Position numbers and translations under genes: made by a program
The notes under the pieces: model-generated
Database searches by the model: none
Told to the model about the DNA's origin: nothing
What the model saw: only the letters and a program-made list of their open reading frames with translations
Part shown: positions 1 to 64,000 of the stretch, piece after piece
How positions within the stretch are numbered: the first letter of the stretch is position 1
Layout of the letters: every line of letters begins with the position of its first letter
DNA from: Thermobispora bispora DSM 43833
GTDB lineage: Bacteria; Actinomycetota; Actinomycetes; Streptosporangiales; Streptosporangiaceae
Length of the DNA stretch: 64,000 bases
Assembly (NCBI RefSeq): GCF_000092645.1
Contig: NC_014165.1
Coordinates: 124,001 to 188,000, forward strand
Direction of reading: 5' to 3'

Positions 1-991
1 GTTGATCACAGAGACGGTGTTCGAGCCGAAGTTGGTGACGTAGGCGCGGGTACCGCCGAGGGTGAACGCCACTAGGATCGGCGTTTCTCCGACCGGGATG
101 GTGGCGATGACGGTGTTGGTGGCGGTGTCGATCACCGACACGTTGTCGGAGCCGAAGTTGGTGACGTAGGCGCGGGTTCCGCCAGGGGTGAACGCCACCT
201 CCCAGGGATTAGTGCCGACGGGGATGGTGGCGATGACGGTGTTGGTGGCGGTGTCGATCACCGACACCGTGTTGTCACCGCTGTTGACGACGTAGGCGCG
301 GGTGCCGCCGGGAGTGACCCCCATTCCGATGGGTTGGGTGCCGACCGGGATGGTGGTGACGACGGTGTTGGTGGCGGTGTCGATCACAGAGACGGTGTTC
401 GAGCCGAAGTTGGCGACGTAGGCGCGGGTGCCGCCGGGGGTGACCGCCACCCCAACGGGCTCAACGCCGACCGGGATGGTGGCGATGACGGTGTTGGTGG
501 CGGTGTCGATCACCGACACGTCGTTGGAGACCTGGTTGGTGACGTAGGCGCGGGTTCCGCCGGGAGAGACGGCCACGTCGTACGGAAGGGCGCCGACCGG
601 GATGACGGCGATGACGCCGTTGGTGGCGGTGTCGATCACCGACACGGTGTCGCCGGTCTGGTTGACCACGTACACCCGGGTGCCGCCGGGACTGGCCGCC
701 ACCCCGGTGGGCCCGTTTTCCGACCGGGATGGTGGCGACGGTGGTGTTGCCGGCGACGTCGATCACCGAAACGGTGCCTTCGCTCTGGTTGGTGACGTAG
801 GCGACCTGGCGTGCCTGGCGGATCTCCTCGGCCGTGGCCGTGGTGGGCGGGGATGCGAGTGCGGTGAGGCCGGTGGCGAGCGCCACCGCGGTGATCGCCG
901 AGCGCAGCCGGGTTCGCCGCACCCGTACCTGCGTCTGAGCGGATATGCCGGCGCGGCGTATCGCCGCGGTGTTGATCCAACGTGTGAGCAT
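1..991 (-). pseudogene. Secreted YVTN beta-propeller protein, frameshifted, 3' end off the window
   Basis: First member of the tandem YVTN family. The start at 991 (MLTRW...) follows a GGGAGG ribosome site 5 nt upstream and opens a long signal peptide with an Ala-x-Ala type end. Blade 1 reads correctly (QVAYVTN ... ATIPVG) and then the frame is lost at a TTTT run (716-719): the paralogues have one T fewer there. After a one-base correction the minus strand stays open to position 1 with 42-residue (126 nt) repeats. Six further repeats are visible. The last, at the left edge, has the TLGGTR signature that marks the final blade of the paralogues, so only about 30 residues lie outside the window. 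Such proteins fold as beta-propellers outside the membrane; the ligand is unknown. The frameshift may be a sequencing error. Confidence 0.8.
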
Positions 992-1110
992 GGAGACCTC
1001 CCATCGAAATGACGGTCTCCTTGTACGCGGACACGGTGAGGCGATTCGATTTACGGCACGCTCAGTTGGCTCACCCGGCCGACGGTTTTGCATGATCGTT
1101 GATCACGTAC
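992..1110 (-). promoter_or_regulatory. Shared upstream block of YVTN gene 1
   Basis: About 110 bp before the start is recognisably the same sequence as the blocks upstream of the other three YVTN genes (2124-2245, 3500-3625, 4895-5015). It ends in the GGGAGGTCTCC ribosome-site segment. Promoter location is inferred from this conservation; no clear -35/-10 pair can be named. Confidence 0.55.
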
Positions 1111-1226
1111 CCGAATAATCACTCAATCCAGGTGCCGATCGCTCACCTGGAATGAATCCGAATTAATGCGTATTCAGGCCTGGTGAATGCGCGTTGCCTG
1201 GCAGAAGTCGGCGGTGAGCAGCGAAA

Positions 1227-1254
1227 GGCCCCTGGCCGATAGGGGGCAGGGGCC
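1227..1254 (-). terminator. Hairpin terminator of YVTN gene 2
   Basis: Inverted repeat with arms GGCCCCTG and CAGGGGCC just beyond the stop of the next gene. The same stem sequence recurs after each family member, so it was duplicated with the gene. Confidence 0.75.
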
Positions 1255-1304
1255 GTTCCGCCGGTGCGCGGCGGCTGAGCCGCCGTCGTGCCGCCGCCGG
1301 ATGG

Positions 1305-2123
1305 CTATGGGACGTTGGCGATGGCGACCTCGGTCGGCGTGTTCCCCACGGTCAAGGTGGCCTCCACGGCGTTCGTGGCGGTGTTGATCACGGACACGGT
1401 GTCGCTGCCCGAGTCGGTGACGTAGGCGCGGGTGCCGCCGAGGGTGACGGCCACCCCGATGGGCCCGGTTCCGACCGGGACGGTGGTGATGACGGCATTG
1501 GTGGCGGTGTTGATCACCGACACGGTGTTGGAGCCCTGGTTGGCCACGTAGGCGCGGGTGCCTCCCGGGGTGACCGCCAATTGGTTGGGCGCGGTGCCGA
1601 CCGGGATGGTGGCGATCACGGTGTTGGTGATGGTGTCGATCACCGAGACCGTGTTGTCGATGGAGTTGGTGACGAGCACGCGGGTGCCTCCGGGAGACAC
1701 GGCCACATCGAAGGGATCAGCGCCGACCGGGATGACGGCGATCACGCCGTTGGTGGCGGTGTTGATCGCCGACACCGTGTCGGAGCCCAGATTGGTCACG
1801 TACACCCGGGTGCCGCCCGGGCTGGCCGCCACCCCCCTGGGCCCGTTGCCGACGGGGATGGTGGCGATGGTGGTGTTGGTGGCCACGTCGATCGCCGAGA
1901 CGGTGTTGTCGTCCTGGTTGGTGATGTAGGCGACTTGGCGGCCTTGCCGTGCGTCGCCGGCGGTGGCCGGGGCCGGCAGGGAGGCGAGTGCGGTGAGGCC
2001 GGTGGCTAGCGCCATCGCGGTGATGGCCGAGCCGAGCCGGGACCGCCGTACCGCCGGCCGCGCCTCACCGGATATCCCGCTGCGGCGATTCTCCGCCGCG
2101 GTCGTGAACCAACGCGTGAGCAT
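1305..2123 (-). CDS. Secreted YVTN beta-propeller protein, five blades
   Basis: 272 residues. A basic N-terminus (MLTRWFTT) and a hydrophobic stretch give a signal peptide ending near ATAGDA at about residue 57. The rest is five 42-residue YVTN repeats: QVAYITN, SPGGTRVYVTN, SPGGTRVLVTN, TPGGTRAYVAN, TLGGTRAYVTD, closing with EVAIANVP. The ribosome site GGAGG lies 5 nt before the ATG. The two intact neighbours have seven blades, so this copy seems to have lost two internal repeats. A five-bladed fold is possible, but an incomplete ring is equally likely. Exported repeat proteins of this family are thought to act in cell-surface binding; no catalytic residues are known and none are seen. Confidence 0.9.
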   Translation of the reverse strand: MLTRWFTTAAENRRSGISGEARPAVRRSRLGSAITAMALATGLTALASLPAPATAGDARQGRQVAYITNQDDNTVSAIDVATNTTIATIPVGNGPRGVAASPGGTRVYVTNLGSDTVSAINTATNGVIAVIPVGADPFDVAVSPGGTRVLVTNSIDNTVSVIDTITNTVIATIPVGTAPNQLAVTPGGTRAYVANQGSNTVSVINTATNAVITTVPVGTGPIGVAVTLGGTRAYVTDSGSDTVSVINTATNAVEATLTVGNTPTEVAIANVP

Positions 2124-2245
2124 GGAGACCTCCGATCGAGATGACGATCTCGTTGTACGCGGTAGCGGCGGCCGGATTCGGCTCCGGCGCGCTCACTTAA
2201 CTCATCCGATCGGTGGCTTTGAGCGATCGTTGAGCGCGATTCCAT
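2124..2245 (-). promoter_or_regulatory. Shared upstream block of YVTN gene 2
   Basis: Second copy of the conserved upstream block, between the start of gene 2 and the terminator of gene 3. It carries the same order of short conserved segments as the other copies, including a GATCGTTGAGC stretch about 110 bp from the start. Confidence 0.55.
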
Positions 2246-2340
2246 CGGATCAGAAAGAATTTCGTTTTGTGTGTTATGCGCAGACGCAAGTGATAAACGA
2301 GCTCCGGCCGCTGTTCGGCCTGGCCGAATCGGAGATGAGA

Positions 2341-2372
2341 AAGGCCCCTGACCGATATCGGCCAGGGGCCTT
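2341..2372 (-). terminator. Hairpin terminator of YVTN gene 3
   Basis: Perfect 10 bp arms AAGGCCCCTG and CAGGGGCCTT with a 12 nt loop, about 60 nt after the stop of the 2435-3499 gene. Confidence 0.8.
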
Positions 2373-2434
2373 GTCAGCGGTGCGCGTACGCCCGTTCCGG
2401 CGGGCGCGCAGCGTTCATCGCGATGAGTGGAGGG

Positions 2435-3499
2435 TCACGGAACGTTGGCGATGGCCACCTCGACCGGACCGCTACCCGCGCCCAGGGAGGCTTCCACGGT
2501 GTTGGTTGCGGTGTCGATCACCGACACCGTGTTGGAGGCGAAGTTGGCGACGTAGGCGCGGGTGCCGCCCAGGGTGACCGCCACCCCGAATGGCTGGGTG
2601 CCGACCGGAATGGTGGTGATGACACTGTTGCCCGCAACGTTGATCACCGAGACGTTGCCGGAGCCTTCATTGGTGACGTAGGCGCGGGTGCCGCCCGGGG
2701 TGACCGCCACCTCACTCGGCAGGCTGCCGACCGGGATGGTGGCGATGACGGTGTTGGTGGCGGTGTTGATCACCGACACGGTGTTGTCTGACCTATTGGC
2801 GACGAGGACGCGGGTGCCGCCGGGGGTGACCGCCACCCCAAGGGGCGTGTTGCCGACCGGGATGGTGGCGATGACCGTGTTGGTCGCCGTGTCGATCACC
2901 GACACGGTGTTGGAGCCGTTGTTGGTGACGTAGGCGCGGGTGCCGCCGGGGGTGACCGCCACCCCGAACGGCTGGGCGCCGACGGGGATGGTGGCGATGA
3001 CGGTGTTGGTGGCGGTGTTGATCACCGACACGGTGTTGGAGCCGTTGTTGGTGACGTAGGCGCGGGTGCCGCCGGGGGTGACCGCCACATCAAAGGGCGC
3101 GGTGCCGACCGGGATGACGGCGATGACGCCATTGGTGGCGGTGTTGATCACCGACACTGTGCCGGAGGTCGAGTTGGGCACGTAGACGCGGGTGCCGCCG
3201 GGGCTGGCCGCCACCCCCCTGGGCCCGTTGCCGACGGGGATGGTGGCGATGGTGGTGTTGGTGGCGACGTCGATCGCCGACACGGTGCCTTCGGTAAGGT
3301 TGCTGACGTAGGCGACCTGGCGGGCCTGGCGTGTCTCATCGGCCGCAGCCGTGGTGGGAAGGGCGGCGAGTGCGGTGAGGCCGGTGGCGAGGGCAGCCGC
3401 CGTGATGACCGCGCGAAGCCGAGACCACCGCACCCCCACCTGAGTCTGACCGGATATATCGGTGCGGCGATTCTCCGCCGCGGCTCTTATCCAACGCAT
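2435..3499 (-). CDS. Secreted YVTN beta-propeller protein, seven blades
   Basis: 354 residues from the ATG at 3499 (MRWIRAAAENRR). In the sister genes the start codon lies seven codon-equivalents from the ribosome site; here that ATG reads AGG, so the start moved to the next ATG and the GGGAGG-to-start spacing grew to about 11 nt, which may lower translation. A signal peptide ends near AAADET. Seven 42-residue YVTN repeats follow. The first (SAIDVATNTTIATIPVG) and last (TLGGTRAYVAN ... EVAIANVP) are position-specific and shared between paralogues, while the internal ones are nearly identical to each other at the DNA level. Seven blades is a classic closed propeller. Extracellular; ligand unknown. 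Confidence 0.9.
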   Translation of the reverse strand: MRWIRAAAENRRTDISGQTQVGVRWSRLRAVITAAALATGLTALAALPTTAAADETRQARQVAYVSNLTEGTVSAIDVATNTTIATIPVGNGPRGVAASPGGTRVYVPNSTSGTVSVINTATNGVIAVIPVGTAPFDVAVTPGGTRAYVTNNGSNTVSVINTATNTVIATIPVGAQPFGVAVTPGGTRAYVTNNGSNTVSVIDTATNTVIATIPVGNTPLGVAVTPGGTRVLVANRSDNTVSVINTATNTVIATIPVGSLPSEVAVTPGGTRAYVTNEGSGNVSVINVAGNSVITTIPVGTQPFGVAVTLGGTRAYVANFASNTVSVIDTATNTVEASLGAGSGPVEVAIANVP

Positions 3500-3625
3500 G
3501 AGCCTGGAGACCTCCCATCGAGATGACGGTCTCGTTGTACGAGGACATGGCGGCGGACTTCGATTTCGGCACACCGACTTGGCTCATCCGGCCGATAGCT
3601 TTGAGCGATTGTTGATCACAGTTCC
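3500..3625 (-). promoter_or_regulatory. Shared upstream block of YVTN gene 3
   Basis: Third copy of the conserved upstream block. It is most similar to the copy at 4895-5015; both contain the segment GATTGTTGATCACA near the distal end. Confidence 0.55.
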
Positions 3626-3731
3626 GGCGGCTCGGACAACTCCGCTGAAAACCGTCTGTTTAAGAATGAATCCGCGATTGGTGGTACGGCCTGGTTGATT
3701 CGCGTTGGCGGGAATCGGCGGTGGGAAAGGG

Positions 3732-3765
3732 AAAGGCCCCTGGCCGGCAAGGGGCAGGGGCCTTT
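3732..3765 (-). terminator. Hairpin terminator of YVTN gene 4
   Basis: Arms AAAGGCCCCTG and CAGGGGCCTTT, perfect 11 bp stem with a 12 nt loop, downstream of the gene ending at 3830. Confidence 0.8.
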
Positions 3766-3829
3766 TCAGCGGTGTGCGTACGCCCGTTCCGGTGGACGTC
3801 GCTCAGCGCTCATCGCGATGAGCGGAGGG

Positions 3830-4894
3830 TCACGGAACGTTGGCGATGGCCACCTCGGTGGGAGTGGCCCCCACGGTGAGGGTGGCCTCCACGGTGTTGG
3901 TCGCGGTGTCGATCACGGAGACCGTGCCGTCGCCGGAGTTGGCCACGTAGGCGCGGGTGCCGCCGAGGCTGACCGCCACGCCGATGGGCGTGGTGCCGAC
4001 CGTGACGGTGGTGATGAGGCTGGCGCCCGCGGTGTTGATCACCGAGACCGTGCCGTCGCCGGAGTTGGTGACGTAGGCACGGGCGCCGTTGGGGCTGAAC
4101 GCCACGTCCGACGGCGTGGTGCCGACGGGGATGGTGGCGATGACGGTGTTGGTGGCGGTGTTGATCACGGAGACCGTGCCGTCGGTCTCGTTGGTGACGA
4201 GGACGCGGGTGCCGCCCGGGCTCACGCCCACGCCGGTGGGCGCGACGCCGACGGGGATGGTGGCGATGACGGTGTTGGTCGCCGTGTTGATCACCGACAC
4301 GGTGTTGGAGCCGTTGTTGGTGACGTAGGCGCGGGTCCCGTCGGGGGTGACGGCCACGTCCGTCGGTGCGGTGCCGACGGGGATGGTGGCGATGACGCCG
4401 TTGGTGGCGGTGTCGATGACCGAGACGGTGCCGGCGCCGGAGTTGGCCACGTAGGCGCGGGTGCCGCCGGGGGTGACCGCCACACCGGTGGGCCCGGCGC
4501 CGACCGGGATGATCGCGATGACGCCGTTGGTGGCGGTGTTGATCACCGAGACCGTGTTGTCAGCGTTGTTGGCCACGAACACCCGGGTGCCACCGGGAGA
4601 GGCCGCCACCCCGTCGGGCGCGGCGCCGACCGGGATGGTGGCGATGGTGGTGTTGCTGGCGACATCGATCGCGGAGACGGTGTTGTCCGCGTTGTTGGTG
4701 ACGTAGGCGACCTGGCGCGGCTGGCGGATCTCCTCGGCCGTGGCCGTGGTGGGCAGGGACGCGAGCCCGGTGAGGCCGGTGGCGAGCGCCGCCGCCATGA
4801 TGACCGAGCGCAGCCGGGACCGCCGTACCCCTACCTGCACGTGGGATATTTCGCGGCGATTCTCCGCCGCGGTCGTGAACCAACGCGTGAGCAT
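3830..4894 (-). CDS. Secreted YVTN beta-propeller protein, seven blades
   Basis: 354 residues, the same length as its neighbour at 2435-3499. The ATG at 4894 (MLTRWFTTAAENRR) follows GGGAGG by only 4 nt, one base less than in the sister genes. The reading frame is open further upstream but the shared ribosome site fixes this start. After the signal peptide come seven YVTN repeats (QVAYVTN, GGTRVFVAN, GGTRAYVAN, DGTRAYVTN, GGTRVLVTN, NGARAYVTN, GGTRAYVAN) and the EVAIANVP end. The repeats have diverged more than in the neighbour, with more ADNTV and GDGTV variants. It is probably surface-exposed or secreted, with unknown function. Confidence 0.9.
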   Translation of the reverse strand: MLTRWFTTAAENRREISHVQVGVRRSRLRSVIMAAALATGLTGLASLPTTATAEEIRQPRQVAYVTNNADNTVSAIDVASNTTIATIPVGAAPDGVAASPGGTRVFVANNADNTVSVINTATNGVIAIIPVGAGPTGVAVTPGGTRAYVANSGAGTVSVIDTATNGVIATIPVGTAPTDVAVTPDGTRAYVTNNGSNTVSVINTATNTVIATIPVGVAPTGVGVSPGGTRVLVTNETDGTVSVINTATNTVIATIPVGTTPSDVAFSPNGARAYVTNSGDGTVSVINTAGASLITTVTVGTTPIGVAVSLGGTRAYVANSGDGTVSVIDTATNTVEATLTVGATPTEVAIANVP

Positions 4895-5015
4895 GAGACC
4901 TCCCATCGAGATGACGATCTCGTTGTACGCGGGCACGGCGGCGGGATTCGGTTCCGGCACACCGACTTGGCTCATCCGGCCGATAGCTTTGGGCGATTGT
5001 TGATCACAATTCCGA
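4895..5015 (-). promoter_or_regulatory. Shared upstream block of YVTN gene 4
   Basis: Fourth copy of the conserved upstream block, ending at the GATTGTTGATCACAATTCC segment. The 335 bp between this gene and the remnant at 5218-5427 holds this block and the hairpin at 5122-5149 and nothing else recognisable. Confidence 0.55.
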
Positions 5016-5121
5016 CGGCTCAGACAACTCTGCTGAAAACCGTCCATTGGAGAATGTGTCCGCTATGGCGGTACGGCCTGGCGTATCCGCACGGGCGGGC
5101 ATGGGCGGTGGGAAAGGGAAA

Positions 5122-5149
5122 GGCCCCTGGCCGGTATGGGCCAGGGGCC
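5122..5149 (-). terminator. Hairpin terminator left from the truncated YVTN copy
   Basis: Arms GGCCCCTGGCC and GGCCAGGGGCC, the family terminator stem extended to 11 bp. It remains although the gene it served is now only a 3' fragment. Confidence 0.75.
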
Positions 5150-5217
5150 GTGTTGCCGGTATGCGAGTGATGAATTGTGCTCGTTCTTGACGGGTGTCCC
5201 AGCGCCCGCCGGCGTTG

Positions 5218-5427
5218 CCGCGGGTGCTCCGGAACGTCGGCGATGGCCACCTCGACCGGGACGCTACCCACGCCCAGGGTGGCTTGCACGGTGTTGGTGG
5301 CGGCATCGATCACCGACACGGTGCTGGAGAGGAGGTTTGTGACGTAGGCGCGAGTGCCCCCAGGGGTGACGGCCACATTCGAGGGGATCCGTGCCGACCG
5401 GGATGGTGGCGATGACGCCGCCTTTTG
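5218..5427 (-). pseudogene. Truncated 3' remnant of a fifth YVTN propeller gene
   Basis: The minus strand reads the end of a YVTN protein (TPGGTRAYVTN, SVIDAATNTVQATLGVG, EVAIADVP) and then runs on past the place where the paralogues stop. The 5' side breaks off abruptly near 5427, after which the sequence is unrelated. No start or signal peptide remains. It is the decayed outermost member of the tandem array, cut by a deletion or by insertion of the AraC gene region. Confidence 0.85.
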
Positions 5428-5515
5428 TGGTACGGCCTGGTCTACCCGAGCTGGTGACCGGCGCCGAGCGACTCGCCTCCGGAAACTGTCACCGGGGCCG
5501 GTTAGCGTGACCCGT

Positions 5516-6340
5516 ATGGCGTGGTACGTGGCCGCACCGGTGGCCCCGGACCTGTCCCGCGACCTGGTGACCGCGTGGACCGTCCGGACCGAAGGGCGTC
5601 ACCGGCTCGTTCCCGACGGCTGTGTCGACGTGCTGTGGATCGACAACGGCACCGTCTGGGTGTGCGGCCCGGAGACGTCGGCGTGGTCGTTCCGCCTCCC
5701 GCCCGGAACCCAGGCGGTCGGGGTGCGGTTCCGGCCGGGACGGGCGAGCGCAGTTTTCAAGATCGCCGCCCATGAGCTGCGCGACCGGCGGGTCGCGCTG
5801 GAGGACGTGCTCGGCTCGCGCGCCCACCGCCTGCTCGCCGAGCAGGTCGGGTACGCGGCGGACGAGGCGGCACGGCTCCGGGTGATGGAGGACCACGTCC
5901 GGCGGTGGGTGGCCGAGGCCCCGGTGGCGGATGCGGTCCCGGCGGCGGTCGTGCGGATGCTCACCCGCGACATCGGGACGAGTATCACCGCCCTGGCGGA
6001 CGCGGTCGGGCTCGGGGAGCGTCAGCTGCACCGGCGCTGCCTCACCGCCTTCGGCTACGGCGCGGCGACGCTGCGCCGCATCCTGCGCTTGCAAGGGTTC
6101 CTGGAGCTCGCCCGGACCGCCGGCGACGTCACGGGTCTGGCCACGCTCGCCGCCGCGGCCGGCTACACCGACCAGCCGCACCTGTCCCGGGATTGCCGGG
6201 CCATCGCCGGGATCAGCCCGCGGGCGCTGGTGGCGGAGGCGCGCGCCGGCCGCCTCACCGGCGGCCCCTACGACCAGGTTTCCCGGAGGATCTCCTCGGC
6301 CCGCTCGGCGGGCAGGCCGCTCGCCTTGGTGAGCGGCTGA
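5516..6340 (+). CDS. AraC-family transcriptional regulator (DUF6597-type N-terminus)
   Basis: 274 residues from the ATG at 5516 (MAWYVAAPVAPDL). The N-terminal half (VPDGCVDVLWIDNG, VWVCGPETSAW, VGVRFRPG) is the cupin-like domain found in a large group of actinobacterial AraC regulators. The C-terminal ~110 residues are the double helix-turn-helix (TSITALADAVGLGERQLHRRC, then LATLAAAAGYTDQPHLSRDCRAIAGISP). The domain order and length are normal. It stands alone between the YVTN remnant and a broken gene, so the target is unknown. An in-frame extension upstream reads into YVTN-remnant sequence and is not believed. Confidence 0.88.
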   Translation: MAWYVAAPVAPDLSRDLVTAWTVRTEGRHRLVPDGCVDVLWIDNGTVWVCGPETSAWSFRLPPGTQAVGVRFRPGRASAVFKIAAHELRDRRVALEDVLGSRAHRLLAEQVGYAADEAARLRVMEDHVRRWVAEAPVADAVPAAVVRMLTRDIGTSITALADAVGLGERQLHRRCLTAFGYGAATLRRILRLQGFLELARTAGDVTGLATLAAAAGYTDQPHLSRDCRAIAGISPRALVAEARAGRLTGGPYDQVSRRISSARSAGRPLALVSG

Positions 6341-6731
6341 ACCGGTGGCCGAGCAGCCGGCCCGCGCTCCCGGGTGCTGTTGGGTGTGACCGGGCCGCGC
6401 GCGCCTCCGGGCACGACCGCCGTCCAAGGCACCGTCGTGACACCGGGGGACGGCCGCCGAAATGCTGTCGGGTACGACCGGGGCGCGCGCGTCTCTCCGG
6501 TCACGATCGCCCACCGGGTGCCGTCGTGGCACCGGGCGGACACCGGATCCGGACGTGAGCGCCGGGATGTCCGAGCGGCACCAGGGCGCCGGGCGCACGC
6601 GGTGCGGCGCCGAACCGCAGCGTCGGCGATGCGCGTGACATCTTCTCCAGCGCGCGCAGCCGTCGACCTCGCCGATGCGGATGTCCGATCCGTACACGAC
6701 ACGGGTGCGGGTGAGGGGCCATGCTGGGGTC
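6341..6731. other. Gene-free stretch with an imperfect ~70 bp direct repeat
   Basis: No convincing gene. Two related segments, about 6381-6450 and 6468-6542, share the order CCGGG..GCGCGCGC..TCCGG..CACGA..CGCC..CCGTCGTG..CACCGGG. Otherwise unremarkable GC-rich DNA. Confidence 0.5.
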
Positions 6732-7095
6732 ATGACCCAAGGTGTCTCTCAGGTTTCCGAGCGTTACCGCCGGCTGGCCGCCGAGTTCACCCGCCGCGTG
6801 GAGGCCGTTCCCGCCGGCCGGTGGGAGTCCCCGTCGCCGGCCGGGGTCACGGCGTACGGCCGAGGAAGGCGATCAGCTTGTCCTGCTCGGAGGCGTCCTC
6901 CGGCACGCTCACCGGAGGACCGAAGAGCTGCTCACCGCGGAGCGCGTCCCCGAAGCCGACGGCCTCCGCGTGCACCCGGCGGACCTCGTCCAGCACCAGG
7001 CGGAGCTGGTCGCGCGCCTGAAGGAGCTCGGCGCCACGCCCGCCGACATCGGCCAGGCGGCCGGCGGCCGGGACGGGCCAAGGCGTCGCCGGCCG
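6732..7095. pseudogene. Broken and inverted TIGR03086/DinB-like gene (mycothiol-dependent maleylpyruvate isomerase fold)
   Basis: Plus strand 6732-6846 encodes the exact kind of N-terminus seen in TIGR03086 proteins (VSERYRRLAAEFTRRVEAVP, then RWESPSP). Instead of continuing, the next bases carry the C-terminus of the same family on the minus strand: reading from about 7080 down to 6847 gives QARDQLRLVLDEV, VGFGDALRGEQLFGPPV, EDASEQDKLIAFLGRTP and a stop (TCA at 6847-6849). The middle of the protein is missing. This looks like one gene in which the 3' part was inverted and the central part lost, or the head-to-tail meeting of two remnants. The family binds metal and uses mycothiol; this copy cannot be functional. 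Confidence 0.75.
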
Positions 7096-7109
7096 GGCGT
7101 TCGCCCGGT

Positions 7110-7868
7110 CTACCTCCCGCTCTTGGAGAAGTGCTGGTAGTCCTTGGCGCCGGACCAGTAGCCGCCCCAGCCCCAGCCGATCGACTCGAAGGCCCGCACC
7201 ACCCGGTCACCCGCGTTGATCACGCCGGGCTTGTGCAGCGGCCGCTTCACGTAGGCGTCCGCGTTGCGGTGCGCGTTGGAGCCGTCGGCGTACACGTACG
7301 GGTTCTCCCGCGGGTTGAGGTCGATGGCCCGGCCGTACGCGTGCTCCGACCAGCGGGTCGACCCGGTGGCCGGCCGGCAGTTGAACGCCGACGTGTTGTC
7401 GGCCTCGATCGAGTCGTAGTCGCTGCCCTTGTAGACGTCGATCGGCTCCATCCGGCGGATCGGGAAGCGGTAACCGAACAGGGTGCGGAAGACCGAGACC
7501 ACGTCCTCGGCCACCGACTCGTGCACCACGAGCTCCCCGGTGTGGACCTTCCCGTCGAAGCCCCAATGGGTCATGGTGATCTTCCGCAGCTCGCCCGGCC
7601 GGACCGGGCAGCCCGGCCGCCACGAGTACGGCAGGTCCGCCCGGGTCACCTTGGTGATCGTCGCCGAGAACGTGGGCTCCGGCGCCGGCGTGGCCTGCCG
7701 CTCTGCCGTGGCCGTGGCGGTGGGTGAGGCCACCGGCGTGGCCGAGGCGGCGCCCGCCGCGGGCGAGCCGGCCGGCCCGGCGGTCCCACCCCCGCCGCCG
7801 CAGGCGGCGAGGCCCGCGATGGCGACCCCCAAGACCGCCGCTGACCTGCGTTTTCTTCTCTCCCCCAT
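7110..7868 (-). CDS. Lipoprotein M15-type D-Ala-D-Ala carboxypeptidase-like peptidase
   Basis: 252 residues. The N-terminus is basic, followed by a hydrophobic stretch and the lipobox LAAC with Cys23 as the lipidated residue. A Gly/Ala/Thr/Pro linker to about residue 70 spaces the catalytic domain from the membrane. The domain has the M15 zinc signature SEHAYGRAIDLNP (His and Asp ligands) and the distal DYQHFS motif supplying the third ligand. These enzymes trim peptidoglycan stem peptides outside the membrane. The start has no clear ribosome site. The gene is convergent with the broken gene at 6732-7095 and followed by nothing in operon. Confidence 0.85.
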   Translation of the reverse strand: MGERRKRRSAAVLGVAIAGLAACGGGGGTAGPAGSPAAGAASATPVASPTATATAERQATPAPEPTFSATITKVTRADLPYSWRPGCPVRPGELRKITMTHWGFDGKVHTGELVVHESVAEDVVSVFRTLFGYRFPIRRMEPIDVYKGSDYDSIEADNTSAFNCRPATGSTRWSEHAYGRAIDLNPRENPYVYADGSNAHRNADAYVKRPLHKPGVINAGDRVVRAFESIGWGWGGYWSGAKDYQHFSKSGR

Positions 7869-8057
7869 AGGCGCAGCGTACCGGCGCCCCGGGCGTGGTC
7901 ACCGGCCGTCCGCCGGTGGCACGGTCTCATCGGCGCACCGGGCCGCAGGCGTGCTCATCGGGCGTTTACCAGGGCGGGTCAGGACGCCGGGCCGTGGGCG
8001 TGGTCGTGGGCCGTCCGGTGGAGGGTGGCCTGATCGGGAGACCGGGCCGTGGCATGG

Positions 8058-8510
8058 TCACCGGCCGTCCGGGCCGCCGCTGATGCTGTCGATGCGCCAC
8101 CCGGCCGCGTGGAGCTGGGCGTGGCGCTCGGCGAGCCAGGGCGCGACCGACGCGGGGGTCAGGCGGAGGGTGGTGTGGGCGAGCACGACCTGGCCGGCGG
8201 TCCAGATCTCGCGGGCCAGGAGCCCGGGGGTGATGACGATCTCCCACGACTGCAGCCGGCCGTCCAGCTCCCGGGCGTACCGCCAGCGGGACTCCGTCCG
8301 GCGCCGGCGCGGTCCCTCGACCAGGGGCGGCCAGCGGTACCGGGCCCACAGGTGCCGCGCCCAGGTCAGGAGTGCGCGCACCGTGCGCCTCAGGCCGCCG
8401 CCGATCACGAGGCCGGGCTGCTTCGTGGTGAGCCGGTCCGCGGGAGCGGGGAGCCCGTCCGCGGGAATGGACTGCGGTGCCATGGCGAGGGGATCACTGG
8501 CGAATGACAT
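8058..8510 (-). CDS. Conserved-looking hypothetical protein, no recognised domain
   Basis: 150 residues. I do not recognise the family. Support comes from AGGAGG three nt before the ATG at 8510, actinobacterial codon use and a globular-looking composition (RWRYARELDGRLQSWEIVI, LAREIWTAGQVVLAHTTLRL). The C-terminal half is predicted alpha/beta and the N-terminal 30 residues look disordered. No signal peptide or membrane segment. Downstream, 7869-8057 is gene-free and contains repeats of a CGTGG(T)CACCGGCCGTCC segment. Confidence 0.65.
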   Translation of the reverse strand: MSFASDPLAMAPQSIPADGLPAPADRLTTKQPGLVIGGGLRRTVRALLTWARHLWARYRWPPLVEGPRRRRTESRWRYARELDGRLQSWEIVITPGLLAREIWTAGQVVLAHTTLRLTPASVAPWLAERHAQLHAAGWRIDSISGGPDGR

Positions 8511-8873
8511 CTGCCTCCTGCTCCAGGGGCGGAAAACGGCGTGTTGCCGATCATTCGGTGACGAACCAGGTCTGCTATATGCCCTTTGACGGCATGGTCG
8601 CGGCCGGGCGCGGGAGTGCCAAGTGCAGAAAGCTGGTCAAACGTAATGGCCAGAACGGCCAGAATGCGCGCCGCCCCGCCCGGTGGCCTCGGAAATGATC
8701 ATGTTCCGGAGCTGAAGATCACTATTCGGCGGGCGGCCGTCTGAAAGAAAAGCGCGAACCCGGTGGCGCGGTTCGCGAACCCGGTGGCGCGGTTCCGGTG
8801 TCCCGCGACACGCGCTCGGGTTTTCTACGGAAATCTACGACGGGCGCTATATCCCGCAATAAGGTCCGAGACC
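8511..8873. other. Gene-free stretch with a perfect 21 bp tandem duplication
   Basis: Divergent intergenic region between the hypothetical gene and the AAA ATPase. At 8754-8774 and 8775-8795 the 21 bp unit starting GCGAACCCGGTGGCG is repeated exactly. The rest is comparatively A/T-richer and probably holds both promoters. Confidence 0.6.
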
Positions 8874-10049
8874 ATGGACCCGGTGCGCAATCCCTACGCG
8901 CCCGGCGCGGGCCAGCGGCCGCCCGAGCTCGCCGGGCGCGATAGAGAGCTGCGGCAGTTCGAGATCGTGCTGGAGCGCGTGGCCCGCGGCCGGCCGGAGC
9001 GGAGCATGGTGCTCACCGGGCTCCGCGGGGTCGGCAAGACCGTGCTGCTCAACACGTTCAAGTCCATGGCGATGCAGCGGCTGTGGGGGACCGGGAAGAT
9101 CGAGGCCCGGCCCGACCAGTCGATCCGGCGGCCGGTCGCCGCCGCGCTGCACATGGCCATCCGGGAGCTCGCACCCCGGCACCGCGCGCCCGAGCGCATC
9201 GAGCACGTCCTCAGCGTGCTCAAGGCGTTCGCGCTGCGCGACCCCGGCAAGGGCGCCGCGAACTGGACGCCCGCGATCGACGTGCCGGCCGCGCGCGGCC
9301 GGGCCGACTCCGGGGACTTGGTGATCGACCTCACCGAGCTGTTCGTCGACGCGGCGAGCGTCGCCGCCGACCTCGGCGTCGGCATCGCGCTCTTCATCGA
9401 CGAGATGCAGGACGTGCGGCCGCCGGACATCTCGGCGCTCTGCGCCGCCTGCCATGAGCTGTCGCAGAGCGGCGGGCCGCTGATCGTGGTGGGCGCGGGC
9501 CTGCCGCACCTGCCCACCGTGCTCTCGGCGAGCAAGAGCTACTCGGAACGGCTGTTCCGCTACACGCGGATCGACCGGCTCGACCGGGAGGCCGCGGACC
9601 AGGCGCTCATCGCCCCGGCCGCCCGGGAGGGCGTCGAGTTCACGCCCGGCGCGCTCGACGCGCTCTACGAGGCGGCCGACGGCTACCCGTACTTCGTCCA
9701 GGCGTACGGGAAGGTCGTCTGGGACTACGCCCCGAAGAGCCCGATCACCGCGGACGACGTCGCGGTGGCGGCCCCGGAGGCGGAGGAGGAGCTCGCCGTG
9801 GGGTTCTTCGGCAGCCGGTACGAGCGGGCCACCCCGGCCGAGCGCGACTACATGCGGGCCATGGCGCGGCTCGGCGACGACCCGGTGCCGACCGCCGCCG
9901 TGGCCGAGGTGCTCGGCCGCAAGCCGTCCAGCCTCTCCCCGGCCCGGGACAGCCTGATCAAGAAAGGGCTGATCTACAGCGCCGAGCGCGGGCTGGTCGG
10001 CTTCACCGTCCCGCACTTCGGGCGGTTCCTCCGCGCCCAGCCGGTGTAG
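8874..10049 (+). CDS. AAA-type ATP-binding protein with C-terminal winged helix
   Basis: 391 residues from the ATG at 8874 (MDPVRNPYAPGAGQRPPELAGR). Walker A is GLRGVGKT near residue 50, Walker B is ALFIDEMQD near residue 170, and a sensor-like ...GAGLPHLP follows. The C-terminal ~90 residues (RDYMRAMARLGDD, VAEVLGRKPSSLSPARDSL, KKGLIYSAERGLVGFTVP) look like a winged-helix DNA- or partner-binding domain. The layout is Orc1/Cdc6-like, shared by a large group of stand-alone actinobacterial ATPases of unknown role. No toxin, nuclease or recombinase gene adjoins it, so no defence or mobile-element job can be claimed. A strong 19 bp hairpin follows. Confidence 0.85.
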   Translation: MDPVRNPYAPGAGQRPPELAGRDRELRQFEIVLERVARGRPERSMVLTGLRGVGKTVLLNTFKSMAMQRLWGTGKIEARPDQSIRRPVAAALHMAIRELAPRHRAPERIEHVLSVLKAFALRDPGKGAANWTPAIDVPAARGRADSGDLVIDLTELFVDAASVAADLGVGIALFIDEMQDVRPPDISALCAACHELSQSGGPLIVVGAGLPHLPTVLSASKSYSERLFRYTRIDRLDREAADQALIAPAAREGVEFTPGALDALYEAADGYPYFVQAYGKVVWDYAPKSPITADDVAVAAPEAEEELAVGFFGSRYERATPAERDYMRAMARLGDDPVPTAAVAEVLGRKPSSLSPARDSLIKKGLIYSAERGLVGFTVPHFGRFLRAQPV

Positions 10050-10091
10050 CGGACCGATCCGGGGAGCACGGCCCGGCGGACGGGCCATCGG

Positions 10092-10137
10092 GTTCTCTAC
10101 TGCTCTCTAGGGGCAGGGCTAGAGAGCCGTAGAGAAC
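10092..10137 (+). terminator. Long near-perfect hairpin after the AAA ATPase
   Basis: Arms GTTCTCTACTGCTCTCTAG and CTAGAGAGCCGTAGAGAAC pair over 19 bp with one mismatch around an 8 nt GGGCAGGG loop. There is no T run, so termination is likely but not certain. The arms themselves contain repeats of CTCTA, and the element is less GC-rich than its surroundings. Confidence 0.6.
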
Positions 10138-10300
10138 GCCATCCATGGCCGGGCCGTACGGCTCGGCTGGCGGTGGCCGCTGACGGGTCCCGGCGGCCGG
10201 CCGGGTCACCTCGGCCGTGATCGCGGTGGTGGCGCCGTGTGGTCGGCTCGCGTGCGAGCCCGTCACGGCCGAGGAACGTCCGGCCCTGCGGCCCGCCGCG

Positions 10301-10933
10301 TCATCCGTCGACGTAGCGACCGAACACCCGCTGGTACTCCGCGGCGTCCGGGGTCGACAGCAGCCGCGGCTCCTTGTCCTCCCGCCACACGTGCATCGCC
10401 GGGCACATGCTCTCCTCGAAGTCCTTCCTCCCGAGGATGTCGTCCACCTCGGCGACCTTCTCGCCGGTCCTCACCTCGTAGAGGGTGGCGCGGTACCTGC
10501 CCTGATACATGGGGATGGGCCGTCCCCTGAACCGGCACTCACCGATCCGCGGCCCCTCGTCGGCGATCTCCACACAGGCGACAAGCTGCACGCTCGTCGG
10601 GTCGTCGTGTTTCCGGTTCCAGTGCTTAGGCAGCGATTGACGGACCCGGGCCGGTGACCAGCCGGGATCACTGACCTGCGAATCGGATTCCTCGAAGATC
10701 TGGATGGGGTGCGGGGCCGGTCCCTGGTAGGCGTCGACGGTGGGGTAGTACCTCCGCTGGTACCAGCAGAGCGTCTCCAGATCGTGGGTGCTGTCCGGCG
10801 GCTCGTCACTGGCTCTGGGCACAGGGCCGAAGAAGAGGTAGCCGCCGTAACCGATCGCGGCGACGACGGCGAGTGCGAGCAGCCGGAGCACGGCGGTCTT
10901 GAGGATGCTCCCTGCCTTGGACATGCCAGTCAT
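10301..10933 (-). CDS. Hypothetical single-pass membrane or exported protein
   Basis: 210 residues from the ATG at 10933 (MTGMSKAGSILKTAVLRLL), three nt after GGAAGG; the second ATG at 10924 is an alternative. One N-terminal hydrophobic segment (LALAVVAAIGYGGYLFFG) anchors or exports the protein. The remainder is soluble, with conserved-looking Cys residues (ETLCWYQRRYY, LVACVEIAD, IGECRFRG, ESMCPAMHVW) that could form two disulfides outside the membrane. I do not recognise the family. Confidence 0.7.
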   Translation of the reverse strand: MTGMSKAGSILKTAVLRLLALAVVAAIGYGGYLFFGPVPRASDEPPDSTHDLETLCWYQRRYYPTVDAYQGPAPHPIQIFEESDSQVSDPGWSPARVRQSLPKHWNRKHDDPTSVQLVACVEIADEGPRIGECRFRGRPIPMYQGRYRATLYEVRTGEKVAEVDDILGRKDFEESMCPAMHVWREDKEPRLLSTPDAAEYQRVFGRYVDG

Positions 10934-10959
10934 GCACCTTCCGACGGGCGAGCCATGGC

Positions 10960-11092
10960 CGGCCTCGAGCGGCCTCGTCCGCCAAGCGGCCGTTGCGGTG
11001 GTCGTCGGCGGTCGGGTCGAGGAGGCCATGGCCGGAGAAGCCGAACTCGATGGCCTTCTCCTCCTCGGACTCCCGGTGCCACGCGGCCGCCG
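10960..11092 (-). pseudogene. 3' remnant resembling a TrpB-like PLP enzyme
   Basis: The minus strand encodes EEEKAIEFGFSGHGLLD followed by a short tail (DDHRNGRLADEA). The SGHG-[LH]-[LF]-D motif near the C-terminus is characteristic of tryptophan synthase beta and TrpB-like proteins. No other part of such a gene is present: upstream the sequence dissolves into GC-rich repeats, and downstream it meets the start of the 10301-10933 gene. This is a small decayed fragment; identification rests on about 20 residues. Confidence 0.4.
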
Positions 11093-11375
11093 GCGGGCTC
11101 AAGCCGCCACCACGGGACCGGGCGGGTGGTGGGATCTCCGGCTTCCGGCCGGCGCCGGATCGCTGACGGGATGCGAGCCGGTGGCCGGATCTCCGGCGGG
11201 ATGCGAACCGGTGACCGGACCGCCGGCGCGGGTTCGGGCGGACCGGGCCGGTGGTGAATCTCCGGATTCAGGCCGATGGCGGGAACGCTGACCGGACGCG
11301 AGCCCGGCGGCGGGGCCACCGGCCGGGTGACGGCCGCCGGCGGAGACCTGAGCCGTTCACGGGGATCGGCACGCG
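11093..11375. repeat. Gene-free stretch with a 30 nt degenerate direct repeat
   Basis: Two adjacent 30 nt copies at 11156-11185 and 11186-11215 share CGGATC..GGGATGCGA(G/A)CCGGTG. Weaker copies follow to about 11330. No gene recognised. Confidence 0.5.
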
Positions 11376-12188
11376 TCACCGGGAGATCGGCACGCGGCTG
11401 TCGTCCGCGATCGCGGGCGCGCCGTCCGGCGGGACCACGGCGGCCTTCACCGCCGGGCGCCGGCCGCTCAGGTAGACGGCGAACACCACCTCGGAGCCGT
11501 CCTTGGCGGGGAAGGTGAAGAAGCGCCAGCACAGCTCGCGCCACATGTCGCTCGGCTCCTCCGCGGCGAGCATGGGCCGGTGCGCCCGCCACGCCGCGCT
11601 CGCCTTGAGCCGGGAGAGCGCCCGGCCGGGCGGGATGCGCCGCTGCTCGCAGGGCGCCCGGTAGCGCACCCGGTCGATCAGTTCCTCCACCTCGGGGGAG
11701 AGCAGGAGCAGCAGCGCCGCGTAACCCGCGATCCACGCCGCCACCGTGCCCGACCAGAGGGCCGGCAGGTCCGCCCCGGTGACCCGCTCCAGCGCCACCA
11801 GGACCGCCATCGCGGTGAGCACCGCGGACCGGGCGATCGAGCGCAGCCCGACCGGGGCCACGCTGACGTCCCCGAAGCAGCCGCACCCCGCGTCGGGCCG
11901 CCGCTTGCGCAGGTCCCACAGCACGTACGTGGCGATGGAGAAGAAGACCACGGGCAGCCAGCGCGCGGCGGGGTGGTCGGCGAAGACCAGGGCGGCGGCG
12001 AGCGCGAACTCCCCGGCCGCGCAGCAGATCATCGCGGGCCGGGCGAACCGCTCCGGCACGAGCACGGCGGGCCCGAGGCGGGCGAGGGCGCCCGGCGCGG
12101 AGTCGCCGGCGGCGAGCTTGGCCACGCCCCCCAGGACCAGCATCGCCACCACGATCGGCAGGGCGGCTGCGGCAGCGAACTGAAGCAC
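11376..12188 (-). CDS. MauE/DoxX-like redox-associated membrane protein
   Basis: 270 residues. The N-terminal ~165 residues contain about four membrane helices and the family motif GCGCFGDVSVAPVG, whose CxC pair is the presumed redox site of MauE-type proteins. MauE is needed, with MauD, to form the many disulfides of the methylamine dehydrogenase light chain. The C-terminal ~100 residues are soluble and not part of the usual MauE domain. The gene lies 3 nt after the cysteine-rich gene 12192-13142 in the same direction, so the two are surely co-transcribed. That pairing suggests this protein keeps the neighbour's cysteines oxidised. MauD is not present. Confidence 0.8.
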   Translation of the reverse strand: MLQFAAAAALPIVVAMLVLGGVAKLAAGDSAPGALARLGPAVLVPERFARPAMICCAAGEFALAAALVFADHPAARWLPVVFFSIATYVLWDLRKRRPDAGCGCFGDVSVAPVGLRSIARSAVLTAMAVLVALERVTGADLPALWSGTVAAWIAGYAALLLLLSPEVEELIDRVRYRAPCEQRRIPPGRALSRLKASAAWRAHRPMLAAEEPSDMWRELCWRFFTFPAKDGSEVVFAVYLSGRRPAVKAAVVPPDGAPAIADDSRVPISR

Positions 12189-12191
12189 GAC

Positions 12192-13142
12192 CTACCCCAA
12201 TCCCACTCGGACGTTGAAGCAGCCCTTGGTCAGCTCACCACCGAGCTCGACGTAGGCGGTGGTGGAGAGCTCGACGATCCGGCCCCGCTCGGAGGTGCCG
12301 CACTCCAGGCACCGATCGCAGAAGCGCCCGGCCACGCACCCGCAGGCGACGATCGGCAGCCGGTTCCCCCGGCGGTCGCACTCGTTCAGCACGTGCAGCA
12401 CGGAGCCGAGGGAGAGGTACGGCAGGCCGGTGCAGGAGACCCCGGCGTCCTCGCACCCGGCGTCGCCGGGCTCCAGCATCGGGTAGGCCACGCCGTACTC
12501 CTCGAAGTCCCCCCAGACCGCGGTGCCCGAGATGGTGGGCTGTACTCCACGGTACGCGGGCGGGGGCGGCGGCACGGCGTTCGCCCGGTACGGGGGCTGT
12601 GACGTGGCCGGGAGGAGGGCGAGCGTGGTCCCCTCGTCGATCATCCCGATCGCGTCGAAGAGGTAGCCCGGCTCGAGCTGGGGGTGGCGGACCCGGATCC
12701 GGCCGGTGGCCCGGTAGGGGACGACGACCGACCGGGGGCGCCGGTGCGGGCCGCAGTCGAGCTCGATGGTGAGGTCCCGGTTCCCCGAGACGCTGCGGAT
12801 GGTCCCGGTGATCCGGGTGATGTCCGCCCAGACCCGGTCGGCCACCGTGCCGCCGTGCAGCGCCCGGATGATGACGTTCGCCCGCAGCGGCAGCTCGGCG
12901 GGGGCGATCGGCGCCCCGCGCCACGCGGTGGCCCAGGGGGCGATCACCAGCCGGTGCTCCTCCCCGGCGTCGTCCTCCACCACGATCAGATGCGGGCTGA
13001 CGTCGATGATCGAGCCGCGCACCGTGCCGTACGGCGCGACGTCACCGGGGGCGGGTTCCAGCGGCGCCACCTCGCGGCCCAGCGCGGCGGCGGCCAGCAT
13101 CCGCCGGCGGTCGACGGCTCGGTACGGAGTCGCGTTTCCCAC
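12192..13142 (-). CDS. Cysteine-rich protein with methylamine-dehydrogenase-light-chain-like C-terminus
   Basis: 316 residues from the GTG at 13142, which has GAGG 8 nt upstream; longer in-frame starts lack a ribosome site. Residues ~40-200 look beta-rich (repeated short V/I strands) and are unrecognised. The last ~80 residues hold nine cysteines, including ACGCVAGRFCDRCLECG and the C-terminal GCFNVRVGLG. Spacing and ending resemble the light chain MauA (CC...C.RC.C ... C....VG), but neither tryptophan of the TTQ cofactor has an equivalent, so it should not be an amine dehydrogenase. There is no obvious signal peptide, although an RRRMLAAAALG stretch lies near the start. The MauE-like gene follows in the same transcript. 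Confidence 0.65.
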   Translation of the reverse strand: MGNATPYRAVDRRRMLAAAALGREVAPLEPAPGDVAPYGTVRGSIIDVSPHLIVVEDDAGEEHRLVIAPWATAWRGAPIAPAELPLRANVIIRALHGGTVADRVWADITRITGTIRSVSGNRDLTIELDCGPHRRPRSVVVPYRATGRIRVRHPQLEPGYLFDAIGMIDEGTTLALLPATSQPPYRANAVPPPPPAYRGVQPTISGTAVWGDFEEYGVAYPMLEPGDAGCEDAGVSCTGLPYLSLGSVLHVLNECDRRGNRLPIVACGCVAGRFCDRCLECGTSERGRIVELSTTAYVELGGELTKGCFNVRVGLG

Positions 13143-13417
13143 GTTTCCAGCCTCACATGCCGTAAGCGGCGGCGCGGTGTGATTTCCGTGCCGGTGGGCG
13201 GTGCGGGGGCAAAAATCCTCCTCCAAGATGAATGGCTTCTCTCCTACTTTGCGGTAGTTAATCCCGGTAGGCCAGAGGGCCGGGATAAAGACCATGCCAC
13301 CGACCTGGCCGGGTCTTTGCCGTTGTCAGCAGGAAATCTGCATTTCGGTTCAGCCGGATTGCGGAGTGAGCCTGCCATTCTGGCACGAGACGCCCTGCAG
13401 GCCAGGCTGGTGATCGA

Positions 13418-13918
13418 ATGGTCGTGAACCATGAGGAGTTCCGCGCGTACGTGCAATCCCGCGGAGCGGCCCTGCTGCGTGTCGCCAACCAGATCACCGG
13501 AAATCCGTCCGACGCCGAGGACCTGCTCCAAGCCGCTCTCGCCAAGACGTACCTCGCGTGGGAAAAGATCAAGGATCGCGCCTCGCTCGACGGATATGTG
13601 CGGCGCGCGATGGTGAACATCAACATCTCGTGGTGGCGCCGGCGCAAGCTGGAGGAATTCCCCGCCGAGCGGCTCCCGGACGTGCCGATCCAGCCCGAGG
13701 CCAGGAATCGATACGACGAGCTCGAGCAGGCGCTCGACCGGCTTCCGGCCCGGCAGCGCACCGCGATCGTGCTGCGGTACTACGAGGACATGAGCGAGAT
13801 GGAGATCGCCAGGGCCCTGGGGATCAGCGTCGGCACGGTGAAGAGCTCGGTGTCCCGGGGGATGGCGAAGCTTCGTGACGATCTCCTCGTCTCGGCCGAC
13901 CGGAAATCTCTCAATTAG
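13418..13918 (+). CDS. SigE-family ECF RNA polymerase sigma factor
   Basis: 166 residues. Region 2 (FRAYVQSRGAALLRVANQI, DAEDLLQAALAKTYLAWEKI) is followed, after a short linker, by region 4 (ALDRLPARQRTAIVLRYYED, SEMEIARALGISVGTVKSSV). The order and length match the actinobacterial SigE-like ECF group. The start is the ATG at 13418 or the GTG two codons later; no strong ribosome site is seen. The usual partner of this group, a small membrane or exported protein immediately downstream, is missing: the next gene is 330 nt away on the other strand. The 275 bp upstream is unusually A/T-containing and likely holds the promoter. Confidence 0.88.
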   Translation: MVVNHEEFRAYVQSRGAALLRVANQITGNPSDAEDLLQAALAKTYLAWEKIKDRASLDGYVRRAMVNINISWWRRRKLEEFPAERLPDVPIQPEARNRYDELEQALDRLPARQRTAIVLRYYEDMSEMEIARALGISVGTVKSSVSRGMAKLRDDLLVSADRKSLN

Positions 13919-14249
13919 GAACATATACGGCGCAGGCCGTGGGCCGTACGCCTGGGTCCCGCGGGGGCGTGGCAGGCTCGCCGGAGCGGCCGGCCGCGGC
14001 GGGGCGGAGTGGTCACCGGGGGTGAGTGCTCAGGTCATGAGCGGGCCGGCCGCGGCTGGGCGGAGTCTCCGGCGGGGCGTCCCCGACACGGTCTTTCGGT
14101 GAGACGCCCGCCCGTGGCCGGGCGGGCGGGGCGCCGTGCCCGGGGTCACGGGTGGGGCCGCCGGGCTGACCGATCGGCCGGGCGCGCGCGGAACGGCCTG
14201 AGCCGGCCGTTCCGCGCGGCATGCCGCTGGGCGACCGGCGGCCGGGACG
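13919..14249. other. Convergent gene-free stretch with two strong hairpins
   Basis: A 9 bp stem with tetraloop at 14106-14127 (GCCCGCCCG / CGGGCGGGC) and a 14 bp stem at 14185-14218. Also two copies of an xGCCGGCCGCGGC(G/T)GGGCGGAGT segment at about 13990 and 14044. No gene. Confidence 0.55.
14185..14218 (-). terminator. Perfect 14 bp hairpin after the degenerate nuclease gene
   Basis: Arms CGCGCGGAACGGCC and GGCCGTTCCGCGCG around a 6 nt loop, 32 nt after the stop at 14250. Likely factor-independent terminator without a T run, as is common in high-GC actinobacteria. Confidence 0.7.
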
Positions 14250-15104
14250 TCACCGCTCGCAGGCGACCCCGTCGCCGTCCGCGTCCCGGTACCAGTCGTA
14301 CTCGGGGTCGATGCCCCGCCGGTAGTCGCCGTAGCCGTACCGGATCGCCTCGGCGCAGGTGCGGAACCGCGGGTCGACGCCGGAGCCGGACGGCTGCGTG
14401 GCCGAGGCGGCCGGGGCGCCGGGCTGCGGCTGGGCCGGCTCGAACGGGTTCGCGCCGCGGATGTACCGCTCCGGCGAGCGCGGCCGGTCGGTGCCGCGGA
14501 TCTCCGGCATCACGAGCGTGCCGCCACCCTGCCGTACCGAGGCGGAGTCCTGCGGCACGTGCAGGTCGACCACCAGGGGACGCTGGGCGGCCTCACCGCA
14601 CGCCTCCGACCAGATCCCCAGGCGGGTGTCCTGCGCCTTCGACTGCGCACGGAGGATCGACTCCGTGTACGCGTACTTCCGGCCGAACGGCGACGCCTGC
14701 GCGTACCCCTTGGCGACCAGGTCGCGGTTGACGAAGTCGCCGGACCGCGACCAGACGTAGACGAGGTAGCGGCCGTCGTCGAACGGCAGCGGCTTCACGG
14801 TGCGCAGGTAGGCGCGCTTCCCGTCCGGAAGCAGCTCCTTCAGGCGCTTGAGCGCCTCCTCGTTCCAGCATTGCCCTCGAACGGGGGACTCGGCCTCGAG
14901 CAGGCCGATCCGCACGGTCCGGCCCTTCGCCGTCACGACGTCGATCGCGTTCGCGTCGACGACCTTCTTGACCGTCACCTCGATCGAGTTCTTGGGCACG
15001 TTCTTGGGCCTACTGGCAGCCGCCGCCGGGGATGCCCACACGGCGGGAACGGCGAGCGCTGCGGCGGCTGCGACCATGGTGAGTGCGCGGGAGAGTGGAC
15101 TCAC
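14250..15104 (-). CDS. Exported SNase-like protein with excalibur domain, degenerate active site
   Basis: 284 residues from the GTG at 15104 (GGAG 6 nt upstream); an ATG four codons earlier at 15116 is the alternative. A signal peptide ends near PAAAAS. The thermonuclease fold follows (VKKVVDANAIDV, GRTVRIGLLEAESP, DDGRYLVYVWS, VNRDLVAKGYA). The C-terminal 40 residues are an excalibur Ca-binding domain (TCAEAIRYGYGDYRRGID, DADGDGVACE). The nuclease signature is damaged: the usual DGDT is DANA, and the IDTPE segment carrying the metal-binding Asp and general-base Glu is LEAES. The two arginines are kept. It may bind nucleic acid without cutting. The paralogue at 28496-29191 is nearly canonical. 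Confidence 0.85.
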   Translation of the reverse strand: MSPLSRALTMVAAAAALAVPAVWASPAAAASRPKNVPKNSIEVTVKKVVDANAIDVVTAKGRTVRIGLLEAESPVRGQCWNEEALKRLKELLPDGKRAYLRTVKPLPFDDGRYLVYVWSRSGDFVNRDLVAKGYAQASPFGRKYAYTESILRAQSKAQDTRLGIWSEACGEAAQRPLVVDLHVPQDSASVRQGGGTLVMPEIRGTDRPRSPERYIRGANPFEPAQPQPGAPAASATQPSGSGVDPRFRTCAEAIRYGYGDYRRGIDPEYDWYRDADGDGVACER

Positions 15105-15748
15105 AGGTCGCTCCATGAGCTCGTGTGTCGATCGGGTTTGGTGACCTTGGCAGTTCAGCAGAAAATCCGATCATTCGCCACCGATCTTGCGCATTGCCCC
15201 CATCTCGCCACGCGCCGTGACATTTCCGGAGAGTTGCCATGAGGGCAGGGGCGCTGCGGGCGGGGCGTGAGCGCCTGGGGCCGCGAGTGCTTCCCTGGGT
15301 ACGCGCCGTGTTGAGTACGCGCCGCGAGCGCTCTTCGTTGAGGACGCGCTGTGAGCTCCCTGTCCGAGTACGCGCTGCGAGCGCTCTTCCTGGAAGCACG
15401 CGCTGTGAGCGCTCGCTCTGCCCGAGTGCGCGCAGCGAGGGCTCTCCTTGGGCAGGCGGCGACTGCTCTCCCCGGCCATGCGGCGAGCCGGCCGCGGTGC
15501 CGGCGGGAGCATCGTGACGATGGCGGGCCGCTCGCCGGCCGCCCGGCTCTCTCTTAGCCCGAAGGCTTAGCCCGCAGGCCGCCATGCGGCGGACGAACCG
15601 TCTCGAGGCCGGGAACGCCCCGTCTTGCTCAGGCCGCTGCGCTCGCGAGTGACGCCCAGGGGTGGTCGCCGCGCGGATCCAAGGTCCGCCCCCGGTCCGC
15701 GGTCCTGGTGCGGCCCCGGTCCTGGTGTGGCCGTGGTTCGCTATCCGG
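15105..15748. other. Gene-free stretch carrying a 27 nt degenerate repeat array
   Basis: Nothing coding recognised over 640 bp. The part before 15240 is A/T-richer and probably holds the promoter of the nuclease gene. 15313-15451 is a repeat array (separate entry). The rest up to the MarR stop is featureless GC-rich DNA with a small CTTAGCCCG duplication near 15556. Confidence 0.5.
15313..15451. repeat. Five degenerate 27 nt tandem repeats
   Basis: Units start at 15313, 15340, 15366, 15393 and 15424 with approximate consensus GAGTACGCGCTGYGAGCGCT + CTTCC. Each contains a whole or damaged GAGCGCTC palindrome. Unit lengths are 26-31 nt and divergence is high, unlike CRISPR repeats. Read on the minus strand the array gives a 9-residue periodic peptide (SQRVL...), but no start or ribosome site supports a gene. 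Confidence 0.6.
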
Positions 15749-16228
15749 TCACCGGCCGTGCCGGGGCGCCACCCCGGCTGTGGCGTTGGGCCGTACCACG
15801 TCGCGGATCGTCCGCAGGGCCTCCAGGAACTGGGTGAGCTGCTCAGGGGTGAGCAGGCCGGTGAACCAGGTCTCGATGTCCGCGAGGTGCTGCGGCAGCA
15901 CCTGTTCCAGGCGCTTCCTGCCCGCGTCGGTGAGCACCGCGTAGAGGGAGCGGCGGTCGTTCGGGCAGGCGCGCCGCTCGACGAGGCCCTCGCGCTCCAG
16001 CCGGTCGACCACCCGGGTGATCCCGCTGGTGGACATGGACGTCTGAGCCGCGAGGTCGCTCATCCGCAGCCTGCGCTCGGGGGAGCGCGCGAGCCGGATC
16101 AAGGTCTCGAAGTCGACCTCGGACAGCCCGGCCTCGGCGAAGGTCCGGGTGGTCTTGGCCGACAGTCCCGCGTACACCTCCGCGAAGAGGCCCATCGCGG
16201 TGAGCCGAGGGTCGTCGAACAGATCCAT
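15749..16228 (-). CDS. MarR-family transcriptional regulator
   Basis: 159 residues from the ATG at 16228 (MDLFDDPRL). The winged helix is clear: LRMSDLAAQTSMSTSGITRV as recognition region, then DRLEREGLVERRACPNDRRS as the wing. Helical dimerisation segments lie at both ends. Divergent from the yceI-like gene with ~100 bp between the starts, so this regulator probably controls that gene and itself. An upstream in-frame ATG at 16258 is possible but lacks a ribosome site. Confidence 0.9.
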   Translation of the reverse strand: MDLFDDPRLTAMGLFAEVYAGLSAKTTRTFAEAGLSEVDFETLIRLARSPERRLRMSDLAAQTSMSTSGITRVVDRLEREGLVERRACPNDRRSLYAVLTDAGRKRLEQVLPQHLADIETWFTGLLTPEQLTQFLEALRTIRDVVRPNATAGVAPRHGR

Positions 16229-16325
16229 GCTCTCAGTGTACGCGCAGATATTTGACATGGGGAATATTTCTTCGGTAGAAAGTTGTACGAGAAGAATTCC
16301 CCGCCAGCACATTCGGAGGGTGGCT
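16229..16325. promoter_or_regulatory. Divergent marR / yceI control region
   Basis: A/T-rich 97 bp between the two starts. It contains TTGACA at 16253-16258 and two direct ATATTT elements 10 bp apart, a plausible MarR binding site overlapping the promoter. Binding is inferred from the divergent layout. Confidence 0.5.
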
Positions 16326-16889
16326 ATGAGCGTTCGGGAGTGGGAAGGTCTCCAGATCCCCACGGCCGGCGACTTCGTGCTCGATCAGGCCCACACCCGG
16401 GTCGGCTTCGTCGTCAGGCACATGATGGTGAGCAAGGTCCGCGGGCACTTCGGCGAGTTCGAGGGCAAGATCGTCATCGCCGAGAACCCGCTCGAGTCCA
16501 GCGTCGAGGCCGTCATCAAGGCCGCGAGCATCGACACCGGGGTCGCCGACCGCGACGCTCACCTCAGGAGCGACGACTTCCTCTCGGCCGACAAGTTCCC
16601 GGAGATCACCTTCCGGAGCAAGCGGATCGCCGAGCACTCCGGCAACGAGTTCAAGGTCGTCGGTGACCTCACCATCCGGGACGTGACCAAGGAGGTCACC
16701 CTCGACGTCGAGTTCGGCGGCGCCGCCACCAACCCGTGGGGCAAGCACATCTTCGGCTTCTCGGCCAAGACCGAGATCGACCGCGAGGACTTCGGCCTCA
16801 CCTGGAACCAGGCGCTCGAGACCGGTGGCGTACTGGTCGGCAAGAAGGTCACCATCGAGATCGAGGGCGAGGCCGTCCGCGCCGAGTGA
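16326..16889 (+). CDS. YceI-family lipocalin-like protein
   Basis: 187 residues from the ATG at 16326, 5 nt after GGAGGG. Full-length YceI domain: LDQAHTRVGFVVRHMMVSKV, the SIDTGVADRDAHLRSDDFL core motif, FPEITFRSKRI, then GDLTIRDVTKEVTLDVEF. The family forms a beta barrel that binds isoprenoid-like lipids, and is often stress- or acid-induced. There is no signal peptide, so this member should be cytoplasmic. It is monocistronic, with the terminator at 16963-16990. Confidence 0.92.
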   Translation: MSVREWEGLQIPTAGDFVLDQAHTRVGFVVRHMMVSKVRGHFGEFEGKIVIAENPLESSVEAVIKAASIDTGVADRDAHLRSDDFLSADKFPEITFRSKRIAEHSGNEFKVVGDLTIRDVTKEVTLDVEFGGAATNPWGKHIFGFSAKTEIDREDFGLTWNQALETGGVLVGKKVTIEIEGEAVRAE

Positions 16890-16922
16890 GTATCCACTGA
16901 ATCCACAGCCGACGCACAGCCG

Positions 16923-16943
16923 TTGTCCACAGCCTGTGGACGA
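16923..16943. promoter_or_regulatory. Pair of facing DnaA-box-like sites
   Basis: TTGTCCACA (the actinobacterial DnaA-box consensus) followed directly by its near mirror, together a TCCACAG-C-CTGTGGA palindrome. It lies between the yceI stop and its terminator. No replication genes are near, so it is an isolated site. Confidence 0.4.
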
Positions 16944-16962
16944 TGGCTGTGTATGATCAACT

Positions 16963-16990
16963 TGACGGGGCCGGGAGCCCGGCCCCGTCA
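16963..16990 (+). terminator. Terminator of yceI-like gene
   Basis: Arms TGACGGGGCCGG and CCGGCCCCGTCA, perfect 12 bp stem with a four-base loop. Confidence 0.85.
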
Positions 16991-17154
16991 TGAACCGTTC
17001 AAGATCTCCGATCGCACGCCTTATCCTGTTTTCCAGCGCTCGGCCACCGCGTCCGGGCCGGACGTACGGCTCGGCTGCCCGGGTGGTGCGCCATACCGGG
17101 GCTCCGCTTTGCCGCGTTGCACGATCGCCGGTACGCTGTGCTGAGCAAACTCCA

Positions 17155-17245
17155 GGAGGCTTCGCCTAGTCCGGTCTATGGCGCCGCACTGCTAATGCGG
17201 TTGGGGCTAATTCGCCCCTCCCGGGTTCAAATCCCGGAGCCTCCG
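17155..17245 (+). tRNA. tRNA-Ser (anticodon GCU)
   Basis: Acceptor GGAGGCT pairs with AGCCTCC and the discriminator is G. The anticodon stem CCGCA/TGCGG frames the loop CTGCTAA with anticodon GCT at 17191-17193. The long variable arm (GGGGC/GCCCC) is typical of serine tRNAs. The T arm is CCGGGTTCAAATCCCGG. CCA is not encoded. Confidence 0.96.
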
Positions 17246-17252
17246 CTCGGGC

Positions 17253-17290
17253 GAAACGCCCTCTCCTCGATCGTCAGGAGAGGGCGTTTC
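17253..17290 (+). terminator. Terminator of tRNA-Ser
   Basis: Perfect 15 bp stem (GAAACGCCCTCTCCT with its complement) and an 8 nt loop, 8 nt after the tRNA. Confidence 0.9.
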
Positions 17291-17374
17291 CGGTTTCCGG
17301 GGATCCGCCGGGACATTGACGGGCCATCCTGAGGCTCATGCCACACCCGGCCGGATGTCTCGCCCAGCAGCCGA

Positions 17375-18022
17375 TCACCGCCCGGCAGCCACGTTGGATT
17401 CACCGTCCGGCGGGCGATCACCGCCTGGCGGCCACGTTCGATCCGTATGCGGCATCGGCCTACTGTGCACGCCGAGCCGCATGCGAGCTCCGGCAGGTGC
17501 GGCTGCGGCTCGGCCCGGCGCTGGAACCCGTAGGCCGTCATCCCCCGGTGCTCGATCTTTCTTGACGAGGGCCCACCCCGGCTCGCGGGTGTAGTAGTCG
17601 ACCAGGCGGGGGTACGGGCCGGTGCCGCGCCGTACCCATAGCCGGCCGAGCCGGTGGGTGTGGTCGAGCGCCCACCACGCCATGAGCCGGCCGATCCGCT
17701 GCCCGTAGTAGCAGGGGTGCGTGAACGCGGTGGCCAGGAACAGCGACGGCTCGTTGCGTTCGGCCTCCTCCGGCCAGAGCGGTTCCGGGGTGTGGTCGTA
17801 GCCGCTCACCACCCCGGCGATACAGCCGGTGCCTTCGTCGACCGCGACCCGAACGGGGGCCGTGCCGCCGGCCTGGCCGGCGAGCGCCGCGGCCTTGGCG
17901 TGCGCGTTGTCCCAGTCCGGCATGGATCGGTCGCGCATCCACTCGGCGCGGGCGCGGATGAGTGCTTCGATCTCCGGCCGGTCGCCGGTCGCATGCTCAG
18001 CATGGGGCCTCGCCAGGGTCAA
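17375..18022 (-). CDS. GNAT-family N-acetyltransferase, probably frameshifted at the C-terminus
   Basis: The core is a typical actinobacterial GNAT: EIEALIRARAEWMRDRSMPDW, SLFLATAFTHPCYYGQRIG, AWWALDHTHRLGRLWVRRGTG, YPRLVDYYTREPGWALVKK. The acetyl-CoA loop and the RRGTGPYPRLVxYY motif are intact. Just after LVKKDR the frame leaves the family: the normal end (MTAYGFQRR) sits in another minus frame beyond a CCCCC run at 17542-17546, one base too long. The N-terminus is also unclear. A TTG at 18022 gives TLARPHAEH..., while a neighbouring frame offers ML(S)MRPAT, the usual kind of start, near a CGACCGG duplication. The gene is probably damaged or misassembled. Confidence 0.65.
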   Translation of the reverse strand: MTLARPHAEHATGDRPEIEALIRARAEWMRDRSMPDWDNAHAKAAALAGQAGGTAPVRVAVDEGTGCIAGVVSGYDHTPEPLWPEEAERNEPSLFLATAFTHPCYYGQRIGRLMAWWALDHTHRLGRLWVRRGTGPYPRLVDYYTREPGWALVKKDRAPGDDGLRVPAPGRAAAAPAGARMRLGVHSRPMPHTDRTWPPGGDRPPDGESNVAAGR

Positions 18023-18152
18023 GGGCGGCGGGCGCGGCGCCGCTGAGCCATCCGTGTGCCGCCGATCCCAAGCCGCTGGGCGCGCATGGCCGATGCCGCG
18101 GCACGCCTCAGCGGGACGCTCGAGCCGGCGCACCGGGCGTGCGCGGCGGAGT

Positions 18153-18362
18153 TCACGGTCGCTGAGCGAGGGCGGCCAGGCGCTCCTGCTCGGCGATGGC
18201 CCGGCACAGCTCGGCGAGGTCATCGCCATCCACGGTGCGCGCGGCACCGGCGGCCTCGGCGGCCGCGGTGAACGGCCGGATCCGGGTGGCCCACCATCGG
18301 CCGGCATCGGACCGCCAGATCCGCCAACCGGGTGCCACCGCCGCGGCCTCATCGTGAGTCAC
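18153..18362 (-). CDS. Small conserved actinobacterial protein (IWRSDAGRWWATR type)
   Basis: 69 residues from the GTG at 18362, 8 nt after GGGAGG. The sequence GWRIWRSDAGRWWATRIRPF followed by a short acidic helix is of the kind often encoded next to helix-turn-helix regulators in actinobacteria; function unknown. It is divergent from the HTH-TPR gene at 18512, 150 bp away, matching that habit. Confidence 0.75.
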   Translation of the reverse strand: MTHDEAAAVAPGWRIWRSDAGRWWATRIRPFTAAAEAAGAARTVDGDDLAELCRAIAEQERLAALAQRP

Positions 18363-18511
18363 GCGTCTGACCTCCCGATCGGATGCCTGTCGTCGTGCGC
18401 ACACGCGCTCGCCTGCGCATGCGGCCCCATGAAATCCGCCCGATGACCGCCCGCGGCAGAGGGCGCAGAGGGAAACTCGGGGAAGGTGCCCTTCGACCTC
18501 GACCGTCGGCC

Positions 18512-19750
18512 ATGGAAGACCTTCCCGCATGGGCGGACCGGATCCGGCGCGAGCGGCGTAACCGGGGCTGGTCCCAGAAGGAGCTGGCCAAGCGGCTCGC
18601 CGAGGTGGCCGCGAGGCTCGGCGTCCCCATGCCCGAACGCGCATCGCTCATCCGCTCGATCCGGAACTGGGAGGCGGGCCGCTGCCGGCCGCGGGACCCC
18701 TACCCGATGCTGCTGGCGCGCGTGCTCGGCCTCGGTGAGGAGGAATTGTTCGCCGGATCGTGGCAGCCGTACCGGCCGGCCCCGGGCGAGGTGCTCGACG
18801 GCCTGCTCCCCGAGGGCGACCCCGTGGGCGTGCTCCAGGCCGGGCGGCGGATCGGCCCGGGGATCGTGGCCCACCTCGCCGCCCGCGTGCACGGCCTGCG
18901 CCGCTCCGATGACGTGCTCGGCGGGGGTGACCTGATCGGCCCGGTGTTCCGGGAGCTCGGCGGCATCGTGCGGCTGTACCGGGAGGGCAGCCACGATGCG
19001 CGTACGGGCCGCGCGCTGCTCACCGTCATCGGCGAGTGCGCCCAGATCGCCGGCTGGGTCGCCAGCGACGCCGGTCGGCATGACACGGCGGCGCGGACCT
19101 ACCGGCTCGGCATCAGCGCCGCGCGCCAGGCCGGCGACCGCACGCTGGAGTCCCACCTGCTCGGCTCGCTGGGCTATCAGGAGGTCAACCGCGGCCGCCT
19201 GCGCGAGGGCACCGAGCTGACCCGGAGCGCGGTGCGAGTGCTCGACCGGCGCTCGCCCGCCCGCGCCCGGGCCCTGGCCTGGGACCGGCTGGCCTGGGCG
19301 CACGCCCGGACCGGGAACGCGCAAGCGGCCATGCGCGCCCTGGGCGAGGCCGGGGACGCGCTCGCCGGCGACGACGGCGGCGAGACGCCCGCCTACCTCT
19401 ATTGGGTGAACCCCGCGGAGCTGCAGATCATGGAGGCCCGGGTGTACACCGAGCTCCGCAGGCCGCTGCGTGCCGTGCCGCTGCTGACCGAGGTGCTCGA
19501 CCGGTACGACTCCACGCACGCCCGTGAGCTCGGGCTCTACCTCTCCTGGCTGGCCGTCGCCCTCGTGGACGCCAACGAACCGGAGGAGGCGGCGCGCACC
19601 GCCCGGCGGATGCTCGAGGTCTCCGCCGGGGTGGCGAGCGCGCGGACCGCCGAACGTGCCCGGGTGGTCCTCCGCCGTCTGCAGCCCTACCGGGACCTGC
19701 CCGAGGTGCGGGACGTGCTCTCCGTCGCCGGGGACGCTCTTCAGGGCTGA
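18512..19750 (+). CDS. HTH (XRE-type) regulator with TPR-like C-terminal domain
   Basis: 412 residues from the ATG at 18512 (MEDLPAWADRIRRERRNRGW); the frame is open further upstream but lacks a start context. Residues 5-75 form an XRE helix-turn-helix (WSQKELAKRLAEVA, RSIRNWEAGRCRPRDPYP). The remainder is helical repeats with TPR-like spacing (AARTYRLGISAARQAGDRTL, LAWDRLAWAHARTGNAQAAM, LGLYLSWLAVALVDANEPEE). Such proteins are common in Streptomyces and relatives and may sense peptides or partner proteins. Probably works with the small divergent gene. Confidence 0.88.
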   Translation: MEDLPAWADRIRRERRNRGWSQKELAKRLAEVAARLGVPMPERASLIRSIRNWEAGRCRPRDPYPMLLARVLGLGEEELFAGSWQPYRPAPGEVLDGLLPEGDPVGVLQAGRRIGPGIVAHLAARVHGLRRSDDVLGGGDLIGPVFRELGGIVRLYREGSHDARTGRALLTVIGECAQIAGWVASDAGRHDTAARTYRLGISAARQAGDRTLESHLLGSLGYQEVNRGRLREGTELTRSAVRVLDRRSPARARALAWDRLAWAHARTGNAQAAMRALGEAGDALAGDDGGETPAYLYWVNPAELQIMEARVYTELRRPLRAVPLLTEVLDRYDSTHARELGLYLSWLAVALVDANEPEEAARTARRMLEVSAGVASARTAERARVVLRRLQPYRDLPEVRDVLSVAGDALQG

Positions 19751-19947
19751 GCCGTACGGCGAGGCTGAGCCGTGCGGCGCCGCCGGGGCGTGCCGGGACC
19801 GGGGCGGCCGGGTGCGGTCGGCCGCGGGCGGATCGCGGTGGCCGCCGTTCGGGCCGGGCCGGTGAGAAGGAGCCGGGTGCCGGCAGGAGCCTGGGCGGCG
19901 CGCTCGGCGGGCTGGCGCGGCCGGGGTATCCGAATTATGTTCTGGTC

Positions 19948-20406
19948 ATGCGGATCTTCAAGAGCCTCGACGAGATGAAGGCGGCCAAGGGAGAGCACCT
20001 CGGGTACAGCGACTGGCGGCAGATCACCCAAGAACAGGTGAACCTGTTCGCCGACGCGACCGACGACCACCAGTGGATCCACGTCGACGTCGAACGGGCC
20101 AAGGAGGGCCCCTTCGGCGGCACGATCGCCCACGGCTACCTGTCGCTCTCGCTGCTGCCCTCGCTCGTCAAGGAGATCTACCGGGTCGAGGGCCTGCGCA
20201 TGGGGATCAACTACGGGCTGAACAGGGTCCGCTTCCCGAGGCCGGTGCCGGTGGGCTCCCGGGTGCGGGCGGGTGCGGAGATCCTCGACGTGAAGGACAC
20301 CCAGAACGGCACCCTCACCGCCCTCAAGGTCACCCTGTTCGTCGAGGGCGACGAGAAGCCCGCCTGTGTCGCCGAGACCCTGTCGCTGCTCGTCCCGCAG
20401 ACCTGA
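19948..20406 (+). CDS. MaoC-family (R)-enoyl-CoA hydratase-like protein
   Basis: 152 residues, single hot-dog domain. The hydratase motif is complete: FADATDDHQWIHVD (catalytic Asp and His) and GPFGGTIAHGYLSLSL. The N-terminus MRIFKSLDEMKAAKGEHLGY matches MaoC proteins that hydrate enoyl-CoA in beta-oxidation or polyester supply. Monocistronic; upstream A/T-rich GAATTATGTT just before the start may be the -10 of a short-leader transcript. Confidence 0.92.
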   Translation: MRIFKSLDEMKAAKGEHLGYSDWRQITQEQVNLFADATDDHQWIHVDVERAKEGPFGGTIAHGYLSLSLLPSLVKEIYRVEGLRMGINYGLNRVRFPRPVPVGSRVRAGAEILDVKDTQNGTLTALKVTLFVEGDEKPACVAETLSLLVPQT

Positions 20407-20665
20407 GCGCGGCAGCCGTACCGGCTTCCCATCCCGGCACCGGGTCCAGCGGCCGGCGCGTATGAGGGTGGCCGGGGTGGGACGACGCCGATGAGCGCCG
20501 CGTTGGGGGTGTGCGTCCGCCGGCGGCGGCCCGCGCGCTGCTCCGGCTCATCGCCCATGTCACCGGGGCGTGGACACCGCCGAGGCTCCGCGGCGCGCAG
20601 TGGGCAAAACGTGGCACAAGCCGGTGTCCAGGGTCTGGTACAGTTACCACTGTCGTGAATCACCG

Positions 20666-20738
20666 GCGGCCGTAGCTCAATGGATAGAGCATCTGACTAC
20701 GGATCAGAAGGTTAGGGGTTCGAGTCCTCTCGGCCGCG
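20666..20738 (+). tRNA. tRNA-Arg (anticodon ACG)
   Basis: Acceptor GCGGCCG/CGGCCGC, anticodon stem TCTGA/TCAGA with loop CTACGGA (ACG at 20699-20701) and T arm AGGGGTTCGAGTCCTCT. CCA is incomplete in the genome. The 3' half is duplicated at 22546-22589 and partly at 20902-20921, marking it as an integration target. Confidence 0.96.
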
Positions 20739-20747
20739 CATCTACGG

Positions 20748-20786
20748 AAAGGCCCGTGACCAGGGGAAACCTGGAAGCGGGCCTTT
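20748..20786 (+). terminator. Terminator of tRNA-Arg
   Basis: Arms AAAGGCCCG and CGGGCCTTT around a loop that itself contains a CCAGG/CCTGG hairpin. Confidence 0.8.
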
Positions 20787-20901
20787 GTGCTTCCTAGATC
20801 ATCCGGATCTTTTGCTAACACCGTTGCTAACAAGGGCGGCGCTGCGCGCCGCCTGGTGTTGCCCTACGCCCGTCCGGCGGCTAGGCATGCGGCCCTGGGG
20901 G

Positions 20902-20921
20902 TCGAGTCCTCTCGGCCGCGC
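20902..20921 (+). repeat. Partial att copy: last 20 nt of tRNA-Arg
   Basis: Identical to the tRNA 3' end (TCGAGTCCTCTCGGCCGCGC). The T-loop just before it has lost one T, so this copy is only a scar. Confidence 0.8.
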
Positions 20922-20927
20922 CAGCTC

Positions 20928-20960
20928 AAAGGCCCATTCCGATCATGGAGTGGGCCTTTT
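20928..20960 (+). terminator. Terminator after the partial att copy
   Basis: AAAGGCCCATTCC and GGAGTGGGCCTTT pair with one mismatch. It closely resembles the hairpin at 22598-22625, supporting descent of both copies from tRNA-terminator units. Confidence 0.75.
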
Positions 20961-21296
20961 GATCTTCGTACAGCGGTGAAGTACAGCAATCGCCTGACAC
21001 GAACGCTCGCGAGGCCGAAGGGCCACGGGCTGAGGGCGAGCAGGCGAACGACCGCGACAGGTACGGCCCTTAGCGCAGCGCTACTACGCAAGGCGCCGAC
21101 CGGCTATAGGACCGGTCCCAGGCTCAGGCGCTGCTGAGCTCCCCTGAAGCGTGTCGCCCCAGGTTCTGCCGCCAGCACGGCCACCGCCACGCCGTTCGCG
21201 AGCATCCACCGGCGCACCGGTCATGCCGGCATTGCCGGCACCGACCACCTGGAGAACCGGGAAACCGGCGCTCGTGGCCGCGAACGCAACTCGGCT

Positions 21297-22175
21297 TCAG
21301 GTGTTCTTGTCGTCCGGTGGAATCGGTTCGTTCTGCCGGCGGACGTACGCCAGCAGATCAGCCTCGTCGATGACCTCGTCGGCGGGCGGAGCGGTGACGA
21401 CGAGGTGGAATCCCCAGCCGGTGTAGCGCGTGTCGCTGCGCTTGACCAGTGCCTTCTTGCCTTCCCCCGCGGTGTCCGTGGTGATCAAACGGGTGGGCAG
21501 GCCGGTGCGGTCGGTCCACAGCCGCCACGCGATGGTCCCCTTGCTCTTCTTCCCGATGGGCCGGCCCGTGGTCCAGGAGACGATGGCGTTCTTGGAGATC
21601 TTGCTCAGCTCCCGGTAGCTCATCGTGCCCCGATAGAGGAACCCGCCGGAGACCCGCGTGCTCGTCGAGCGCTTCAGCACGGCCGTCAGCATGGACGGGT
21701 CGTACACGTTGATCGGCTGCAGCCCGGCGTCCTGGGCCATGTCGCGGTTCATGGCGCCCAGGTGGTTCTTCGGGAACCGGATCCACTTCTTGCCGGCCGG
21801 CACCGGTCCGGGGTACTGGTCGCGGCCGACGTACACGTCCTTGCCGAGGCGGATCACCCGATGGGCGTCCGGCTTCGCGGCGGTGGAATCGGCCTTCCGA
21901 GGCAGGTCCCACCAGGTGAACCGCACGGCCACCGGGCCGGACGGGCCGAGCTGGAGCACCCCGCGGATCCTGACCCCGTTCCCGAAGGTCTTCGACCACT
22001 CGTCCAGGAAATAGCGGGTGGTCTCCACGACCCGGACGCCGTGCTTGGCTCGGAGCAGCCGCTTGACCGCGCGCACCGGGCGGGGAGCGTCCGCCTGCGC
22101 GGTGGCGGGATTCACCGTGATCATGGACGTGATCAGCACGGTGACCGCCAGGGCGGCCCATCGTCTGGTGGGCAT
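21297..22175 (-). CDS. Secreted hypothetical protein, LppX/LolA-like layout
   Basis: 292 residues from the ATG at 22175 (GGGAG just upstream). A signal peptide (MPTRRWAALAVTVLITSM) ends near TAQADA. The mature part alternates amphipathic beta strands (GVRIRGVLQLGPSGPVAVRF, WRLWTDRTGLPTRLITTD, WGFHLVVTAPP), a layout seen in LppX/LolA-type lipid-carrying proteins of actinobacteria. There is no lipobox cysteine. It is the only gene between the tRNA-Arg att copies and may be cargo of the lost element. The family assignment is a fold-level impression only. Confidence 0.65.
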   Translation of the reverse strand: MPTRRWAALAVTVLITSMITVNPATAQADAPRPVRAVKRLLRAKHGVRVVETTRYFLDEWSKTFGNGVRIRGVLQLGPSGPVAVRFTWWDLPRKADSTAAKPDAHRVIRLGKDVYVGRDQYPGPVPAGKKWIRFPKNHLGAMNRDMAQDAGLQPINVYDPSMLTAVLKRSTSTRVSGGFLYRGTMSYRELSKISKNAIVSWTTGRPIGKKSKGTIAWRLWTDRTGLPTRLITTDTAGEGKKALVKRSDTRYTGWGFHLVVTAPPADEVIDEADLLAYVRRQNEPIPPDDKNT

Positions 22176-22545
22176 GTGCTCCCGCCTTCCCGACCAGCGC
22201 CTACGCGCATGCACGACAACCAAGCGGCTGAGCGCGGCGACGACACTTTACTCGATAGGAATCTACCTGGTCATGGTCGCCTCAATACGGTCGACGGGGA
22301 TACGGGCATTGGCCACGGTCCACTCGGACACCGGATAACAAGGGGTACTTGAGGCAATGAAGATCCTCCGATGACGACGATAACCGGCGGCCCAACCGAG
22401 CCTCTCCATCTGTTGATCTTGCTAACGCAGGTGCTAACAACAACCCTGGACGACCACGGACAGCTGTGGAACCTCCGAGGCCGGTCACCTCTTTTGAGCA
22501 GGCGTTTATGTCAGCCGTAGACGTCTGTGGACATTAGTGATCCTG

Positions 22546-22589
22546 CTACGGATCAGAAGGTTAGGGGTTCGAGTCCTCTCGGCCGCGCA
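22546..22589 (+). repeat. att copy: 44 nt exact duplicate of the tRNA-Arg 3' half
   Basis: Runs from the anticodon loop (CTACGGATCAG...) through the T arm to the acceptor end (CGGCCGCGCA). It is the distal attachment site of the element. The half-tRNA cannot fold into a full tRNA. Confidence 0.88.
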
Positions 22590-22597
22590 GCTCAATG

Positions 22598-22625
22598 GCC
22601 CACTCCAATCACGGAGTGGGCTTTT
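22598..22625 (+). terminator. Terminator after the distal att copy
   Basis: GCCCACTCC and GGAGTGGGC with a 6 nt loop and a TTTTT tail. The best T-tailed terminator in the window. Confidence 0.85.
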
Positions 22626-22859
22626 TGGTTTTCCGGTCTCCCCCACGAAGCACGGCTGTCGTGCGGTCGGTTGGCCGCGAAGCGCGACGGCGTACCCCGC
22701 CTGGGCTGCAGCTTGCCTCCGTCCACACGAAGCCGATCGCGCGTCGCAGGCGATCCGGGCACTGCTCCGCCTTTGCAGGTCTCCGGTCAATAGGGACCCA
22801 CAGAGAGGTCGGAGCCGTCCGCGGCCTGGAAGCCCTCCGTGTCACACACGGAAAGGCGG

Positions 22860-24044
22860 TCAGGACGACGCCCGGCGGGGGATCAGCGGCACGGCCGCGA
22901 GCAGGAGCACACCACCGGCCAGCGGGATGGCCGCGGGTCCCCATCCATCGAGGAGAATCCCGCCCATCGCCCCACCCAAGGAAGCGCCCGTGAACAACGC
23001 GGCAGTGGCGAGCGCCATCGCCTCGGCGGCGGCGCCGCGGGCGAAGCCGTACATCATCGACTGCAGCGGCGGGTTGATCGCCCAGGCGGCGAGCGCGAGC
23101 AGCACGACCACCACGCCGAGCACCGCCGATGGCACGCCCCCGGCCATCGTCAGCGCCGCGGCGGCCCACAACGTCACCCCGTAACCGGCCAGCGCCGCCA
23201 CCAGCGTCCGGTAGGGCCCCCACCGGTCGGCCCCGCGCCCGCCGAGCCAGGCGGCGGCCGTGCCGGCCACGCCGTACAGGGTGAACAACGCGGTCATCTG
23301 CTGGTGGCCGACACCGCCGGCCTCGCGGAGCACCGGAAAGAGATAGGTGAGCATCATCATGCCGCCGATCCCGCTCACCACCGTGGCGGCGAGCAGCCGC
23401 GCCACCGCCGGTACGGCCAGCGGGGCGAGGCGGCGCCGCAGACCGAGCGAGGGCGGCGCCGGCACGAAGGGCACCCCGGCGGCCCCGGCCAGGGACACCG
23501 CGCCGAGCAGGGCGACGAACACCATCGTCGACCGCCACCCGTACTCCCCGCCGAGCCAGGTGCCGGCCGGGACGCCGGCGACGAGCGCCACGGTGAGCCC
23601 GCCGGTGACCAAGGCCAGGTACCGGCCACGCCGCTCCTCCGGCGCGACCTCCGCGGCGATCGCCACCGCCGCCGGGGTGCACGCCGCGGCCGCCAGCCCG
23701 GCAAGGACCCGCAGCACCAGCAGCACCCCGAACGACGAGACCACCGCCGCGGCCGCGTTGACCACGGTGAACGCGGCCAGGCCCCAGGTCAGCACCCGGC
23801 GGCGCGGCATCCCGCCGGTCAGCGCGGCGACCAGCACGGTGCCGCACCCGTAGGCGACGGCGTACGCGGTGACCAGCTGCCCCGCGGCCGCCTCGCTCAC
23901 CCGCAGGCCTGCGGCGAGGGCGGGCAGGATCCCGGCGATCACCATGTCGCCGGTGCCCGCGGCGAACGACGCCCCGGCCAGCGGGAGCACCCGGAGCAGC
24001 GACGCGGCGCCGCCGGCCGCGGACCGGGTCCCGACCGCCGTCAT
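22860..24044 (-). CDS. MFS drug-efflux-type transporter
   Basis: 394 residues with about 12 membrane helices. The loop after helix 2 and the segment TGDMVIAGILPALAAGLRVS fit the DHA1 (AraJ/CmlA/Bcr) proton-antiport pumps. The signature GVPAGTWLGGEYGWRSTMVF (motif C/D region) is intact. The ATG at 24044 overlaps the stop of the MerR gene as ATGA, so translation is coupled. The regulator-pump operon suggests export of a compound sensed by the MerR protein. Confidence 0.9.
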   Translation of the reverse strand: MTAVGTRSAAGGAASLLRVLPLAGASFAAGTGDMVIAGILPALAAGLRVSEAAAGQLVTAYAVAYGCGTVLVAALTGGMPRRRVLTWGLAAFTVVNAAAAVVSSFGVLLVLRVLAGLAAAACTPAAVAIAAEVAPEERRGRYLALVTGGLTVALVAGVPAGTWLGGEYGWRSTMVFVALLGAVSLAGAAGVPFVPAPPSLGLRRRLAPLAVPAVARLLAATVVSGIGGMMMLTYLFPVLREAGGVGHQQMTALFTLYGVAGTAAAWLGGRGADRWGPYRTLVAALAGYGVTLWAAAALTMAGGVPSAVLGVVVVLLALAAWAINPPLQSMMYGFARGAAAEAMALATAALFTGASLGGAMGGILLDGWGPAAIPLAGGVLLLAAVPLIPRRASS

Positions 24045-24424
24045 CGGACGGCCTCGCCGTTCTCGATCGCCCGCCGGATCTCCTCGCCGTGCCGGGCCAG
24101 CCGGTCCCGCAGCCGCTGCAGCCGGCTGATGCGCTCGTCGAGGCTGCGCAGCCGGGCCTCCACCGTGGTCAGCTCCGCGGCGCAGCGCGGGGTCTCCTCG
24201 AGCGGCCGGTCGAGGCAGCCCTTCTCCAGGTAGCCGCGGATGTCCTCGGTGGTGAGGCCGATGGCGAGCAGGTCCCGGATGTTCCGGGCGTGGATCAGGT
24301 CGAGCTCGTCGTACTCCCGGTAGCCGTTTGCGGCACGGGCAGGGGCGAGCAGGCCCACCTGCTCGTAGTAGCGCAGCGCTCTGGTGCTGACCCCGGCGCG
24401 CCGGGCCAGCTCCCCGATCTGCAT
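24041..24424 (-). CDS. MerR-family transcriptional regulator
   Basis: 127 residues from the ATG at 24424, 6 nt after AAGGAG. N-terminal winged helix MQIGELARRAGVSTRALRYY, then EQVGLLAPARAANGYREYDE and a dimerisation coiled coil (LTTVEARLRSLDERISRLQR). There are no clustered metal-binding cysteines (only the pair in the CLDRP and RCAAEL segments), so an organic ligand is more likely than a metal. First gene of the operon with the MFS pump; the operator is at 24456-24479. Confidence 0.9.
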   Translation of the reverse strand: MQIGELARRAGVSTRALRYYEQVGLLAPARAANGYREYDELDLIHARNIRDLLAIGLTTEDIRGYLEKGCLDRPLEETPRCAAELTTVEARLRSLDERISRLQRLRDRLARHGEEIRRAIENGEAVR

Positions 24425-24455
24425 GGTCAGCTCCTTCAGCATGGCCGGACGGTAA

Positions 24456-24479
24456 GACCTTGACGCCCGTGTCAAGGTC
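24456..24479 (-). promoter_or_regulatory. MerR operator palindrome
   Basis: Perfect dyad GACCTTGAC - 6 nt - GTCAAGGTC, centred 43 bp before the merR start. It contains a TTGACA -35 reading toward the gene, the usual position of a MerR-type activator site. Confidence 0.75.
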
Positions 24480-24609
24480 AAGCGCCGGGGCCTCACCGCT
24501 TCGCCGTACGGCCCGCCGCCTCGCCATCCGCCCCCCGCCGGCCGGCCGTACCGCACGCCGCGTCGCCGTACCGCACGCCGCCTGGCCGTACGGCCGGCCG
24601 TGCGGGTGC

Positions 24610-25203
24610 TCAGTCCGCGAGCAGGGATCGCACCTGGGCGTGGACGAGCCGGCGCAGGGTGTCGTGGTCGAACGCGGCCGGGTCGAAGACCGCCTGCAGG
24701 GTGAGCCCGTCCACGTGGGCGATGAGCGAACCGGCGGTCGCCAAGGGGTCGAGGTCGGCGCGGAACCGTCCTTCCTTCTGCCCCTTGGTGATGATCTCGG
24801 CGATGGCCTTCCGCCACTCGTCGTAGACCGCGCGGAGCAGGGCGGTGGAGTCCTCGCGGGCCAGGGCCCGGTCGAGGAAGGCGAGCCAGACCCGGGCCTC
24901 GGTGTGCCGGGCGTCGTTGAGCGGCAGTGAGGCGAGGAGCGCCTGGAAGAGCAGCTCCGCCGTGTCGGGGTAGGGCGGAAGCTCGCGGAGCCGGAACGCG
25001 CTCCTGGCGACGACCTCGGTGAACGCGGCGGTCAGCAGCTCGTCCTTGTCGGCGAAGTAGTGCGCGAGCGCCCCCACGGACACGCCCGCGGCGGCTGCGG
25101 CCTTGCGCACCGTCACCGCCTCCGCGCCCTCCCTGGCGATGAGGTCGAGGACGGCCGAGACGATCTCGGCACGGCGGGCCCGATGATCCACCACTCGCGG
25201 CAT
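24610..25203 (-). CDS. TetR-family transcriptional regulator
   Basis: 197 residues from the ATG at 25203. N-terminal helix-turn-helix: RRAEIVSAVLDLIAREGAEA, VRKAAAAAGVSVGALAHYFA, DKDELLTAAF. The rest is a helical ligand domain of the TetR_C_6/BetI type. It is divergent from the CPBP protease with only 52 bp between the starts, so it very likely represses that gene. Confidence 0.92.
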   Translation of the reverse strand: MPRVVDHRARRAEIVSAVLDLIAREGAEAVTVRKAAAAAGVSVGALAHYFADKDELLTAAFTEVVARSAFRLRELPPYPDTAELLFQALLASLPLNDARHTEARVWLAFLDRALAREDSTALLRAVYDEWRKAIAEIITKGQKEGRFRADLDPLATAGSLIAHVDGLTLQAVFDPAAFDHDTLRRLVHAQVRSLLAD

Positions 25204-25255
25204 GGTGCTATCGTACCGTTTTAAGACGGACGTTCGAAATAAAACGAGGGGAGCG
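25204..25255. promoter_or_regulatory. Divergent tetR / CPBP control region
   Basis: 52 bp A/T-rich spacer with the near-palindrome CCGTTTTAAGACGG at about 25216-25229, a plausible TetR operator overlapping both promoters. Confidence 0.5.
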
Positions 25256-26092
25256 ATGACGACCGCCGCCCACCGCGCCGACCTCCGCGGGCTGATCTGG
25301 TTCTACGTGCTGGCCACCGCCGTCACCTGGGTGTGCTACATCCCGCTGGTGCTGGACGCCCACGGCCGCCTCAGCATCGACCTCGACCTGCAGAGCCTGC
25401 TCGGCCTGACCGCGATCATGGCCCCCACCCTGACCGCGTGCCTGCTCGCCGCGGTCCGCGGCGGGCGCGGGGAGCTGCGCCGCCTCCTCGGCATGGCGGT
25501 CCGTGTCCGGTTCGCGGCCCGCTGGTACCTGGTGGTGCTGCTCGTGCCGTTCGCCGTGCCGCTCGCCGCCGTCGCCGTGGAGTCCCTGACGTCCGGTACG
25601 GCTCCCGCCGCCTGGCTGGTCGCGCCGACCACGTGGACGCTCGCCACCTTCTGGATGGCCGCGGTCGGTGAGGATCTCGGCTGGCGCGGTTACGCCCTGA
25701 CCCGGGCGTTGGGCCAGTGGGGGCCGGTCAAGGCGAGCGTGGTGCACGGCTCGCTGTGGGCCCTGTGGCACCTGCCGATGTTCTTCATGCCGGGGACCGC
25801 GCAGAACGACCAGGTGTTCCCGATGTTCCTCCTCCAGCTCATCGGGGCGACCATGATCTTCGTGCGGATCTTCATCGGGACCGGCGGCAGCGTGGCGGCC
25901 ATGATGCTGATGCACGCCACCGCGAACCTGGCGTTCAACACGGTCCCGGTCTTCGCCACCGAGGGCGGCAACCCCACCCGAGCCGCGCTCGTCTCGGTGA
26001 TCTACCTCTTGGCGGGCGTGGTGGCGCTGGCCACGCTCCCGCGCCGTACCTCCCCCACGGCGGGCGTCACCACGGTGACCGAGGCGGCCTGA
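25256..26092 (+). CDS. CPBP-family intramembrane protease (CAAX/Abi type)
   Basis: 278 residues with about eight membrane helices. The three family motifs are present: GEDLGWRGYAL (the Glu pair is ED rather than EE), HGSLWALWHLPMF and the late MLMHATANLAFN. Rce1-like enzymes cleave or modify membrane substrates; bacterial members include bacteriocin-immunity and stress proteins. Start at ATG 25256 with GAGGGG upstream. Regulated by the divergent TetR protein, by inference. Confidence 0.9.
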   Translation: MTTAAHRADLRGLIWFYVLATAVTWVCYIPLVLDAHGRLSIDLDLQSLLGLTAIMAPTLTACLLAAVRGGRGELRRLLGMAVRVRFAARWYLVVLLVPFAVPLAAVAVESLTSGTAPAAWLVAPTTWTLATFWMAAVGEDLGWRGYALTRALGQWGPVKASVVHGSLWALWHLPMFFMPGTAQNDQVFPMFLLQLIGATMIFVRIFIGTGGSVAAMMLMHATANLAFNTVPVFATEGGNPTRAALVSVIYLLAGVVALATLPRRTSPTAGVTTVTEAA

Positions 26093-26343
26093 GCGGGGTG
26101 CGCCCGGCGGCGCCGCCAAGCCGGATTGGGTCGGCGTGCGCGTAGGTCTTGCCGCCGGGAGCCGGACCCGCGGTCCGGGGCAGCGGGGCCTGAGGTGCGG
26201 CGCGGCGGATGCCGGGACCGCGCCCGCTCGCTTACCTCCGGGACACCGCCTCCCGTACATTCGGGGCCCCGCTCCCGGGTCGCCGCCGCGTTCGCCGTAC
26301 GACCCGCGGCTCCGGTGCGGCGGCGGTGAGCCGGTGACGCGGA

Positions 26344-27981
26344 TCAGCCGATGGTCTCCGGGCCGCCGGCCGGAGCAGGGGTCACACCGCTCGCCTCATC
26401 GGCCGCCGGTCCGGTCAGCTCGGGAGCACCGAGCGGCCGGGGCGCCTGCTCGATGGGGTCCAGCCGCTTGAGCTGCGTCTCGGTGAGCTTCAGCGAGTGG
26501 AACTTGCGCGCGGTGACCAGGACGCGCCGCTCCAGGGAGCCCACCGTGTCGTTGTACGCCTTGACCGACTGGTTGAGCGCCTTGCCGAGCCGCTCGAAGT
26601 GCTCGCCCAGCTTGGACAGCCGCTCATAGAGCTCGCGCCCGATGTCGTAGACCTGCTTGAGGTTCTCCTCCAGCGCGGCCTGGGTCCAGGCGTAGGCGAT
26701 CGTGCGCAGCATGGCGATCAGGATGGTCGGCGTCACGATCATGACCCGCTTGGTGGCGGCGTACTCCTGCAGGGCCGGGTCGTGCTCCAGGGCCGGCACC
26801 AGGAAGGCGTCGCTCGGCACGAACAGCACCACGAACTCCGGCGAGGCGCCCACCCGCCGGTGGTACTCCTTGCTCGCGAGATCGTCGACGTGCTGCCGGA
26901 GCTGCCGGGCGTGATCCGCCCAGTGCTTGTCCGCCTCGGCATCGTCGCTCGCTTCGATCGCCGCGATGAACGCGGTCATCGGGACCTTCGCGTCGACGAC
27001 CACATGCCGGCCGTTGGACAGGTGGATCACCAGGTCGGGCCGCTGCGCGTTGTCGTCGTCCGCGAGGTGGACCTGGGAGTCGAAGTCGCAGTGCTCGACG
27101 AGCCCGGCCAGCTCGACGGCGCGCTTGAGCTGCATCTCGCCCCACCGGCCGCGGACCTGCGGCTTCTTCAGCGCCTCGACCAGCTTGCGGGTCTCCTCCC
27201 GGGTCCGCGCGCCCTCTTCGGCCAGGGTGGCGAGCTGCTGATCGAGCTTGGCCTCCGCCGCCGCGCGGCTGGTGCTGAACTCCTGGAGCTGCCGGTCCAG
27301 CAGCGCGAGCTGCTCCTTGACCGGCTTGCTGACCGCGGCGAGCCGCTCCTCCGCCTCGGCGACCAGCTCCGTCCGGGACTTTTGCAGCATGTCGGCCGCG
27401 GTGGCGCGGAGCGTCTCCTCCAGCAGCTTGTTATTGCGCTCCCGGATCCGATCCAGCTCCTTCCGGGCGGCCTCCAGCCGGGCGGCCTGCTCCTGCAGCC
27501 CCTGCTTCTGGGCGGTCAGCTCGCTGAGCTGCTCCCGGAGCTCCTGGACCTCTTCGCGCGCCTTGTCCTCCCTGGCCGCCAGGGCGGCGATCTTCTTCTC
27601 GGCCTCCTGGAGCAGGCGGTCGCGCTCGTCCAGCCGCTGCCGCTCCGTTTCGAGAGACGCCTTCAGCCGTTCGGCCTCGGCCTCGGCGCGCTGCAGCCTC
27701 TCCTGGCCGGCCTCCAGGGCGGCCTGCAGACGGGTGACCTGCCCGGTCAGGGTCTTGAGCTCGGTCTGCGCCTTGGAGTGCTCCCGCTCCAGGCCGGAGA
27801 CGCGCTCGTGGGCCTTGTCACGTTCCGAGCGCAGGCCGTCCGCTTCCGCGCGGGCCTGGCGGTACCGCTCCTGCGCGACCCTGAGGTCCGCGCGCTCGGC
27901 GGCGGTACGGCTCCGCGCCACGAGATATGCGATCGCCGCGCCGGCGAGCGCCGGCAAGAGCGCCAACAGAACGGACGACAT
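26344..27981 (-). CDS. rmuC: DNA recombination protein RmuC
   Basis: 545 residues from the ATG at 27981 (GGGAG 6 nt upstream). One N-terminal membrane helix (LLALLPALAGAAIAYLVA), a long coiled coil to about residue 230 (Glu/Arg/Ala rich), then the PD-(D/E)XK-like RmuC nuclease domain: RGRWGEMQLKRAVELAGL, RPDLVIHLSNGRHVVVDAKV, VLFVPSDAFLVPALE. RmuC limits rearrangements at inverted repeats and acts in anti-phage and repair pathways. Length and order are normal apart from a longer coiled coil. Monocistronic. Confidence 0.95.
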   Translation of the reverse strand: MSSVLLALLPALAGAAIAYLVARSRTAAERADLRVAQERYRQARAEADGLRSERDKAHERVSGLEREHSKAQTELKTLTGQVTRLQAALEAGQERLQRAEAEAERLKASLETERQRLDERDRLLQEAEKKIAALAAREDKAREEVQELREQLSELTAQKQGLQEQAARLEAARKELDRIRERNNKLLEETLRATAADMLQKSRTELVAEAEERLAAVSKPVKEQLALLDRQLQEFSTSRAAAEAKLDQQLATLAEEGARTREETRKLVEALKKPQVRGRWGEMQLKRAVELAGLVEHCDFDSQVHLADDDNAQRPDLVIHLSNGRHVVVDAKVPMTAFIAAIEASDDAEADKHWADHARQLRQHVDDLASKEYHRRVGASPEFVVLFVPSDAFLVPALEHDPALQEYAATKRVMIVTPTILIAMLRTIAYAWTQAALEENLKQVYDIGRELYERLSKLGEHFERLGKALNQSVKAYNDTVGSLERRVLVTARKFHSLKLTETQLKRLDPIEQAPRPLGAPELTGPAADEASGVTPAPAGGPETIG

Positions 27982-28495
27982 GGGAGGCTCCCTTTCGTAC
28001 CGCGCGGGTCGGGTGGTGGGACCCGCAGGGGAAGTCGCGGTCACCGGAGGATGTCGTCGCGCGGCGAGCGGCGGTCCCGAACGATGGCCGTTGCCGAGCT
28101 CAGGACCGGGCTTCGCCTGCGTGAGTCTTCCCGGCCCGGCGATCCACCGGATCACCAGGCCGGACGCTCCGCGAGCCCGCACCATCGCCCCTCTGGCGCG
28201 GTGCGGAGACCGATCCGAGGTACCGCCGCTCCCGGCGGCACCGGGTCTCGGTGCACCCGCCCGATGGTCACCCCGCCGGACCGGCGATGCCACCGGGCGG
28301 TGGTCCCGTCCGATCTCGCCGCCCGCCTCGGGCCGGGCCCGGCGGGGAGATTCGCCGTCGTGCCGGCCCGGGCCAGGTGCCCGGGCCTTGGCGGGCGGCG
28401 CCGCCCATGGGTGGGACCGCCGCCGTGGCCGCCCTCATCGCCTCACGCAGCGGTCCTCTCGATGGCCGTGACCGTGGGCGGCGGTCCGATCAGGG
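27982..28495. other. Gene-free stretch
   Basis: Between the start of rmuC and the end of the nuclease gene. Several frames are open because of the GC content, but none has a ribosome site, conserved motif or coding-like composition. I see no repeat or strong hairpin. Confidence 0.5.
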
Positions 28496-29191
28496 TCACC
28501 GTTCGCAGACGACCCCGTCGCCGTCGCGGTCCTGGTACCAGGCGTACTCGGGGTCGCGCCCCCGGTAGTAGGGGCCGTACCCGTTCCGGTTCGCCTCGGC
28601 GCAGGTGCGGAACCGCGGGTCCGTGCCGGTCCGGGCAGTCGTCTTCGGCTCGGCGGTCCCGCCCTTGGTCTTCGGCTTGGCGGTCCCGCCCTTGTCGCAC
28701 CGGCCGGACCAGATGCGCAGCTTCTGCCGCTTGGCCTTGGCCTCCTCGCTGCGCATCAGCTTGATGTACTTGTCGTTCGGCTTGATCAGCATCGCCCGGG
28801 CGTAGCCGTACCGCACCAGGTACCGGTTCACGAACGTCCCGTTGTGGGACCAGACGTAGAAGAGGTACCGGCCGTACCGGTCCTTGGGGTCACGGTCACG
28901 GAGCAGGTAGACGGGCTTGCCGACCGGGAGCAACGCCTTGGTCTTCGCGGTCGCCGCGTTGTACCAGCACTGGCCCCAGTCGGGGGTGTCGATCTCCAGC
29001 AGCCGGACCTTGAGCGTCCGTCCCCTGGAGATCACGTGGATCGTGTCACCGTCCACGACCTTCTTCACCTGGGCGGTGATCGCGGCCTTCGGCACCCCCT
29101 TGGGCCGGGAGGCGGCCTCGGCCGGGGTGGCGGTCGCCACGGTGAGCGCAACGGTCGTCAGCGCAAGCAGAGCATGGGGGAGCTGTCGCAC
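28496..29191 (-). CDS. Exported thermonuclease (SNase) with excalibur domain
   Basis: 231 residues from the GTG at 29191 (AGGAGG 6 nt upstream). A signal peptide ends at AEAAS. The nuclease core is almost canonical: KKVVDGDTIHV, LKVRLLEIDTPDWGQ and RYGRYLFYVWS keep both Arg residues and both metal Asp residues; the catalytic Glu is Asp (DTPD). The C-terminal excalibur domain (TCAEANRNGYGPYYRGRD, DRDGDGVVCE) binds Ca. A secreted Ca-dependent nuclease for extracellular DNA or RNA. It is a paralogue of 14250-15104 with the same N- and C-terminal phrases (ASRPK.VPK; DPRFRTCAEA). Confidence 0.92.
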   Translation of the reverse strand: MRQLPHALLALTTVALTVATATPAEAASRPKGVPKAAITAQVKKVVDGDTIHVISRGRTLKVRLLEIDTPDWGQCWYNAATAKTKALLPVGKPVYLLRDRDPKDRYGRYLFYVWSHNGTFVNRYLVRYGYARAMLIKPNDKYIKLMRSEEAKAKRQKLRIWSGRCDKGGTAKPKTKGGTAEPKTTARTGTDPRFRTCAEANRNGYGPYYRGRDPEYAWYQDRDGDGVVCER

Positions 29192-29351
29192 CAGTGCCTC
29201 CTGTGACTAAAGGGGCAACTGGGGTGAACTGTAGCATGATTACGATCAAGTGTGAATTGAGTTCATTTACCCAAATGGTCGTGTGGGCGGATCAGGTGAC
29301 ATCGGTGCAGGATGCGCCGTACAGGCAGGGCCAGGCGGATGAAACGAGAGC

Positions 29352-29394
29352 AGGGAGCCGCTCCCACCATGGTCACCGGTGAGAGCGGCTCCCT
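29352..29394 (-). terminator. Second hairpin downstream of the alanine symporter
   Basis: Arms AGGGAGCCGCTC and GAGCGGCTCCCT around a 19 nt loop; it sits behind the stronger stem at 29404-29448 in the direction of transcription. Confidence 0.6.
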
Positions 29395-29403
29395 GCCGGG
29401 TTG

Positions 29404-29448
29404 GGCCCGTGCCCGGCGCCGCCGGTGACGCGGCGCCGGGCACGGGCC
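29404..29448 (-). terminator. Perfect 19 bp hairpin after the alanine symporter
   Basis: Arms GGCCCGTGCCCGGCGCCGC and its complement around a 7 nt loop, about 50 nt after the stop at 29498. Confidence 0.85.
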
Positions 29449-29497
29449 GATGTGACGGAGCCGGATTCAGACGGTCAGGGGTGATGAGCCCCGCGGC

Positions 29498-30877
29498 TCA
29501 CCGCTTCGTCGAGACGGGCCGGTACTCGGTCTGCCAGTCGGGACGGCTGAAGTACGCCTTGGTCTCCCGGACCACGAGGCCGGAGAGCAGAACCAGGCCG
29601 ATGAGGTTCGGCAGCGCCATGAGGCCGTTCATGATGTCCGAGAACGTCCACACGGTCTGCAGCTCGAGCACCGTGCCGACGAAGATCAGCACGATGAACA
29701 CCAGCCGGTACGGCACCACCGCACCCCGGCCGAAGAGCCGGTCCATGCAGCGCTCGCCGTAGTACGCCCAACCGAGGAGGGTGGAGAAGGCGAAGAAGAC
29801 CAGGCCGAGGGTGACGATGATGCCGCCCCACTCGCCGGGCAGGCCCTGGCTGAACGCGAGCGAGGTGAGCGGGGCGCCGTTCTCGCCGCTCTGCCAGGCA
29901 CCGGTGACCACGATCACCAGGCCGGTCATGCCGACGACGACGATCGTGTCGATGAAGGTCTGGGTCATCGACACGAGCGCCTGCCGCACGGGCTCGTTCG
30001 TCTTGGCGGCCGCCGCCGCGATGCCGCCGGTGCCCAGGCCGGACTCGTTCGAGAAGATGCCGCGGGCCACGCCGTACCGGATCGCCAGCAGGACGGTGGC
30101 GCCGGCGAAGCCACCGGTGGCGGCGGTGCCGGTGAAGGCGTCCGTGACGATCGTGGCGATGGCGCTCGGCAGGCTCCCGATGTTGGCGATGATCACCCAC
30201 AGGGCGCCCAGGATGTAGAAGATGATCATCACGGGCACGAAGGCGCTGGTGAACGCACCGATGCTCTTGATGCCGCCGAGGATGACGACGGCGGCGATCA
30301 CCGTGATGATCAGGCCGGTCACCCACATGGGGACGCCCCACTGGGAGTTGATCGCATCGGCCACGCTGTTGGACTGCACCATGTTGCCGATGCCGAAGGC
30401 CGCGATCGCGCCGAAGATCGCGAAGAGGATGCCCAGGGTGGCGCCGAACTTACCGCCGATCCCATAGGTGAGGTAGAACATCGGGCCGCCGCTCTGCTCG
30501 CCCTTGGCGTCGGTACGGCGGAAGCGGACGCCGAGGAAGGCCTCGCAGTACTTGGTGGCCATGCCGACGAGGCCGGTCACCCACATCCAGAAGACCGCGC
30601 CCGGTCCGCCGAAGTGGATGGCGGTCGCGACACCCGCGATGTTGCCGACGCCGACGGTGGCCGCCAGCGCGGTGGACAGGGCCTGGTAGTGGCTGATGTC
30701 GCCCGTGCCTTCCGGCTCCTTACGACGGATGAACGCGAGCCAGAGGGCGTAGAGCAGCTTATGGAACTGCAGGCCCCGCAGCACGATCGTGAGGTACAGG
30801 CCGGTCAGCAGGAGCAGGGGGATGAGCAGGAAGGGCCCCCAGACGAAGTCCGAGATCCCGGACAGGATGTCTTCCAC
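29498..30877 (-). CDS. Alanine/glycine:cation symporter (AGCS family)
   Basis: 459 residues from the GTG at 30877, 5 nt after AGGAG. The family signature is intact: [20 protein letters not shown] and [20 protein letters not shown] in the N-terminal half, then [15 protein letters not shown] and [20 protein letters not shown]. About 10-11 helices take up Na+ (or H+) with L-alanine or glycine. Monocistronic with tandem terminators. No riboswitch is seen upstream. Confidence 0.95.
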
Positions 30878-31564
30878 GCACGCTCCTATCGGTCGCTTGT
30901 GGCGAAGTAACGCTGCCTAACATCCCTCATGTCCGAATTGAAGGCGAGAGGGCGGCGCGCTTCGTAACAGAAACGATGACGAGCTTCCACCTCGGCGTCA
31001 TGACCGCAGGCAGGCGCGCCGCACCGGTCGGCGGGCCGTACGCCCCGGCACGCCGGCGATCCGGCACTGATCGCGCTGCGTCTCCGGGCCGGCGCGCCGC
31101 TCGCCCCCTGGACGCCGGCCGTACGTGTCACCCGGGTGGGATGCGCGGCGCGGGGTGAGCCCTGGCCGGTCTCCGGCAGCACGCCGCTGGGCCGGCACGC
31201 CCCGGGCGCGCTGCGGGCGAGGTGCGTACGGTTCGGCGGAGTGCGCCGTCGACCGGTGGGCTGAGCCGGCCGGCGAGAGCCGCGGCACGTTCCCCCTCCC
31301 ACGGCGGCCGTGCCGGAGGAACGCCTCCCCTGCCTCGTCGGGAAGGCCGGGGGTAGGCGCCCTGCGCCATGGCCGGGATCCGGCACCGGCTGGTGCGCGA
31401 CCCCTCCCGGCGTGCGCGACCGTCGCGGCATGCGCGGCCACCTCTCCGCGCGGCCGCCGATTCCCGGAACATATCCTGATCGCCGCTATTCTCGCTCACC
31501 CGCTATCGATTAACATCGACGCATTTTTCTGAACCCCGGTCGCGCATATCCAATTGAGCGCATA
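30878..31564. other. Gene-free stretch of about 690 bp
   Basis: No frame shows a ribosome site or recognisable family. The last 120 bp (31450-31564) are A/T-rich with ATCGATTAACATCGAT-like symmetry around 31505-31520 and probably hold the promoter of the Pycsar-effector gene. Confidence 0.5.
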
Positions 31565-32145
31565 ATGGCATTGGGGGATGCGACGGGGGACAACATGCTG
31601 CGACGGTTATTCGCCGGCGAGAAGAATCGGGCCGCCTCTCACGAAGACCTCGTTCGCGCGGAGGCCGAACGGCTGCTGGGAGAGGCCAAGGCGGAGCTCG
31701 ACCGTGTCGATACGAAAGCGCAGGTCCTGCTCGGTATCGCCGGCATCGGGCTGGGCGCCGTGGCGGCCGGGCTGCTGGCCGGGACCTGGTCGCCGACGGG
31801 CCTCGACGACAGGGTGGAATGGCTCTGGTGGGTGGGGGTGGGCTTGACGCTTTCGCCGTCGGAGCATTCGCCGGCGCCGTCTATCCGCAGGTGGGCGCAC
31901 CGAAGCGGGACGGTTCACTCACTCACTTCATGGATATCGCCCAGTACGGCACGGCGGAAGAAGTCGTCAGAAGGCTTTCCCATCCCCGGGCCGCGAATGT
32001 CACCGAACTGGCCGGGGAACTCCTCCGGATCAGCGTGCTCGTCCGGCGCAAGTACCGGTTCGTCCGGTGGGGCTGCTGGTCGCTCTTAACGGGGGTCGTC
32101 CTGTCGCTCGGCTCGATCATCACCGGCTGGCTGCTAACCGTGTGA
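31565..32145 (+). pseudogene. Pycsar-effector-like membrane protein (PycTM/DUF5706), frameshifted
   Basis: The two halves of a PycTM protein lie in neighbouring plus frames. 31565-31850 gives VRAEAERLLGEAKAELDRVD, TKAQVLLGIAGIGLGAVAAG (first TM hairpin) and WLWWVGVGLTL. From 31852 the family continues in the next frame: FAVGAFAGAVYPQVG, HFMDIAQYGTAEEVVRRLSH, the last helix LLTGVVLSLGSIITGWLL and the stop at 32145. One T missing from the TTT at 31851-31853 explains the break. A second ATG at 31595 with GGGGGA upstream may be the real start. In Pycsar immunity such proteins are activated by cyclic CMP/UMP and disrupt the membrane; no cyclase gene is present nearby. Confidence 0.78.
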
Positions 32146-32548
32146 TCGCCATGGAATGATCCGGCAGCCCGTGCCCGTCCGCTCGCCGGCGCACCCCGGC
32201 GATGAGCGGTGAAGTGGCGGGATGCGCCGCCGCGTATTGCATCCCGGCCGATGTTCCAGCCGATGGGAGAGCAGTGGTCACGTGGTCCAGAGGGGGTCGG
32301 CATGGTCTCCCGGCGCTGCCGAGGCACGCCGCTCTCGTACGGCCGCGCCATGCGAGCGGGGACATCCCGCGGTGGCGAGGACACTCCTCCGGCGAGGAGC
32401 GGTGGAAGCCGCGGATCTCCAGAGCACCCTCGATGTCCCGCCACACCCGGCGTCCCTCCATGGAAGCCGAATGGGCACGGCCGCGCGTGTGACCGCGGCC
32501 GTGCCCACACGGCTCACTGGGAACCAGGCACCCGGCTCAGCGGGCGGG
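32146..32548. other. Gene-free stretch, convergent
   Basis: Between the Pycsar-effector remnant and the SRPBCC gene. It contains the terminator at 32473-32506 and no recognisable coding sequence. Confidence 0.5.
32473..32506 (-). terminator. Terminator of the SRPBCC gene
   Basis: Perfect 13 bp arms GGGCACGGCCGCG and CGCGGCCGTGCCC with an 8 nt loop, about 40 nt after the stop at 32549. Confidence 0.85.
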
Positions 32549-33187
32549 TCAGAGCTCGCCGTTCTCGATCGCCTGCTTGAGGGCGGCCTGGATCTGCTGG
32601 TGCGCTGCCACGCCGTTCGTGGCGGTGAAGTCGATCAGCGAGTTGTCGGCCTCGAAGGTGAGGTACTCGGTGACCTTGGTCTGCCGCTTGCTGAGCGGCT
32701 TGAAGACGATCTTCTGGTGGGTCACCACGCCCGGGGCCGACCAGGAGTCGACCTCGTAGTAGCGCTTGCTCCGGTGGAGGCGCTGCTGCGCGTGGGTGTT
32801 GAGGGTGACGATCGTGCCCTCGTACGGCACCTCCTCAACGGCGGTGAGGTTGATGTGGCGCAGGCTGCCCTTGCGCCAGTCCTTGTGGGTGACGACCCGG
32901 GTCAGGAACGGGTTCCGGCCGATGTGGTTGCTGAAGTTCGAGTACGCGTCGAACACGTGCCGGAACGGGGCGTCGATCACGATGGAGATCGTGGCCGTGC
33001 GCTGGCTGCGCCCCGAGTCCGGCGCCGGGGGCGTGCGGTCGTAGAACTTGTAGGTGTCCCACGCGTACTGCCACTCGGCGGCGAGCCCGGGGTCGGTGTC
33101 GGCCGTGGTGGCGTGGGCCGGCCCGGAGAGGCCGATGAAGGCGAAGACGGCGGCGAATGCCGTGAGCGCTCGCAGGATCTTCTTCAC
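32549..33187 (-). CDS. Exported SRPBCC (START-like) protein
   Basis: 212 residues from the GTG at 33187, 6 nt after GGGG. A signal peptide (MKKILRALTAFAAVFAFIGL) ends near AHATT. The mature protein starts the SRPBCC fold: TATISIVIDAPFRHVFDAYS, HINLTAVEEVPYEGTIVTLN, QKIVFKPLSKRQTKVTEYLT and a final helix (AHQQIQAALKQAIENGEL). Most SRPBCC proteins are cytoplasmic ligand binders; an exported member is less usual. Ligand unknown. Monocistronic. Confidence 0.85.
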   Translation of the reverse strand: MKKILRALTAFAAVFAFIGLSGPAHATTADTDPGLAAEWQYAWDTYKFYDRTPPAPDSGRSQRTATISIVIDAPFRHVFDAYSNFSNHIGRNPFLTRVVTHKDWRKGSLRHINLTAVEEVPYEGTIVTLNTHAQQRLHRSKRYYEVDSWSAPGVVTHQKIVFKPLSKRQTKVTEYLTFEADNSLIDFTATNGVAAHQQIQAALKQAIENGEL

Positions 33188-33308
33188 GGATTACCCCAAA
33201 GGGATGATCGGCTTTTTGAAGATCTTCTACCGCACCGAACGTTCAAACTGGAAGCATTCGCCCCAACATTCACTTCTGTCCCGTGACCCGGCTCCGGGCC
33301 GGCCGTGA

Positions 33309-34174
33309 TCAGTGCGCGGTCCGCTCCACGGGGATCCACAGCTCCGCGTCCGCCCTCGACCCGTCCGGTGAGATCCGGGCGCTGAGCATCTCCGGGCCCG
33401 GCCTGCTCTGATAGGGGTTCGACGGGAACCACTGGGTGAAGACGTCCCGCCACAGGTACTGGATCGCCAGGGGGAAGTCGCCCGAGATCTCGAAGACCGC
33501 CCACGTCCCCGCCGGCACGGGCAGCACGTCCAGGTCCTCGGGCGTGGGAGCGCCGGTGACCACGCCGTGTAGAAGTCGAACTCGGTGCCCTCCGCGCGGC
33601 CCTCGGCGAGGTCGTGGCTCACGTTGAGGATGCCGCGCGGCTCCTGGTCGGAGAGCTCCTCGATCCGCCGCCGGGTCTCCGGGTCGATGCTCTGCACGAA
33701 GGCGACGATCGCGGGGTTCATCCCCTCATGGACCAAGGGGAGACGGGCCTTCTTGCCCACGATGCGGAACCCCTCCTTCTCCACGATCCGGTATCGCATA
33801 CCGCTGCTCCCTTCGACGACGAGGCGGAACGAGATGCGTGGCTGGGAGAACAGCGCGGCACCGGTCCGCCTCGCCTCGGCGGGCCCGACACCGTGCAGGG
33901 CCCGGAACGCGCGGGCGAACGCCTCACCGGAGCCATAGCCGTACCGCACCGCGATATCGAGCAGCGTCTCCTTCCCGGCGAGCACCTCGGCGCCCGCGAG
34001 GGTGAGCCGCCGCCGGCGGATGTACTCCGAGAGGGGAATGCCGGCGAGCGCGGAGAACAGCCGCCGGAAGTGGTACTCCGACATGAGGGTGATCCGCGCG
34101 AGCTCGGCCCCGTCGATCCGCTGATCGAGGTGCCGCTCGATGTAGTCGACGGCCCGGTTCAGCCGCTCCAGCAT
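33309..34174 (-). pseudogene. AraC regulator with GyrI-like effector domain, frameshifted
   Basis: Start at ATG 34174, 7 nt after AAGGAG. Residues 1-105 are the AraC DNA-binding domain (LNRAVDYIERHLDQRIDGAE, MSEYHFRRLFSALAGIPLSE, LLDIAVRYGYGSGEAFARAF). The GyrI-like domain begins at MRYRIVEKEGFRIVGKKARL and reads in frame to EFDFYT. The normal continuation (VVTGAPTPEDLDVLPVPAGT, GDFPLAIQYLWRDVFTQWFP, ELWIPVE) lies in the next minus frame, so one base is missing at about 33559-33570. With that base restored the protein would be ~288 residues, the usual length. Such regulators sense hydrophobic drugs. Confidence 0.8.
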
Positions 34175-34882
34175 CCCGTCGCTCCTTTCCCGGCCACGAG
34201 CCCACGCTAGGTGCGGCCCGCCGTACCGGACCCGACATCTCGTGCCCGGAACGGTCGGTCGCCGCCCGCCGCGCGGCGGTCACGTCCGGCCCGCGTGATC
34301 CGGTACGGCACGGCCCGGCGCGGCCGCCCGCGAGGACCGGCGGGAGGCCCGACTACCGGGCACGGGGTTCGGCCTGGCTCTGGAACCCGGCCGGCGGGGT
34401 ACCCGGTCCGGCGCGGGGAATTCCGCCCGGCGAGGCGTCCAGGCCCGATGGTGGTTTTTACGGAATTCAGCGTGATCCCGCACCGTGTCATTCGAATTCC
34501 GCCCGGTGTTTAGGCGCTTCGTTGACGTATTTCCCACGGCTTTCCCGCGGCCGATGCATCTCGGCGTCCCGGGCTCGGGATCGGCGGCGCCGCCGGCGCC
34601 GTCCGGTGCGCCGGCGCCCTGACCTGCGGTGCCGTACGGCCTCTGGATCTTGGAATCGGATATTTCGTCACAAAGGGGACTTTCCAACCGTAATGGCAGT
34701 AGATATGTCCCCAATGCTAAATCAAGACCACTATGCGCCTGTTTGCGCCTGGATCGTCCAGGAAATCACGTGAGTGCAGGAATGCGGGGCGGAAGTGTCA
34801 ATGGCGACGCTTCTCGTTCCGAGTCCAGGAAATAGGCTCTGCCATTTCTTGGGCGAACGGTTCCTATTTAGGAGGACATGCA
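34175..34882. other. Long gene-free leader before the Asn/Phe/Trp-rich secreted protein
   Basis: 708 bp without a recognisable gene. The first 350 bp are ordinary GC-rich DNA. From about 34640 the sequence turns strikingly A/T-rich (GGATATTTCGTCACAAAGG, then TCCCCAATGCTAAATCAAG), unlike anything nearby, and runs to the ribosome site. A strong or regulated promoter with a 5' leader is likely. Confidence 0.5.
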
Positions 34883-35275
34883 ATGCCTGCATTCAAGAAG
34901 ATCCTCGCTGGTCTGGCGCTGGGGACCGCCCTCACCGGTGGTGCGCTCACCCTGGGCGCCACCGCCGCCAGCGCCACCGCGCCGACCGGCAATTTCGGGC
35001 CCTGTTTCGACAACAACGTCTTCTTCAACGACTGCAACAACTTCTGGAACAACAGCAACTTCTGGACCAGCAACTGCTGGAACGACTCCTACGACGACTC
35101 GTCGGCGTTCGTCGTGAGCAACGGCACCGCGACGATCAGCTTCTTCGACGAGACCCACCGGGACAGCTACTGGTCTAACAGCGGCTGGTTCAACAACAAC
35201 GGCTGGTTCAACAACACGCCCTTCTTCAACGACTGCGGCTTCGGCGGCTTCGGCGGCTGCGGCTTCGGCTTCTGA
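34883..35275 (+). CDS. Secreted low-complexity protein rich in Asn, Phe, Trp and Cys
   Basis: 130 residues from the ATG at 34883, 7 nt after AGGAGG. A signal peptide (MPAFKKILAGLALGTALTGG) ends near ASATA. The mature ~95 residues are repeats of aromatic-asparagine phrases: NNVFFNDCNNFWNNSNFW, SNSGWFNNNGWFNNTPFFND, ending in a glycine-rich GFGGFGGCGFGF tail. Five cysteines sit in FNDC/GPC/SNC contexts. No known family is recognised. The N/W/F/G composition recalls amyloid-forming or surface-coat proteins such as chaplins, but no chaplin motif is present. It has its own A/T-rich promoter region and terminator and so looks like a highly expressed single gene. Confidence 0.85.
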   Translation: MPAFKKILAGLALGTALTGGALTLGATAASATAPTGNFGPCFDNNVFFNDCNNFWNNSNFWTSNCWNDSYDDSSAFVVSNGTATISFFDETHRDSYWSNSGWFNNNGWFNNTPFFNDCGFGGFGGCGFGF

Positions 35276-35375
35276 CGGATCTGCCGTCCGGCCGCTCATG
35301 GCCGTAGATGATCGGAGCAGCTGAGGGAACGAGTTGATCCGGTTACGGGCTGACAGGCGAGCCTGTCACCCGGCG

Positions 35376-35404
35376 AGGCCCCTCCCGCGCGTCGGGAGGG
35401 GCCT
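35376..35404 (+). terminator. Terminator of the Asn/Phe/Trp-rich secreted-protein gene
   Basis: Perfect arms AGGCCCCTCCCG and CGGGAGGGGCCT with a 5 nt loop. A smaller stem, TGACAGGC/GCCTGTCA, precedes it at about 35351-35368. Confidence 0.85.
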
Positions 35405-35575
35405 TCCGCTGCCTCCGTACGGCTGTCTCCGTACGGCCGGGCCGGTTCCGGGGCGACGACTCGCGGCCGGAGCAGGACGGCAAGCCCGGAGCGGGCCCCG
35501 AGGCATGCGCCCGCCGCGGCCGGGGGTAGAGAACAGTCAGCGATCGGCCAAGGCCGCCCCGGGAGGTCGGAGACG

Positions 35576-37072
35576 ATGCGCGCCGCGTTGACCCGGGTCC
35601 GGGAGCTCGCCGAGCGAACCCCGCCCACGCGGGACCGGTTCATCGACCTGCTCCGGGCGATCTCGATCATCGCGGTGGTCCTCGGGCACTGGCTCGTGTC
35701 CGTGGTCGGCTACGACGAGCAGGGCGAGCTCTCCGGCCGCTCGGCACTCCCCGACCTGCCGTGGGCGTTCCCGATCACCTGGGCGGTCCAGGTCATGCCG
35801 ATCTTCTTCTTCGTCGGCGGCTATGCCAACGCCGCGTCGCTGACCGCGGAGCGGCGCCGGGGCGGGAACGCGGTCGAGTGGCTGATCTCCCGCAGCGGCC
35901 GGCTGGTCCGGCCCACCACCACCCTGGTGCTCGTGATCGCGGCCGGTGCGCTCGCGGCCCGGCTGTGGGACACCGACCCCTCCCGGGTCCGCCTGGTCGC
36001 CTGGTTCGCCACGATCCCGCTGTGGTTCCTGGTGGCGTACCTGACCGTGGTCGCCCTCACCCCGCCGATGTACGCCCTGCACCGCCGATACGGGCTGCTG
36101 GTCCCGCTGGTGCTGGCCGGCCTGGTCGCCCTCGGGGACGTCGCCCGGCTGACCGGGAGGCCGCTCTGGGGGTACGGCAACTACCTGTTCGGGTGGCTGG
36201 CCATCCACCAGATGGGGTTCGCCTGGTACGACGGGCGGCTGCCGGCCCGCCCCCGGGTGGCGCTGCCGCTGCTGCTCGGCGGGTTCGCCGCCCTGCTCCT
36301 GCTCACCCTGGCCGGTCCCTACCCGGTCAGCATGATCAACGTGCCGGGGGAGCGGTTGCACAACATGTCGCCGCCGAGCCTCGCGCTGATCGCGGTGGCC
36401 ACCGCGCAGCTCGGCGCCGCGCTGCTGCTCCGGGAGCGGGGCGAACGCTGGCTGCGGCGCCGCACGCCGTGGCTGGTGGTGGTCGCCGTGAACACCGTGA
36501 TCATGGTGATCTTCATCTGGCACATCTCGGCCGCGATCCTGCTCGCCGGCGCGCTGCACTTCGCCGGCGTCCTCCCCACCCCGGAGGTCGGCTCGCCGGC
36601 GTGGTTCGCCTGGCGCATCCCCTGGCTGATCATGCTGAGCGCGGTGCTCGCCCTGCTGATCATGGTGTTCGGGCGGTTCGAGCCGGGCGGCGCCCGGGTC
36701 ACCGGCCGGGTCCGGGTCGCGCTGCCCGAGGCACCGGCCCGGGTGGTGGCCCGGCCGGCCACCCGCCTCATCCTCGTGATCGCGGGGTTCGTGAGCGTCA
36801 TCTACGCCCTGCTCAGCAACAGCAGCTTCCCCGACGCCGCCCCCGCCGTGTACGGCCTGCCGGAGGACGCGCTCATCACCTATCTCGGCGGCGCCGCCAT
36901 CCTCCGCCTCCTCCGCTCGGTTCCCCGGCGGGAGCAGGCCCGATCGCGGGCGGCGGCACCGGACGGCATCGGCCCGTCCCGGCCGGTGGATCGGCCGGGC
37001 GCCGGGCCCGAGACCGGCCGGCCGGAGGATTCCGGGGGCCGCGCCGCCGGGCACCCCGGCGGCGACCGCTGA
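35576..37072 (+). CDS. Membrane acyltransferase (acyltransferase-3 family)
   Basis: 498 residues with about ten helices. The N-terminal motif RDRFIDLLRAISIIAVVLGHW contains the catalytic-type His of the family (R..D..R...I..V...H), followed by VMPIFFFVGGYANAASL. These integral proteins acetylate or acylate sugars and lipids at the cytoplasmic membrane. The C-terminal ~50 residues are a disordered Pro/Arg-rich tail. Start ATG 35576 (GGGAGG nine nt upstream). Alone in its direction; no polysaccharide cluster surrounds it, so the acceptor is unknown. Confidence 0.9.
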   Translation: MRAALTRVRELAERTPPTRDRFIDLLRAISIIAVVLGHWLVSVVGYDEQGELSGRSALPDLPWAFPITWAVQVMPIFFFVGGYANAASLTAERRRGGNAVEWLISRSGRLVRPTTTLVLVIAAGALAARLWDTDPSRVRLVAWFATIPLWFLVAYLTVVALTPPMYALHRRYGLLVPLVLAGLVALGDVARLTGRPLWGYGNYLFGWLAIHQMGFAWYDGRLPARPRVALPLLLGGFAALLLLTLAGPYPVSMINVPGERLHNMSPPSLALIAVATAQLGAALLLRERGERWLRRRTPWLVVVAVNTVIMVIFIWHISAAILLAGALHFAGVLPTPEVGSPAWFAWRIPWLIMLSAVLALLIMVFGRFEPGGARVTGRVRVALPEAPARVVARPATRLILVIAGFVSVIYALLSNSSFPDAAPAVYGLPEDALITYLGGAAILRLLRSVPRREQARSRAAAPDGIGPSRPVDRPGAGPETGRPEDSGGRAAGHPGGDR

Positions 37073-37302
37073 CGGCGCCCCTGCCGCTCCCGCCCGCGCC
37101 CGCGCCGTTCCCGGCCCCGGTCAGGACCGCGCCCGGCCTCGGCCAGGGCCGGGCCCGCGCCGCCCGGGCCTGGTCAGGTCAACGCCCCGCACCGCCCTCG
37201 GGCCTGGTCAGGCCGGTGCCCCGCGCCGTCCCCGGATCTGGCCCGGCCGCGCCCCGTGCCACGCGACCCGGTCAAGGCCGGCGCCCCTGCCGCCTGGGAC
37301 CG

Positions 37303-38376
37303 TCAGGTCGGCAGGTAGCGCTCCCGGATGACCCGCTCCTCCGGCACGCCGGCCGTGAGCGCGGCCTGGGCGACCGCGTCGACCATGGGCGGCGGGCCGC
37401 AGACGTAGATGTCCGGCTTCTCCGCCGTCGCCGCGAGCAGCTCGGCCACCCGGTCGGCCGGGGTGCCCGCCTGCCCCTGCCACGAGGGGCCGGGCCGCCA
37501 CACGCAGACCTCGTAGCGGAACCCGGGCAGTTCGGCGGCCACGGCGTCGAGCTCGGCGAGGCCGAACACGTCCGCCTCCTCGTTCACCCCGAAGAGCAGC
37601 CTGGCCGGTTGGGGCTCCTGCCACTCGGCCATGTGCCGGACCATCGACAGCAGCGGGGCCAGCCCGGTCCCGCCCGCGACGAACCAGCGGGGCCGCAGCC
37701 CGGTCTCCCGCAGGCCGAAGGCGCCCTGCGGGCCGTGCGCGGTGAGCCGTTCCCCGGGCCGGGCGCGCTCCTGCAGGTAGGTGGAGAACAGCCCACCCGG
37801 CCGGAGCCGGATGAAGAACTCCAGCCGGCCCTCCCAGTTGCCGGTGTTCGCCAGGGAGTACGCCCGCTTCGCGTCCGTCCCGGGCACCTCCAGCTCCATG
37901 AACTGCCCGGGTTCGAACTGGCAGCCGCTCCCGGCCTCCTCGTCCGGCTCGAGCTGCAGCTCCAGCCGCACGGTCTCGCGGGCGACTGTCTCCAGCGCGG
38001 TGATCACGGCCTCGCGCCGCGGTATCCCGCCGTACAGGATCCGGGAGCTCTCGTACGGCAGCGCGACCGAGAGCGGGCCCTGCGGGTAGGTGCGGCAGAG
38101 CAGCACCTCCCCCTGCTCCCGCCGCTCCGGCGGGAGAGCCATCGGGCTGCAGGGGCCGTGGTCGAAGGCGCCGCCGGTGACCGAGGCGTGGCAGGAGCCG
38201 CAGGTGCCCTGCCGGCACGAGGCGGGCAGCGCCGCCCCGGCCGCGGCCGCGGCCTCCAGCACGCTCTGCCCCGGCGCGCACGGGAACTCCAGCCGCTCCC
38301 CGTCGGCCGTCACCATGGACACCGGCCGGGCCTCGGCGGTTCCGGCCGCCGGAGCCGATTCCGCTGTGGAGGTCAT
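37303..38376 (-). CDS. hcr: NADH-dependent 2Fe-2S/FAD oxidoreductase, electron donor for Hcp
   Basis: 357 residues. An N-terminal plant-type ferredoxin domain binds 2Fe-2S through C54, C59, C62 and C94 ([10 protein letters not shown] ... LLCRTYP). An FAD domain ([20 protein letters not shown], the RxYS pattern) and an NAD domain ([33 protein letters not shown]) follow. The start at 38376 overlaps the hcp stop as ATGA, so the two are translated together. The context makes this the Hcp reductase; E. coli Hcr has its ferredoxin domain at the C-terminus, so this one follows the benzoate-dioxygenase-reductase order instead. Confidence 0.9.
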
Positions 38377-40034
38377 GCCCGCCCCAATGCCGCCGCCAGG
38401 TCGGCCTTCGGGTCCCCGATCAGCCGCAGCCCGAACCGGTCGACGAGCGTGTCGACCAGGGCCGGGGTGAGGTACGCGGGGAGCGTCGGGCCGAGGTGGA
38501 TGCCGCGGACGCCGAGCGCGAGCAGGGTGGCGAGCACCGCGGCCGCCTTCTGCTCGGTCCAGGCGAGCGCCAGAGTGAGCGGGAGGTCGTTGATCCCGCA
38601 GCCGAAGGCGTCGGCGAGCGCCATCGCGACCCGGATGGCCGAGTAGCTGTCGTTGCACTGGCCCATGTCGAGCAGCCGGGGCAGCCCGCCGATCTCCCCG
38701 AAGTCGTGCCGGTTGAACCGGTACTTGGCGCACCCCAGGGTGAGCACGACGGTGTCGTCCGGGGTGGACAGGGCGAGCTCCCGGTAGTAGTCGCGCCCCG
38801 GGGTGGGCCCGTCGCACCCGCCGATGAGGAAGAAGTGCCGGATCGCGCCCTGCCGTACCCCCTCGATGATCCGGTCGGCGTGGGTGAGCACGGTCTCCCG
38901 GCCGAACCCGACCGTGATGAACTCCTCCGGCCCGTCCTCGGCGAACCCGGGCAGCGCCTTGGCCGCCTGGATGAGCGGGGTGAAGTCCCCGTCCGCCAGG
39001 TGGCGCACCCCCGGCCAGCCCACCGGGCCGGTGGTGAAGATCCGGCGGCGGTAGCTGAGGTGCGGCTCGATGATGCAGTTCGACGTCATCAGGATCGGGC
39101 CGGGGAACGCGGCGAACTCCCGCTGCTGGTCCTGCCAGGCGCCGCCGTAGTTGCCGACCAGGTGCGGGTACGCCTTGAGCCGCGGGTAGGCGTGGGCCGG
39201 CAGCAGCTCCCCGTGGGTGTAGACGTTGATCCCGGTGTCCTTGGTCAGCTCGAGCACGGCCGCCAGGTCGCGCAGGTCGTGGCCGCTCACCAGGATCGCC
39301 TTGCCGGCGACCGGGGTGACCCGGACCGCGGTCGGCTGCGGGGCGCCGTACGTGCCGGTGTTGGCCTTGTCGAGCAGCTCGATGACCCGGAAGTTCAGCC
39401 GGCCGAGCTCGAGCGCCCGCTCCAGCAGGCCCTCGGCGTCGGTGGGCTCGCTCGCCAGGTACGCCAGGCCGCTCTCGATCCCGGCGAAGACCTCGGCGCT
39501 GTCGTGGCCGAGGACGTGGGCGTGGTGGGCGTAGGCGCAGATCCCCTTGAGCACGTAGAGGTTGAAGGCGCGCAGCCCGACGATGTCCGGGCCGACCGTG
39601 TCGATGCCGGCGTCGATGCGGGCCTCAGCCGCCTGGGCGAGCAGGCCGTCGAGGTCGGCGGCCGGCTCCCACTGCGCCGACGCGGGGGGCGGCTCGGGCT
39701 GCAGCCCGTTGGCCCGCGCCGCCTCCTCGTACCGCGCCCGGACCCGGTCCCGGACGGAGGCGGCCTCCCGGATCAGGGCGTCGAACCGGGTCGGGTTGAA
39801 GTTGACGTTGGTCAGCGTGGTGAACATCGCGTAGACGATGAACGCGGCCGCCTCGTCGTCGGGCGCGCCGAGCTCGCGGGCCTTGGCCGCGTACCGGGCG
39901 ATGTCCTTGACCGCGTGGATCAGCAGGTCCTGCAGGTCCGAGGTGATCGGATCCTTACCGCAGTTGCCGAGCGGACCCGCGCAGCCGGGGGTGAGCCCCG
40001 TGCGGTCGGTCTGCTCGCATTGAAAGCACAGCAC
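38373..40034 (-). CDS. hcp: Hybrid cluster protein (hydroxylamine / NO reductase)
   Basis: 553 residues from the GTG at 40034, 7 nt after GGGAG. N-terminal cysteines C3, C6, C18 and C25 have the C-x2-C-x11-C-x6-C spacing of the class II (enterobacterial, 2Fe-2S) proteins. Hybrid-cluster ligands are visible as GHDLRDL (His), THGELLP (Glu), [22 protein letters not shown] and QCNDSYSA (Cys). Hcp reduces NO to N2O and can reduce hydroxylamine, protecting anaerobic or NO-exposed cells. First gene of an operon with the reductase; an FNR-type box lies 59-76 bp upstream. Confidence 0.96.
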
Positions 40035-40092
40035 AGCCGTTCTCCCATCGTCTCGCGTACGGCGCCACGCTAGGGACGGCGTGCCGGGCTTT

Positions 40093-40110
40093 CCTTGACC
40101 TAAGTCAAGG
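40093..40110 (-). promoter_or_regulatory. FNR/DNR-type operator upstream of hcp
   Basis: Perfect palindrome CCTTGAC - 4 nt - GTCAAGG, centred about 67 bp before the hcp start and overlapping the stop codon of the Crp/Fnr gene. It matches the TTGAC-N4-GTCAA type of box used by NO-sensing Crp/Fnr proteins. Confidence 0.8.
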
Positions 40111-40832
40111 TCTGGGGCCGACCGGGCAGGATGTGGCGGAATTCACGGCCGGGTCGAGCCGCTCCCGCAGCCGGGGGACGTCGCGCAGGGTGATCTGGTG
40201 GCCGCGGACGCTGATCAGCCCGTCGGCGGTGAGCTCGCGCAGGATGCGGGAGAGGGTCTCCGGCGCGATGTTGAGCCGGGAGGCGAGCACGTGCTTGCGC
40301 ATCGGCAGCCGGATCGTGCACTCCCCCTCCGGCCCGGGGTCGTCCTGCACCGCGTGGAGCAGGAAGCCGACGACCCGCTGCATGCTCGACCGCAGGGAGT
40401 ACGCCTCCACGTCGCGGATCAGCCGGCGCAGCCGGACCGCCATGTTGGCGAGCATCCGGCGGGCGAACGACGGGTCCCGGTCGAGCAGGTCGAGGACGGC
40501 CGAGCTGGAGACGCCGAGCAGCTCCGTGTCCACCAGCGCGGTGGCGGTGACCGGGTAGCGGATCCCGTCGAAGACGACGGCCTCGCCGAAGCTCTCCATC
40601 GTGGTGACGATCTCCACGACCTTCTCGGCGCCCTCGGCCGTCGACACGGAGAGCTGCATCTGGCCGCGCAGGACGTAGAAGAACCCGCGGACGGGGTCGT
40701 CCTGGTGGAAGAGTCCCCCTTGCGCAGCCTCGTGATGGACGATCCCGCGCGGATGACCGCGAGCTGTTCCTCCGTGAGGCCGGAGAACAGCGGCAGCCGC
40801 GGCAGGACGTCGTCCAGCGTCCTCGCCTCCAC
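40105..40832 (-). pseudogene. Crp/Fnr-family regulator of hcp, frameshifted
   Basis: The N-terminus (GTG 40832: MEARTLDDVLPRLPLFSGLT, ITRLRKG) and the rest (LFHQDDPVRGFFYVLRGQMQ, PMRKHVLASRLNIAPETLSR, ILRELTADGLISVRGHQITL) are in different minus frames, joined if one more C is added to the run at 40715-40719. The cAMP-type beta barrel and C-terminal winged helix are complete. The N-terminal part has no cysteine, so it is not an Fe-S Fnr; haem-based NO sensing as in DNR is more likely. Its own 3' end carries the palindrome in front of hcp, so it very probably activates that operon. Confidence 0.82.
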
Positions 40833-41382
40833 ACGCCGAGGCTATCGCAGGGGTGCTCGACCTCCCCCTGCCTGGGACTCCAGGACGGGGGCGGCCCCGT
40901 GGGGCGCGGGGATGGCCTCGCCCCGGCCGGCCCGCCGCCCGCCGCGGATCGCGGTCCGGTGCGCGGGCCGGGACGCGCAACCGGGCCACCGCGGGCGGGA
41001 GGACCTGCCCCGCGGCCCCTCCCCGCGGGGAGCACGTGGCCCCGGGATCGTCGCCTCGCGAGGAGAGGGGGTGCGTCCGAGATCGCCGCCCTGGGGAGGG
41101 GTGTGCTCCCGGGAACGCCACCCGTGGGAAGGATCTGCTCCCGGGACCGCGGGCTTGGGGAGAGTGCGCTCCCGCGTGCGCGGCCGGTGGAAAGGTGCGC
41201 TTCGGACCCCGGCCGTGCGAGGGGGTGCTTCCGGGGCCCGGCCGGTGGGGAGGGGTGCTCCCGGGGCCTGGCCCGTGAGGAGGGGGACCCGGGGCCGCCG
41301 CCCGCGGGGGAAGGGCGACGGGAGCGGCCCCGGGTGCGGCACCGGGCGGGGGATGGCCCGGTCGGGCTAAGGCCGGGGGAGG
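40833..41382. repeat. Gene-free stretch of about 33 nt degenerate GC-rich repeats
   Basis: From about 41020 to 41320 roughly nine units follow the pattern GGGGAGxGTGCTCCCGGGxCC + (GCGGCCGGTG). Most carry a GGGAG/CTCCC hairpin. Divergence between units is high. On either strand they encode an 11-residue periodic Pro/Arg/Gly peptide without start or ribosome site. The array lies between the Crp/Fnr and tryptophan-dioxygenase-like genes. Confidence 0.6.
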
Positions 41383-42279
41383 TCAGATGATGGTCCGGGC
41401 GGACCAGAGCTCGGGGAAGACCACCCGGGCCAGGCTGCGCTGCAGCCAGGCCACACCGGACGATCCGCCGCTGCCGGGCTTCTCGCCCATGGTCCGCTTG
41501 ACCGCCTTGAGGTGCTCGTAGCGCCAGTCGCTGAACCCCTCGGCGATCTGGGCGAGCGCGTCGCCGAGCCGCCGGAGGTCGGGAGTGTCCTCCCGGTACA
41601 CGGTCACCCACGCGGCCTCCACCGCCTCGTGCGGCCGGTGTTCCTCGGTGAAGTCGCGCTCGAGGAGGTCGTGCGGGATGTCGAAGCCGCGCCGGGCGAG
41701 CAGCGCGATCGTCTCGTCCCAGATGCTCCGGGAGCGCATCTCGTCGACCAGGGCCTGATAGACCTCGGGCTGCCGCCGGAAGGGGCGGATGAGCGAGGTG
41801 GAGCGATAGCCGAGCACGAACTCCAGCCGCCGGTACATCGCGGACTGGAAGCCGGACGCCTCGCCGAGGAGGTCGCGGAACCGGTTGAAGTCGGCCGGGG
41901 TCATCCAGCTCAGCCCGTGCCAGGTCGCGTTGAGCCCGGTCAGGTGGAGCACGGCGCGGTTCAGCGGGGCGAGCGCGGCCGGAAGGTCGTCCTCGCGCAG
42001 CGCGCGGCGGGCCTCGCACAGCTCGAAGCAGATCAGCCCGAAGTAGAGCTCCATGATCTGGCTGACCATGAGGAACGACATCTCGCCCGGTTCCGAGCTG
42101 AGCGGCCGCTGCAGGGTGTGCAGGGTGCTGGCCCGCACGTACGCGTCGTACGGGCTGATCCCGGTGAAGTCGAGCGTGGGCTCGCCGCGGTTGGCGGCGG
42201 CCTTGGCCGCGCGCTGCTCGGCGGTCGTCGGGCCGAGCTCGGCGGCGGCCGGGGCGGGCGGAGGGGGGCTGATGCTCAT
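41383..42279 (-). CDS. Tryptophan 2,3-dioxygenase-family haem protein with His-to-Ser change
   Basis: 298 residues from the ATG at 42279, 7 nt after GAGGAAG. The family core is clear: FRDLLGEASGFQSAMYRRLE (substrate-carboxylate Arg), DWRYEHLKAVKRTMGEK (proximal haem His) and GSGGSSGVAWL. At the catalytic-base position, DEMLFIIQHQ in typical TDO, this protein reads GEMSFLMVSQ, so the His is Ser73, as in IDO-like enzymes. It may oxidise tryptophan or a derivative. No kynurenine-pathway gene adjoins; the divergent neighbour is an Lrp/AsnC regulator, which may sense the amino acid. Confidence 0.88.
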   Translation of the reverse strand: MSISPPPPAPAAAELGPTTAEQRAAKAAANRGEPTLDFTGISPYDAYVRASTLHTLQRPLSSEPGEMSFLMVSQIMELYFGLICFELCEARRALREDDLPAALAPLNRAVLHLTGLNATWHGLSWMTPADFNRFRDLLGEASGFQSAMYRRLEFVLGYRSTSLIRPFRRQPEVYQALVDEMRSRSIWDETIALLARRGFDIPHDLLERDFTEEHRPHEAVEAAWVTVYREDTPDLRRLGDALAQIAEGFSDWRYEHLKAVKRTMGEKPGSGGSSGVAWLQRSLARVVFPELWSARTII

Positions 42280-42407
42280 GGCGCGTCTTCCTCGGGTTCC
42301 TCGGGGGGAGAGGACCGGTTTGCTCCGGGGTGTCACCAATGTTCCCTGAAGCGAAAGATTCCGAGAAGGCGCGATCAACGGTAATGCTGGGGTTCTTCTT
42401 AACAATC

Positions 42408-42425
42408 AACGCCAGTTGTGGCGTT
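42408..42425. promoter_or_regulatory. Lrp/AsnC-type palindrome in the divergent spacer
   Basis: AACGCCA - 4 nt - TGGCGTT, a perfect 7 bp dyad 24 bp before the Lrp start, in an A/T-rich spacer with two flanking CTTAAC elements. A likely binding site for the adjacent regulator. Confidence 0.6.
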
Positions 42426-42448
42426 CCGCTTAACGATCGGAAGGTGCC

Positions 42449-42895
42449 GTGGACGACCGGGATTGGGAGCTGCTCCGCCACCTGCAGGCCGATGCGCGGC
42501 TGTCCTTCAGCGAGCTGTCGCGCCGGGTCCACCTCTCGCCGCCCGCGGTCGCCGAGCGGGTGCGCCGGCTGGAGGAGACCGGGGTGATCCGCGGCTACCA
42601 CGCCCACGTCGACCTGGCGAGGGCCGGATGGACCGTGGTGGCGCTCATCCGGATGTCCTGCTACGGCCCGCGGTGCGTGCTGCGCGACCCCGAGGTGCGG
42701 GAGTGGCCGGAGGTCTTCGAGATCCACCGGATCACCGGCGACGCCTGCTGCGTGCTGAAGGTGGCGGCGACCTCGATGGAGGGGTTCGAGCGGCTCATCG
42801 ACCGGCTCGCCCCGTACGGCCGGCCGTCGAGCACGATGGTGCTCTCCACCCCCGTCGCCTGGCGGCCGGTGGTGCCGCCGCCCTCGGGCCCGTGA
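42449..42895 (+). CDS. Lrp/AsnC-family transcriptional regulator
   Basis: 148 residues from the GTG at 42449 (GGAAGG upstream). N-terminal winged helix: DWELLRHLQADARLSFSELS, RRVHLSPPAVAERVRRLEET, GVIRGYHAHVD. The C-terminal RAM/AsnC_trans_reg domain ends with the amino-acid-binding region (ITGDACCVLKVAATSMEGFE). It is divergent from the tryptophan-dioxygenase-like gene and probably controls it, perhaps with tryptophan as effector. Confidence 0.92.
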   Translation: MDDRDWELLRHLQADARLSFSELSRRVHLSPPAVAERVRRLEETGVIRGYHAHVDLARAGWTVVALIRMSCYGPRCVLRDPEVREWPEVFEIHRITGDACCVLKVAATSMEGFERLIDRLAPYGRPSSTMVLSTPVAWRPVVPPPSGP

Positions 42896-43162
42896 GCACC
42901 GGCCCGGTCCACCGAGCGCAGCGGCCCGTCCACCGATGGCATGCCCGGGGACGGCGCCGGGCCGGCCTCGCCCGGCCGGCGGGAGCCGCCCGTGCGTCCG
43001 GCGTGCCGGAGGCTGACGCCCGGCAAGGGAGCTGATACGGCGCTCCGTGGGCGGGACGATCCCGTTCCGGAGCTTTGAACCTGCATTGGGCGTGTATCGC
43101 GCGATCAACAGCGATCTGCGGCCTAGCGTCTTGCCCGTACCGCTATCACCACGGGGGGTCAG

Positions 43163-43606
43163 ATGATCACTCAGCTAGCCGCCGCAGGAGTGACCGCGGC
43201 CCTGCTCGCCGCGGGCGCGTCCACGCCCAGCCCGACCCCGACGCCCACCCGGACCGTGGTGGTGGGCAAGGACGGGGTGCCCGAAGAGATCGTCGTGGTG
43301 CCGATCCCCATCGACTCCTCGGGCCGTGCGGAGGCCGTGTCGATCCCCATGCCGGACTTCGGCCCCACCAGCATCCAGCTGGCGGCCGACCCGCGCTCCC
43401 GCCGCCGGACGTCGGGCAACCCCGCGTTCGACGACCGGTTCTGGGACCGGCACTGGCAGGTCCGCCAACCGGCGAAGCACAAGCGGCCCAAGAAGGCCAA
43501 GGCCGTACGGAACACCGCGTCGAGCGCGCGGAAGCACGGCGCGCCGGCCGCCCAGAAGCCGAAGAAGGCCAAGCAGGCGCGGAAGAACGCCCGCGCCCGG
43601 TCCTGA
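43163..43606 (+). CDS. Exported small protein with Lys/Arg/Ala-rich tail
   Basis: 147 residues from the ATG at 43163 (GGGGGG four nt upstream). A short hydrophobic N-terminus (LAAAGVTAALLAAGAS) and a Thr/Pro linker lead to a beta-rich stretch (VVVGKDGVPEEIVVVPIPID). The last ~50 residues are strongly basic with KPKKAKQARK-type phrases, like histone H1 or cell-wall-anchoring tails. Function unknown. If exported, the tail could bind teichoic acid or extracellular DNA. Confidence 0.75.
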   Translation: MITQLAAAGVTAALLAAGASTPSPTPTPTRTVVVGKDGVPEEIVVVPIPIDSSGRAEAVSIPMPDFGPTSIQLAADPRSRRRTSGNPAFDDRFWDRHWQVRQPAKHKRPKKAKAVRNTASSARKHGAPAAQKPKKAKQARKNARARS

Positions 43607-43656
43607 CGGCCGCCGGCCGCGTGCCCCGGGCACCGCGTGGGCGCACCGGGCCCGGA

Positions 43657-43674
43657 GCCCTGCCGCGGCAGGGC
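43657..43674. terminator. Bidirectional hairpin between convergent genes
   Basis: GCCCTGCC and GGCAGGGC with a two-base centre. It lies 50 nt after one stop and just before the other. Confidence 0.6.
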
Positions 43675-43680
43675 CCCGGG

Positions 43681-46600
43681 TCAGGCGGCGGCCGGAGCGG
43701 GGGTGAGCGCGGGCCGCGGCGCGGCAGAGGCCACCGGCCGCAGCAGCCACCGCTGGACCACCTCCCCGATGAGGGCCGCGAGGCCGGCGCTGCCCAGGCC
43801 GACCGTCCACCCGACCGGCCCGAGCGGCCGGCAGCCGAAGAAGCCGCTCACCCCGGGCGCGGTCACGATCACGCAGAGCAGGGCGAAGGACGCCAGCACG
43901 GCGAGCACCACGGTCCGGTTCGTGCCGCCACCGGAGAGGGTCTGCAGCAGCTGCGCGGTCACCAGCGCGACCAGCCCGATCGTGGCCGCCCGGCCCCGGG
44001 TGCCCGTCGCCCGCCCGGCGAGCCAGCCCATGGCCGCGGCGAGCGCGGTCACGCCCGCGCGCACGTAGATCTCCCGCATGAGCGAGGCGCCGAGCGACGC
44101 CTCCGGGCCCTCGGTGAGCAGCCGCTCCGGTTCGGTCGAGGTGGGCGGACGCAGCGCCACGGCGATGGCCGGCGCGAGATCGGTGAGCAGGTTCACCAGC
44201 AGGAGCTGGCGCGCGTTGAGCGCCGTGGCGCCGATCAGGCTGGACGCGATGGTGTAGATGATCTCCCCGAGGTTCCCGCCGACGAGGATGCTCAGCGCAT
44301 CCCGGACCGACGACCACATGGCCCGGCCCTCGACGATCGCGTCGACCACGGTCTCGATCCGGTCGTCGGTGACCACGAGGTCGGCCGCGGAGCGCGCCGC
44401 GGGGGTGGCGCGCGAGCCGAGCGCGATCCCCACGTTGGCGATCCGGATCGCCGGGGCGTCGTTGGCACCGTCGCCGGTGACCGCGACCACTTCGCCGGCC
44501 CGGCGCAGGCAGGAGACGATCCGCACCTTGTGCGCCGGGGTGACCCGGGCGAAGACCGACACCTCCGGCAGGAGCTTGGTGAGCGTCTCGTCGTCGAGCT
44601 CGTCGAGCTCCGGCCCGGTCATGATGCGCCCGCCGTTCAGCGTGTTGAGCTCGACCGCGATCGCCTCGGCCGTGCTCGGGTGGTCCCCGGTGATCATCAC
44701 GATCCGCACCCCGGCCCGCATGAGCCGGTCCACGCTCTCCGCGGCCGTGGCCCGGACCGGGTCGGCGAGCCCGAGGAAGCCGAGGAAGCACAGCTCGTCG
44801 ATGCGCGACTCGTCGAGGTCGCTCCGGTCGGACGCCGGGCGCTGGGCGACCGCGAGCACCCGGTACCCCTGGCGGGCCAGCCGGGCGACCTCCCTGGTCA
44901 GCTCGTGCCGGACCGCGTCGTCGCACGGGACCACCTCGGTCCCCCGTAGCGCCGTGGTGCAGTGGTCGATCACGATCTCGGGCGCCCCCTTGACGCTCAG
45001 CAGGTGCCCGTGCTCGGTACGGCCGAGCACCGCGTGGTAGCCGCGCCCGGGCTCGAACGGCATCTCGTCCACCCGCTCCCACACCTGCAGCCCTTCCCGC
45101 GGGGTGATGCTGAGCCGTTCCGCGGCCTCGTGGATCGCGCGATCGGTGGGGTGGGCGAGCACACGGCCGCCGCCGGTCTTGGGGCTCGCCCGCACCGCGG
45201 CCGCGATGACCCGCCGCAGGTGGTGGGTGAGCTCCTCCACGGGCCGGCCGGCCCGGCCGTCGGAGACGTACTGCAGGCTGATCCGGCCCTCGGTCAGGGT
45301 CCCCGTCTTGTCGAAGCAGAGCACGTTGACCCGGCCCAGGGCCTCGATCGTCTTCGGGTTGCGCACCAGCGCGGCGCGCCGGGACAGCCGCCGGGCCGCG
45401 GCGAGCTCGGCGGCCGTGGCGACGAACGGCAGCCCTTCCGGGACGGCGGCCACGGTGAGGCTCACCGCCGGGACGAGCGCGGCCGCGAGGGAACGCCCGC
45501 GGAGCAGCTCGGTCACGAGCAGGAACAGCCCGGAGCCCACCGACAGCGGCAGCACCCGGCGGCTGAGCTCGCGCATGCGCAGCTCGACCCCGCTCACCCG
45601 GGGCGGTGCCGTGCCGAGCTGGGCGGCGCGCCGGGCCTCGGTCATCTCCCCCGTGGCGACGACCACGGCGAGCCCGGTGCCCGCCGCCACGGTCGTCCCC
45701 TCGTAGACCATCGAGGCGCGGTCGGCGATCGCCGCGGCGATGGTGGGCTCTGTCCGCTTGGCGATCAGCTGCGACTCGCCGGTGAGGGTCGACTCGTCGA
45801 CCTCGAGGCCGACCGACTTGATCACCCGTCCGTCGGCGGGGATGGCGTCGCCGGCGCGCAGCTCCACCACGTCCCCGGGGACGAGGTCCTCCTTGCGGAT
45901 CTCCACGGTCCCCTCCGGCCGGCGGACCCGCACCCGGACCGAGGTCGTCTCGGTGAGCCGGGTGAGCTCCCGGTCGGCCTGCGACTGCTGCACGCCGCCG
46001 ATGAACGCGTTGATGACCATCACCCCGCTGATCATCACGGAGTCCACCGCGGAGCCGATGAGCGCGGCGATGGCCGCCCCGCTGGCGAGGGCCGGGGTGA
46101 GCGGGTTGGCCAGCTCGCCGAGCACGGTGCGGGCGAGCGACCGCGGCGCGGCGATCTCGACGGGCCGTGCCGCGGCACGGCGCCGCTCCGCCTCCTCCTC
46201 GGAGATCCCCCGGGGCGACGACCCGAGCCGGGCGAGCACCTCCGGGACGGACATGGCGTGCCAGGGGGTCGGGTCGGCGCGGAGCGGCACCGGTGTCCGG
46301 GCGAGAGCCCGGCCGGCCAGCTCCCCCCACGCCACGGCGACCAGCGCGCCCAGGGAGCTGACGAGCTGCGCCCGCCCCACCGCGCCCGACGCGGGCCCGG
46401 CGAACGAGAACAGCGCGCCGATGAGGCCGCCCGCGACGCCGATCCGGACGCCGTCGCGGCTCGCCGTCTCGGCCCGCCGCAGGCCGATGAGGAGCAGGTG
46501 GAGCCCGGGGAGCCCGCCGGCCACGTCGGCGTCCCACGGCACCGTGGCCGTGCCCGGGTCCATCACGCCGAAGCCGATGTCGGCCTGGGCGAGGGCCTCC

Positions 46601-48066
46601 CGGGCGCGCCGGGACACCACGAGCACGCAGTGCCCCTCCGCCTGCATCTCGAACACCCGGTGGGCGAGGTCCGCCCCGCCCGGGAGCACCTGGTCGATCG
46701 CGAGCCGGTGGGCGGTGCCGTCCTCATCGCCGGCGAGCAGCACGGTCCCCGCGGCCTTGGCCGCGGCCACGATCGGAACGGCGAGCGGGTCGATCTCCCG
46801 GGACAGGCCCACGAGCGCCACCGGGGTGTCCGCGCGGCGCACCTCGACCAGCCGCATCCCGCGCCCCCGCCACTCGGTGGCGTGCGTGCCCGGGAACCGG
46901 GCCGGGTCGGTGAGCGGCGCGGCCGACCACTCCTCGTCGATCCGGGTCGCGCCCGGGTCGGTGAAGTCCAGGAGCCGGTACAGGCGGGCGTACAGCTCGT
47001 TGAGGTCGAGCTCGTCCACGAGCGGCTCGACCCGGTCGATCGCCCAGGAGCCGGTGGTGAGCGCGTCGGAGTCGAGGACCACCGTGTCGACGCGGTCCAT
47101 CCTGCGGAGCGCCTCGGCGTCGAAGACCACGGTGTCCCGCTCACCCAGCGCCCGCCGTACCGCGCCGGCGAACGCCTCCCGGGTGTATTCGGCGATCTTC
47201 GGGGTGATCGCGGTGAGGACCGCGAGCGCGCGCTCGTCCTGGCGCGCGGCGAAGCGCATGAACCCGTAGGTGAGGGCGGCGGCCGTGCTCGCCAGGTCGG
47301 CGTACCGCTCGATCGGGCCGTGCGGCAGGTGCGTGGGGCGGCGCCGGAACCGCGCCCGGACGTGGCGGTAGGAGCCGGGGACCTCCGCGAGCCGCCGCTC
47401 CAGCGCCACCCACGAGCGCTGGGCCGCCCTGGTCTCCACGTAGCGGCTGAGGGCGGCCATCGAGTGCGCCACCAGCCCGAGCGGGCGGAGGGTGAGCGTC
47501 TGGGTGACCAGGTTGGCGGTGTGGAAGAGCGCGTTCGCCGGGCCGCGCCCGATGCGCTTGTCGAGCTCCTCCCGCAGGACGGGTGTGGCGTTGAGCAGGT
47601 TGACCAGGGCGGGCACGGCCGGGGAGAGCCGGGGCGCCCGCAGCGCGATCCCGGTGAAGATCGTGCCGACGCCGGCCACCCCGGTGGCGAGCCGGATGAT
47701 GGACCGGATGTGCTCCTCGACGACCCGGACGGGGGTCTCGTGCGCGTGCCGCTCCTGCTCGTCGAGCTCCCGGGCGATCTCGAGCAGCTCCTCCCGGTCG
47801 ACCGCCTCGGGGTCGCACCCGACGAAGACGCAGCCGAGCCGGCCGTTGACCTCGGCGCGCTCGACCCCGGGCAGCGCGCTCAGCCGTTCCTCGAGCAGGG
47901 CCGCGGACCGCTCGGTCCCCGGGCCGCCGATCCCGCGCAGGTCGATCCGGAGCCCGCCCGGGCAGGCGATGACCCGGCGCGGCGTCACCACCAGCCCGCG
48001 GAGGGGTTCCGGGAGCACGTCCCTGAGCACCGGGGCGTACGACGCGAACAGCTGGGTGAGGAACAT
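43681..48066 (-). CDS. Very large cation-transporting P-type ATPase (CtpI-like)
   Basis: 1461 residues from the ATG at 48066 (GGAG 7 nt upstream). The C-terminal ~840 residues are a complete P-type ATPase: LTGES at about residue 762, phosphorylation site FDKTGT with D919, MITGDHPSTAEA, VTGDGANDAPAI, six or so final helices. The first ~600 residues contain an HMA-like segment (LSALPGVERAEVNGRLGCVF), extra membrane helices and a decayed second P-type unit (VDTVVLDSDALTTG in place of DKTGTLT). This double architecture is known from mycobacterial CtpI. The transported ion is unknown. Repeat-rich DNA lies upstream. Confidence 0.92.
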   Translation of the reverse strand: MFLTQLFASYAPVLRDVLPEPLRGLVVTPRRVIACPGGLRIDLRGIGGPGTERSAALLEERLSALPGVERAEVNGRLGCVFVGCDPEAVDREELLEIARELDEQERHAHETPVRVVEEHIRSIIRLATGVAGVGTIFTGIALRAPRLSPAVPALVNLLNATPVLREELDKRIGRGPANALFHTANLVTQTLTLRPLGLVAHSMAALSRYVETRAAQRSWVALERRLAEVPGSYRHVRARFRRRPTHLPHGPIERYADLASTAAALTYGFMRFAARQDERALAVLTAITPKIAEYTREAFAGAVRRALGERDTVVFDAEALRRMDRVDTVVLDSDALTTGSWAIDRVEPLVDELDLNELYARLYRLLDFTDPGATRIDEEWSAAPLTDPARFPGTHATEWRGRGMRLVEVRRADTPVALVGLSREIDPLAVPIVAAAKAAGTVLLAGDEDGTAHRLAIDQVLPGGADLAHRVFEMQAEGHCVLVVSRRAREALAQADIGFGVMDPGTATVPWDADVAGGLPGLHLLLIGLRRAETASRDGVRIGVAGGLIGALFSFAGPASGAVGRAQLVSSLGALVAVAWGELAGRALARTPVPLRADPTPWHAMSVPEVLARLGSSPRGISEEEAERRRAAARPVEIAAPRSLARTVLGELANPLTPALASGAAIAALIGSAVDSVMISGVMVINAFIGGVQQSQADRELTRLTETTSVRVRVRRPEGTVEIRKEDLVPGDVVELRAGDAIPADGRVIKSVGLEVDESTLTGESQLIAKRTEPTIAAAIADRASMVYEGTTVAAGTGLAVVVATGEMTEARRAAQLGTAPPRVSGVELRMRELSRRVLPLSVGSGLFLLVTELLRGRSLAAALVPAVSLTVAAVPEGLPFVATAAELAAARRLSRRAALVRNPKTIEALGRVNVLCFDKTGTLTEGRISLQYVSDGRAGRPVEELTHHLRRVIAAAVRASPKTGGGRVLAHPTDRAIHEAAERLSITPREGLQVWERVDEMPFEPGRGYHAVLGRTEHGHLLSVKGAPEIVIDHCTTALRGTEVVPCDDAVRHELTREVARLARQGYRVLAVAQRPASDRSDLDESRIDELCFLGFLGLADPVRATAAESVDRLMRAGVRIVMITGDHPSTAEAIAVELNTLNGGRIMTGPELDELDDETLTKLLPEVSVFARVTPAHKVRIVSCLRRAGEVVAVTGDGANDAPAIRIANVGIALGSRATPAARSAADLVVTDDRIETVVDAIVEGRAMWSSVRDALSILVGGNLGEIIYTIASSLIGATALNARQLLLVNLLTDLAPAIAVALRPPTSTEPERLLTEGPEASLGASLMREIYVRAGVTALAAAMGWLAGRATGTRGRAATIGLVALVTAQLLQTLSGGGTNRTVVLAVLASFALLCVIVTAPGVSGFFGCRPLGPVGWTVGLGSAGLAALIGEVVQRWLLRPVASAAPRPALTPAPAAA

Positions 48067-48895
48067 TCGGTCTCTCCGTGTGGACGACTGCCTGGTTCCT
48101 GGCCCTGGGGATTCACCGGGATGGCCGGTCATCCGGCACCGTGAGCCGTTGGCGGCCGGGTACGGCCGGCCGGGCGGGGCGCCGTGGCGCGGCCCGGTGC
48201 GGCGGTGCGGTCAGTCATCACCCCTCCTCGCTGGCGTGCGATGGGGGGTTGACCGGCGTGCCCGCCGGGCGCTCCGGCGGGCTCCGGCCGCGTGGCGGCG
48301 GCCGGGTTCCGTCGTCTCTACTTCTTCCCCACGAATCCCGGACGGCCAATCCCGGAAAAACAGTGCCTTGACTCACGAATCAGCGCGCTGTGCAGGCGGG
48401 CACCGCGGACGGAACGCGTGCGGGTGCGGTCACGCCGTGGGGCACCGGCGGGGACGGCCGGCCGGAGGCCTCGCCCGATCGATACGGGGCGGCCAGCCGT
48501 ACGCGCCCGAGCGGTTCGGGCCGGTCGGCGGGACGGGCTCGATCGGGTACGGGCTGGTCGGCGGGACGCGCCCGACCGGGAAGGGCAGTTCAGCGGGGCG
48601 CGCCGTGGCCGCGTGGACCGCGGGGCCGAGTTCGGCCGGAGCAGGGGGATCAGCGGGAGATGCCGTGGCGCGTGGACGCGCGAGAGTGAGCGGGGCCGGA
48701 GCCCTGGGCGGTCAGTCGGAGAGGCCCTGGCCGCGCGGACCTGCGAGACGCGCCATGGTTCCGTGGACCTGCGGGAGCGAGCGGCGGCCGGAGCCCTGAG
48801 TGATCAGTCGGAGAGGACCTGGCCGGGCGGACCTGCGGGACGCGCCGTGGCCGCGTGGACCCGCGAGAGTGGGCGGCGGCCGGAACCTTGGGCGA
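48067..48895. repeat. Gene-free stretch with ~65-90 nt degenerate repeats
   Basis: The last 300 bp (about 48595-48910) consist of four degenerate units sharing GCCGTGGCCGCGTGGACC, GCGAGAGTGAGCGG, GGCCGGAGCCCTGGG and GATCAGTCGGAGAG. The final unit runs into the VOC gene and includes its stop codon. 48067-48590 is gene-free with weaker GGGCGCGCC(C)GACCGGG repetition. Confidence 0.6.
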
Positions 48896-49405
48896 TCAGC
48901 GGGAGACGCCGATGCCGCCCTGGGTGTGGGCGCCGTACCGCTCGATCTCCTTGGCCAGGTCGAGCGGCCGGATCGTGCTCCGCCCGGCGATGATCTCGTC
49001 GGTGAGCCGGTCCGCCGGCACCACCCAGCACACCTCGAACTCGAGGCCGTCGGGGTCCTGGGCGTAGAGCGCCTTGGTGGTCGAGTGGTCGGAGGCGCCC
49101 ACGAGCGCGCCCATCTCCTGAAGCTTCCGGGCGATGCGCTCGAGTTCGGCGAGCGTGTCCACCTCCCAGGCGAGGTGGTAGAGCCCGACCGTGTGCCTCC
49201 CGGCGGTGGACGGCCCCGCGTGCGGGCCGATCTCGAAGAGCGCGAGGTCGTGGTCGTTGGTCGAGCCCGGAGCCTGCAGGAACGCCGCCCCGCGCAGGGC
49301 GATGTCGCCGATGACGCGGAACCCGAGCGCCTCCTGGTAGAAGGCCACGCTCCGGGCGAGGTCCCGCACGTAGAGCACCGCGTGGTTGAGCCGCTGGACA
49401 GGCAT
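48896..49405 (-). CDS. VOC-family (glyoxalase / extradiol dioxygenase-like) protein
   Basis: 169 residues from the ATG at 49405, 5 nt after AAGGAG. The vicinal-oxygen-chelate pattern is complete: RLNHAVLYVRDLARSVAFYQ (first metal His), GLYHLAWEVDTLAELERIAR (second His), DPDGLEFEVCW (Glu). It resembles catechol 2,3-dioxygenase-like single-module enzymes. Substrate unknown. The 3' end is embedded in the repeat array that continues downstream. Confidence 0.9.
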   Translation of the reverse strand: MPVQRLNHAVLYVRDLARSVAFYQEALGFRVIGDIALRGAAFLQAPGSTNDHDLALFEIGPHAGPSTAGRHTVGLYHLAWEVDTLAELERIARKLQEMGALVGASDHSTTKALYAQDPDGLEFEVCWVVPADRLTDEIIAGRSTIRPLDLAKEIERYGAHTQGGIGVSR

Positions 49406-49519
49406 GACCTCTCCTTGAAATTTCAATCATGGTATCCGGCGGCTTTGCGACCGGAAAACGTCGGTGGGTGGCCATAGGGTGGGCGGTGAACCGGCGACCG
49501 AGGGCCCAAGGGGGGATGA

Positions 49520-49732
49520 ATGATCGGGGACGACGCCACCCGCCAGTACGAGGCCAACCAGGCCTTGTTCCGGGCCGTTCACGAGGTGGCTGTCCGTCAT
49601 GCCGGTGCGCCGTTCGATCAGGTCGTCTCGGCGCTCACCGGCAGCCTGCCGCCGACCCCGCGGTTGCAGGCGGATGAGATCCGCCGCATCGCCGAGGAGA
49701 TCAGTCTGGGGCGCGACCCGTCGGGGCTCTGA
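49520..49732 (+). CDS. Small hypothetical protein
   Basis: 70 residues from the ATG at 49520 (GGGGATGA just upstream). Helical and soluble: DDATRQYEANQALFRAVHEV, FDQVVSALTGSLPPTP, ADEIRRIAEEISLGRDPSGL. Looks like a genuine small actinobacterial gene; function unknown. Divergent from the VOC gene. Confidence 0.7.
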   Translation: MIGDDATRQYEANQALFRAVHEVAVRHAGAPFDQVVSALTGSLPPTPRLQADEIRRIAEEISLGRDPSGL

Positions 49733-50105
49733 CGGGCCTTACGGCGGCTCCGCCGGGGTCGCCGGCCGCGGGCGTGCCTCCGTCACCGTCTGGCGGGCGC
49801 GATCCCGCAGTGCTCGCGGAGGTACGTCTCCGCAGGCCGGGCGTGCCCGGTCCGCGCCGGTGGGCATGCCCCGGGCGGCCCGGCGGGCGTGCCCGCCGGG
49901 TGCCCCGCGGCCGTGGTGGTCCGGGTGGCCGGCCGCGGGCATGCCGAAAGCCCGGCGGGATCTCAGTCGGCCGCACCGGCCGGTTCAGTCAGACGGGAAC
50001 CGGCCGGCCGTGGGCGGGCCACGGTCACACCGGCAGGCTCGGTTGGATGCCAAAGAGCCGTGCCGGTCGGCTCAGCCGGATGTCGGACGGCCGCACCGGC
50101 CGGGT
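49733..50105. repeat. Gene-free stretch with degenerate repeats reaching the ROK stop codon
   Basis: Segments such as GGCCGCACCGGCCGG(G)TTCAG recur at about 49968-49987 and 50090-50108; the second includes the stop codon of the ROK gene. Further half-copies with GGCTCAGCCGGA lie between. No gene. Confidence 0.5.
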
Positions 50106-51527
50106 TCAGCCGGACAGCAGGGCGGCCGGGTCGGCGATGACCTGCTCGATCACCTGGCCGGCCGCGCCCAGGGCGGCCGCCTCGGTGCCGAGGCGGGAGA
50201 CCACCACCGGGGGCACGGTCGGACGCATCCGGCCGAGCCGGGTGGTGAGCGCCTCGGTCACCGGCTCGGCGAGCCATGGGAAGAGCGGCGCGTAGATCCC
50301 GCCGAGGACGATCGCGTCGGGGTCGAGCAGGTTCACGGCCGAGCAGAGCGCGACGCCGAGCGCCGCCCCGGCCTGCTCGCACGCGGCGAGCGCGGCCTCA
50401 TCCCCGGCCTCGAGCCGGGCGAGCAGGTCGCGGACGCCCGCGGCGGGCGCCTCGGCGGTGACGTCCAGGCCCTGCGCGGTATCCGGGCCGTGCGCGGAGC
50501 CCGGGCCCTCCGTGGTACCCGGACCCTCCGCGGTACCCGGGCCTTGTGCGGTGCTCGAGCCTTGCCCGATACCCGGGCCATGCGCGGTGTTCGATCCTTG
50601 CGCGCTGCCCGAACCGTGCGCGGTGTTCGAGCCTCGTCCGATGCTCGAGCCCTGCGCGGTGCTCGGGCCGTGCGCGGAGCCCGGACGGTGCGCGTCGCCC
50701 GGTCCCGTGATGCCGGCCGCCGCCAGCAGGGCCTCCTGTCCGGCGTACCGCTCCAGGCAGCCGCGGCCGCCGCACCGGCAGGGCGGGCCCTCGGGGCGGA
50801 CCACCACGTGACCGAGCTCCCCGGCGAAGCCGTGCGTCCCCCGGAACAGGCGGCCCTGGACGACCACCCCGGCGCCGATGCCGATCTCCCCGGAGACGTA
50901 CACGAAGTCGGGCAGGCCGGTGCCGAACCACAGCTCGCCGAGCGCGGCGAGGTTCGCCTCGTTCTCCACCCGCACCGGGAACGGCAGGTCGAGCAGGCCG
51001 GCGACCGGGACCTCCCGCCATCCGAGGTTCGGCGCGTTGTACACCGTCCCGGTGGCGTCCACGGGTCCGGGCACGGCCAGGCCGCCGCCCACCACCCGCA
51101 GCCCCATGTCCACAGCCTCATCCACAGCCGAGAGCGCCATTGTCCGCAGAGATCCGATGACTTCCACAGGGTCGGCGCCCCGGTTGTCCACAGCCTGTGT
51201 ACGGCGCAGCCGTACCGTGTGGGCGAGGTCGACCACGCGGAGGGCGAGGTAGTCGACGTTCACCTCCAGGCCGAGCGCGGCGACGCGGTCGCCGCTCACC
51301 TGGACCTCGACCCCCGGCCTGCCGCGCTCCCCGTCCCGCACCGGGCCGGCCTCGGTCACCAGCCCGGCCTCGATGAGGTCGGAGACGAGCTTGGAGACGG
51401 TCGTCTTGGTGAGCCCGGTGATCTCCGCGAGCGCCGCTCGGGTGAGCGATCCCCGGGCGCTGAGCTCGCCGAGCACGAGCGCCAGGTTCCGGGCGCGCAT
51501 TGCGTCGTGCCGTATTGCCCGTTTCAT
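50106..51527 (-). CDS. xylR: ROK-family xylose repressor with a hexapeptide-repeat insertion
   Basis: 473 residues from the ATG at 51527. N-terminal winged helix (RGSLTRAALAEITGLTKTTV, SKLVSDLIEAGLV), then the ROK domain: sugar-site segments (VENEANLAALGELWFG, GIGAGVVVQGRLFRG, HGFAGELGHVVV) and the zinc motif CRCGGRGC at residues 250-257. Residues 275-358 are an inserted array of 14 six-residue units such as GPGTAE, GSNTAH and GPGIGQ, encoded by 18 nt repeats (50454-50705), after which the normal C-terminus resumes. It is divergent from xylA with a palindromic operator between, so it should repress xylAB when xylose is absent. Confidence 0.9.
   Translation of the reverse strand: MKRAIRHDAMRARNLALVLGELSARGSLTRAALAEITGLTKTTVSKLVSDLIEAGLVTEAGPVRDGERGRPGVEVQVSGDRVAALGLEVNVDYLALRVVDLAHTVRLRRTQAVDNRGADPVEVIGSLRTMALSAVDEAVDMGLRVVGGGLAVPGPVDATGTVYNAPNLGWREVPVAGLLDLPFPVRVENEANLAALGELWFGTGLPDFVYVSGEIGIGAGVVVQGRLFRGTHGFAGELGHVVVRPEGPPCRCGGRGCLERYAGQEALLAAAGITGPGDAHRPGSAHGPSTAQGSSIGRGSNTAHGSGSAQGSNTAHGPGIGQGSSTAQGPGTAEGPGTTEGPGSAHGPDTAQGLDVTAEAPAAGVRDLLARLEAGDEAALAACEQAGAALGVALCSAVNLLDPDAIVLGGIYAPLFPWLAEPVTEALTTRLGRMRPTVPPVVVSRLGTEAAALGAAGQVIEQVIADPAALLSG
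50454..50705 (-). repeat. In-frame 18 nt repeat array inside the ROK gene
   Basis: Fourteen 18 nt units, plus-strand consensus GCC(C/T)TGCGCGGT(A/G)CCCGG, exactly in phase with codons. They encode G-(P/S)-x-(T/S/I)-(A/G)-x hexapeptides. The units are diverged, so the array is old or drifting. Confidence 0.85.
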
Positions 51528-51596
51528 CACACCTCTCCGCCGTGGGCGGGGTGATTCTCCCACCCGCCTCTTGACCCGCCGTGCTCGGCGGCCGAT

Positions 51597-51621
51597 ATTT
51601 AGTCCACAACGTGGACTAAAT
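51597..51621. promoter_or_regulatory. Xylose operator and xylA promoter
   Basis: Perfect 11 bp arms ATTTAGTCCAC and GTGGACTAAAT around AAC, between xylR and xylA. A candidate promoter overlaps: TTGACC at 51571-51576 and GATATT at 51594-51599, 17 bp apart. The repressor bound here would block the -10 and start region. Confidence 0.9.
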
Positions 51622-51635
51622 CGGAGGCAAGCGTC

Positions 51636-52781
51636 ATGTACACCCCCACCCCGGAGGACCGCTTCTCGTTCGGGCTGTGGACCGTCGGCTGGCAGGCGCG
51701 CGACCCGTTCGGCGACGCCACCCGGGCCCCGCTCGACCCTGTCGAGACCGTGCACCGCCTCGCCGAGCTCGGCGCGTACGGCGTGACCTTCCACGACGAC
51801 GACCTGCTCGCGGTCGAGCCGGACCGGACCAAGGCCATCGAGCGCTTCAAGAAGGCGCTGAGCGAGACCGGCCTCAAGGTCCCGATGGCGACCACCAACC
51901 TCTTCACCCACCCGATCTTCAAAGACGGCGCGTTCACCAGCAACGACCGGGACGTCCGGCGCTACGCCCTGCGGAAGGTCATGCGCAACCTCGACCTCGC
52001 CGCCGAGCTGGGCGCCAAGACCTACGTCTGCTGGGGCGGCCGGGAGGGCGCCGAGTCGGACGCCGCCAAGGACGTCCGGGCCGCGCTCGACCGGTACAAG
52101 GAGGCCCTCGACATCCTCTGCCAGTACGTCATCGACAAGGGCTACGACATCCGGTTCGCCATCGAGCCGAAGCCGAACGAGCCGCGCGGCGACATCCTGC
52201 TGCCGACCATCGGCCACGCGCTCGCCTTCATCAACGAGCTCGAGCACCCCGAGCGCGTCGGCCTCAACCCGGAGGTCGGCCACGAGCAGATGGCCGGGCT
52301 GAACTTCGTCCACGGCATCGCCCAGGCGCTCTGGCACGGCAAGCTCTTCCACATCGACCTCAACGGCCAGCACGGCCCGCGGTACGACCAGGACCTCATC
52401 TTCGGCCACGGCGACCTGATCAGCGCGTTCTTCCTCGTCGACCTGCTCGAGCACGGCGGCTACGACGGCCCGCGCCACTTCGACTACAAGCCGATGCGGA
52501 CCGAGGACAAGGAGGACGTCTGGGAGTCCGCCGCCGCGAACATGCGGATGTACCTCATCCTCAAGGAGAAGTCGAAGGCGTTCCGCGCCGACCCGGAGGT
52601 TCAGGAGGCGCTCGCCGCCGCCCGGGTCCCCGACCTCTCCCAGCCGACGCTCGCCGAGGGGGAGACCATCGACGACCTCCTCAACGAGGAGTTCGACCCG
52701 GACGCCGCCGCGGAGCGCGGCTACCACTACACCCGGCTCAACCAGCTCGCCATGGAGCATCTCCTCGGCGTCCGCGGCTAA
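51636..52781 (+). CDS. xylA: Xylose isomerase
   Basis: 381 residues from the ATG at 51636 (GGAGG 8 nt upstream). Converts D-xylose to D-xylulose. Class I (actinobacterial, ~385-residue) enzyme. Catalytic His53 and Asp56 are in VTFHDDDL, the metal Glu and Lys in [11 protein letters not shown] (about residue 177), [14 protein letters not shown] and FHIDLNGQ give further metal ligands. All residues are present. First gene of the xylAB operon, 11 nt before xylB. Confidence 0.97.
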
Positions 52782-52792
52782 GGAGGGCGAAC

Positions 52793-54184
52793 GTGACGCT
52801 CGTCGCCGGGGTCGACTCCTCGACCCAGAGCTGCAAGGTCGTGATCCGCGACGCGGAGACCGGTGCCCTGGTCCGGGAGGGGCGGGCCCCGCACCCGGAC
52901 GGCACCGAGGTCCACCCGGACCACTGGTGGACCGCCCTCCAGGCCGCCATCGAGGAGGCGGGCGGGCTGGACGACGTCGCCGCCATCGGCGTCGCCGCCC
53001 AGCAGCACGGCATGGTCTGCCTCGACGAGAACGGCGAGGTGGTACGGCCGGCCCTGCTGTGGAACGACGTCCGGTCGGCCAAGGCCGCCTCCGACCTGGT
53101 CGCCGAGCTCGGCGGCCCGGAGCGGTGGGCGGAGGCCGTGGGCAGCGTCCCCGTGGCCTCGTTCACGGTGACCAAGCTCCGCTGGCTCGCCGAGCATGAG
53201 CCGGAGAACGCGCGGCGCACCCGCTCGGTCTGCCTCCCGCACGACTGGCTCACCTGGCGGCTCGCCGGCCGGCCGGAGGTGATCACGACGGACCGGGGGG
53301 ACGCCTCGGGCACCGGGTACTGGTCCCCGATCACCGGGTCCTACCGGATGGACCTGCTCGAGCTCGCGATGGGCGCCACCCCCGAGGTGCCCCGGGTGCT
53401 CGGCCCCACCGAGCGGGCGGGCACGGCGGGCGACGCGGTGCTCGCCCCGGGCACCGGCGACAACATGGCGGCCGCGCTCGGCGTGGGCATGGGCCCAGGG
53501 GACGTGGTGATCTCCATCGGCACCTCGGGCACGGCGTTCGCGGTCTCGGACACCCCGTCCCGCGACCCGTCCGGCACGGTCGCCGGGTTCGCCGACGCCA
53601 CCGGGCGGTTCCTGCCGCTCGTGTGCACGCTGAACGCGGCCCGGGTGCTCGAGGCGGCGGCCCGGATCCTCGGTGTCTCCCACGACCGGTTCAGCGAGCT
53701 CGCCCTGCAGGCGCCGCCGGGCGCCGGCGGGCTGGTGCTCGTGCCGTACCTGGAGGGGGAGCGCACCCCGAACCTGCCGGACGCGACCGGGTCCCTGCAC
53801 GGGCTGCGGCTCGCCACGTCCACCCCGGCGCACCTCGCCCGGGCGGCCGTGGAGGGCATGCTCTGCGGCCTGGCCGACGCGCTCGACGCGCTCAAGATCG
53901 AGCCCCGGCGGATCCTGCTGATCGGCGGCGGCGCGCGCTCCGAGGCGGTCCGGCGCATCGCGCCCGCGGTGTTCGGCCGGCCGGTGCTCGTCCCGGAGCC
54001 GGCGGAGTACGTCGCGAACGGCGCGGCCCGCCAGGCGGCCTGGGTGCTCTCCGGGAAGCCGGAGCCGCCGGAGTGGCGGCTCGGCGAGATGGCTCGCTAC
54101 GAGGCCGACCCCACCCCGGGCCTGCGCGAACGCTACCGGGAGGCCACCGCCCTGGTGGCCGGCGGCGCCGTGGCGGGGGCCTGA
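52793..54184 (+). CDS. xylB: Xylulokinase
   Basis: 463 residues from the GTG at 52793, 6 nt after AGGAGG. FGGY kinase: the N-terminal ATPase segment [16 protein letters not shown], the catalytic region [10 protein letters not shown], the second ATP segment [14 protein letters not shown] and the FGGY-type end ([20 protein letters not shown]). Phosphorylates D-xylulose for the pentose phosphate pathway. Slightly shorter than E. coli XylB (484). In operon with xylA. Confidence 0.95.
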
Positions 54185-54388
54185 CCGGAGGCGGGGACGG
54201 GTCCAGCGGTGGGCGGCTCTCCCGGCCGCCGCCCCGCGGGTCCGTGGCGGCCCGCCCGCCGCGGGAGCGACCGCGGGCCGCGCCGGCCGGCGGGTCCGCC
54301 CACCCTGATCCTCCCCTGATCCGGAATCCGGGATGAATACGCGGATTCCCGGATGTACGGGGCGGTCCGGGCACGGGAGGCTCGGAAC

Positions 54389-55075
54389 ATGATCCGACCG
54401 CTCTCTCCCGTGATCGCGTGCGCCGGCCTCGGCACCGCGATGATCGCGCTGCTCGCCGGTCTGGTGGGAACCGGGGCACCGGCCGACCCGGTCTCCATGA
54501 CGATCAGCGATCACGTGGCGCGGGGCGGCGGCGTGCTCCGGCCGGCGCTGGCGGTGCTCGGCGCGGCCTCGCTCGTCCTGGTCGCCGGGCTGCGCGCCGC
54601 CGGGGCGCCGGTACGGGGCCGGCCGGCGGCGTGGCTGGCCGGGTGGGGCGTCGCGCTGATCACGGCCGCCGTGCTCCCGGTCCGGGCGGCCACCGGTGGG
54701 GCGGAGGCGCCCTGGGAGGCGCACCTCCATCACGGGGTGATGATCGCCGCGTTCGTAAGCGTCCCGGTCGCCGCCCTGCAGCTCGTCGGCCGGTTCGAGC
54801 GGGACGAGCGCTGGCGTGTGGCGGCCCGCCCGGTCGAGTGGCTCACGCTCCCCGCTGGACTGGGCCTCACCGCGCTCACCTACGTGATGCTCCCCGGCCA
54901 GGGCGTGATGATCGGCGTGGTCGAGGGTGCGCTGCTCGCCGTCGACACGGCGATCCTCGGGGTGCTCGCCGTACGGCTGCTGCGGCTCACCTGGGGACCG
55001 GTGCCGCGCCGGGGACGGCGGCCCGCCGGGGGTGGTGCGGTGGCCCGGCCCCGGATCAGCGCTGCGCCGCGGTGA
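54389..55075 (+). CDS. DUF998-type membrane protein
   Basis: 228 residues from the ATG at 54389 (GGGAGG 8 nt upstream). About six membrane helices. The segment DPVSMTISDHVARGGGVLRP after the first helix and the HHGVMIAAF loop are typical of DUF998 proteins, whose role is unknown. The 3' end overlaps the convergent GTPase gene of the conservon by 20 nt. Confidence 0.8.
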   Translation: MIRPLSPVIACAGLGTAMIALLAGLVGTGAPADPVSMTISDHVARGGGVLRPALAVLGAASLVLVAGLRAAGAPVRGRPAAWLAGWGVALITAAVLPVRAATGGAEAPWEAHLHHGVMIAAFVSVPVAALQLVGRFERDERWRVAARPVEWLTLPAGLGLTALTYVMLPGQGVMIGVVEGALLAVDTAILGVLAVRLLRLTWGPVPRRGRRPAGGGAVARPRISAAPR

Positions 55076-55631
55076 GCATCTTGAGCGCGTGCTCGACGAG
55101 GGTGATGAGCACGACCTTGACCGAGGCGCGGCGCCGCACGTCGCAGAGGAGCACCGGCACGTCGGGGTCGAGGTCGAGCGCGATCCGGACGTCCTCGGGG
55201 TCGTGCCGCTCGGCGCCGTCGAAGCAGTTGACCGCCACGATGAAGGGCGTGCCGCGCTGCTCGAAGTAGTCGATGGAGGGGAAGCAGTCGGTCAGCCGGC
55301 GGGTGTCGGCGAGCACCACGGCGCCGAGGGCGCCGTAGGCGAGCTCGTCCCACATGAACCAGAAGCGCTCCTGCCCGGGCGTGCCGAACAGGTACACCAC
55401 GAGACCCTCACGGATGGTGATGCGACCGAAGTCCATCGCCACCGTGGTGGTCGTCTTCCCCTCCACACCGTAGAGGTCGTCCACGCCGACCCCACGGTCG
55501 GTCAGCACCTCTTCGGTGCGTAACGGACGTATCTCGCTGATCGAGCCGACCAGGGTCGTCTTGCCGACGCCGAAGCCGCCGGCGACGAGGATCTTGAGAG
55601 CGACCGGCTCGTCAGAGGGCGCGAAGGCCAT
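55056..55631 (-). CDS. Conservon GTP-binding protein (CvnD, MglA-like)
   Basis: 191 residues. P-loop VAGGFGVGKTTLVGSI near residue 16, switch segments, and the DxxG-like FLFGTPGQERFWFMW region (VYLFGTPGQERFW). Small Ras/MglA-like GTPases of conservons act as a membrane signalling switch with the roadblock protein. The start overlaps the DUF742 stop by 20 nt. Last gene of the four-gene conservon. Confidence 0.93.
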   Translation of the reverse strand: MAFAPSDEPVALKILVAGGFGVGKTTLVGSISEIRPLRTEEVLTDRGVGVDDLYGVEGKTTTTVAMDFGRITIREGLVVYLFGTPGQERFWFMWDELAYGALGAVVLADTRRLTDCFPSIDYFEQRGTPFIVAVNCFDGAERHDPEDVRIALDLDPDVPVLLCDVRRRASVKVVLITLVEHALKMLTAAQR

Positions 55632-55977
55632 TGATCACTTCCTTCAGCAGGCTGGTGCTTGGCAGCGGCGCCACGTGCGCCGGGGGCCGTACCCGGATCA
55701 GGCCCAGGTCCCGGAGGTCTCCGAGCAGGACGCGGACCACGCCCACGGGCAGATCCACGTCCGCCGCGATGTCGGCCACGGAGGCGCCATGGCGCGCGAT
55801 CTCGAGGATCCGCCGCTGCTCAGGACCGATGTTCGCGTCCCCCGGCGGCTCGCCGGTGGTGGTCACCATGGCGATGAGATCGAGGTGGTCACCGGAGGAG
55901 CGGGTACGGCCCCCGGTCAGCGCGTACGGCCGGACCAGGGGTCCCGCTTCCTCGTCGATCCACCACGGATCCGTCAT
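55612..55977 (-). CDS. Conservon DUF742 protein (CvnC)
   Basis: 121 residues. A winged-helix-like domain (RRILEIARHGASVADIAADV, LPVGVVRVLLGDLRDLGLIR) preceded by the SLVRPYALTGGRTR-type conservon phrase (LVRPYALTGGRTRSSGDHLD). DUF742 proteins sit between the roadblock and GTPase genes. Overlaps the next gene, so translation is coupled. Confidence 0.93.
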   Translation of the reverse strand: MTDPWWIDEEAGPLVRPYALTGGRTRSSGDHLDLIAMVTTTGEPPGDANIGPEQRRILEIARHGASVADIAADVDLPVGVVRVLLGDLRDLGLIRVRPPAHVAPLPSTSLLKEVINGLRAL

Positions 55978-55990
55978 GTGACGTCCCGTC

Positions 55991-56398
55991 TCATGGCGTT
56001 ACCTGCCGGGGGTTCGTCGACATGTGCTGGCCGACCCGCTTGACCAGCATCGCCATCTCGTAGGCGATGTGGCCCACGTCGGCGTCGGCCTCGGCCAGTA
56101 CGGCAAGGCAGGTGCCCTGGCCGGCCGCGGTCACGAACAGGAAGGCGTTCTCCATCTCGACGATGGTCTGCCGTACCTCCCCCCCGCCGAAGTGCCGGCC
56201 GGCACCGCGGGCGAGGCTCTGGAAACCGGCGGCGACCGCGGACAGGTGCTCGGCGTCCTCACGGCTCAGCCCTTGCGAGGCCCCGACGACGAGCCCGTCG
56301 TTGGAGAGGATCACCGCCTGACGGACCGCGGCGACCCTGCTGATCAGGTCGTCGAGCAGCCAGTTCAGTTCGCCGGTCGTCGTCGCTTTGCCGGTCAT
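55991..56398 (-). CDS. Conservon roadblock/LC7 protein (CvnB)
   Basis: 135 residues, one roadblock/LC7 domain: LNWLLDDLISRVAAVRQAVI, LSNDGLVVGASQGLSREDAE, HLSAVAAGFQSLARGAGRHF. In conservons this family is the GTPase-activating partner of CvnD. The start overlaps the kinase stop as ATGA. Confidence 0.95.
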   Translation of the reverse strand: MTGKATTTGELNWLLDDLISRVAAVRQAVILSNDGLVVGASQGLSREDAEHLSAVAAGFQSLARGAGRHFGGGEVRQTIVEMENAFLFVTAAGQGTCLAVLAEADADVGHIAYEMAMLVKRVGQHMSTNPRQVTP

Positions 56399-59112
56399 TC
56401 GTCACCCTTTTCGCGGTACGTGTCTGGAACGTGGTCGGCTGACGCGCTGCCGCTCGGGTCTTGGGACTCCGCACGGCCACGCTGCGCCCCCCGTTGGATG
56501 GCGGAGAACAACGCCCGCACCTGCTCCGGCGGCCGTTCGGCGATGCCCCCGGCGGGGGTGGGCGCCGACAGCGGCCGGTTCCGGAGCTGCGGGGCGAGGC
56601 TCGCCTGGCGGACCCGCCGCGGCAGGCCGTTGTACGTGCCGTTCGTGATGGACACGCGCGCCCGCTCCACGCCGCTGCGCAGGACGCCGCGCTGTGGCGC
56701 GGGGGAGTCCTGCCCCGCGGTCTCCCCGGAGCCGCCCTCGGCCCGGGCGGGCGCCGGGGCGGTTCCCGCGGGTTCGCCCGCGGGCTCGGGTGCGGCGCCG
56801 GGCCGCCCGGCCTGCGGTGCACCGGTCTCGCCCTCCGGCGCGGCCTGCGCCGGGGCCGGGATCCGCTGGTCCGGCGGCGTGGCCGAGGCGGGCTGGGCCG
56901 GCGGCGGGGTGCCGCGGTCCGGAGCGGCGGGCGTGGTCCGCACGCGGCGCGGCAGCGGGGACGGGCCACCGGGGCGGGCGGCGCCATCGAGGGCGGCGGC
57001 ACCGCCGGAGCCGTCCGCCTGCGCGGGCGGCTGGTCCGGGGCGGGCGTCTGCGGCCGCGCCGGCGGCGCGAAGAGCGACGCGCCCTGCTCGGCCGGTTCC
57101 GGCCGGGCCGCCCGGTCCTCCTGTGCCGGGGGCTCCTCCTGCCCCAGCCGGTTCTCGATCCGCTCGGGGCGGCCGTGCGCCCGGCCGCGCCCCGCATCGT
57201 CCGGGACGGTGCCGGTCGCGTCCTCGTGGGCCACGAGGGTGCGCGGGATGAGCACGATCGCGGACGTCCCGCCGTACGGCGAGCCGCGGAGGACCACCTG
57301 CACCCCGTGGCGGGCGGCGAGCCGGCCGACGACGAACAGCCCGAGCCGGTCGCTGCCGGCCGGGTCGAACTCCGGCGGGTCGGCGAGCCGCCGGTTGATC
57401 TCCGCGTACTCCTCCGCGCTCAGGCCGAGGCCGCGGTCCTCGATCTCCACCACCAGGCCGTTGGCGACGATCTCGCCCCGCACGTCGACCCTGGTCGACG
57501 GCGGCGAGTAGACCGTCGCGTTCTCGAGCAGCTCCGCGAGGAGGTGGACGAGGTCGGCAACGGACTCGCCGCGAAGAGCCGCCTCGGGGATCGGCCCGAG
57601 CGTGATGCGGCGGTAGTCCTCCACCTCGGCGAGCGCTCCGCGGACCACGTCGATGAACGGGACCGGCTTGCGCCAGGTCCGGCCGGGCGGCGCCCCGGAG
57701 AGAACGATCAGGTTCTCCTCGTGGCGCCGCATGCGCGTGGTCAGGTGGTCGAGCTGGAACAGATCTTCCAGGAGCTGAGGGTCCTCGGTGCGCCGCTGCA
57801 TGGCGTCCAGCAGCTTGAGCTGGCGCTGCAGCAGGCTCTGCTTGCGCCGGGCGATGTTGAGGAAGACCTGGTTGATGCCGCGGCGCAGGTGCGCCTCGCC
57901 GACGGCCGACTCGACCGCCGTCCGCTGGACCGTGCTGAAGGCGTGGGCGAGGTCCTCGATCTCCGCGGGGCCGTTGACCTTGATCGGCGGAGCCTCGGCG
58001 CACGCGTCGATCTCCTCGCCGCGCCGGAGCCGCTCCACCAGCCGCGGGAGCCGTACCTCCGCGAGGTCGAGGGCGGCGTTGCGCAGGTCGGTGAGCTCGC
58101 CGGTGAGCCGGCGGCCGAACCGGGCGGAGAAGAGGATCGTCGCGACGATGGCGACCAGGCCGAGGCCGCCCGCGATGGCGAGCCGGGTGACGATCCCGGT
58201 GGCCACCGACGTGGCCTCCTTGGTGAGCGCCTCCGAGGCGCGCGTCCGGGCCTGGTCGAGCCGGGACAGCAGGCTGTCCACGGTCCCCGCCCAGTTCTGC
58301 GCGGCGTCGGGCAGCTCGCCGCCCGCGCGCACCCGGGTGAGGATCTGGGTCTCCAGCTCGGTGAACCGGGTGAAGACCGAGGAGCTCAGCACCTCCTCGT
58401 ACGGCTCCCGCATGGCGCCGGCGAGGATGGGCCGGTTCTTCTCGACCAGGAACCGGCGGGTGGCGACCCAGTCGCTGAGCCTGCTGCGCTCGGCGTCGGT
58501 GAGCACGCCGCTCACCAGCGCGCCGCGGATCAGGGTGTCCTCGCGCGCGATCATCTCGTACGCGTTCCCCATGCCCTGCATCGCGGCGGCCTGGCGGTAG
58601 ATGTCGAGGTCCGGGAGGGCGACGAGCCTCTCGTAGAGCGCGAAGAGCTGGTCGAGCAGGCCGTTGTAGGCGTCCAGGGTCTGCAACCGGTCGAATCGGC
58701 CGAGCGTGACCGACTCCCGGATCGAGGGGAGGCGGTCGAGCTGGGCGAGCAGGCTGTCCACGGAGGTCAGCAGCTCGCCGCTCATCGCGTCCCGGGTCGA
58801 GGGGTCACGCGCCGCCGAGGTGAACTTCTCCATCGCCGCGGTGGTCTTGGTCTGCTGGGCGGCGAGCTCGTTCGACCCGGTCTGTCCCGAGCTGAGCAGG
58901 CGCACGGTGATGGCGCGTTCGGCCTGCAGCTCCAGCCCGAGATCGGCGGAGGTCACCCCGATGGCCTCATAGAGGGCGTTCGCCCTAAATAAGGACACCA
59001 CATCACCAATGGTGACCTTTAGGACAAACCCCCACATAGCACTCAGCACGAGCAGCGGTAGGAGTAGCAGCAAGAAGATCTTGAACCGTATCGACCGGTT
59101 TCGGGAACTCAT
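56395..59112 (-). CDS. Conservon sensor histidine-kinase-like protein (CvnA)
   Basis: 905 residues from the ATG at 59112 (CAGGAG 5 nt upstream). Helix near residue 15-40, a ~280-residue extracellular helical (nitrate/NIT-type) sensor, a second helix near 330 (GGLGLVAIVATILFSA), a HAMP-like segment, then a dimerisation/HATPase_c domain (LLAELLENATVYSPP, VEIEDRGLGLSAEEYAEINR, DRLGLFVVGRLAARHGVQV). The last ~250 residues are a disordered Pro/Ala tail. The family usually lacks the phosphorylated His of classical kinases and signals through the roadblock-GTPase pair. First gene of the operon. Confidence 0.93.
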   Translation of the reverse strand: MSSRNRSIRFKIFLLLLLPLLVLSAMWGFVLKVTIGDVVSLFRANALYEAIGVTSADLGLELQAERAITVRLLSSGQTGSNELAAQQTKTTAAMEKFTSAARDPSTRDAMSGELLTSVDSLLAQLDRLPSIRESVTLGRFDRLQTLDAYNGLLDQLFALYERLVALPDLDIYRQAAAMQGMGNAYEMIAREDTLIRGALVSGVLTDAERSRLSDWVATRRFLVEKNRPILAGAMREPYEEVLSSSVFTRFTELETQILTRVRAGGELPDAAQNWAGTVDSLLSRLDQARTRASEALTKEATSVATGIVTRLAIAGGLGLVAIVATILFSARFGRRLTGELTDLRNAALDLAEVRLPRLVERLRRGEEIDACAEAPPIKVNGPAEIEDLAHAFSTVQRTAVESAVGEAHLRRGINQVFLNIARRKQSLLQRQLKLLDAMQRRTEDPQLLEDLFQLDHLTTRMRRHEENLIVLSGAPPGRTWRKPVPFIDVVRGALAEVEDYRRITLGPIPEAALRGESVADLVHLLAELLENATVYSPPSTRVDVRGEIVANGLVVEIEDRGLGLSAEEYAEINRRLADPPEFDPAGSDRLGLFVVGRLAARHGVQVVLRGSPYGGTSAIVLIPRTLVAHEDATGTVPDDAGRGRAHGRPERIENRLGQEEPPAQEDRAARPEPAEQGASLFAPPARPQTPAPDQPPAQADGSGGAAALDGAARPGGPSPLPRRVRTTPAAPDRGTPPPAQPASATPPDQRIPAPAQAAPEGETGAPQAGRPGAAPEPAGEPAGTAPAPARAEGGSGETAGQDSPAPQRGVLRSGVERARVSITNGTYNGLPRRVRQASLAPQLRNRPLSAPTPAGGIAERPPEQVRALFSAIQRGAQRGRAESQDPSGSASADHVPDTYREKGDE

Positions 59113-59230
59113 GGCCACTCCTGCAAAGTTTGGAGGCTCGTGCCGCAATTAATTAGGACATACCTCCGAAGATCGACAGAAGGCTAGCACTCTGTACTGT
59201 TCTCGCGCAGAGGACAGAGGAGGATGTCAC

Positions 59231-60040
59231 ATGATTGCAGTGATCACCGGGGCCGGTTCGGGAATCGGTGCGGCGGCGGCGTTAGAGCTGGCCAAGCGCG
59301 GATACCGGCTCGTTCTGGTCGGGCGAACTCCGGAGAAGCTAGCGGGGGTGGCCGACCGTATCGCTTCGGTAACCGAAACCCGCCCGGACACCATAACCGC
59401 CGACTTCGCCTCGCTCGACCAGGTCCGTTACCTCGCCGATCAGCTCCTCCGGCGGTATGACGACATCCATGTCCTGATCAACAACGCCGGGGTCATGACC
59501 AGCCAGCGCCGCATCACCGCGGACGGCCATGAGCTGATCATGCAGGTCAACCACCTCGCCCCCTTCCTGCTCACCAACCTCCTCTTCGACCGGCTCAAGT
59601 TCGCCTCGGCCCGGGTGATCAGCACCTCGTCGATCGCGGCGTACTCCGGGACCATCGACCCCTCCGACCTGTCGCGCGAGCGCCGCTGGTGGAACAGCTG
59701 GCTGCAGTACTTCGACTCCAAGCAGGCGAACGCCCTGTTCACGGTCTCCCTCGCCGAGCGCGGGCTCAACGCGACCTGCTTCCACCCCGGCGTGGTGCGG
59801 ACCCCGTTCGCCGGCGACACCCTCACGATGAAGCTGATGCTGATGATCCCCGGCCTGGCGAAGCCGCCCGCGACGGCCGCCGCCCGGCTGGTCCACCTGG
59901 TCACCCACGACGACGGCATCAACCACCCCGGCAGGTTCTTCATGGGGAACGGGCCGGCCTGGGTGCCCCGGAGGATGAAGGACCCGGAGCTCGCCGAGGC
60001 GCTCTGGGAGGCGAGCTGCGCCGCCACGGGGCTGCGGTGA
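59231..60040 (+). CDS. Short-chain dehydrogenase/reductase
   Basis: 269 residues from the ATG at 59231 (GGAGG just upstream). Classical SDR: TGAGSGIG cofactor loop at the start, NNAG at about residue 88, catalytic Ser in ISTSSIAAYSG and YFDSK with the Tyr-Lys pair. A retinol-dehydrogenase-like group, NADPH-preferring from the basic residue after the first strand (GRTPEKL). Substrate unknown. Divergent from the conservon. Confidence 0.93.
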   Translation: MIAVITGAGSGIGAAAALELAKRGYRLVLVGRTPEKLAGVADRIASVTETRPDTITADFASLDQVRYLADQLLRRYDDIHVLINNAGVMTSQRRITADGHELIMQVNHLAPFLLTNLLFDRLKFASARVISTSSIAAYSGTIDPSDLSRERRWWNSWLQYFDSKQANALFTVSLAERGLNATCFHPGVVRTPFAGDTLTMKLMLMIPGLAKPPATAAARLVHLVTHDDGINHPGRFFMGNGPAWVPRRMKDPELAEALWEASCAATGLR

Positions 60041-60141
60041 CCGGATCCCGCCCCGGGTCCGGCGGATCCCGGCGCACCGGGGCGTATCGGGGCGTTTCCC
60101 CGCCCACCGGCGGCGAGCCTCCGCCCCGCTGACCGCGTACC

Positions 60142-61083
60142 TCACCGGTACTCCGCCACGGCGGCGGCGAGCGCCTGGGGATCGTCCACCCACAGGTGGA
60201 CGCGGCGGACCTCACGGGGCGCACCGCCCCGGAGGCGTATCGGCACGGGCTCCCCAGGTGGAGCACCGTGTTGCTGCTTTCCGACCTCCACGACCGGCTC
60301 GTCGCCGTGGGCCATGGCGGTGCGGCGCCGGCCGCGCGACCTCGGCAGCGGCACGACCCGGTCGATCGCGGCCAGCGGCACGGAGAGGTCGGCGAAGCAG
60401 GAGTACCGGATGCGCAGCGTGTCCGGGCCGACGGTCACCGGCTGGACGACCAGCCCCGCCGCGAACCCGGCGAGCCACCAGCAGCCGATGAGGGAGACGG
60501 CGAGCAGGATCCAGCGCACCGTCGGCCAGGGCACCGCGAGCTCGACCCCGAGCATCTCCACGGCGGTCAGCCCGAGGACGGCGCCCAGGAACCCCATGAC
60601 CGGCCGGTGGTGGGGGATGCCCTGTCCACCCGGCGGCACGCCCCGCTTGCGGAGCACGAGGAGCACGAGGGCGCGCTGGAGCATGAGCTCGTGCGCGATG
60701 AGCCGGCCCACGGGTTCGGGCAGAACCGATTCCACGGCCCGCATCGCGGCGGTGAAGCGATCGGGTTCCTCCCGGGCGAACCGGCGGTAGGCCCGCCGGA
60801 TCTCCACGATCTCGATCACGATCAGCCAGAAAAGGAGCACTTCCGTGGCGATCACGACCATGGTCGCGTCGCCGATCGAGGTCACCCCGGAGAGGACGAG
60901 AACCGCCTCGACCGCGATGATCACGGGCACGAGAAATTTCGCAAGACGGACTAAGTGGCTCATCCGTCGCCGGACCGTATGGGCGGCGTCGTGCGTGCTC
61001 ATCCGGTCGACGGCCGGCCCGCCCGGGTGCCTCCGCGCTCCCTGGTTTCGGACGTATACCGCCGCGAACACGGTCGTTCCCAT
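60142..61083 (-). CDS. Hypothetical membrane protein
   Basis: 313 residues if the ATG at 61083 is used (GGAG 5 nt upstream); ATGs at 61002 and 60963 are alternatives. Four predicted helices (FLVPVIIAVEAVLVLSGV, VVIATEVLLFWLIVIEIV, FLGAVLGLTAVEMLGVEL, ILLAVSLIGCWWLAGFAA), then a soluble C-terminal domain with a PH-like beta pattern (RIRYSCFADLSVPLAAIDRV, VRRVHLWVDDPQALAAAV). I do not recognise the family. Confidence 0.7.
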   Translation of the reverse strand: MGTTVFAAVYVRNQGARRHPGGPAVDRMSTHDAAHTVRRRMSHLVRLAKFLVPVIIAVEAVLVLSGVTSIGDATMVVIATEVLLFWLIVIEIVEIRRAYRRFAREEPDRFTAAMRAVESVLPEPVGRLIAHELMLQRALVLLVLRKRGVPPGGQGIPHHRPVMGFLGAVLGLTAVEMLGVELAVPWPTVRWILLAVSLIGCWWLAGFAAGLVVQPVTVGPDTLRIRYSCFADLSVPLAAIDRVVPLPRSRGRRRTAMAHGDEPVVEVGKQQHGAPPGEPVPIRLRGGAPREVRRVHLWVDDPQALAAAVAEYR

Positions 61084-62041
61084 TTCCGCTCCGCCCACCG
61101 CGCGCCGGCGATATTCCCCGGGAATGAGCCCGGGCATCGAATTGCAGGGAAATCCTTACCGTCAGCATGACAGGAAGGCATCGGGACGGTAATCCTTCAT
61201 CGCCGGAATTCGGTGATATGTGGGCGGCGGAATTCCGGCTGCGGAGCACGTGAGAGATATCAGAGGCGGCACGGATGAAACATGAATGAAATTCAATGTG
61301 ACGGGCCCGTGGCGGGAGCGTCGCTCACGGTGCAATGCGGTGGACCCGCTCGCCGTGCCGTGGGAGCGGGCCGCCCGGGGTTCCCATGCGCTGATGCCGG
61401 GGTCCACCGCGCCGTGGGGAGCGGCCGGCCGGGATCCCGGTGCGCCGATGCCGGGGTCGCCTCGTGCGGTGCGGAGCGGGCCGGCCGGGATCCCGGTGCG
61501 CTGGTGCCGGGCCTCGTACCCGTGTCGTGGGGAGCCGGCCGTCTGGGGGTCCTGTGCGCTGATGCCCGGGGTCCACCGCGCCGTGGGGAGCGGCCGGTCG
61601 GAGTCTCCGTGCGCCGATGCCGGGGGTCGCATCCGGGCCGTGGGCGCACGCCCGGGTCCGGCGCATGCCCGCCGCCACGCCGGGCGTGCCCGCCGGCCGG
61701 CGGGCACGCGTGCGGGCCGGGATCGCGTCCAGCGGATGCCGTGGAGGACACGCCCGCACGTCCGCCCGCCGGCCCATCGTTCAGGACCACGCCCCGCGTC
61801 GAAGGCGGACTGACATCCGTTGCGCCGCGCCAACTCACCCGGGACAAGGCTCCGTAGGACGGGCCCCGGGACGCGGCCAAGGGACGGCTCCGGGGACGCG
61901 GCCGTAGGACGGATCGTGGCCGGCTCGCCGGCCGTGGGCCCGGCGGCCCGGGCACGCCACCGTTTACGGAGCGGCCGGAGGCGTGCCCGTGCCGTACGGC
62001 CCCGGCCGGATCGGCGCCGGGCCCGGGCGACCGGCGGGCGC
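61084..62041. repeat. Gene-free ~960 bp with ~66-69 nt degenerate repeats
   Basis: After an A/T-richer promoter-like zone to about 61300, the stretch 61335-61680 holds five to six degenerate units built from GCCGTGGGGAGCGGCCGGCC, GGGATCCCGGTGCGC and (C/T)GATGCCGGGGTCCACCGC. On the minus strand they read as 22-23-residue periodic peptide without a start. The remainder to 62041 is GC-rich with short GGGACGCGGCC repeats. No gene recognised. Confidence 0.55.
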
Positions 62042-64000
62042 TCAGATGAGCACGTGGCGCTCGGGGTTGCCGGCGAAGCAGAACTGGGCGTTCCGGGTGA
62101 GCTTGTGGTCGGCGGCCTGCCAGGTGTGCGCCTTGGCGTCGGCGCCCCGGATGTAGATGAAGTTGAACCGGTCGGCGGAGTAGATCCGGATGCCCTCTTC
62201 CTTGCACCGCCGGACGAGCCGGGTGTCCTCGCCGGCGTTGACCGGCTCGAACGGCATCGCCCGCAGCAGGTCGGCCTTGGCCAGGATCGTGGCGCCCTGG
62301 ATGAGGTGGGCGTACCGGTGCTCCAGGCCGGGCAGCCGGAGCACGGTGATGTCCTGGTCGGGGAAGTAGGTGTAGTGCGCGCCCTTGCCGACCATCTCGG
62401 CGTCGGTGTAGTCGAACGCCCGGATCAGGTCGGACAGGTAGTGCTCGCCGTAGATGTTGTCGTCGTCCATCTTGGCGATCAGCTCGCCCTCGGCGTGGGC
62501 GATGCCGTGGTTGAGCACCTCGCCGAGCGTCCAGTCCGGGTCGGCGGTGAGCACCTTCACCTCGGGGATGCCGGCGGCGAGGGCCTTGTCCCGGACGACC
62601 GACGGGTCCTCGCTCATGTTGTGCAGGACGAGCACCAGCTCCAGGTTGCGGTGGCGCTGCCGGGCCACCTGGCTGATCGCGTGCTCGATCTGGCCGGGCC
62701 GGTTGGTGGGGAGGACGACCGAGACGGACCGCGACCGGGGGCGGACCGGCCAGCCGAGGTCGCGGAGGATCTGGTCCACCCGGTGGGAGAAGGTGTGCTT
62801 GCTGAGCACCTCGCGCATGGCGAGGTGGCCCTGCCGGGCGCGCAGCTCCGGGCTGTTGAGGAAGTAGAGCGCGAGGTTGTAGGCCTCCTCCTGGGTGTGC
62901 GCCACCGGGATGAGATCGCCGAAGGTCTCCTCGATCGCCCGGGACCAGCCGGAGAGCACGGTGGTGGAGCAGGCGGAGAGCTCGAAGACCCGCCGGGCGC
63001 ACATCGTCGGTGAGTCGATCACCGAGTTCACGTTGAGGAAGATCTTGTACATCTTGTACGCGGCGAGCATCTGCTCGTACGGCAGCTCGCCGACGATGTG
63101 CGGGCGGTACTCCTCCGGCCAGGCGTACTTGTCGGCGACGGTGGCGTTGCGGGCGAAGATGTGCAGGCCGAGCTCGCGCAGCGGGGCGAGCACGGTCTCC
63201 ATCTGCTCGCGCCGCTCCGGGTGCTTGTCCCGGAAGTACATGCCGGCGAAGACGATGTCGTACGGCCGGCCCAGGCGGGTCTGGATCGGGTTGTGGATGC
63301 GCGGCTGGGCGGCGAACTGGAGCACGCCGACCCGGTCGTGCCCCAGGATCTCCCGGTACTTCGGGATCATGTCGCCGTCGCAGGTGTAGACGTAGTCGAA
63401 GAGCTTGGCCGTCTCGATGAAGTGGTCGAAGTTGGGCGGGTCCTCCTTGTTCCAGAAGACCGTGGGGATGCCCTGCTCCTTGAACCAGGCGACCAGCTCG
63501 CGCAGCTCCTTCTTGGGAGCGTTGGTCCCGGTCATCTGATAGCGCCAGCGGCCCTGGTTGCCGTGCCAGGCCGACTCGCAGAACAGTAAGTCGGGCCGCT
63601 TCTCGGCGAAGATCTCCCGCCAGTCGTGGAGGCCGAACTCGATCTGGTCCCACTCGTAGCGGAAGGCGAGGCGGGAGAAGTCGTCGAGGATCACGGCGAC
63701 CCGCAGGTCGGGCCGGACCACCGGGCCGTCCGGCCACTGGAGGGTGGGGATGGTGACCTCGGGGCCCTTCGCCTCGGCGAGCTTGGCCGCCTCGGTCACC
63801 GGCAGCGGCGGCTTGGGGGCCTTGCGTACCTTGATCGCCTTGCTGAGATCGCGGGGCAGCCGGACGAACTTGCCCGGTTTGGTGGCGCCGGTGAGCGCCT
63901 GGGCGACCCGGTATGGGCGCTGGGCCTGCGTCGCCTTGAGCTTCCAGGTGGCGTACTCGGCGCGGGCCTCGGCGATGGCGAGCCGCTTCTCCAGGTCCCG
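62042..64000 (-). CDS. Two-domain glycosyltransferase (CgeB-like + GT2), 5' end off the window
   Basis: 652 residues visible; the frame stays open to the right edge with a coiled-coil-like N-terminal region (RDLEKRLAIAEARAEYATWK). The first domain (LRVAVILDDFSRLAFRYEWD, DPPNFDHFIETAKLFDYVYT, VFELSACSTTVLSG) is the CgeB/Glyco_trans_1_2 GT-B type. The second starts at VSVVLPTNRPGQIEHAISQV and carries the GT2 metal motif AKMDDDNIYGEHYL and the acidic NAGEDTRLVRRCKEEG. It transfers sugars, probably to the cell surface. CgeB-like domains occur in spore-coat genes and in actinomycete surface-polysaccharide genes. Confidence 0.9.
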   Translation of the reverse strand, partial: RDLEKRLAIAEARAEYATWKLKATQAQRPYRVAQALTGATKPGKFVRLPRDLSKAIKVRKAPKPPLPVTEAAKLAEAKGPEVTIPTLQWPDGPVVRPDLRVAVILDDFSRLAFRYEWDQIEFGLHDWREIFAEKRPDLLFCESAWHGNQGRWRYQMTGTNAPKKELRELVAWFKEQGIPTVFWNKEDPPNFDHFIETAKLFDYVYTCDGDMIPKYREILGHDRVGVLQFAAQPRIHNPIQTRLGRPYDIVFAGMYFRDKHPERREQMETVLAPLRELGLHIFARNATVADKYAWPEEYRPHIVGELPYEQMLAAYKMYKIFLNVNSVIDSPTMCARRVFELSACSTTVLSGWSRAIEETFGDLIPVAHTQEEAYNLALYFLNSPELRARQGHLAMREVLSKHTFSHRVDQILRDLGWPVRPRSRSVSVVLPTNRPGQIEHAISQVARQRHRNLELVLVLHNMSEDPSVVRDKALAAGIPEVKVLTADPDWTLGEVLNHGIAHAEGELIAKMDDDNIYGEHYLSDLIRAFDYTDAEMVGKGAHYTYFPDQDITVLRLPGLEHRYAHLIQGATILAKADLLRAMPFEPVNAGEDTRLVRRCKEEGIRIYSADRFNFIYIRGADAKAHTWQAADHKLTRNAQFCFAGNPERHVLI

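Follow-up and report, generated by a model that had tools for sequence, protein, structure and literature searches.

The window, as we call the whole 64,000-nucleotide stretch of Thermobispora bispora DNA analysed here, carries two adjacent genes on its minus strand that an earlier sequence-only reading had proposed as a redox pair. Gene A (12192-13142) is an open frame of 316 amino acids with a GTG start, and gene B (11376-12188), which also starts with GTG, encodes 270 amino acids; the stop of A and the start of B lie 3 nt apart. B scored 38.9 bits with the profile of the MauE family (PF07291; cut-off 27, E = 1.2e-9), and both genes are real, with B MauE-like as that reading had it. Gene A passed no Pfam or NCBIfam family in profile searches, and sequence searches of the PDB, with A itself or with the alignment of its family, returned no match. 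The genome is a single contig of 4.19 Mb. A SigE-family sigma factor gene (13418-13918, plus strand) diverges from A, and the intergenic region between them (13143-13417) holds blocks that are strongly conserved in 79 related loci (for example CAGAATCGCAG, cggCtGAaCCg, TTTCg and cAAAG), possibly shared promoters. Beyond gene B lies an AAA ATPase gene (PF13191; window positions 8763-10049) with 83-91% identity in all 80 close relatives. A phage origin of the pair was dropped, as a scan of viral contigs (viral_contigs) found no relative, and so was a defence system, for which PADLOC gave no match.

We modelled A with AlphaFold2 from 61 sequences (mean pLDDT 78.6, pTM 0.83; the five models had pLDDT values of 78.6, 73.9, 59.2, 56.0 and 55.9). 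The model places a short N-terminal helix first, followed by two OB folds, a linker and a C-terminal double-psi beta-barrel (DPBB). The OB folds mostly reached pLDDT above 90, and the cysteine-rich loops of the barrel were poorly modelled (pLDDT below 50), so that the disulfides of A cannot be read from the model. The first OB fold (residues 39-106; 12825-13028, minus strand) matched a CusF-like OB fold (VIA-align Z 8.6), the second (residues 108-178; 12609-12821, minus strand) matched OB folds of the SSB/ExoVII type (Z 7-8), and the N-terminal half matched the tandem OB of Mpa/ARC (Foldseek E = 7e-5). According to the model, the N-terminal part of A is a tandem OB fold, and the sequence-only reading was right to call it beta-rich. 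A CusF-like metal site in the first OB fold was also considered and set aside, as no conserved Met ligands were seen in the alignment.

The C-terminal part of A (residues 203-316; 12195-12536, minus strand) is, on the evidence of the model, a cysteine-rich DPBB of the RlpA/expansin/barwin fold. Its top VIA-align match in the PDB was the RlpA-like protein PA4485 (4avr; Z 10.3, rmsd 1.6, 28% identity over 79 residues), followed by expansins, the Streptomyces papain inhibitor SPI and kiwellin, with Z values of about 9 over 80-95 residues for the expansins and SPI. The same residues contain RlpA-like motifs (GTAxW, LPYLSLGS, GRIxEL and SFVxLGG). A fell short of PF03330, without a match, and three of 57 orthologues matched it weakly (best E = 0.0068); likewise, PF03330 matched nothing in the genome that contains the window, gene A included. 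The Asp of the RlpA DRGP motif corresponds to residue 266 of A, which is Ala here and variable in the family, so the barrel of A is probably not catalytic. The invariant D276, suggested by its DR motif as the RlpA catalytic Asp, was dropped because the alignment with the split relatives described below puts the DRGP Asp at 266.

According to the sequence-only reading, this same region copies the cysteine pattern and the ending of MauA, the methylamine dehydrogenase light chain. The alignment of residues 203-316 with MauA (1mg2_B) scored 26, below the mean of 30.7 for shuffled sequences (Z -0.8). The cysteine spacing differed, with nine cysteines in A and twelve in MauA. Pfam detected no PF02975 match in A or in any of 57 orthologues at E values up to 10, and hhalign gave the family profile of A a probability of 0.1% against MauA. 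The proposed copying thus failed at the level of sequence, and the model shows a different fold, the DPBB. Residues 235-316 contain no Trp; the TTQ tryptophans are absent, as had been noted, which is to be expected of a protein that is not related to MauA by sequence. MauA chains were not among the listed Foldseek and VIA-align matches of A, which by itself proves nothing, and the PF02975 search found no gene in the window's genome, a weak absence since the control genomes were equally silent. That A is a MauA homologue without its TTQ tryptophans, with B as its MauE, could appeal to the MauE-like B and to the richness of both A and MauA in cysteines, but the missing PF02975 match, the hhalign result, the score below shuffles and a DPBB fold with clear relatives make it extremely improbable. 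Nor did anything found support the suggestion that the pair is an electron carrier.

The nine cysteines of A lie in its last ~90 residues (230, 237, 255, 267, 269, 275, 278, 281 and 308), and most are conserved across nearly the whole family. Where they are missing, they tend to be missing together: C230 and C269 in 41 sequences, which are all 41 losses of C230, C255 and C281 in 4 sequences, and C237 and C275 in 3, counts that ignore ancestry and could stem from no more than a handful of events. Such coupled loss fits what disulfide pairs predict. Separately, one orthologue (L058, 2392-3330) has lost C267, C278 and C308 together, which suggests that these three form one site.

We found A in 190 of 201 genomes of the window's family, nearly always as a single copy, and in none of 395 other sampled genomes of the phylum. 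The 190 loci represent 165 distinct A sequences, some loci being the same genome from two collections. A and B were adjacent and co-directional in all 190 loci, often with a 4-nt overlap, and three genomes (G007, G030 and G002) lacked both. This adjacency and co-absence support, in outline, the proposal of a MauE-type pair in which a disulfide-rich scaffold is fused to a beta-rich N-terminal domain, though with a fold, as modelled, and an ancestry other than those of MauA.

The SigE-family sigma gene adjoined A in 73 of 80, 38 of 40 and 40 of 40 loci in three locus sets. A sensor role is conceivable: cysteines of A that hold zinc or iron in the cytoplasm could make A-B a regulator responsive to metal or redox state, perhaps one that acts on the divergent sigma factor. 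Besides the sigma gene, the missing signal peptide of A and the CGC...CDRCxxC pattern, which resembles a metal knuckle, speak for it. The pairwise, separate cysteine losses, however, fit disulfides better than one tetrahedral site. All seven Herbidospora loci (L104, L106, L115, L117, L119, L121 and L124) keep A-B with no adjoining sigma gene, and none was noticed beside the split operons inspected. Furthermore, conservation in the close set of loci is no lower for the AAA428, MarR and YceI neighbours, so that the sigma-A-B synteny may be simple chromosomal order. We regard this regulator as unlikely, although some of the cysteines may bind metal and A-B may have a regulatory role.

In its model (pLDDT 85), B has five long hydrophobic helices, predicted to be transmembrane, and a soluble C-terminal domain (11379-11699, minus strand) containing C180 and C220. 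All of the aligned fused systems have both cysteines, whereas none of the aligned B proteins from split operons has them. The C102-G-C104 motif (CGCFG; 11877-11885, minus strand) is invariant in the fused-system alignments, with CGC in 189 of 190 loci; a conserved C-G-C pair is typical of MauE. Positive charges per protein averaged 1.5 in loop L1 and 4.1 in L3 against 0.1 in L2 and 0.2 in L4, and by the positive-inside rule the C-G-C loop and the C-terminal domain of B are predicted to lie in the cytoplasm. Foldseek found no PDB match to the B model below E = 1, and the VIA hits, NACHO/TMEM35A (Z 9.1) and VKOR (Z 6), were both within the noise for helical bundles. For MauE itself, the literature gives an inferred function (PMC7794033).

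In genomes from two further families within the order (G597 and G598; G596), the profile of A is split over neighbouring genes. In the 22 loci that we read, the DPBB gene leads, an OB gene carrying a Tat signal follows, and a MauE-like gene comes third wherever the stored DNA reaches, except in G596, where the DPBB and OB genes are present and B is not detectable. One genome of the search (G608; L203, 3008-3232) has an A cut to 74 amino acids beside an intact B, and together these two genomes indicate that the parts of the module are not strictly inseparable. Two genomes (G003 and G005) carry the split operon as a second locus besides the fused A-B pair, and the split DPBB gene also occurs in 18 of 199 genomes of one genus, probably Streptomyces. 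A phylum-wide search with the split OB profile gave no match in 296 genomes, which is uninformative as there was no positive-control genome.

The split DPBB genes encode ~140-165 amino acids with 15-17 cysteines and no signal peptide. They keep the Asp of the RlpA DRGP motif, as DCGP; two of them (L200 and L201) pass PF03330 (34.0 and 33.7 against a cut-off of 28.8), and others approach it. The barrel of A is homologous to these genes (hmmsearch E = 1.2e-9, reciprocal E = 1e-5 to 1e-7; hhalign E = 1.7e-7, shuffle Z 8.5), and its N-terminal half to the Tat-tagged OB proteins (hhalign E = 5e-11, RR start included); the OB gene of L200 scored above the cut-off of NCBIfam TAT_signal. As both halves are tied to split genes, and the RR start is kept with its hydrophobic core lost, A is most simply read, from sequence, as an OB-DPBB fusion in which gene order was swapped and the export signal lost, the direction of change, from split to fused, being presumed.

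The split operons might instead be RiPP clusters, with the DPBB protein as precursor and A-B as a domesticated relative. decRiPPter listed three candidate RiPP families from Streptomyces in which mauE homologues occur together with precursors that have 8 or more cysteines (PMC7794033), and the split operon of G005 (L221, 716-3327) adjoins genes of a kind that RiPP clusters often contain, for an M16 peptidase and a PF14907-like nucleotidyltransferase (below cut-off). Against this, the DPBB protein is domain-sized (~140 amino acids) and passes or approaches PF03330, unlike a short leader-core precursor, and four split loci (L200, L201, L219 and L220) lack consistent biosynthetic neighbours. We therefore think a RiPP origin improbable.

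A has no secretion signal and no hydrophobic N-terminus. What it does have is a conserved twin-arginine start, RRRxLAAAxLG (residues 8-22; 13077-13121, minus strand), which hhalign pairs with the Tat signal of the split-operon OB proteins and in which R13 is kept in 155 of the 165 distinct sequences. The split-operon OB proteins have both the twin arginine and the hydrophobic core, whereas A has kept only the former: its uncharged stretch has a median length of 8 residues, and its median hydropathy over 15 residues is 0.36, compared with 1.5-1.9 in the Tat-tagged relatives. The conserved start might be taken to mean that A is still exported through Tat by way of the short RR-LAAAALG segment, but with so short an uncharged stretch and a hydropathy so far below that of the tagged relatives, we give this little credence. 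As A has no signal peptide, its disulfides would need to arise within the reducing cytoplasm or right beside it.

We favour, by a modest margin over doubt, the reading that A-B is the fused family form of a three-gene module, that B is a dedicated thiol oxidoreductase of the barrel, that the split barrel is exported folded by way of the Tat-tagged OB protein, and that the complex of the window stays on the cytoplasmic side. Of the three proteins of this actinobacterial module, the cysteine-rich DPBB protein has no signal peptide, the tandem-OB protein carries a Tat signal, and the MauE-like protein, placed in the membrane, has a C-G-C pair. In the window's family the first two genes would have merged into A, OB first and then barrel, with the Tat signal shrunk to its twin-arginine remnant. 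At the membrane, the C-G-C pair of B, joined in the fused form by C180 and C220, may oxidise the paired cysteines of A or keep them exchangeable. The split barrel would leave the cell in folded form as a hitchhiker, carried through Tat by its OB partner, and the window's complex would probably remain at the cytoplasmic face, since the usable export signal is gone. The homologies, the relation of the fused to the split genes, their linkage and joint absence and the coupled cysteine losses are results of the analysis, with the fold taken from a predicted model; redox action, topology and export are what we infer.

A bolder and rather speculative version, which we hold only tentatively, is that a cytoplasm-facing C-G-C loop oxidises the barrel before Tat export, that the signal-less cargo hitchhikes on the OB protein, and that the fused cargo was retired to a resident redox partner. 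If oxidation does precede Tat export, the same logic might apply to MauE and MauA. The split relatives offer a clean test case for MauE-like oxidation of Tat cargo before export.

None of the parts (MauE-like proteins, DPBB domains, OB folds) is new. For the module that combines them, and for A as a family, we found no description in the libraries or literature searched, and the nearest published trace is the decRiPPter remark (PMC7794033). The A-B pair is nearly universal and usually single-copy in one large actinobacterial family, yet A belongs to no Pfam or NCBIfam family. A is a second type of probable client for the MauE family, whose chemistry is unsettled. Furthermore, the attribution to MauA is corrected here, and a non-RiPP reading is offered for some mauE-containing clusters.

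Several known systems share parts of this arrangement. Two tandem OB folds occur in Mpa/ARC as in A, but A lacks the ATPase, and its relatives carry a Tat signal instead. RlpA-like proteins, expansins, barwin and SPI (PF03330) have the fold and the RlpA-like motifs in common with residues 203-316, whereas A has nine cysteines, lacks the DRGP Asp and a secretion signal, and is fused to OB folds. The decRiPPter clusters (PMC7794033) combine a mauE homologue with a gene whose product has at least 8 cysteines, as the split operon does, a likeness by description only; those clusters were read as encoding RiPP precursors, and we read the split operon as a DPBB protein with a Tat-tagged OB protein. 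Hitchhiker export through Tat is known for hydrogenases and PaoABC (PMC4273604, PMC10924467). As in such pairs, the split operon has a Tat signal on one of two soluble partners, but it encodes no cofactor enzyme, its untagged partner is a cysteine-rich DPBB, and its export is putative.

The maturation of MauA by MauE (PF07291) differs from A-B in its client, here probably a DPBB with no sequence similarity to MauA and no TTQ, in a genome where no MauA gene was found, and B differs from MauE by an extra C-terminal domain with C180 and C220. The two systems nevertheless have in common a MauE-like membrane protein encoded together with a disulfide-rich protein. MauA carries a twin-arginine leader, and the split module likewise includes a Tat-tagged component.

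Follow-up and report, generated by a model that had tools for sequence, protein, structure and literature searches.

The xylose repressor gene of Thermobispora bispora DSM 43833 carries a long run of hexapeptide repeats inside its reading frame, which raises the question of what such an insert is, how it came to stand within a sugar-binding domain and whether it matters to the repressor. The gene is found in the window, the stretch of 64,000 nucleotides analysed here (contig NC_014165.1, positions 124,001 to 188,000), which belongs to a genome of 4,189,976 bases in one contig.

The xylR locus and its array

xylR (50106-51527, reverse strand; ATG at 51527, stop TGA at 50106) encodes a ROK-family transcriptional repressor of 473 residues. 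Its Pfam ROK match, which reaches 154.7 bits (cut-off 22.9), is split in two by the insert, and the C-terminal part of the domain (profile positions 197-289) resumes after it at 50157-50435 (reverse strand). The N-terminal winged helix-turn-helix, residues 17-64 (51336-51479, reverse strand), matches MarR_2 with 36.3 bits (cut-off 27) and its helices are present in the AlphaFold2 model. The zinc motif CRCGGRGCLE (50751-50780, reverse strand), which has the CxCGxxGCxE pattern, stands just before the loop, and C250, C252, G253, G256, C257 and E259 are invariant in alignment A1. The role of this motif in ROK proteins is taken from a portion of PMC2742894.

The divergent neighbour xylA (51636-52781, forward strand) encodes xylose isomerase (TIGR02631, 679.6 bits, cut-off 447) and is followed by xylB (52778-54184, forward strand; start codon approximate), which encodes xylulokinase (TIGR01312, 416.5 bits, cut-off 380.25). 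Both scores exceed the NCBIfam cut-offs. Between xylR and xylA lies an operator-like perfect inverted repeat, TTTAGTCCAC-AAC-GTGGACTAAA (51598-51620), with 10-base arms and a 3-base spacer. A similar site is found somewhere in the locus for 56 of 95 orthologues with at most 3 mismatches in 20, and for 69 with at most 4. xylA adjoins the xylR orthologue in 93 of the 95 loci, and of the two exceptions L045 is truncated close to the end of its contig. The identity as a xylose repressor, already given by the initial annotation, is thus well supported by the neighbouring xylA and xylB. Streptomyces XylR, likened here by role and neighbours and not by sequence, is also a xyl operon repressor beside xylA and xylB. 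A section of PMC6149001 reports it as the repressor of the xyl operon, describes the xyl genes as induced by D-xylose and cites a deletion study according to which XylR represses this operon in Streptomyces lividans.

The array (50454-50705, reverse strand), read from 50705 down to 50454, is composed of 14 consecutive 18-base units, all in frame and free of stop codons, and lies between the zinc motif and the C-terminal helices, as first described. From the N- to the C-terminus the units are GPGDAH, RPGSAH, GPSTAQ, GSSIGR, GSNTAH, GSGSAQ, GSNTAH, GPGIGQ, GSSTAQ, GPGTAE, GPGTTE, GPGSAH, GPDTAQ and GLDVTA. The motif G-[PS]-x-[TS]-A-x, which had been ascribed to the whole array, fits strictly in only 8 of the 14, units 1, 2, 4, 8, 11 and 14 being deviant at one place or more; the periodicity and the count of 14 are real. 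Unit 14 is marginal, since it matches the unit consensus at 10 of 18 bases (11-17 in the other units). The periodicity is far beyond chance: the self-identity of the array at lag 18 is 0.69, a value reached by none of 20,000 codon shuffles, whose maximum is 0.46. Tandem Repeats Finder calls the array independently, with periods of 18, 36, 54 and 72. Third-position GC is 0.81 in the array, against 0.92 in xylR before it and 0.97 after it.

The whole variable loop, as delimited in alignment A1, covers residues 271-362 (92 residues; 50442-50717, reverse strand). In the AlphaFold2 model, built with 34 aligned sequences (mean pLDDT 84, pTM 0.81), the insert begins after a short helix at 264-270 and stops before the helix at 363-373. 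Residues 280-357 are below pLDDT 50 and most of the remainder is above 90; the insert itself, at 34-45, is modelled without regular structure. The fold matches ROK repressors (Lmo0178, Mlc) over nearly the whole chain with Z about 35, namely 5f7q (Z 35.6 over 374 residues), 3bp8 (Z 35.6 over 364) and 1z05 (Z 35.1 over 371), and with 1z6r included Z is 33-36. With ROK domain, winged helix-turn-helix and repressor fold all matched around the insert, the regulator is otherwise of standard design, as had been noted at the outset. The insert is predicted to be a disordered loop in an otherwise confident ROK fold. A second AlphaFold2 model, of the Microbispora protein L041, whose loop repeats are unrelated, likewise has a disordered loop, at residues 277-413. 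XylR, NagC/Mlc and Lmo0178 all combine a winged helix-turn-helix with a ROK sugar-binding domain that carries the zinc motif, whereas the solved ROK repressors have a short and itself variable segment where T. bispora XylR has its 92-residue loop. In the sequence alignments to solved ROK proteins the length of this site varies naturally, being longer in 2qm1 and shorter in 2hoe.

Loop length and repeats among relatives

A contig scan gave 64 loci. A search of 200 family genomes gave 98 with a match at the strict cut-off of E <= 1e-80, and a further genome search, again with a strict E-value cut-off, counted 86 of 150 genomes, whose loci are outside the comparison that follows. The 123 family loci, after removal of 5 without the right anchor and 23 duplicates, leave 95 distinct orthologues. 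L122, suspected of a frameshift, was left out as cut off or broken: its reading frame ends within the loop, and the C-terminal motif was found in none of the frames of the stretch analysed.

Among the 95 orthologues, the segment between the zinc motif and a conserved C-terminal anchor is between 27 and 189 residues long (median 42, standard deviation 35.4), and the standard deviation of length is 4.0 for the part before it and 4.8 for the part after it. In T. bispora the loop proper has 92 residues. The 31 relatives whose rows in alignment A1 cover it have 1-146: four Microbispora records have 140-146, L040 and L092 have 61 and 62, L048, L049, L053-L056 and L058 have 1-8, and more distant relatives such as Micromonospora and Actinoplanes have 4-15. 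The chain without the loop has 379-382 residues in 18 of the 20 Streptosporangiaceae rows of this alignment, with 371 in L056 and 375 in L058. The comparison of repeats in relatives that the initial annotation had proposed as a check thus finds repeat content that varies widely, and an identical repeat number in all relatives together with a known structured domain, which would have refuted the annotation's reading, is not what the family presents.

Length can differ between close relatives. L157 and L159 share 95% identity in the part before the loop and have segments of 64 and 95 residues; for L150 and L151, at 93%, the segments have 63 and 92. On a tree of the 95 proteins with the loop left out, long (at least 63 residues) and short segments exchange at least 11 times, a count that depends on a quick build in which 33 of 92 inner branches are weak and on the single cut-off tried. 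Some of the length is inherited, because the loops of the Microbispora-type clade are mostly long and share a common tail, MLLPAQQG. This tail is conserved just before the C-terminal helix in L039, L041, L043, L098, L105 and L114 and could be a short functional motif.

The periodicity of the loop is reached by none of 300 codon shuffles in 12 of the 95 loops, where chance would give about 0.3, and by 1 of 300 in L047. The best lags of these 12, in bp, are 33 in L130 and L039, 36 in L041 and in T. bispora (twice its unit), 54 in L107, 15 in L092 and L159, 24 in L040, 18 in L151, 30 in L162, 63 in L096 and 9 in L046. That all 12 are in frame is not separate evidence, because codon shuffles, too, score best in this test at lags that are multiples of 3. 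In 15 of the 27 segments of at least 63 residues a tandem origin is not visible, since their periodicity falls short of the 0-of-300 level. All 27 long loops are hydrophilic or small-residue, with 84-100% of A, G, P, S, T, D, E, Q, N, R, K and H. A metal-binding His-rich loop was rejected as an explanation: the share of His is 0.18 in L040, 0.06 in T. bispora and 0.00 in 11 of the 27.

The repeat units are mostly unrelated between species, as GHGTEHSA (L040) and AGDTRD (L046) illustrate. L151 is an exception, with a Gly-Pro-Gly-rich unit and an 18-bp period like that of the T. bispora array. The loop site tolerates 1-146 residues in relatives and has been expanded many times with unrelated units, and what recurs among the orthologues is the site of expansion and not the hexapeptide.

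Other ROK genes serve as a control. For a ROK paralogue at 2.81 Mb of the T. bispora genome (G000:C1), 60 of 120 family genomes contain a relative at E <= 1e-90, and the equivalent segment of this paralogue is 46-54 residues long in 26 of 30 loci, the other 4 being unmatched by the pattern. Three other T. bispora ROK genes with a recognisable motif, L001-L003, have no repeat insert at the equivalent site; L005 and L006, which gave no motif, were left out of this comparison. Loop expansion therefore appears particular to the XylR site and not general to the ROK genes of these genomes.

Origin of the insert

The array probably arose by a tandem expansion specific to its lineage, in a loop of XylR that is exposed, disordered and unconstrained and that recurrently gains in-frame duplications, which then drift; T. 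bispora is represented in the comparison by one genome of its genus. Tandem duplication at such a site most likely produced the insert as a by-product that the protein tolerates. In the predicted fold the loop connects the helix that follows the zinc motif with the helix that opens the C-terminal half. Short stretches of GC-rich DNA may be duplicated by slippage or unequal recombination, and only multiples of three would persist, since the essential C-terminal half is encoded further downstream. The copies would then drift, with hardly any requirement except to remain hydrophilic and in frame. Presumably XylR continues to bind its operator and to let go of it when xylose is present, the loop being a passive flexible bulge.

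Substitutions are consistent with this course. Between the 14 units pN is 0.335 and pS is 0.343 (pN/pS about 0.98), values that rest on 14 short, partly saturated GC-rich repeats, whereas the XylR core compared with the orthologue L092 gives 0.109 and 0.392 before the loop (pN/pS 0.28), and 0.112 and 0.276 after it. The units thus show no sign of constraint on replacements, and the remaining repressor does.

Low-complexity and intragenic tandem repeats of prokaryotes, for which DNA slippage is a proposed origin (according to a part of PMC6821194), are similarly rich in Gly, Ala, Pro, Ser and Thr, in frame and disordered. Unlike them, the XylR repeats keep to a single site of one regulator, within a globular domain that binds the ligand, and their units differ by lineage. 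Contingency loci with coding repeats also have tandem repeats inside a gene, whose number can change. The XylR units differ from these in being degenerate and multiples of three, and hence give no on/off switching by frameshift.

The strongest competitor to a tolerated by-product is a tuning element, in which the number of repeats or the length of the loop would adjust how the repressor works, through dimerisation, inducer affinity or turnover, and expansions are selected as a slow rheostat on xylose use. The repeated independent expansion at one site of XylR, absent from the ROK paralogue, agrees with this, as does the MLLPAQQG tail common to one clade, and the loop follows the zinc motif of the lobe that dimerises in a ROK kinase (from an excerpt of PMC2742894). 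Near relatives with the same gene neighbourhood nevertheless have loops of 1-8 residues, and the units are unrelated between species and free of replacement constraint, which makes tuning unlikely. A loop that is a dedicated evolutionary tuning site, where length might alter dimerisation or the xylose response, selection might favour in-frame growth and thresholds might become species-specific, is a reading to be held with strong doubt. If tuning were true, each species would set its own xylose threshold via loop length.

A structured repeat domain, with the hexapeptides forming a left-handed beta-helix or a collagen-like rod, for instance, would account for the strict six-residue period and for the Gly that opens 13 of the 14 units. 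It is very improbable given the low pLDDT and the lack of regular structure in the model. Hexapeptide units of the left-handed beta-helix have the form [LIV]-G-x4, while no aliphatic residue holds a fixed position in the array, and the Pfam hexapeptide family gives no match to the array at E up to 1. The 84 array residues searched alone match no Pfam family over its cut-off, the best hit being to an unrelated family (E 0.052). A collagen-like G-x-y repeat was rejected, since Gly occupies position 4 in 0 of 14 units and so recurs at every sixth, not every third, residue.

A mobile or dispersed DNA repeat inserted by chance in frame has an equally slight probability: degenerate GC-rich arrays are plentiful between the genes of this genome (34 in 864 kb), but a search of the array DNA against the genome yields no convincing second copy (next best E = 0.003, 38 bits), and the same site is occupied in many species by differing sequences and periods. 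Tandem repeats are prone to misassembly, yet an artefact in the repeat number is scarcely credible here, as the units differ mutually at many bases and comparable loops occur in independent genomes. The genome is moreover reported as finished, with Sanger finishing reads that served to resolve repeats and an error rate below 1 in 100,000 (PMC3035289).

In the open-access literature, searches on tandem repeats in ROK-family repressors and on intragenic, intrinsically disordered repeats of bacteria gave no paper that by its title deals with this loop, and searches on XylR in Microbispora, on xylose repressors of the ROK family with operator and crystal structure, and on repeat slippage gave no paper. 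XylR offers a natural series with the same neighbours, a near-constant core and a loop of 1 to about 150 residues, in which one can ask if a disordered insert leaves a globular regulator unaffected or changes how it responds. Going by the paralogue control, such variation seems to belong to the XylR site and not to the ROK genes of these genomes generally.

Other arrays of the genome

The survey of arrays covers the window and forty 20-kb samples, 864 kb in all, with genes from a rough codon-usage caller (80% coding, 702 genes), and counts arrays of at least 2.5 copies and a score of at least 80. The xylR array is missing from its rows, probably because the overlap filter kept the 72-bp reading of 2.0 copies, which is below the copy cut. 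Thirty-four arrays lie outside called genes, 12 inside and 9 more partly in genes. The period is divisible by 3 in all 12 in-gene arrays and in 15 of the 34 outside genes (Fisher p = 0.0005, or 0.0025 without three arrays of 42-residue repeats), a test on which codon bias has an influence and which does not count the 9 arrays partly in genes. The in-gene arrays comprise these three, from a region whose one tested stretch matches beta-propeller families, and others that are Pro/Ala-rich or collagen-like stretches.

The suggestion in the initial annotation that the xylR array shares its period with the other GC-rich arrays does not hold. Elsewhere in the window, the arrays that lie outside called genes show periods of 20, 30, 32 and 56 bp, and one beside the 32-bp array has 92 bp, against 18 in xylR, whose array has no convincing second genomic copy. 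A common generating process for the xylR array and the others, filtered by frame inside genes, is plausible but unproven.

The non-coding arrays nearest to xylR are those of 32 and 92 bp, two adjoining GC-rich arrays at 48472-48910 between a P-type ATPase gene and a gene with weak VOC/glyoxalase-type matches. A P-type ATPase-like protein (43681-48132, 1483 residues) has its ATPase matches from near residue 625, and its first 620 residues are unexplained by NCBIfam. At 61353-61644 lie 56-bp units in 5.2 copies, outside the genes of the rough caller. Clustered repeats of 9-21 bp are present at 35010-35437, and their consensus units would be Asn/Trp/Phe- or Gly/Phe-rich in one frame. Several blocks of 126-bp (42-residue) repeats, 71-82% alike, occupy 4-4936, and within them 3830-4936 (reverse strand) has YNCE-like and Lactonase beta-propeller Pfam matches over their cut-offs. 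The top-scoring non-coding array of the 864-kb sample is located in L209 (17561-17853, genome C1 about 1.6176 Mb) and has 90-bp units in 3.3 copies, 94% alike, outside called genes.
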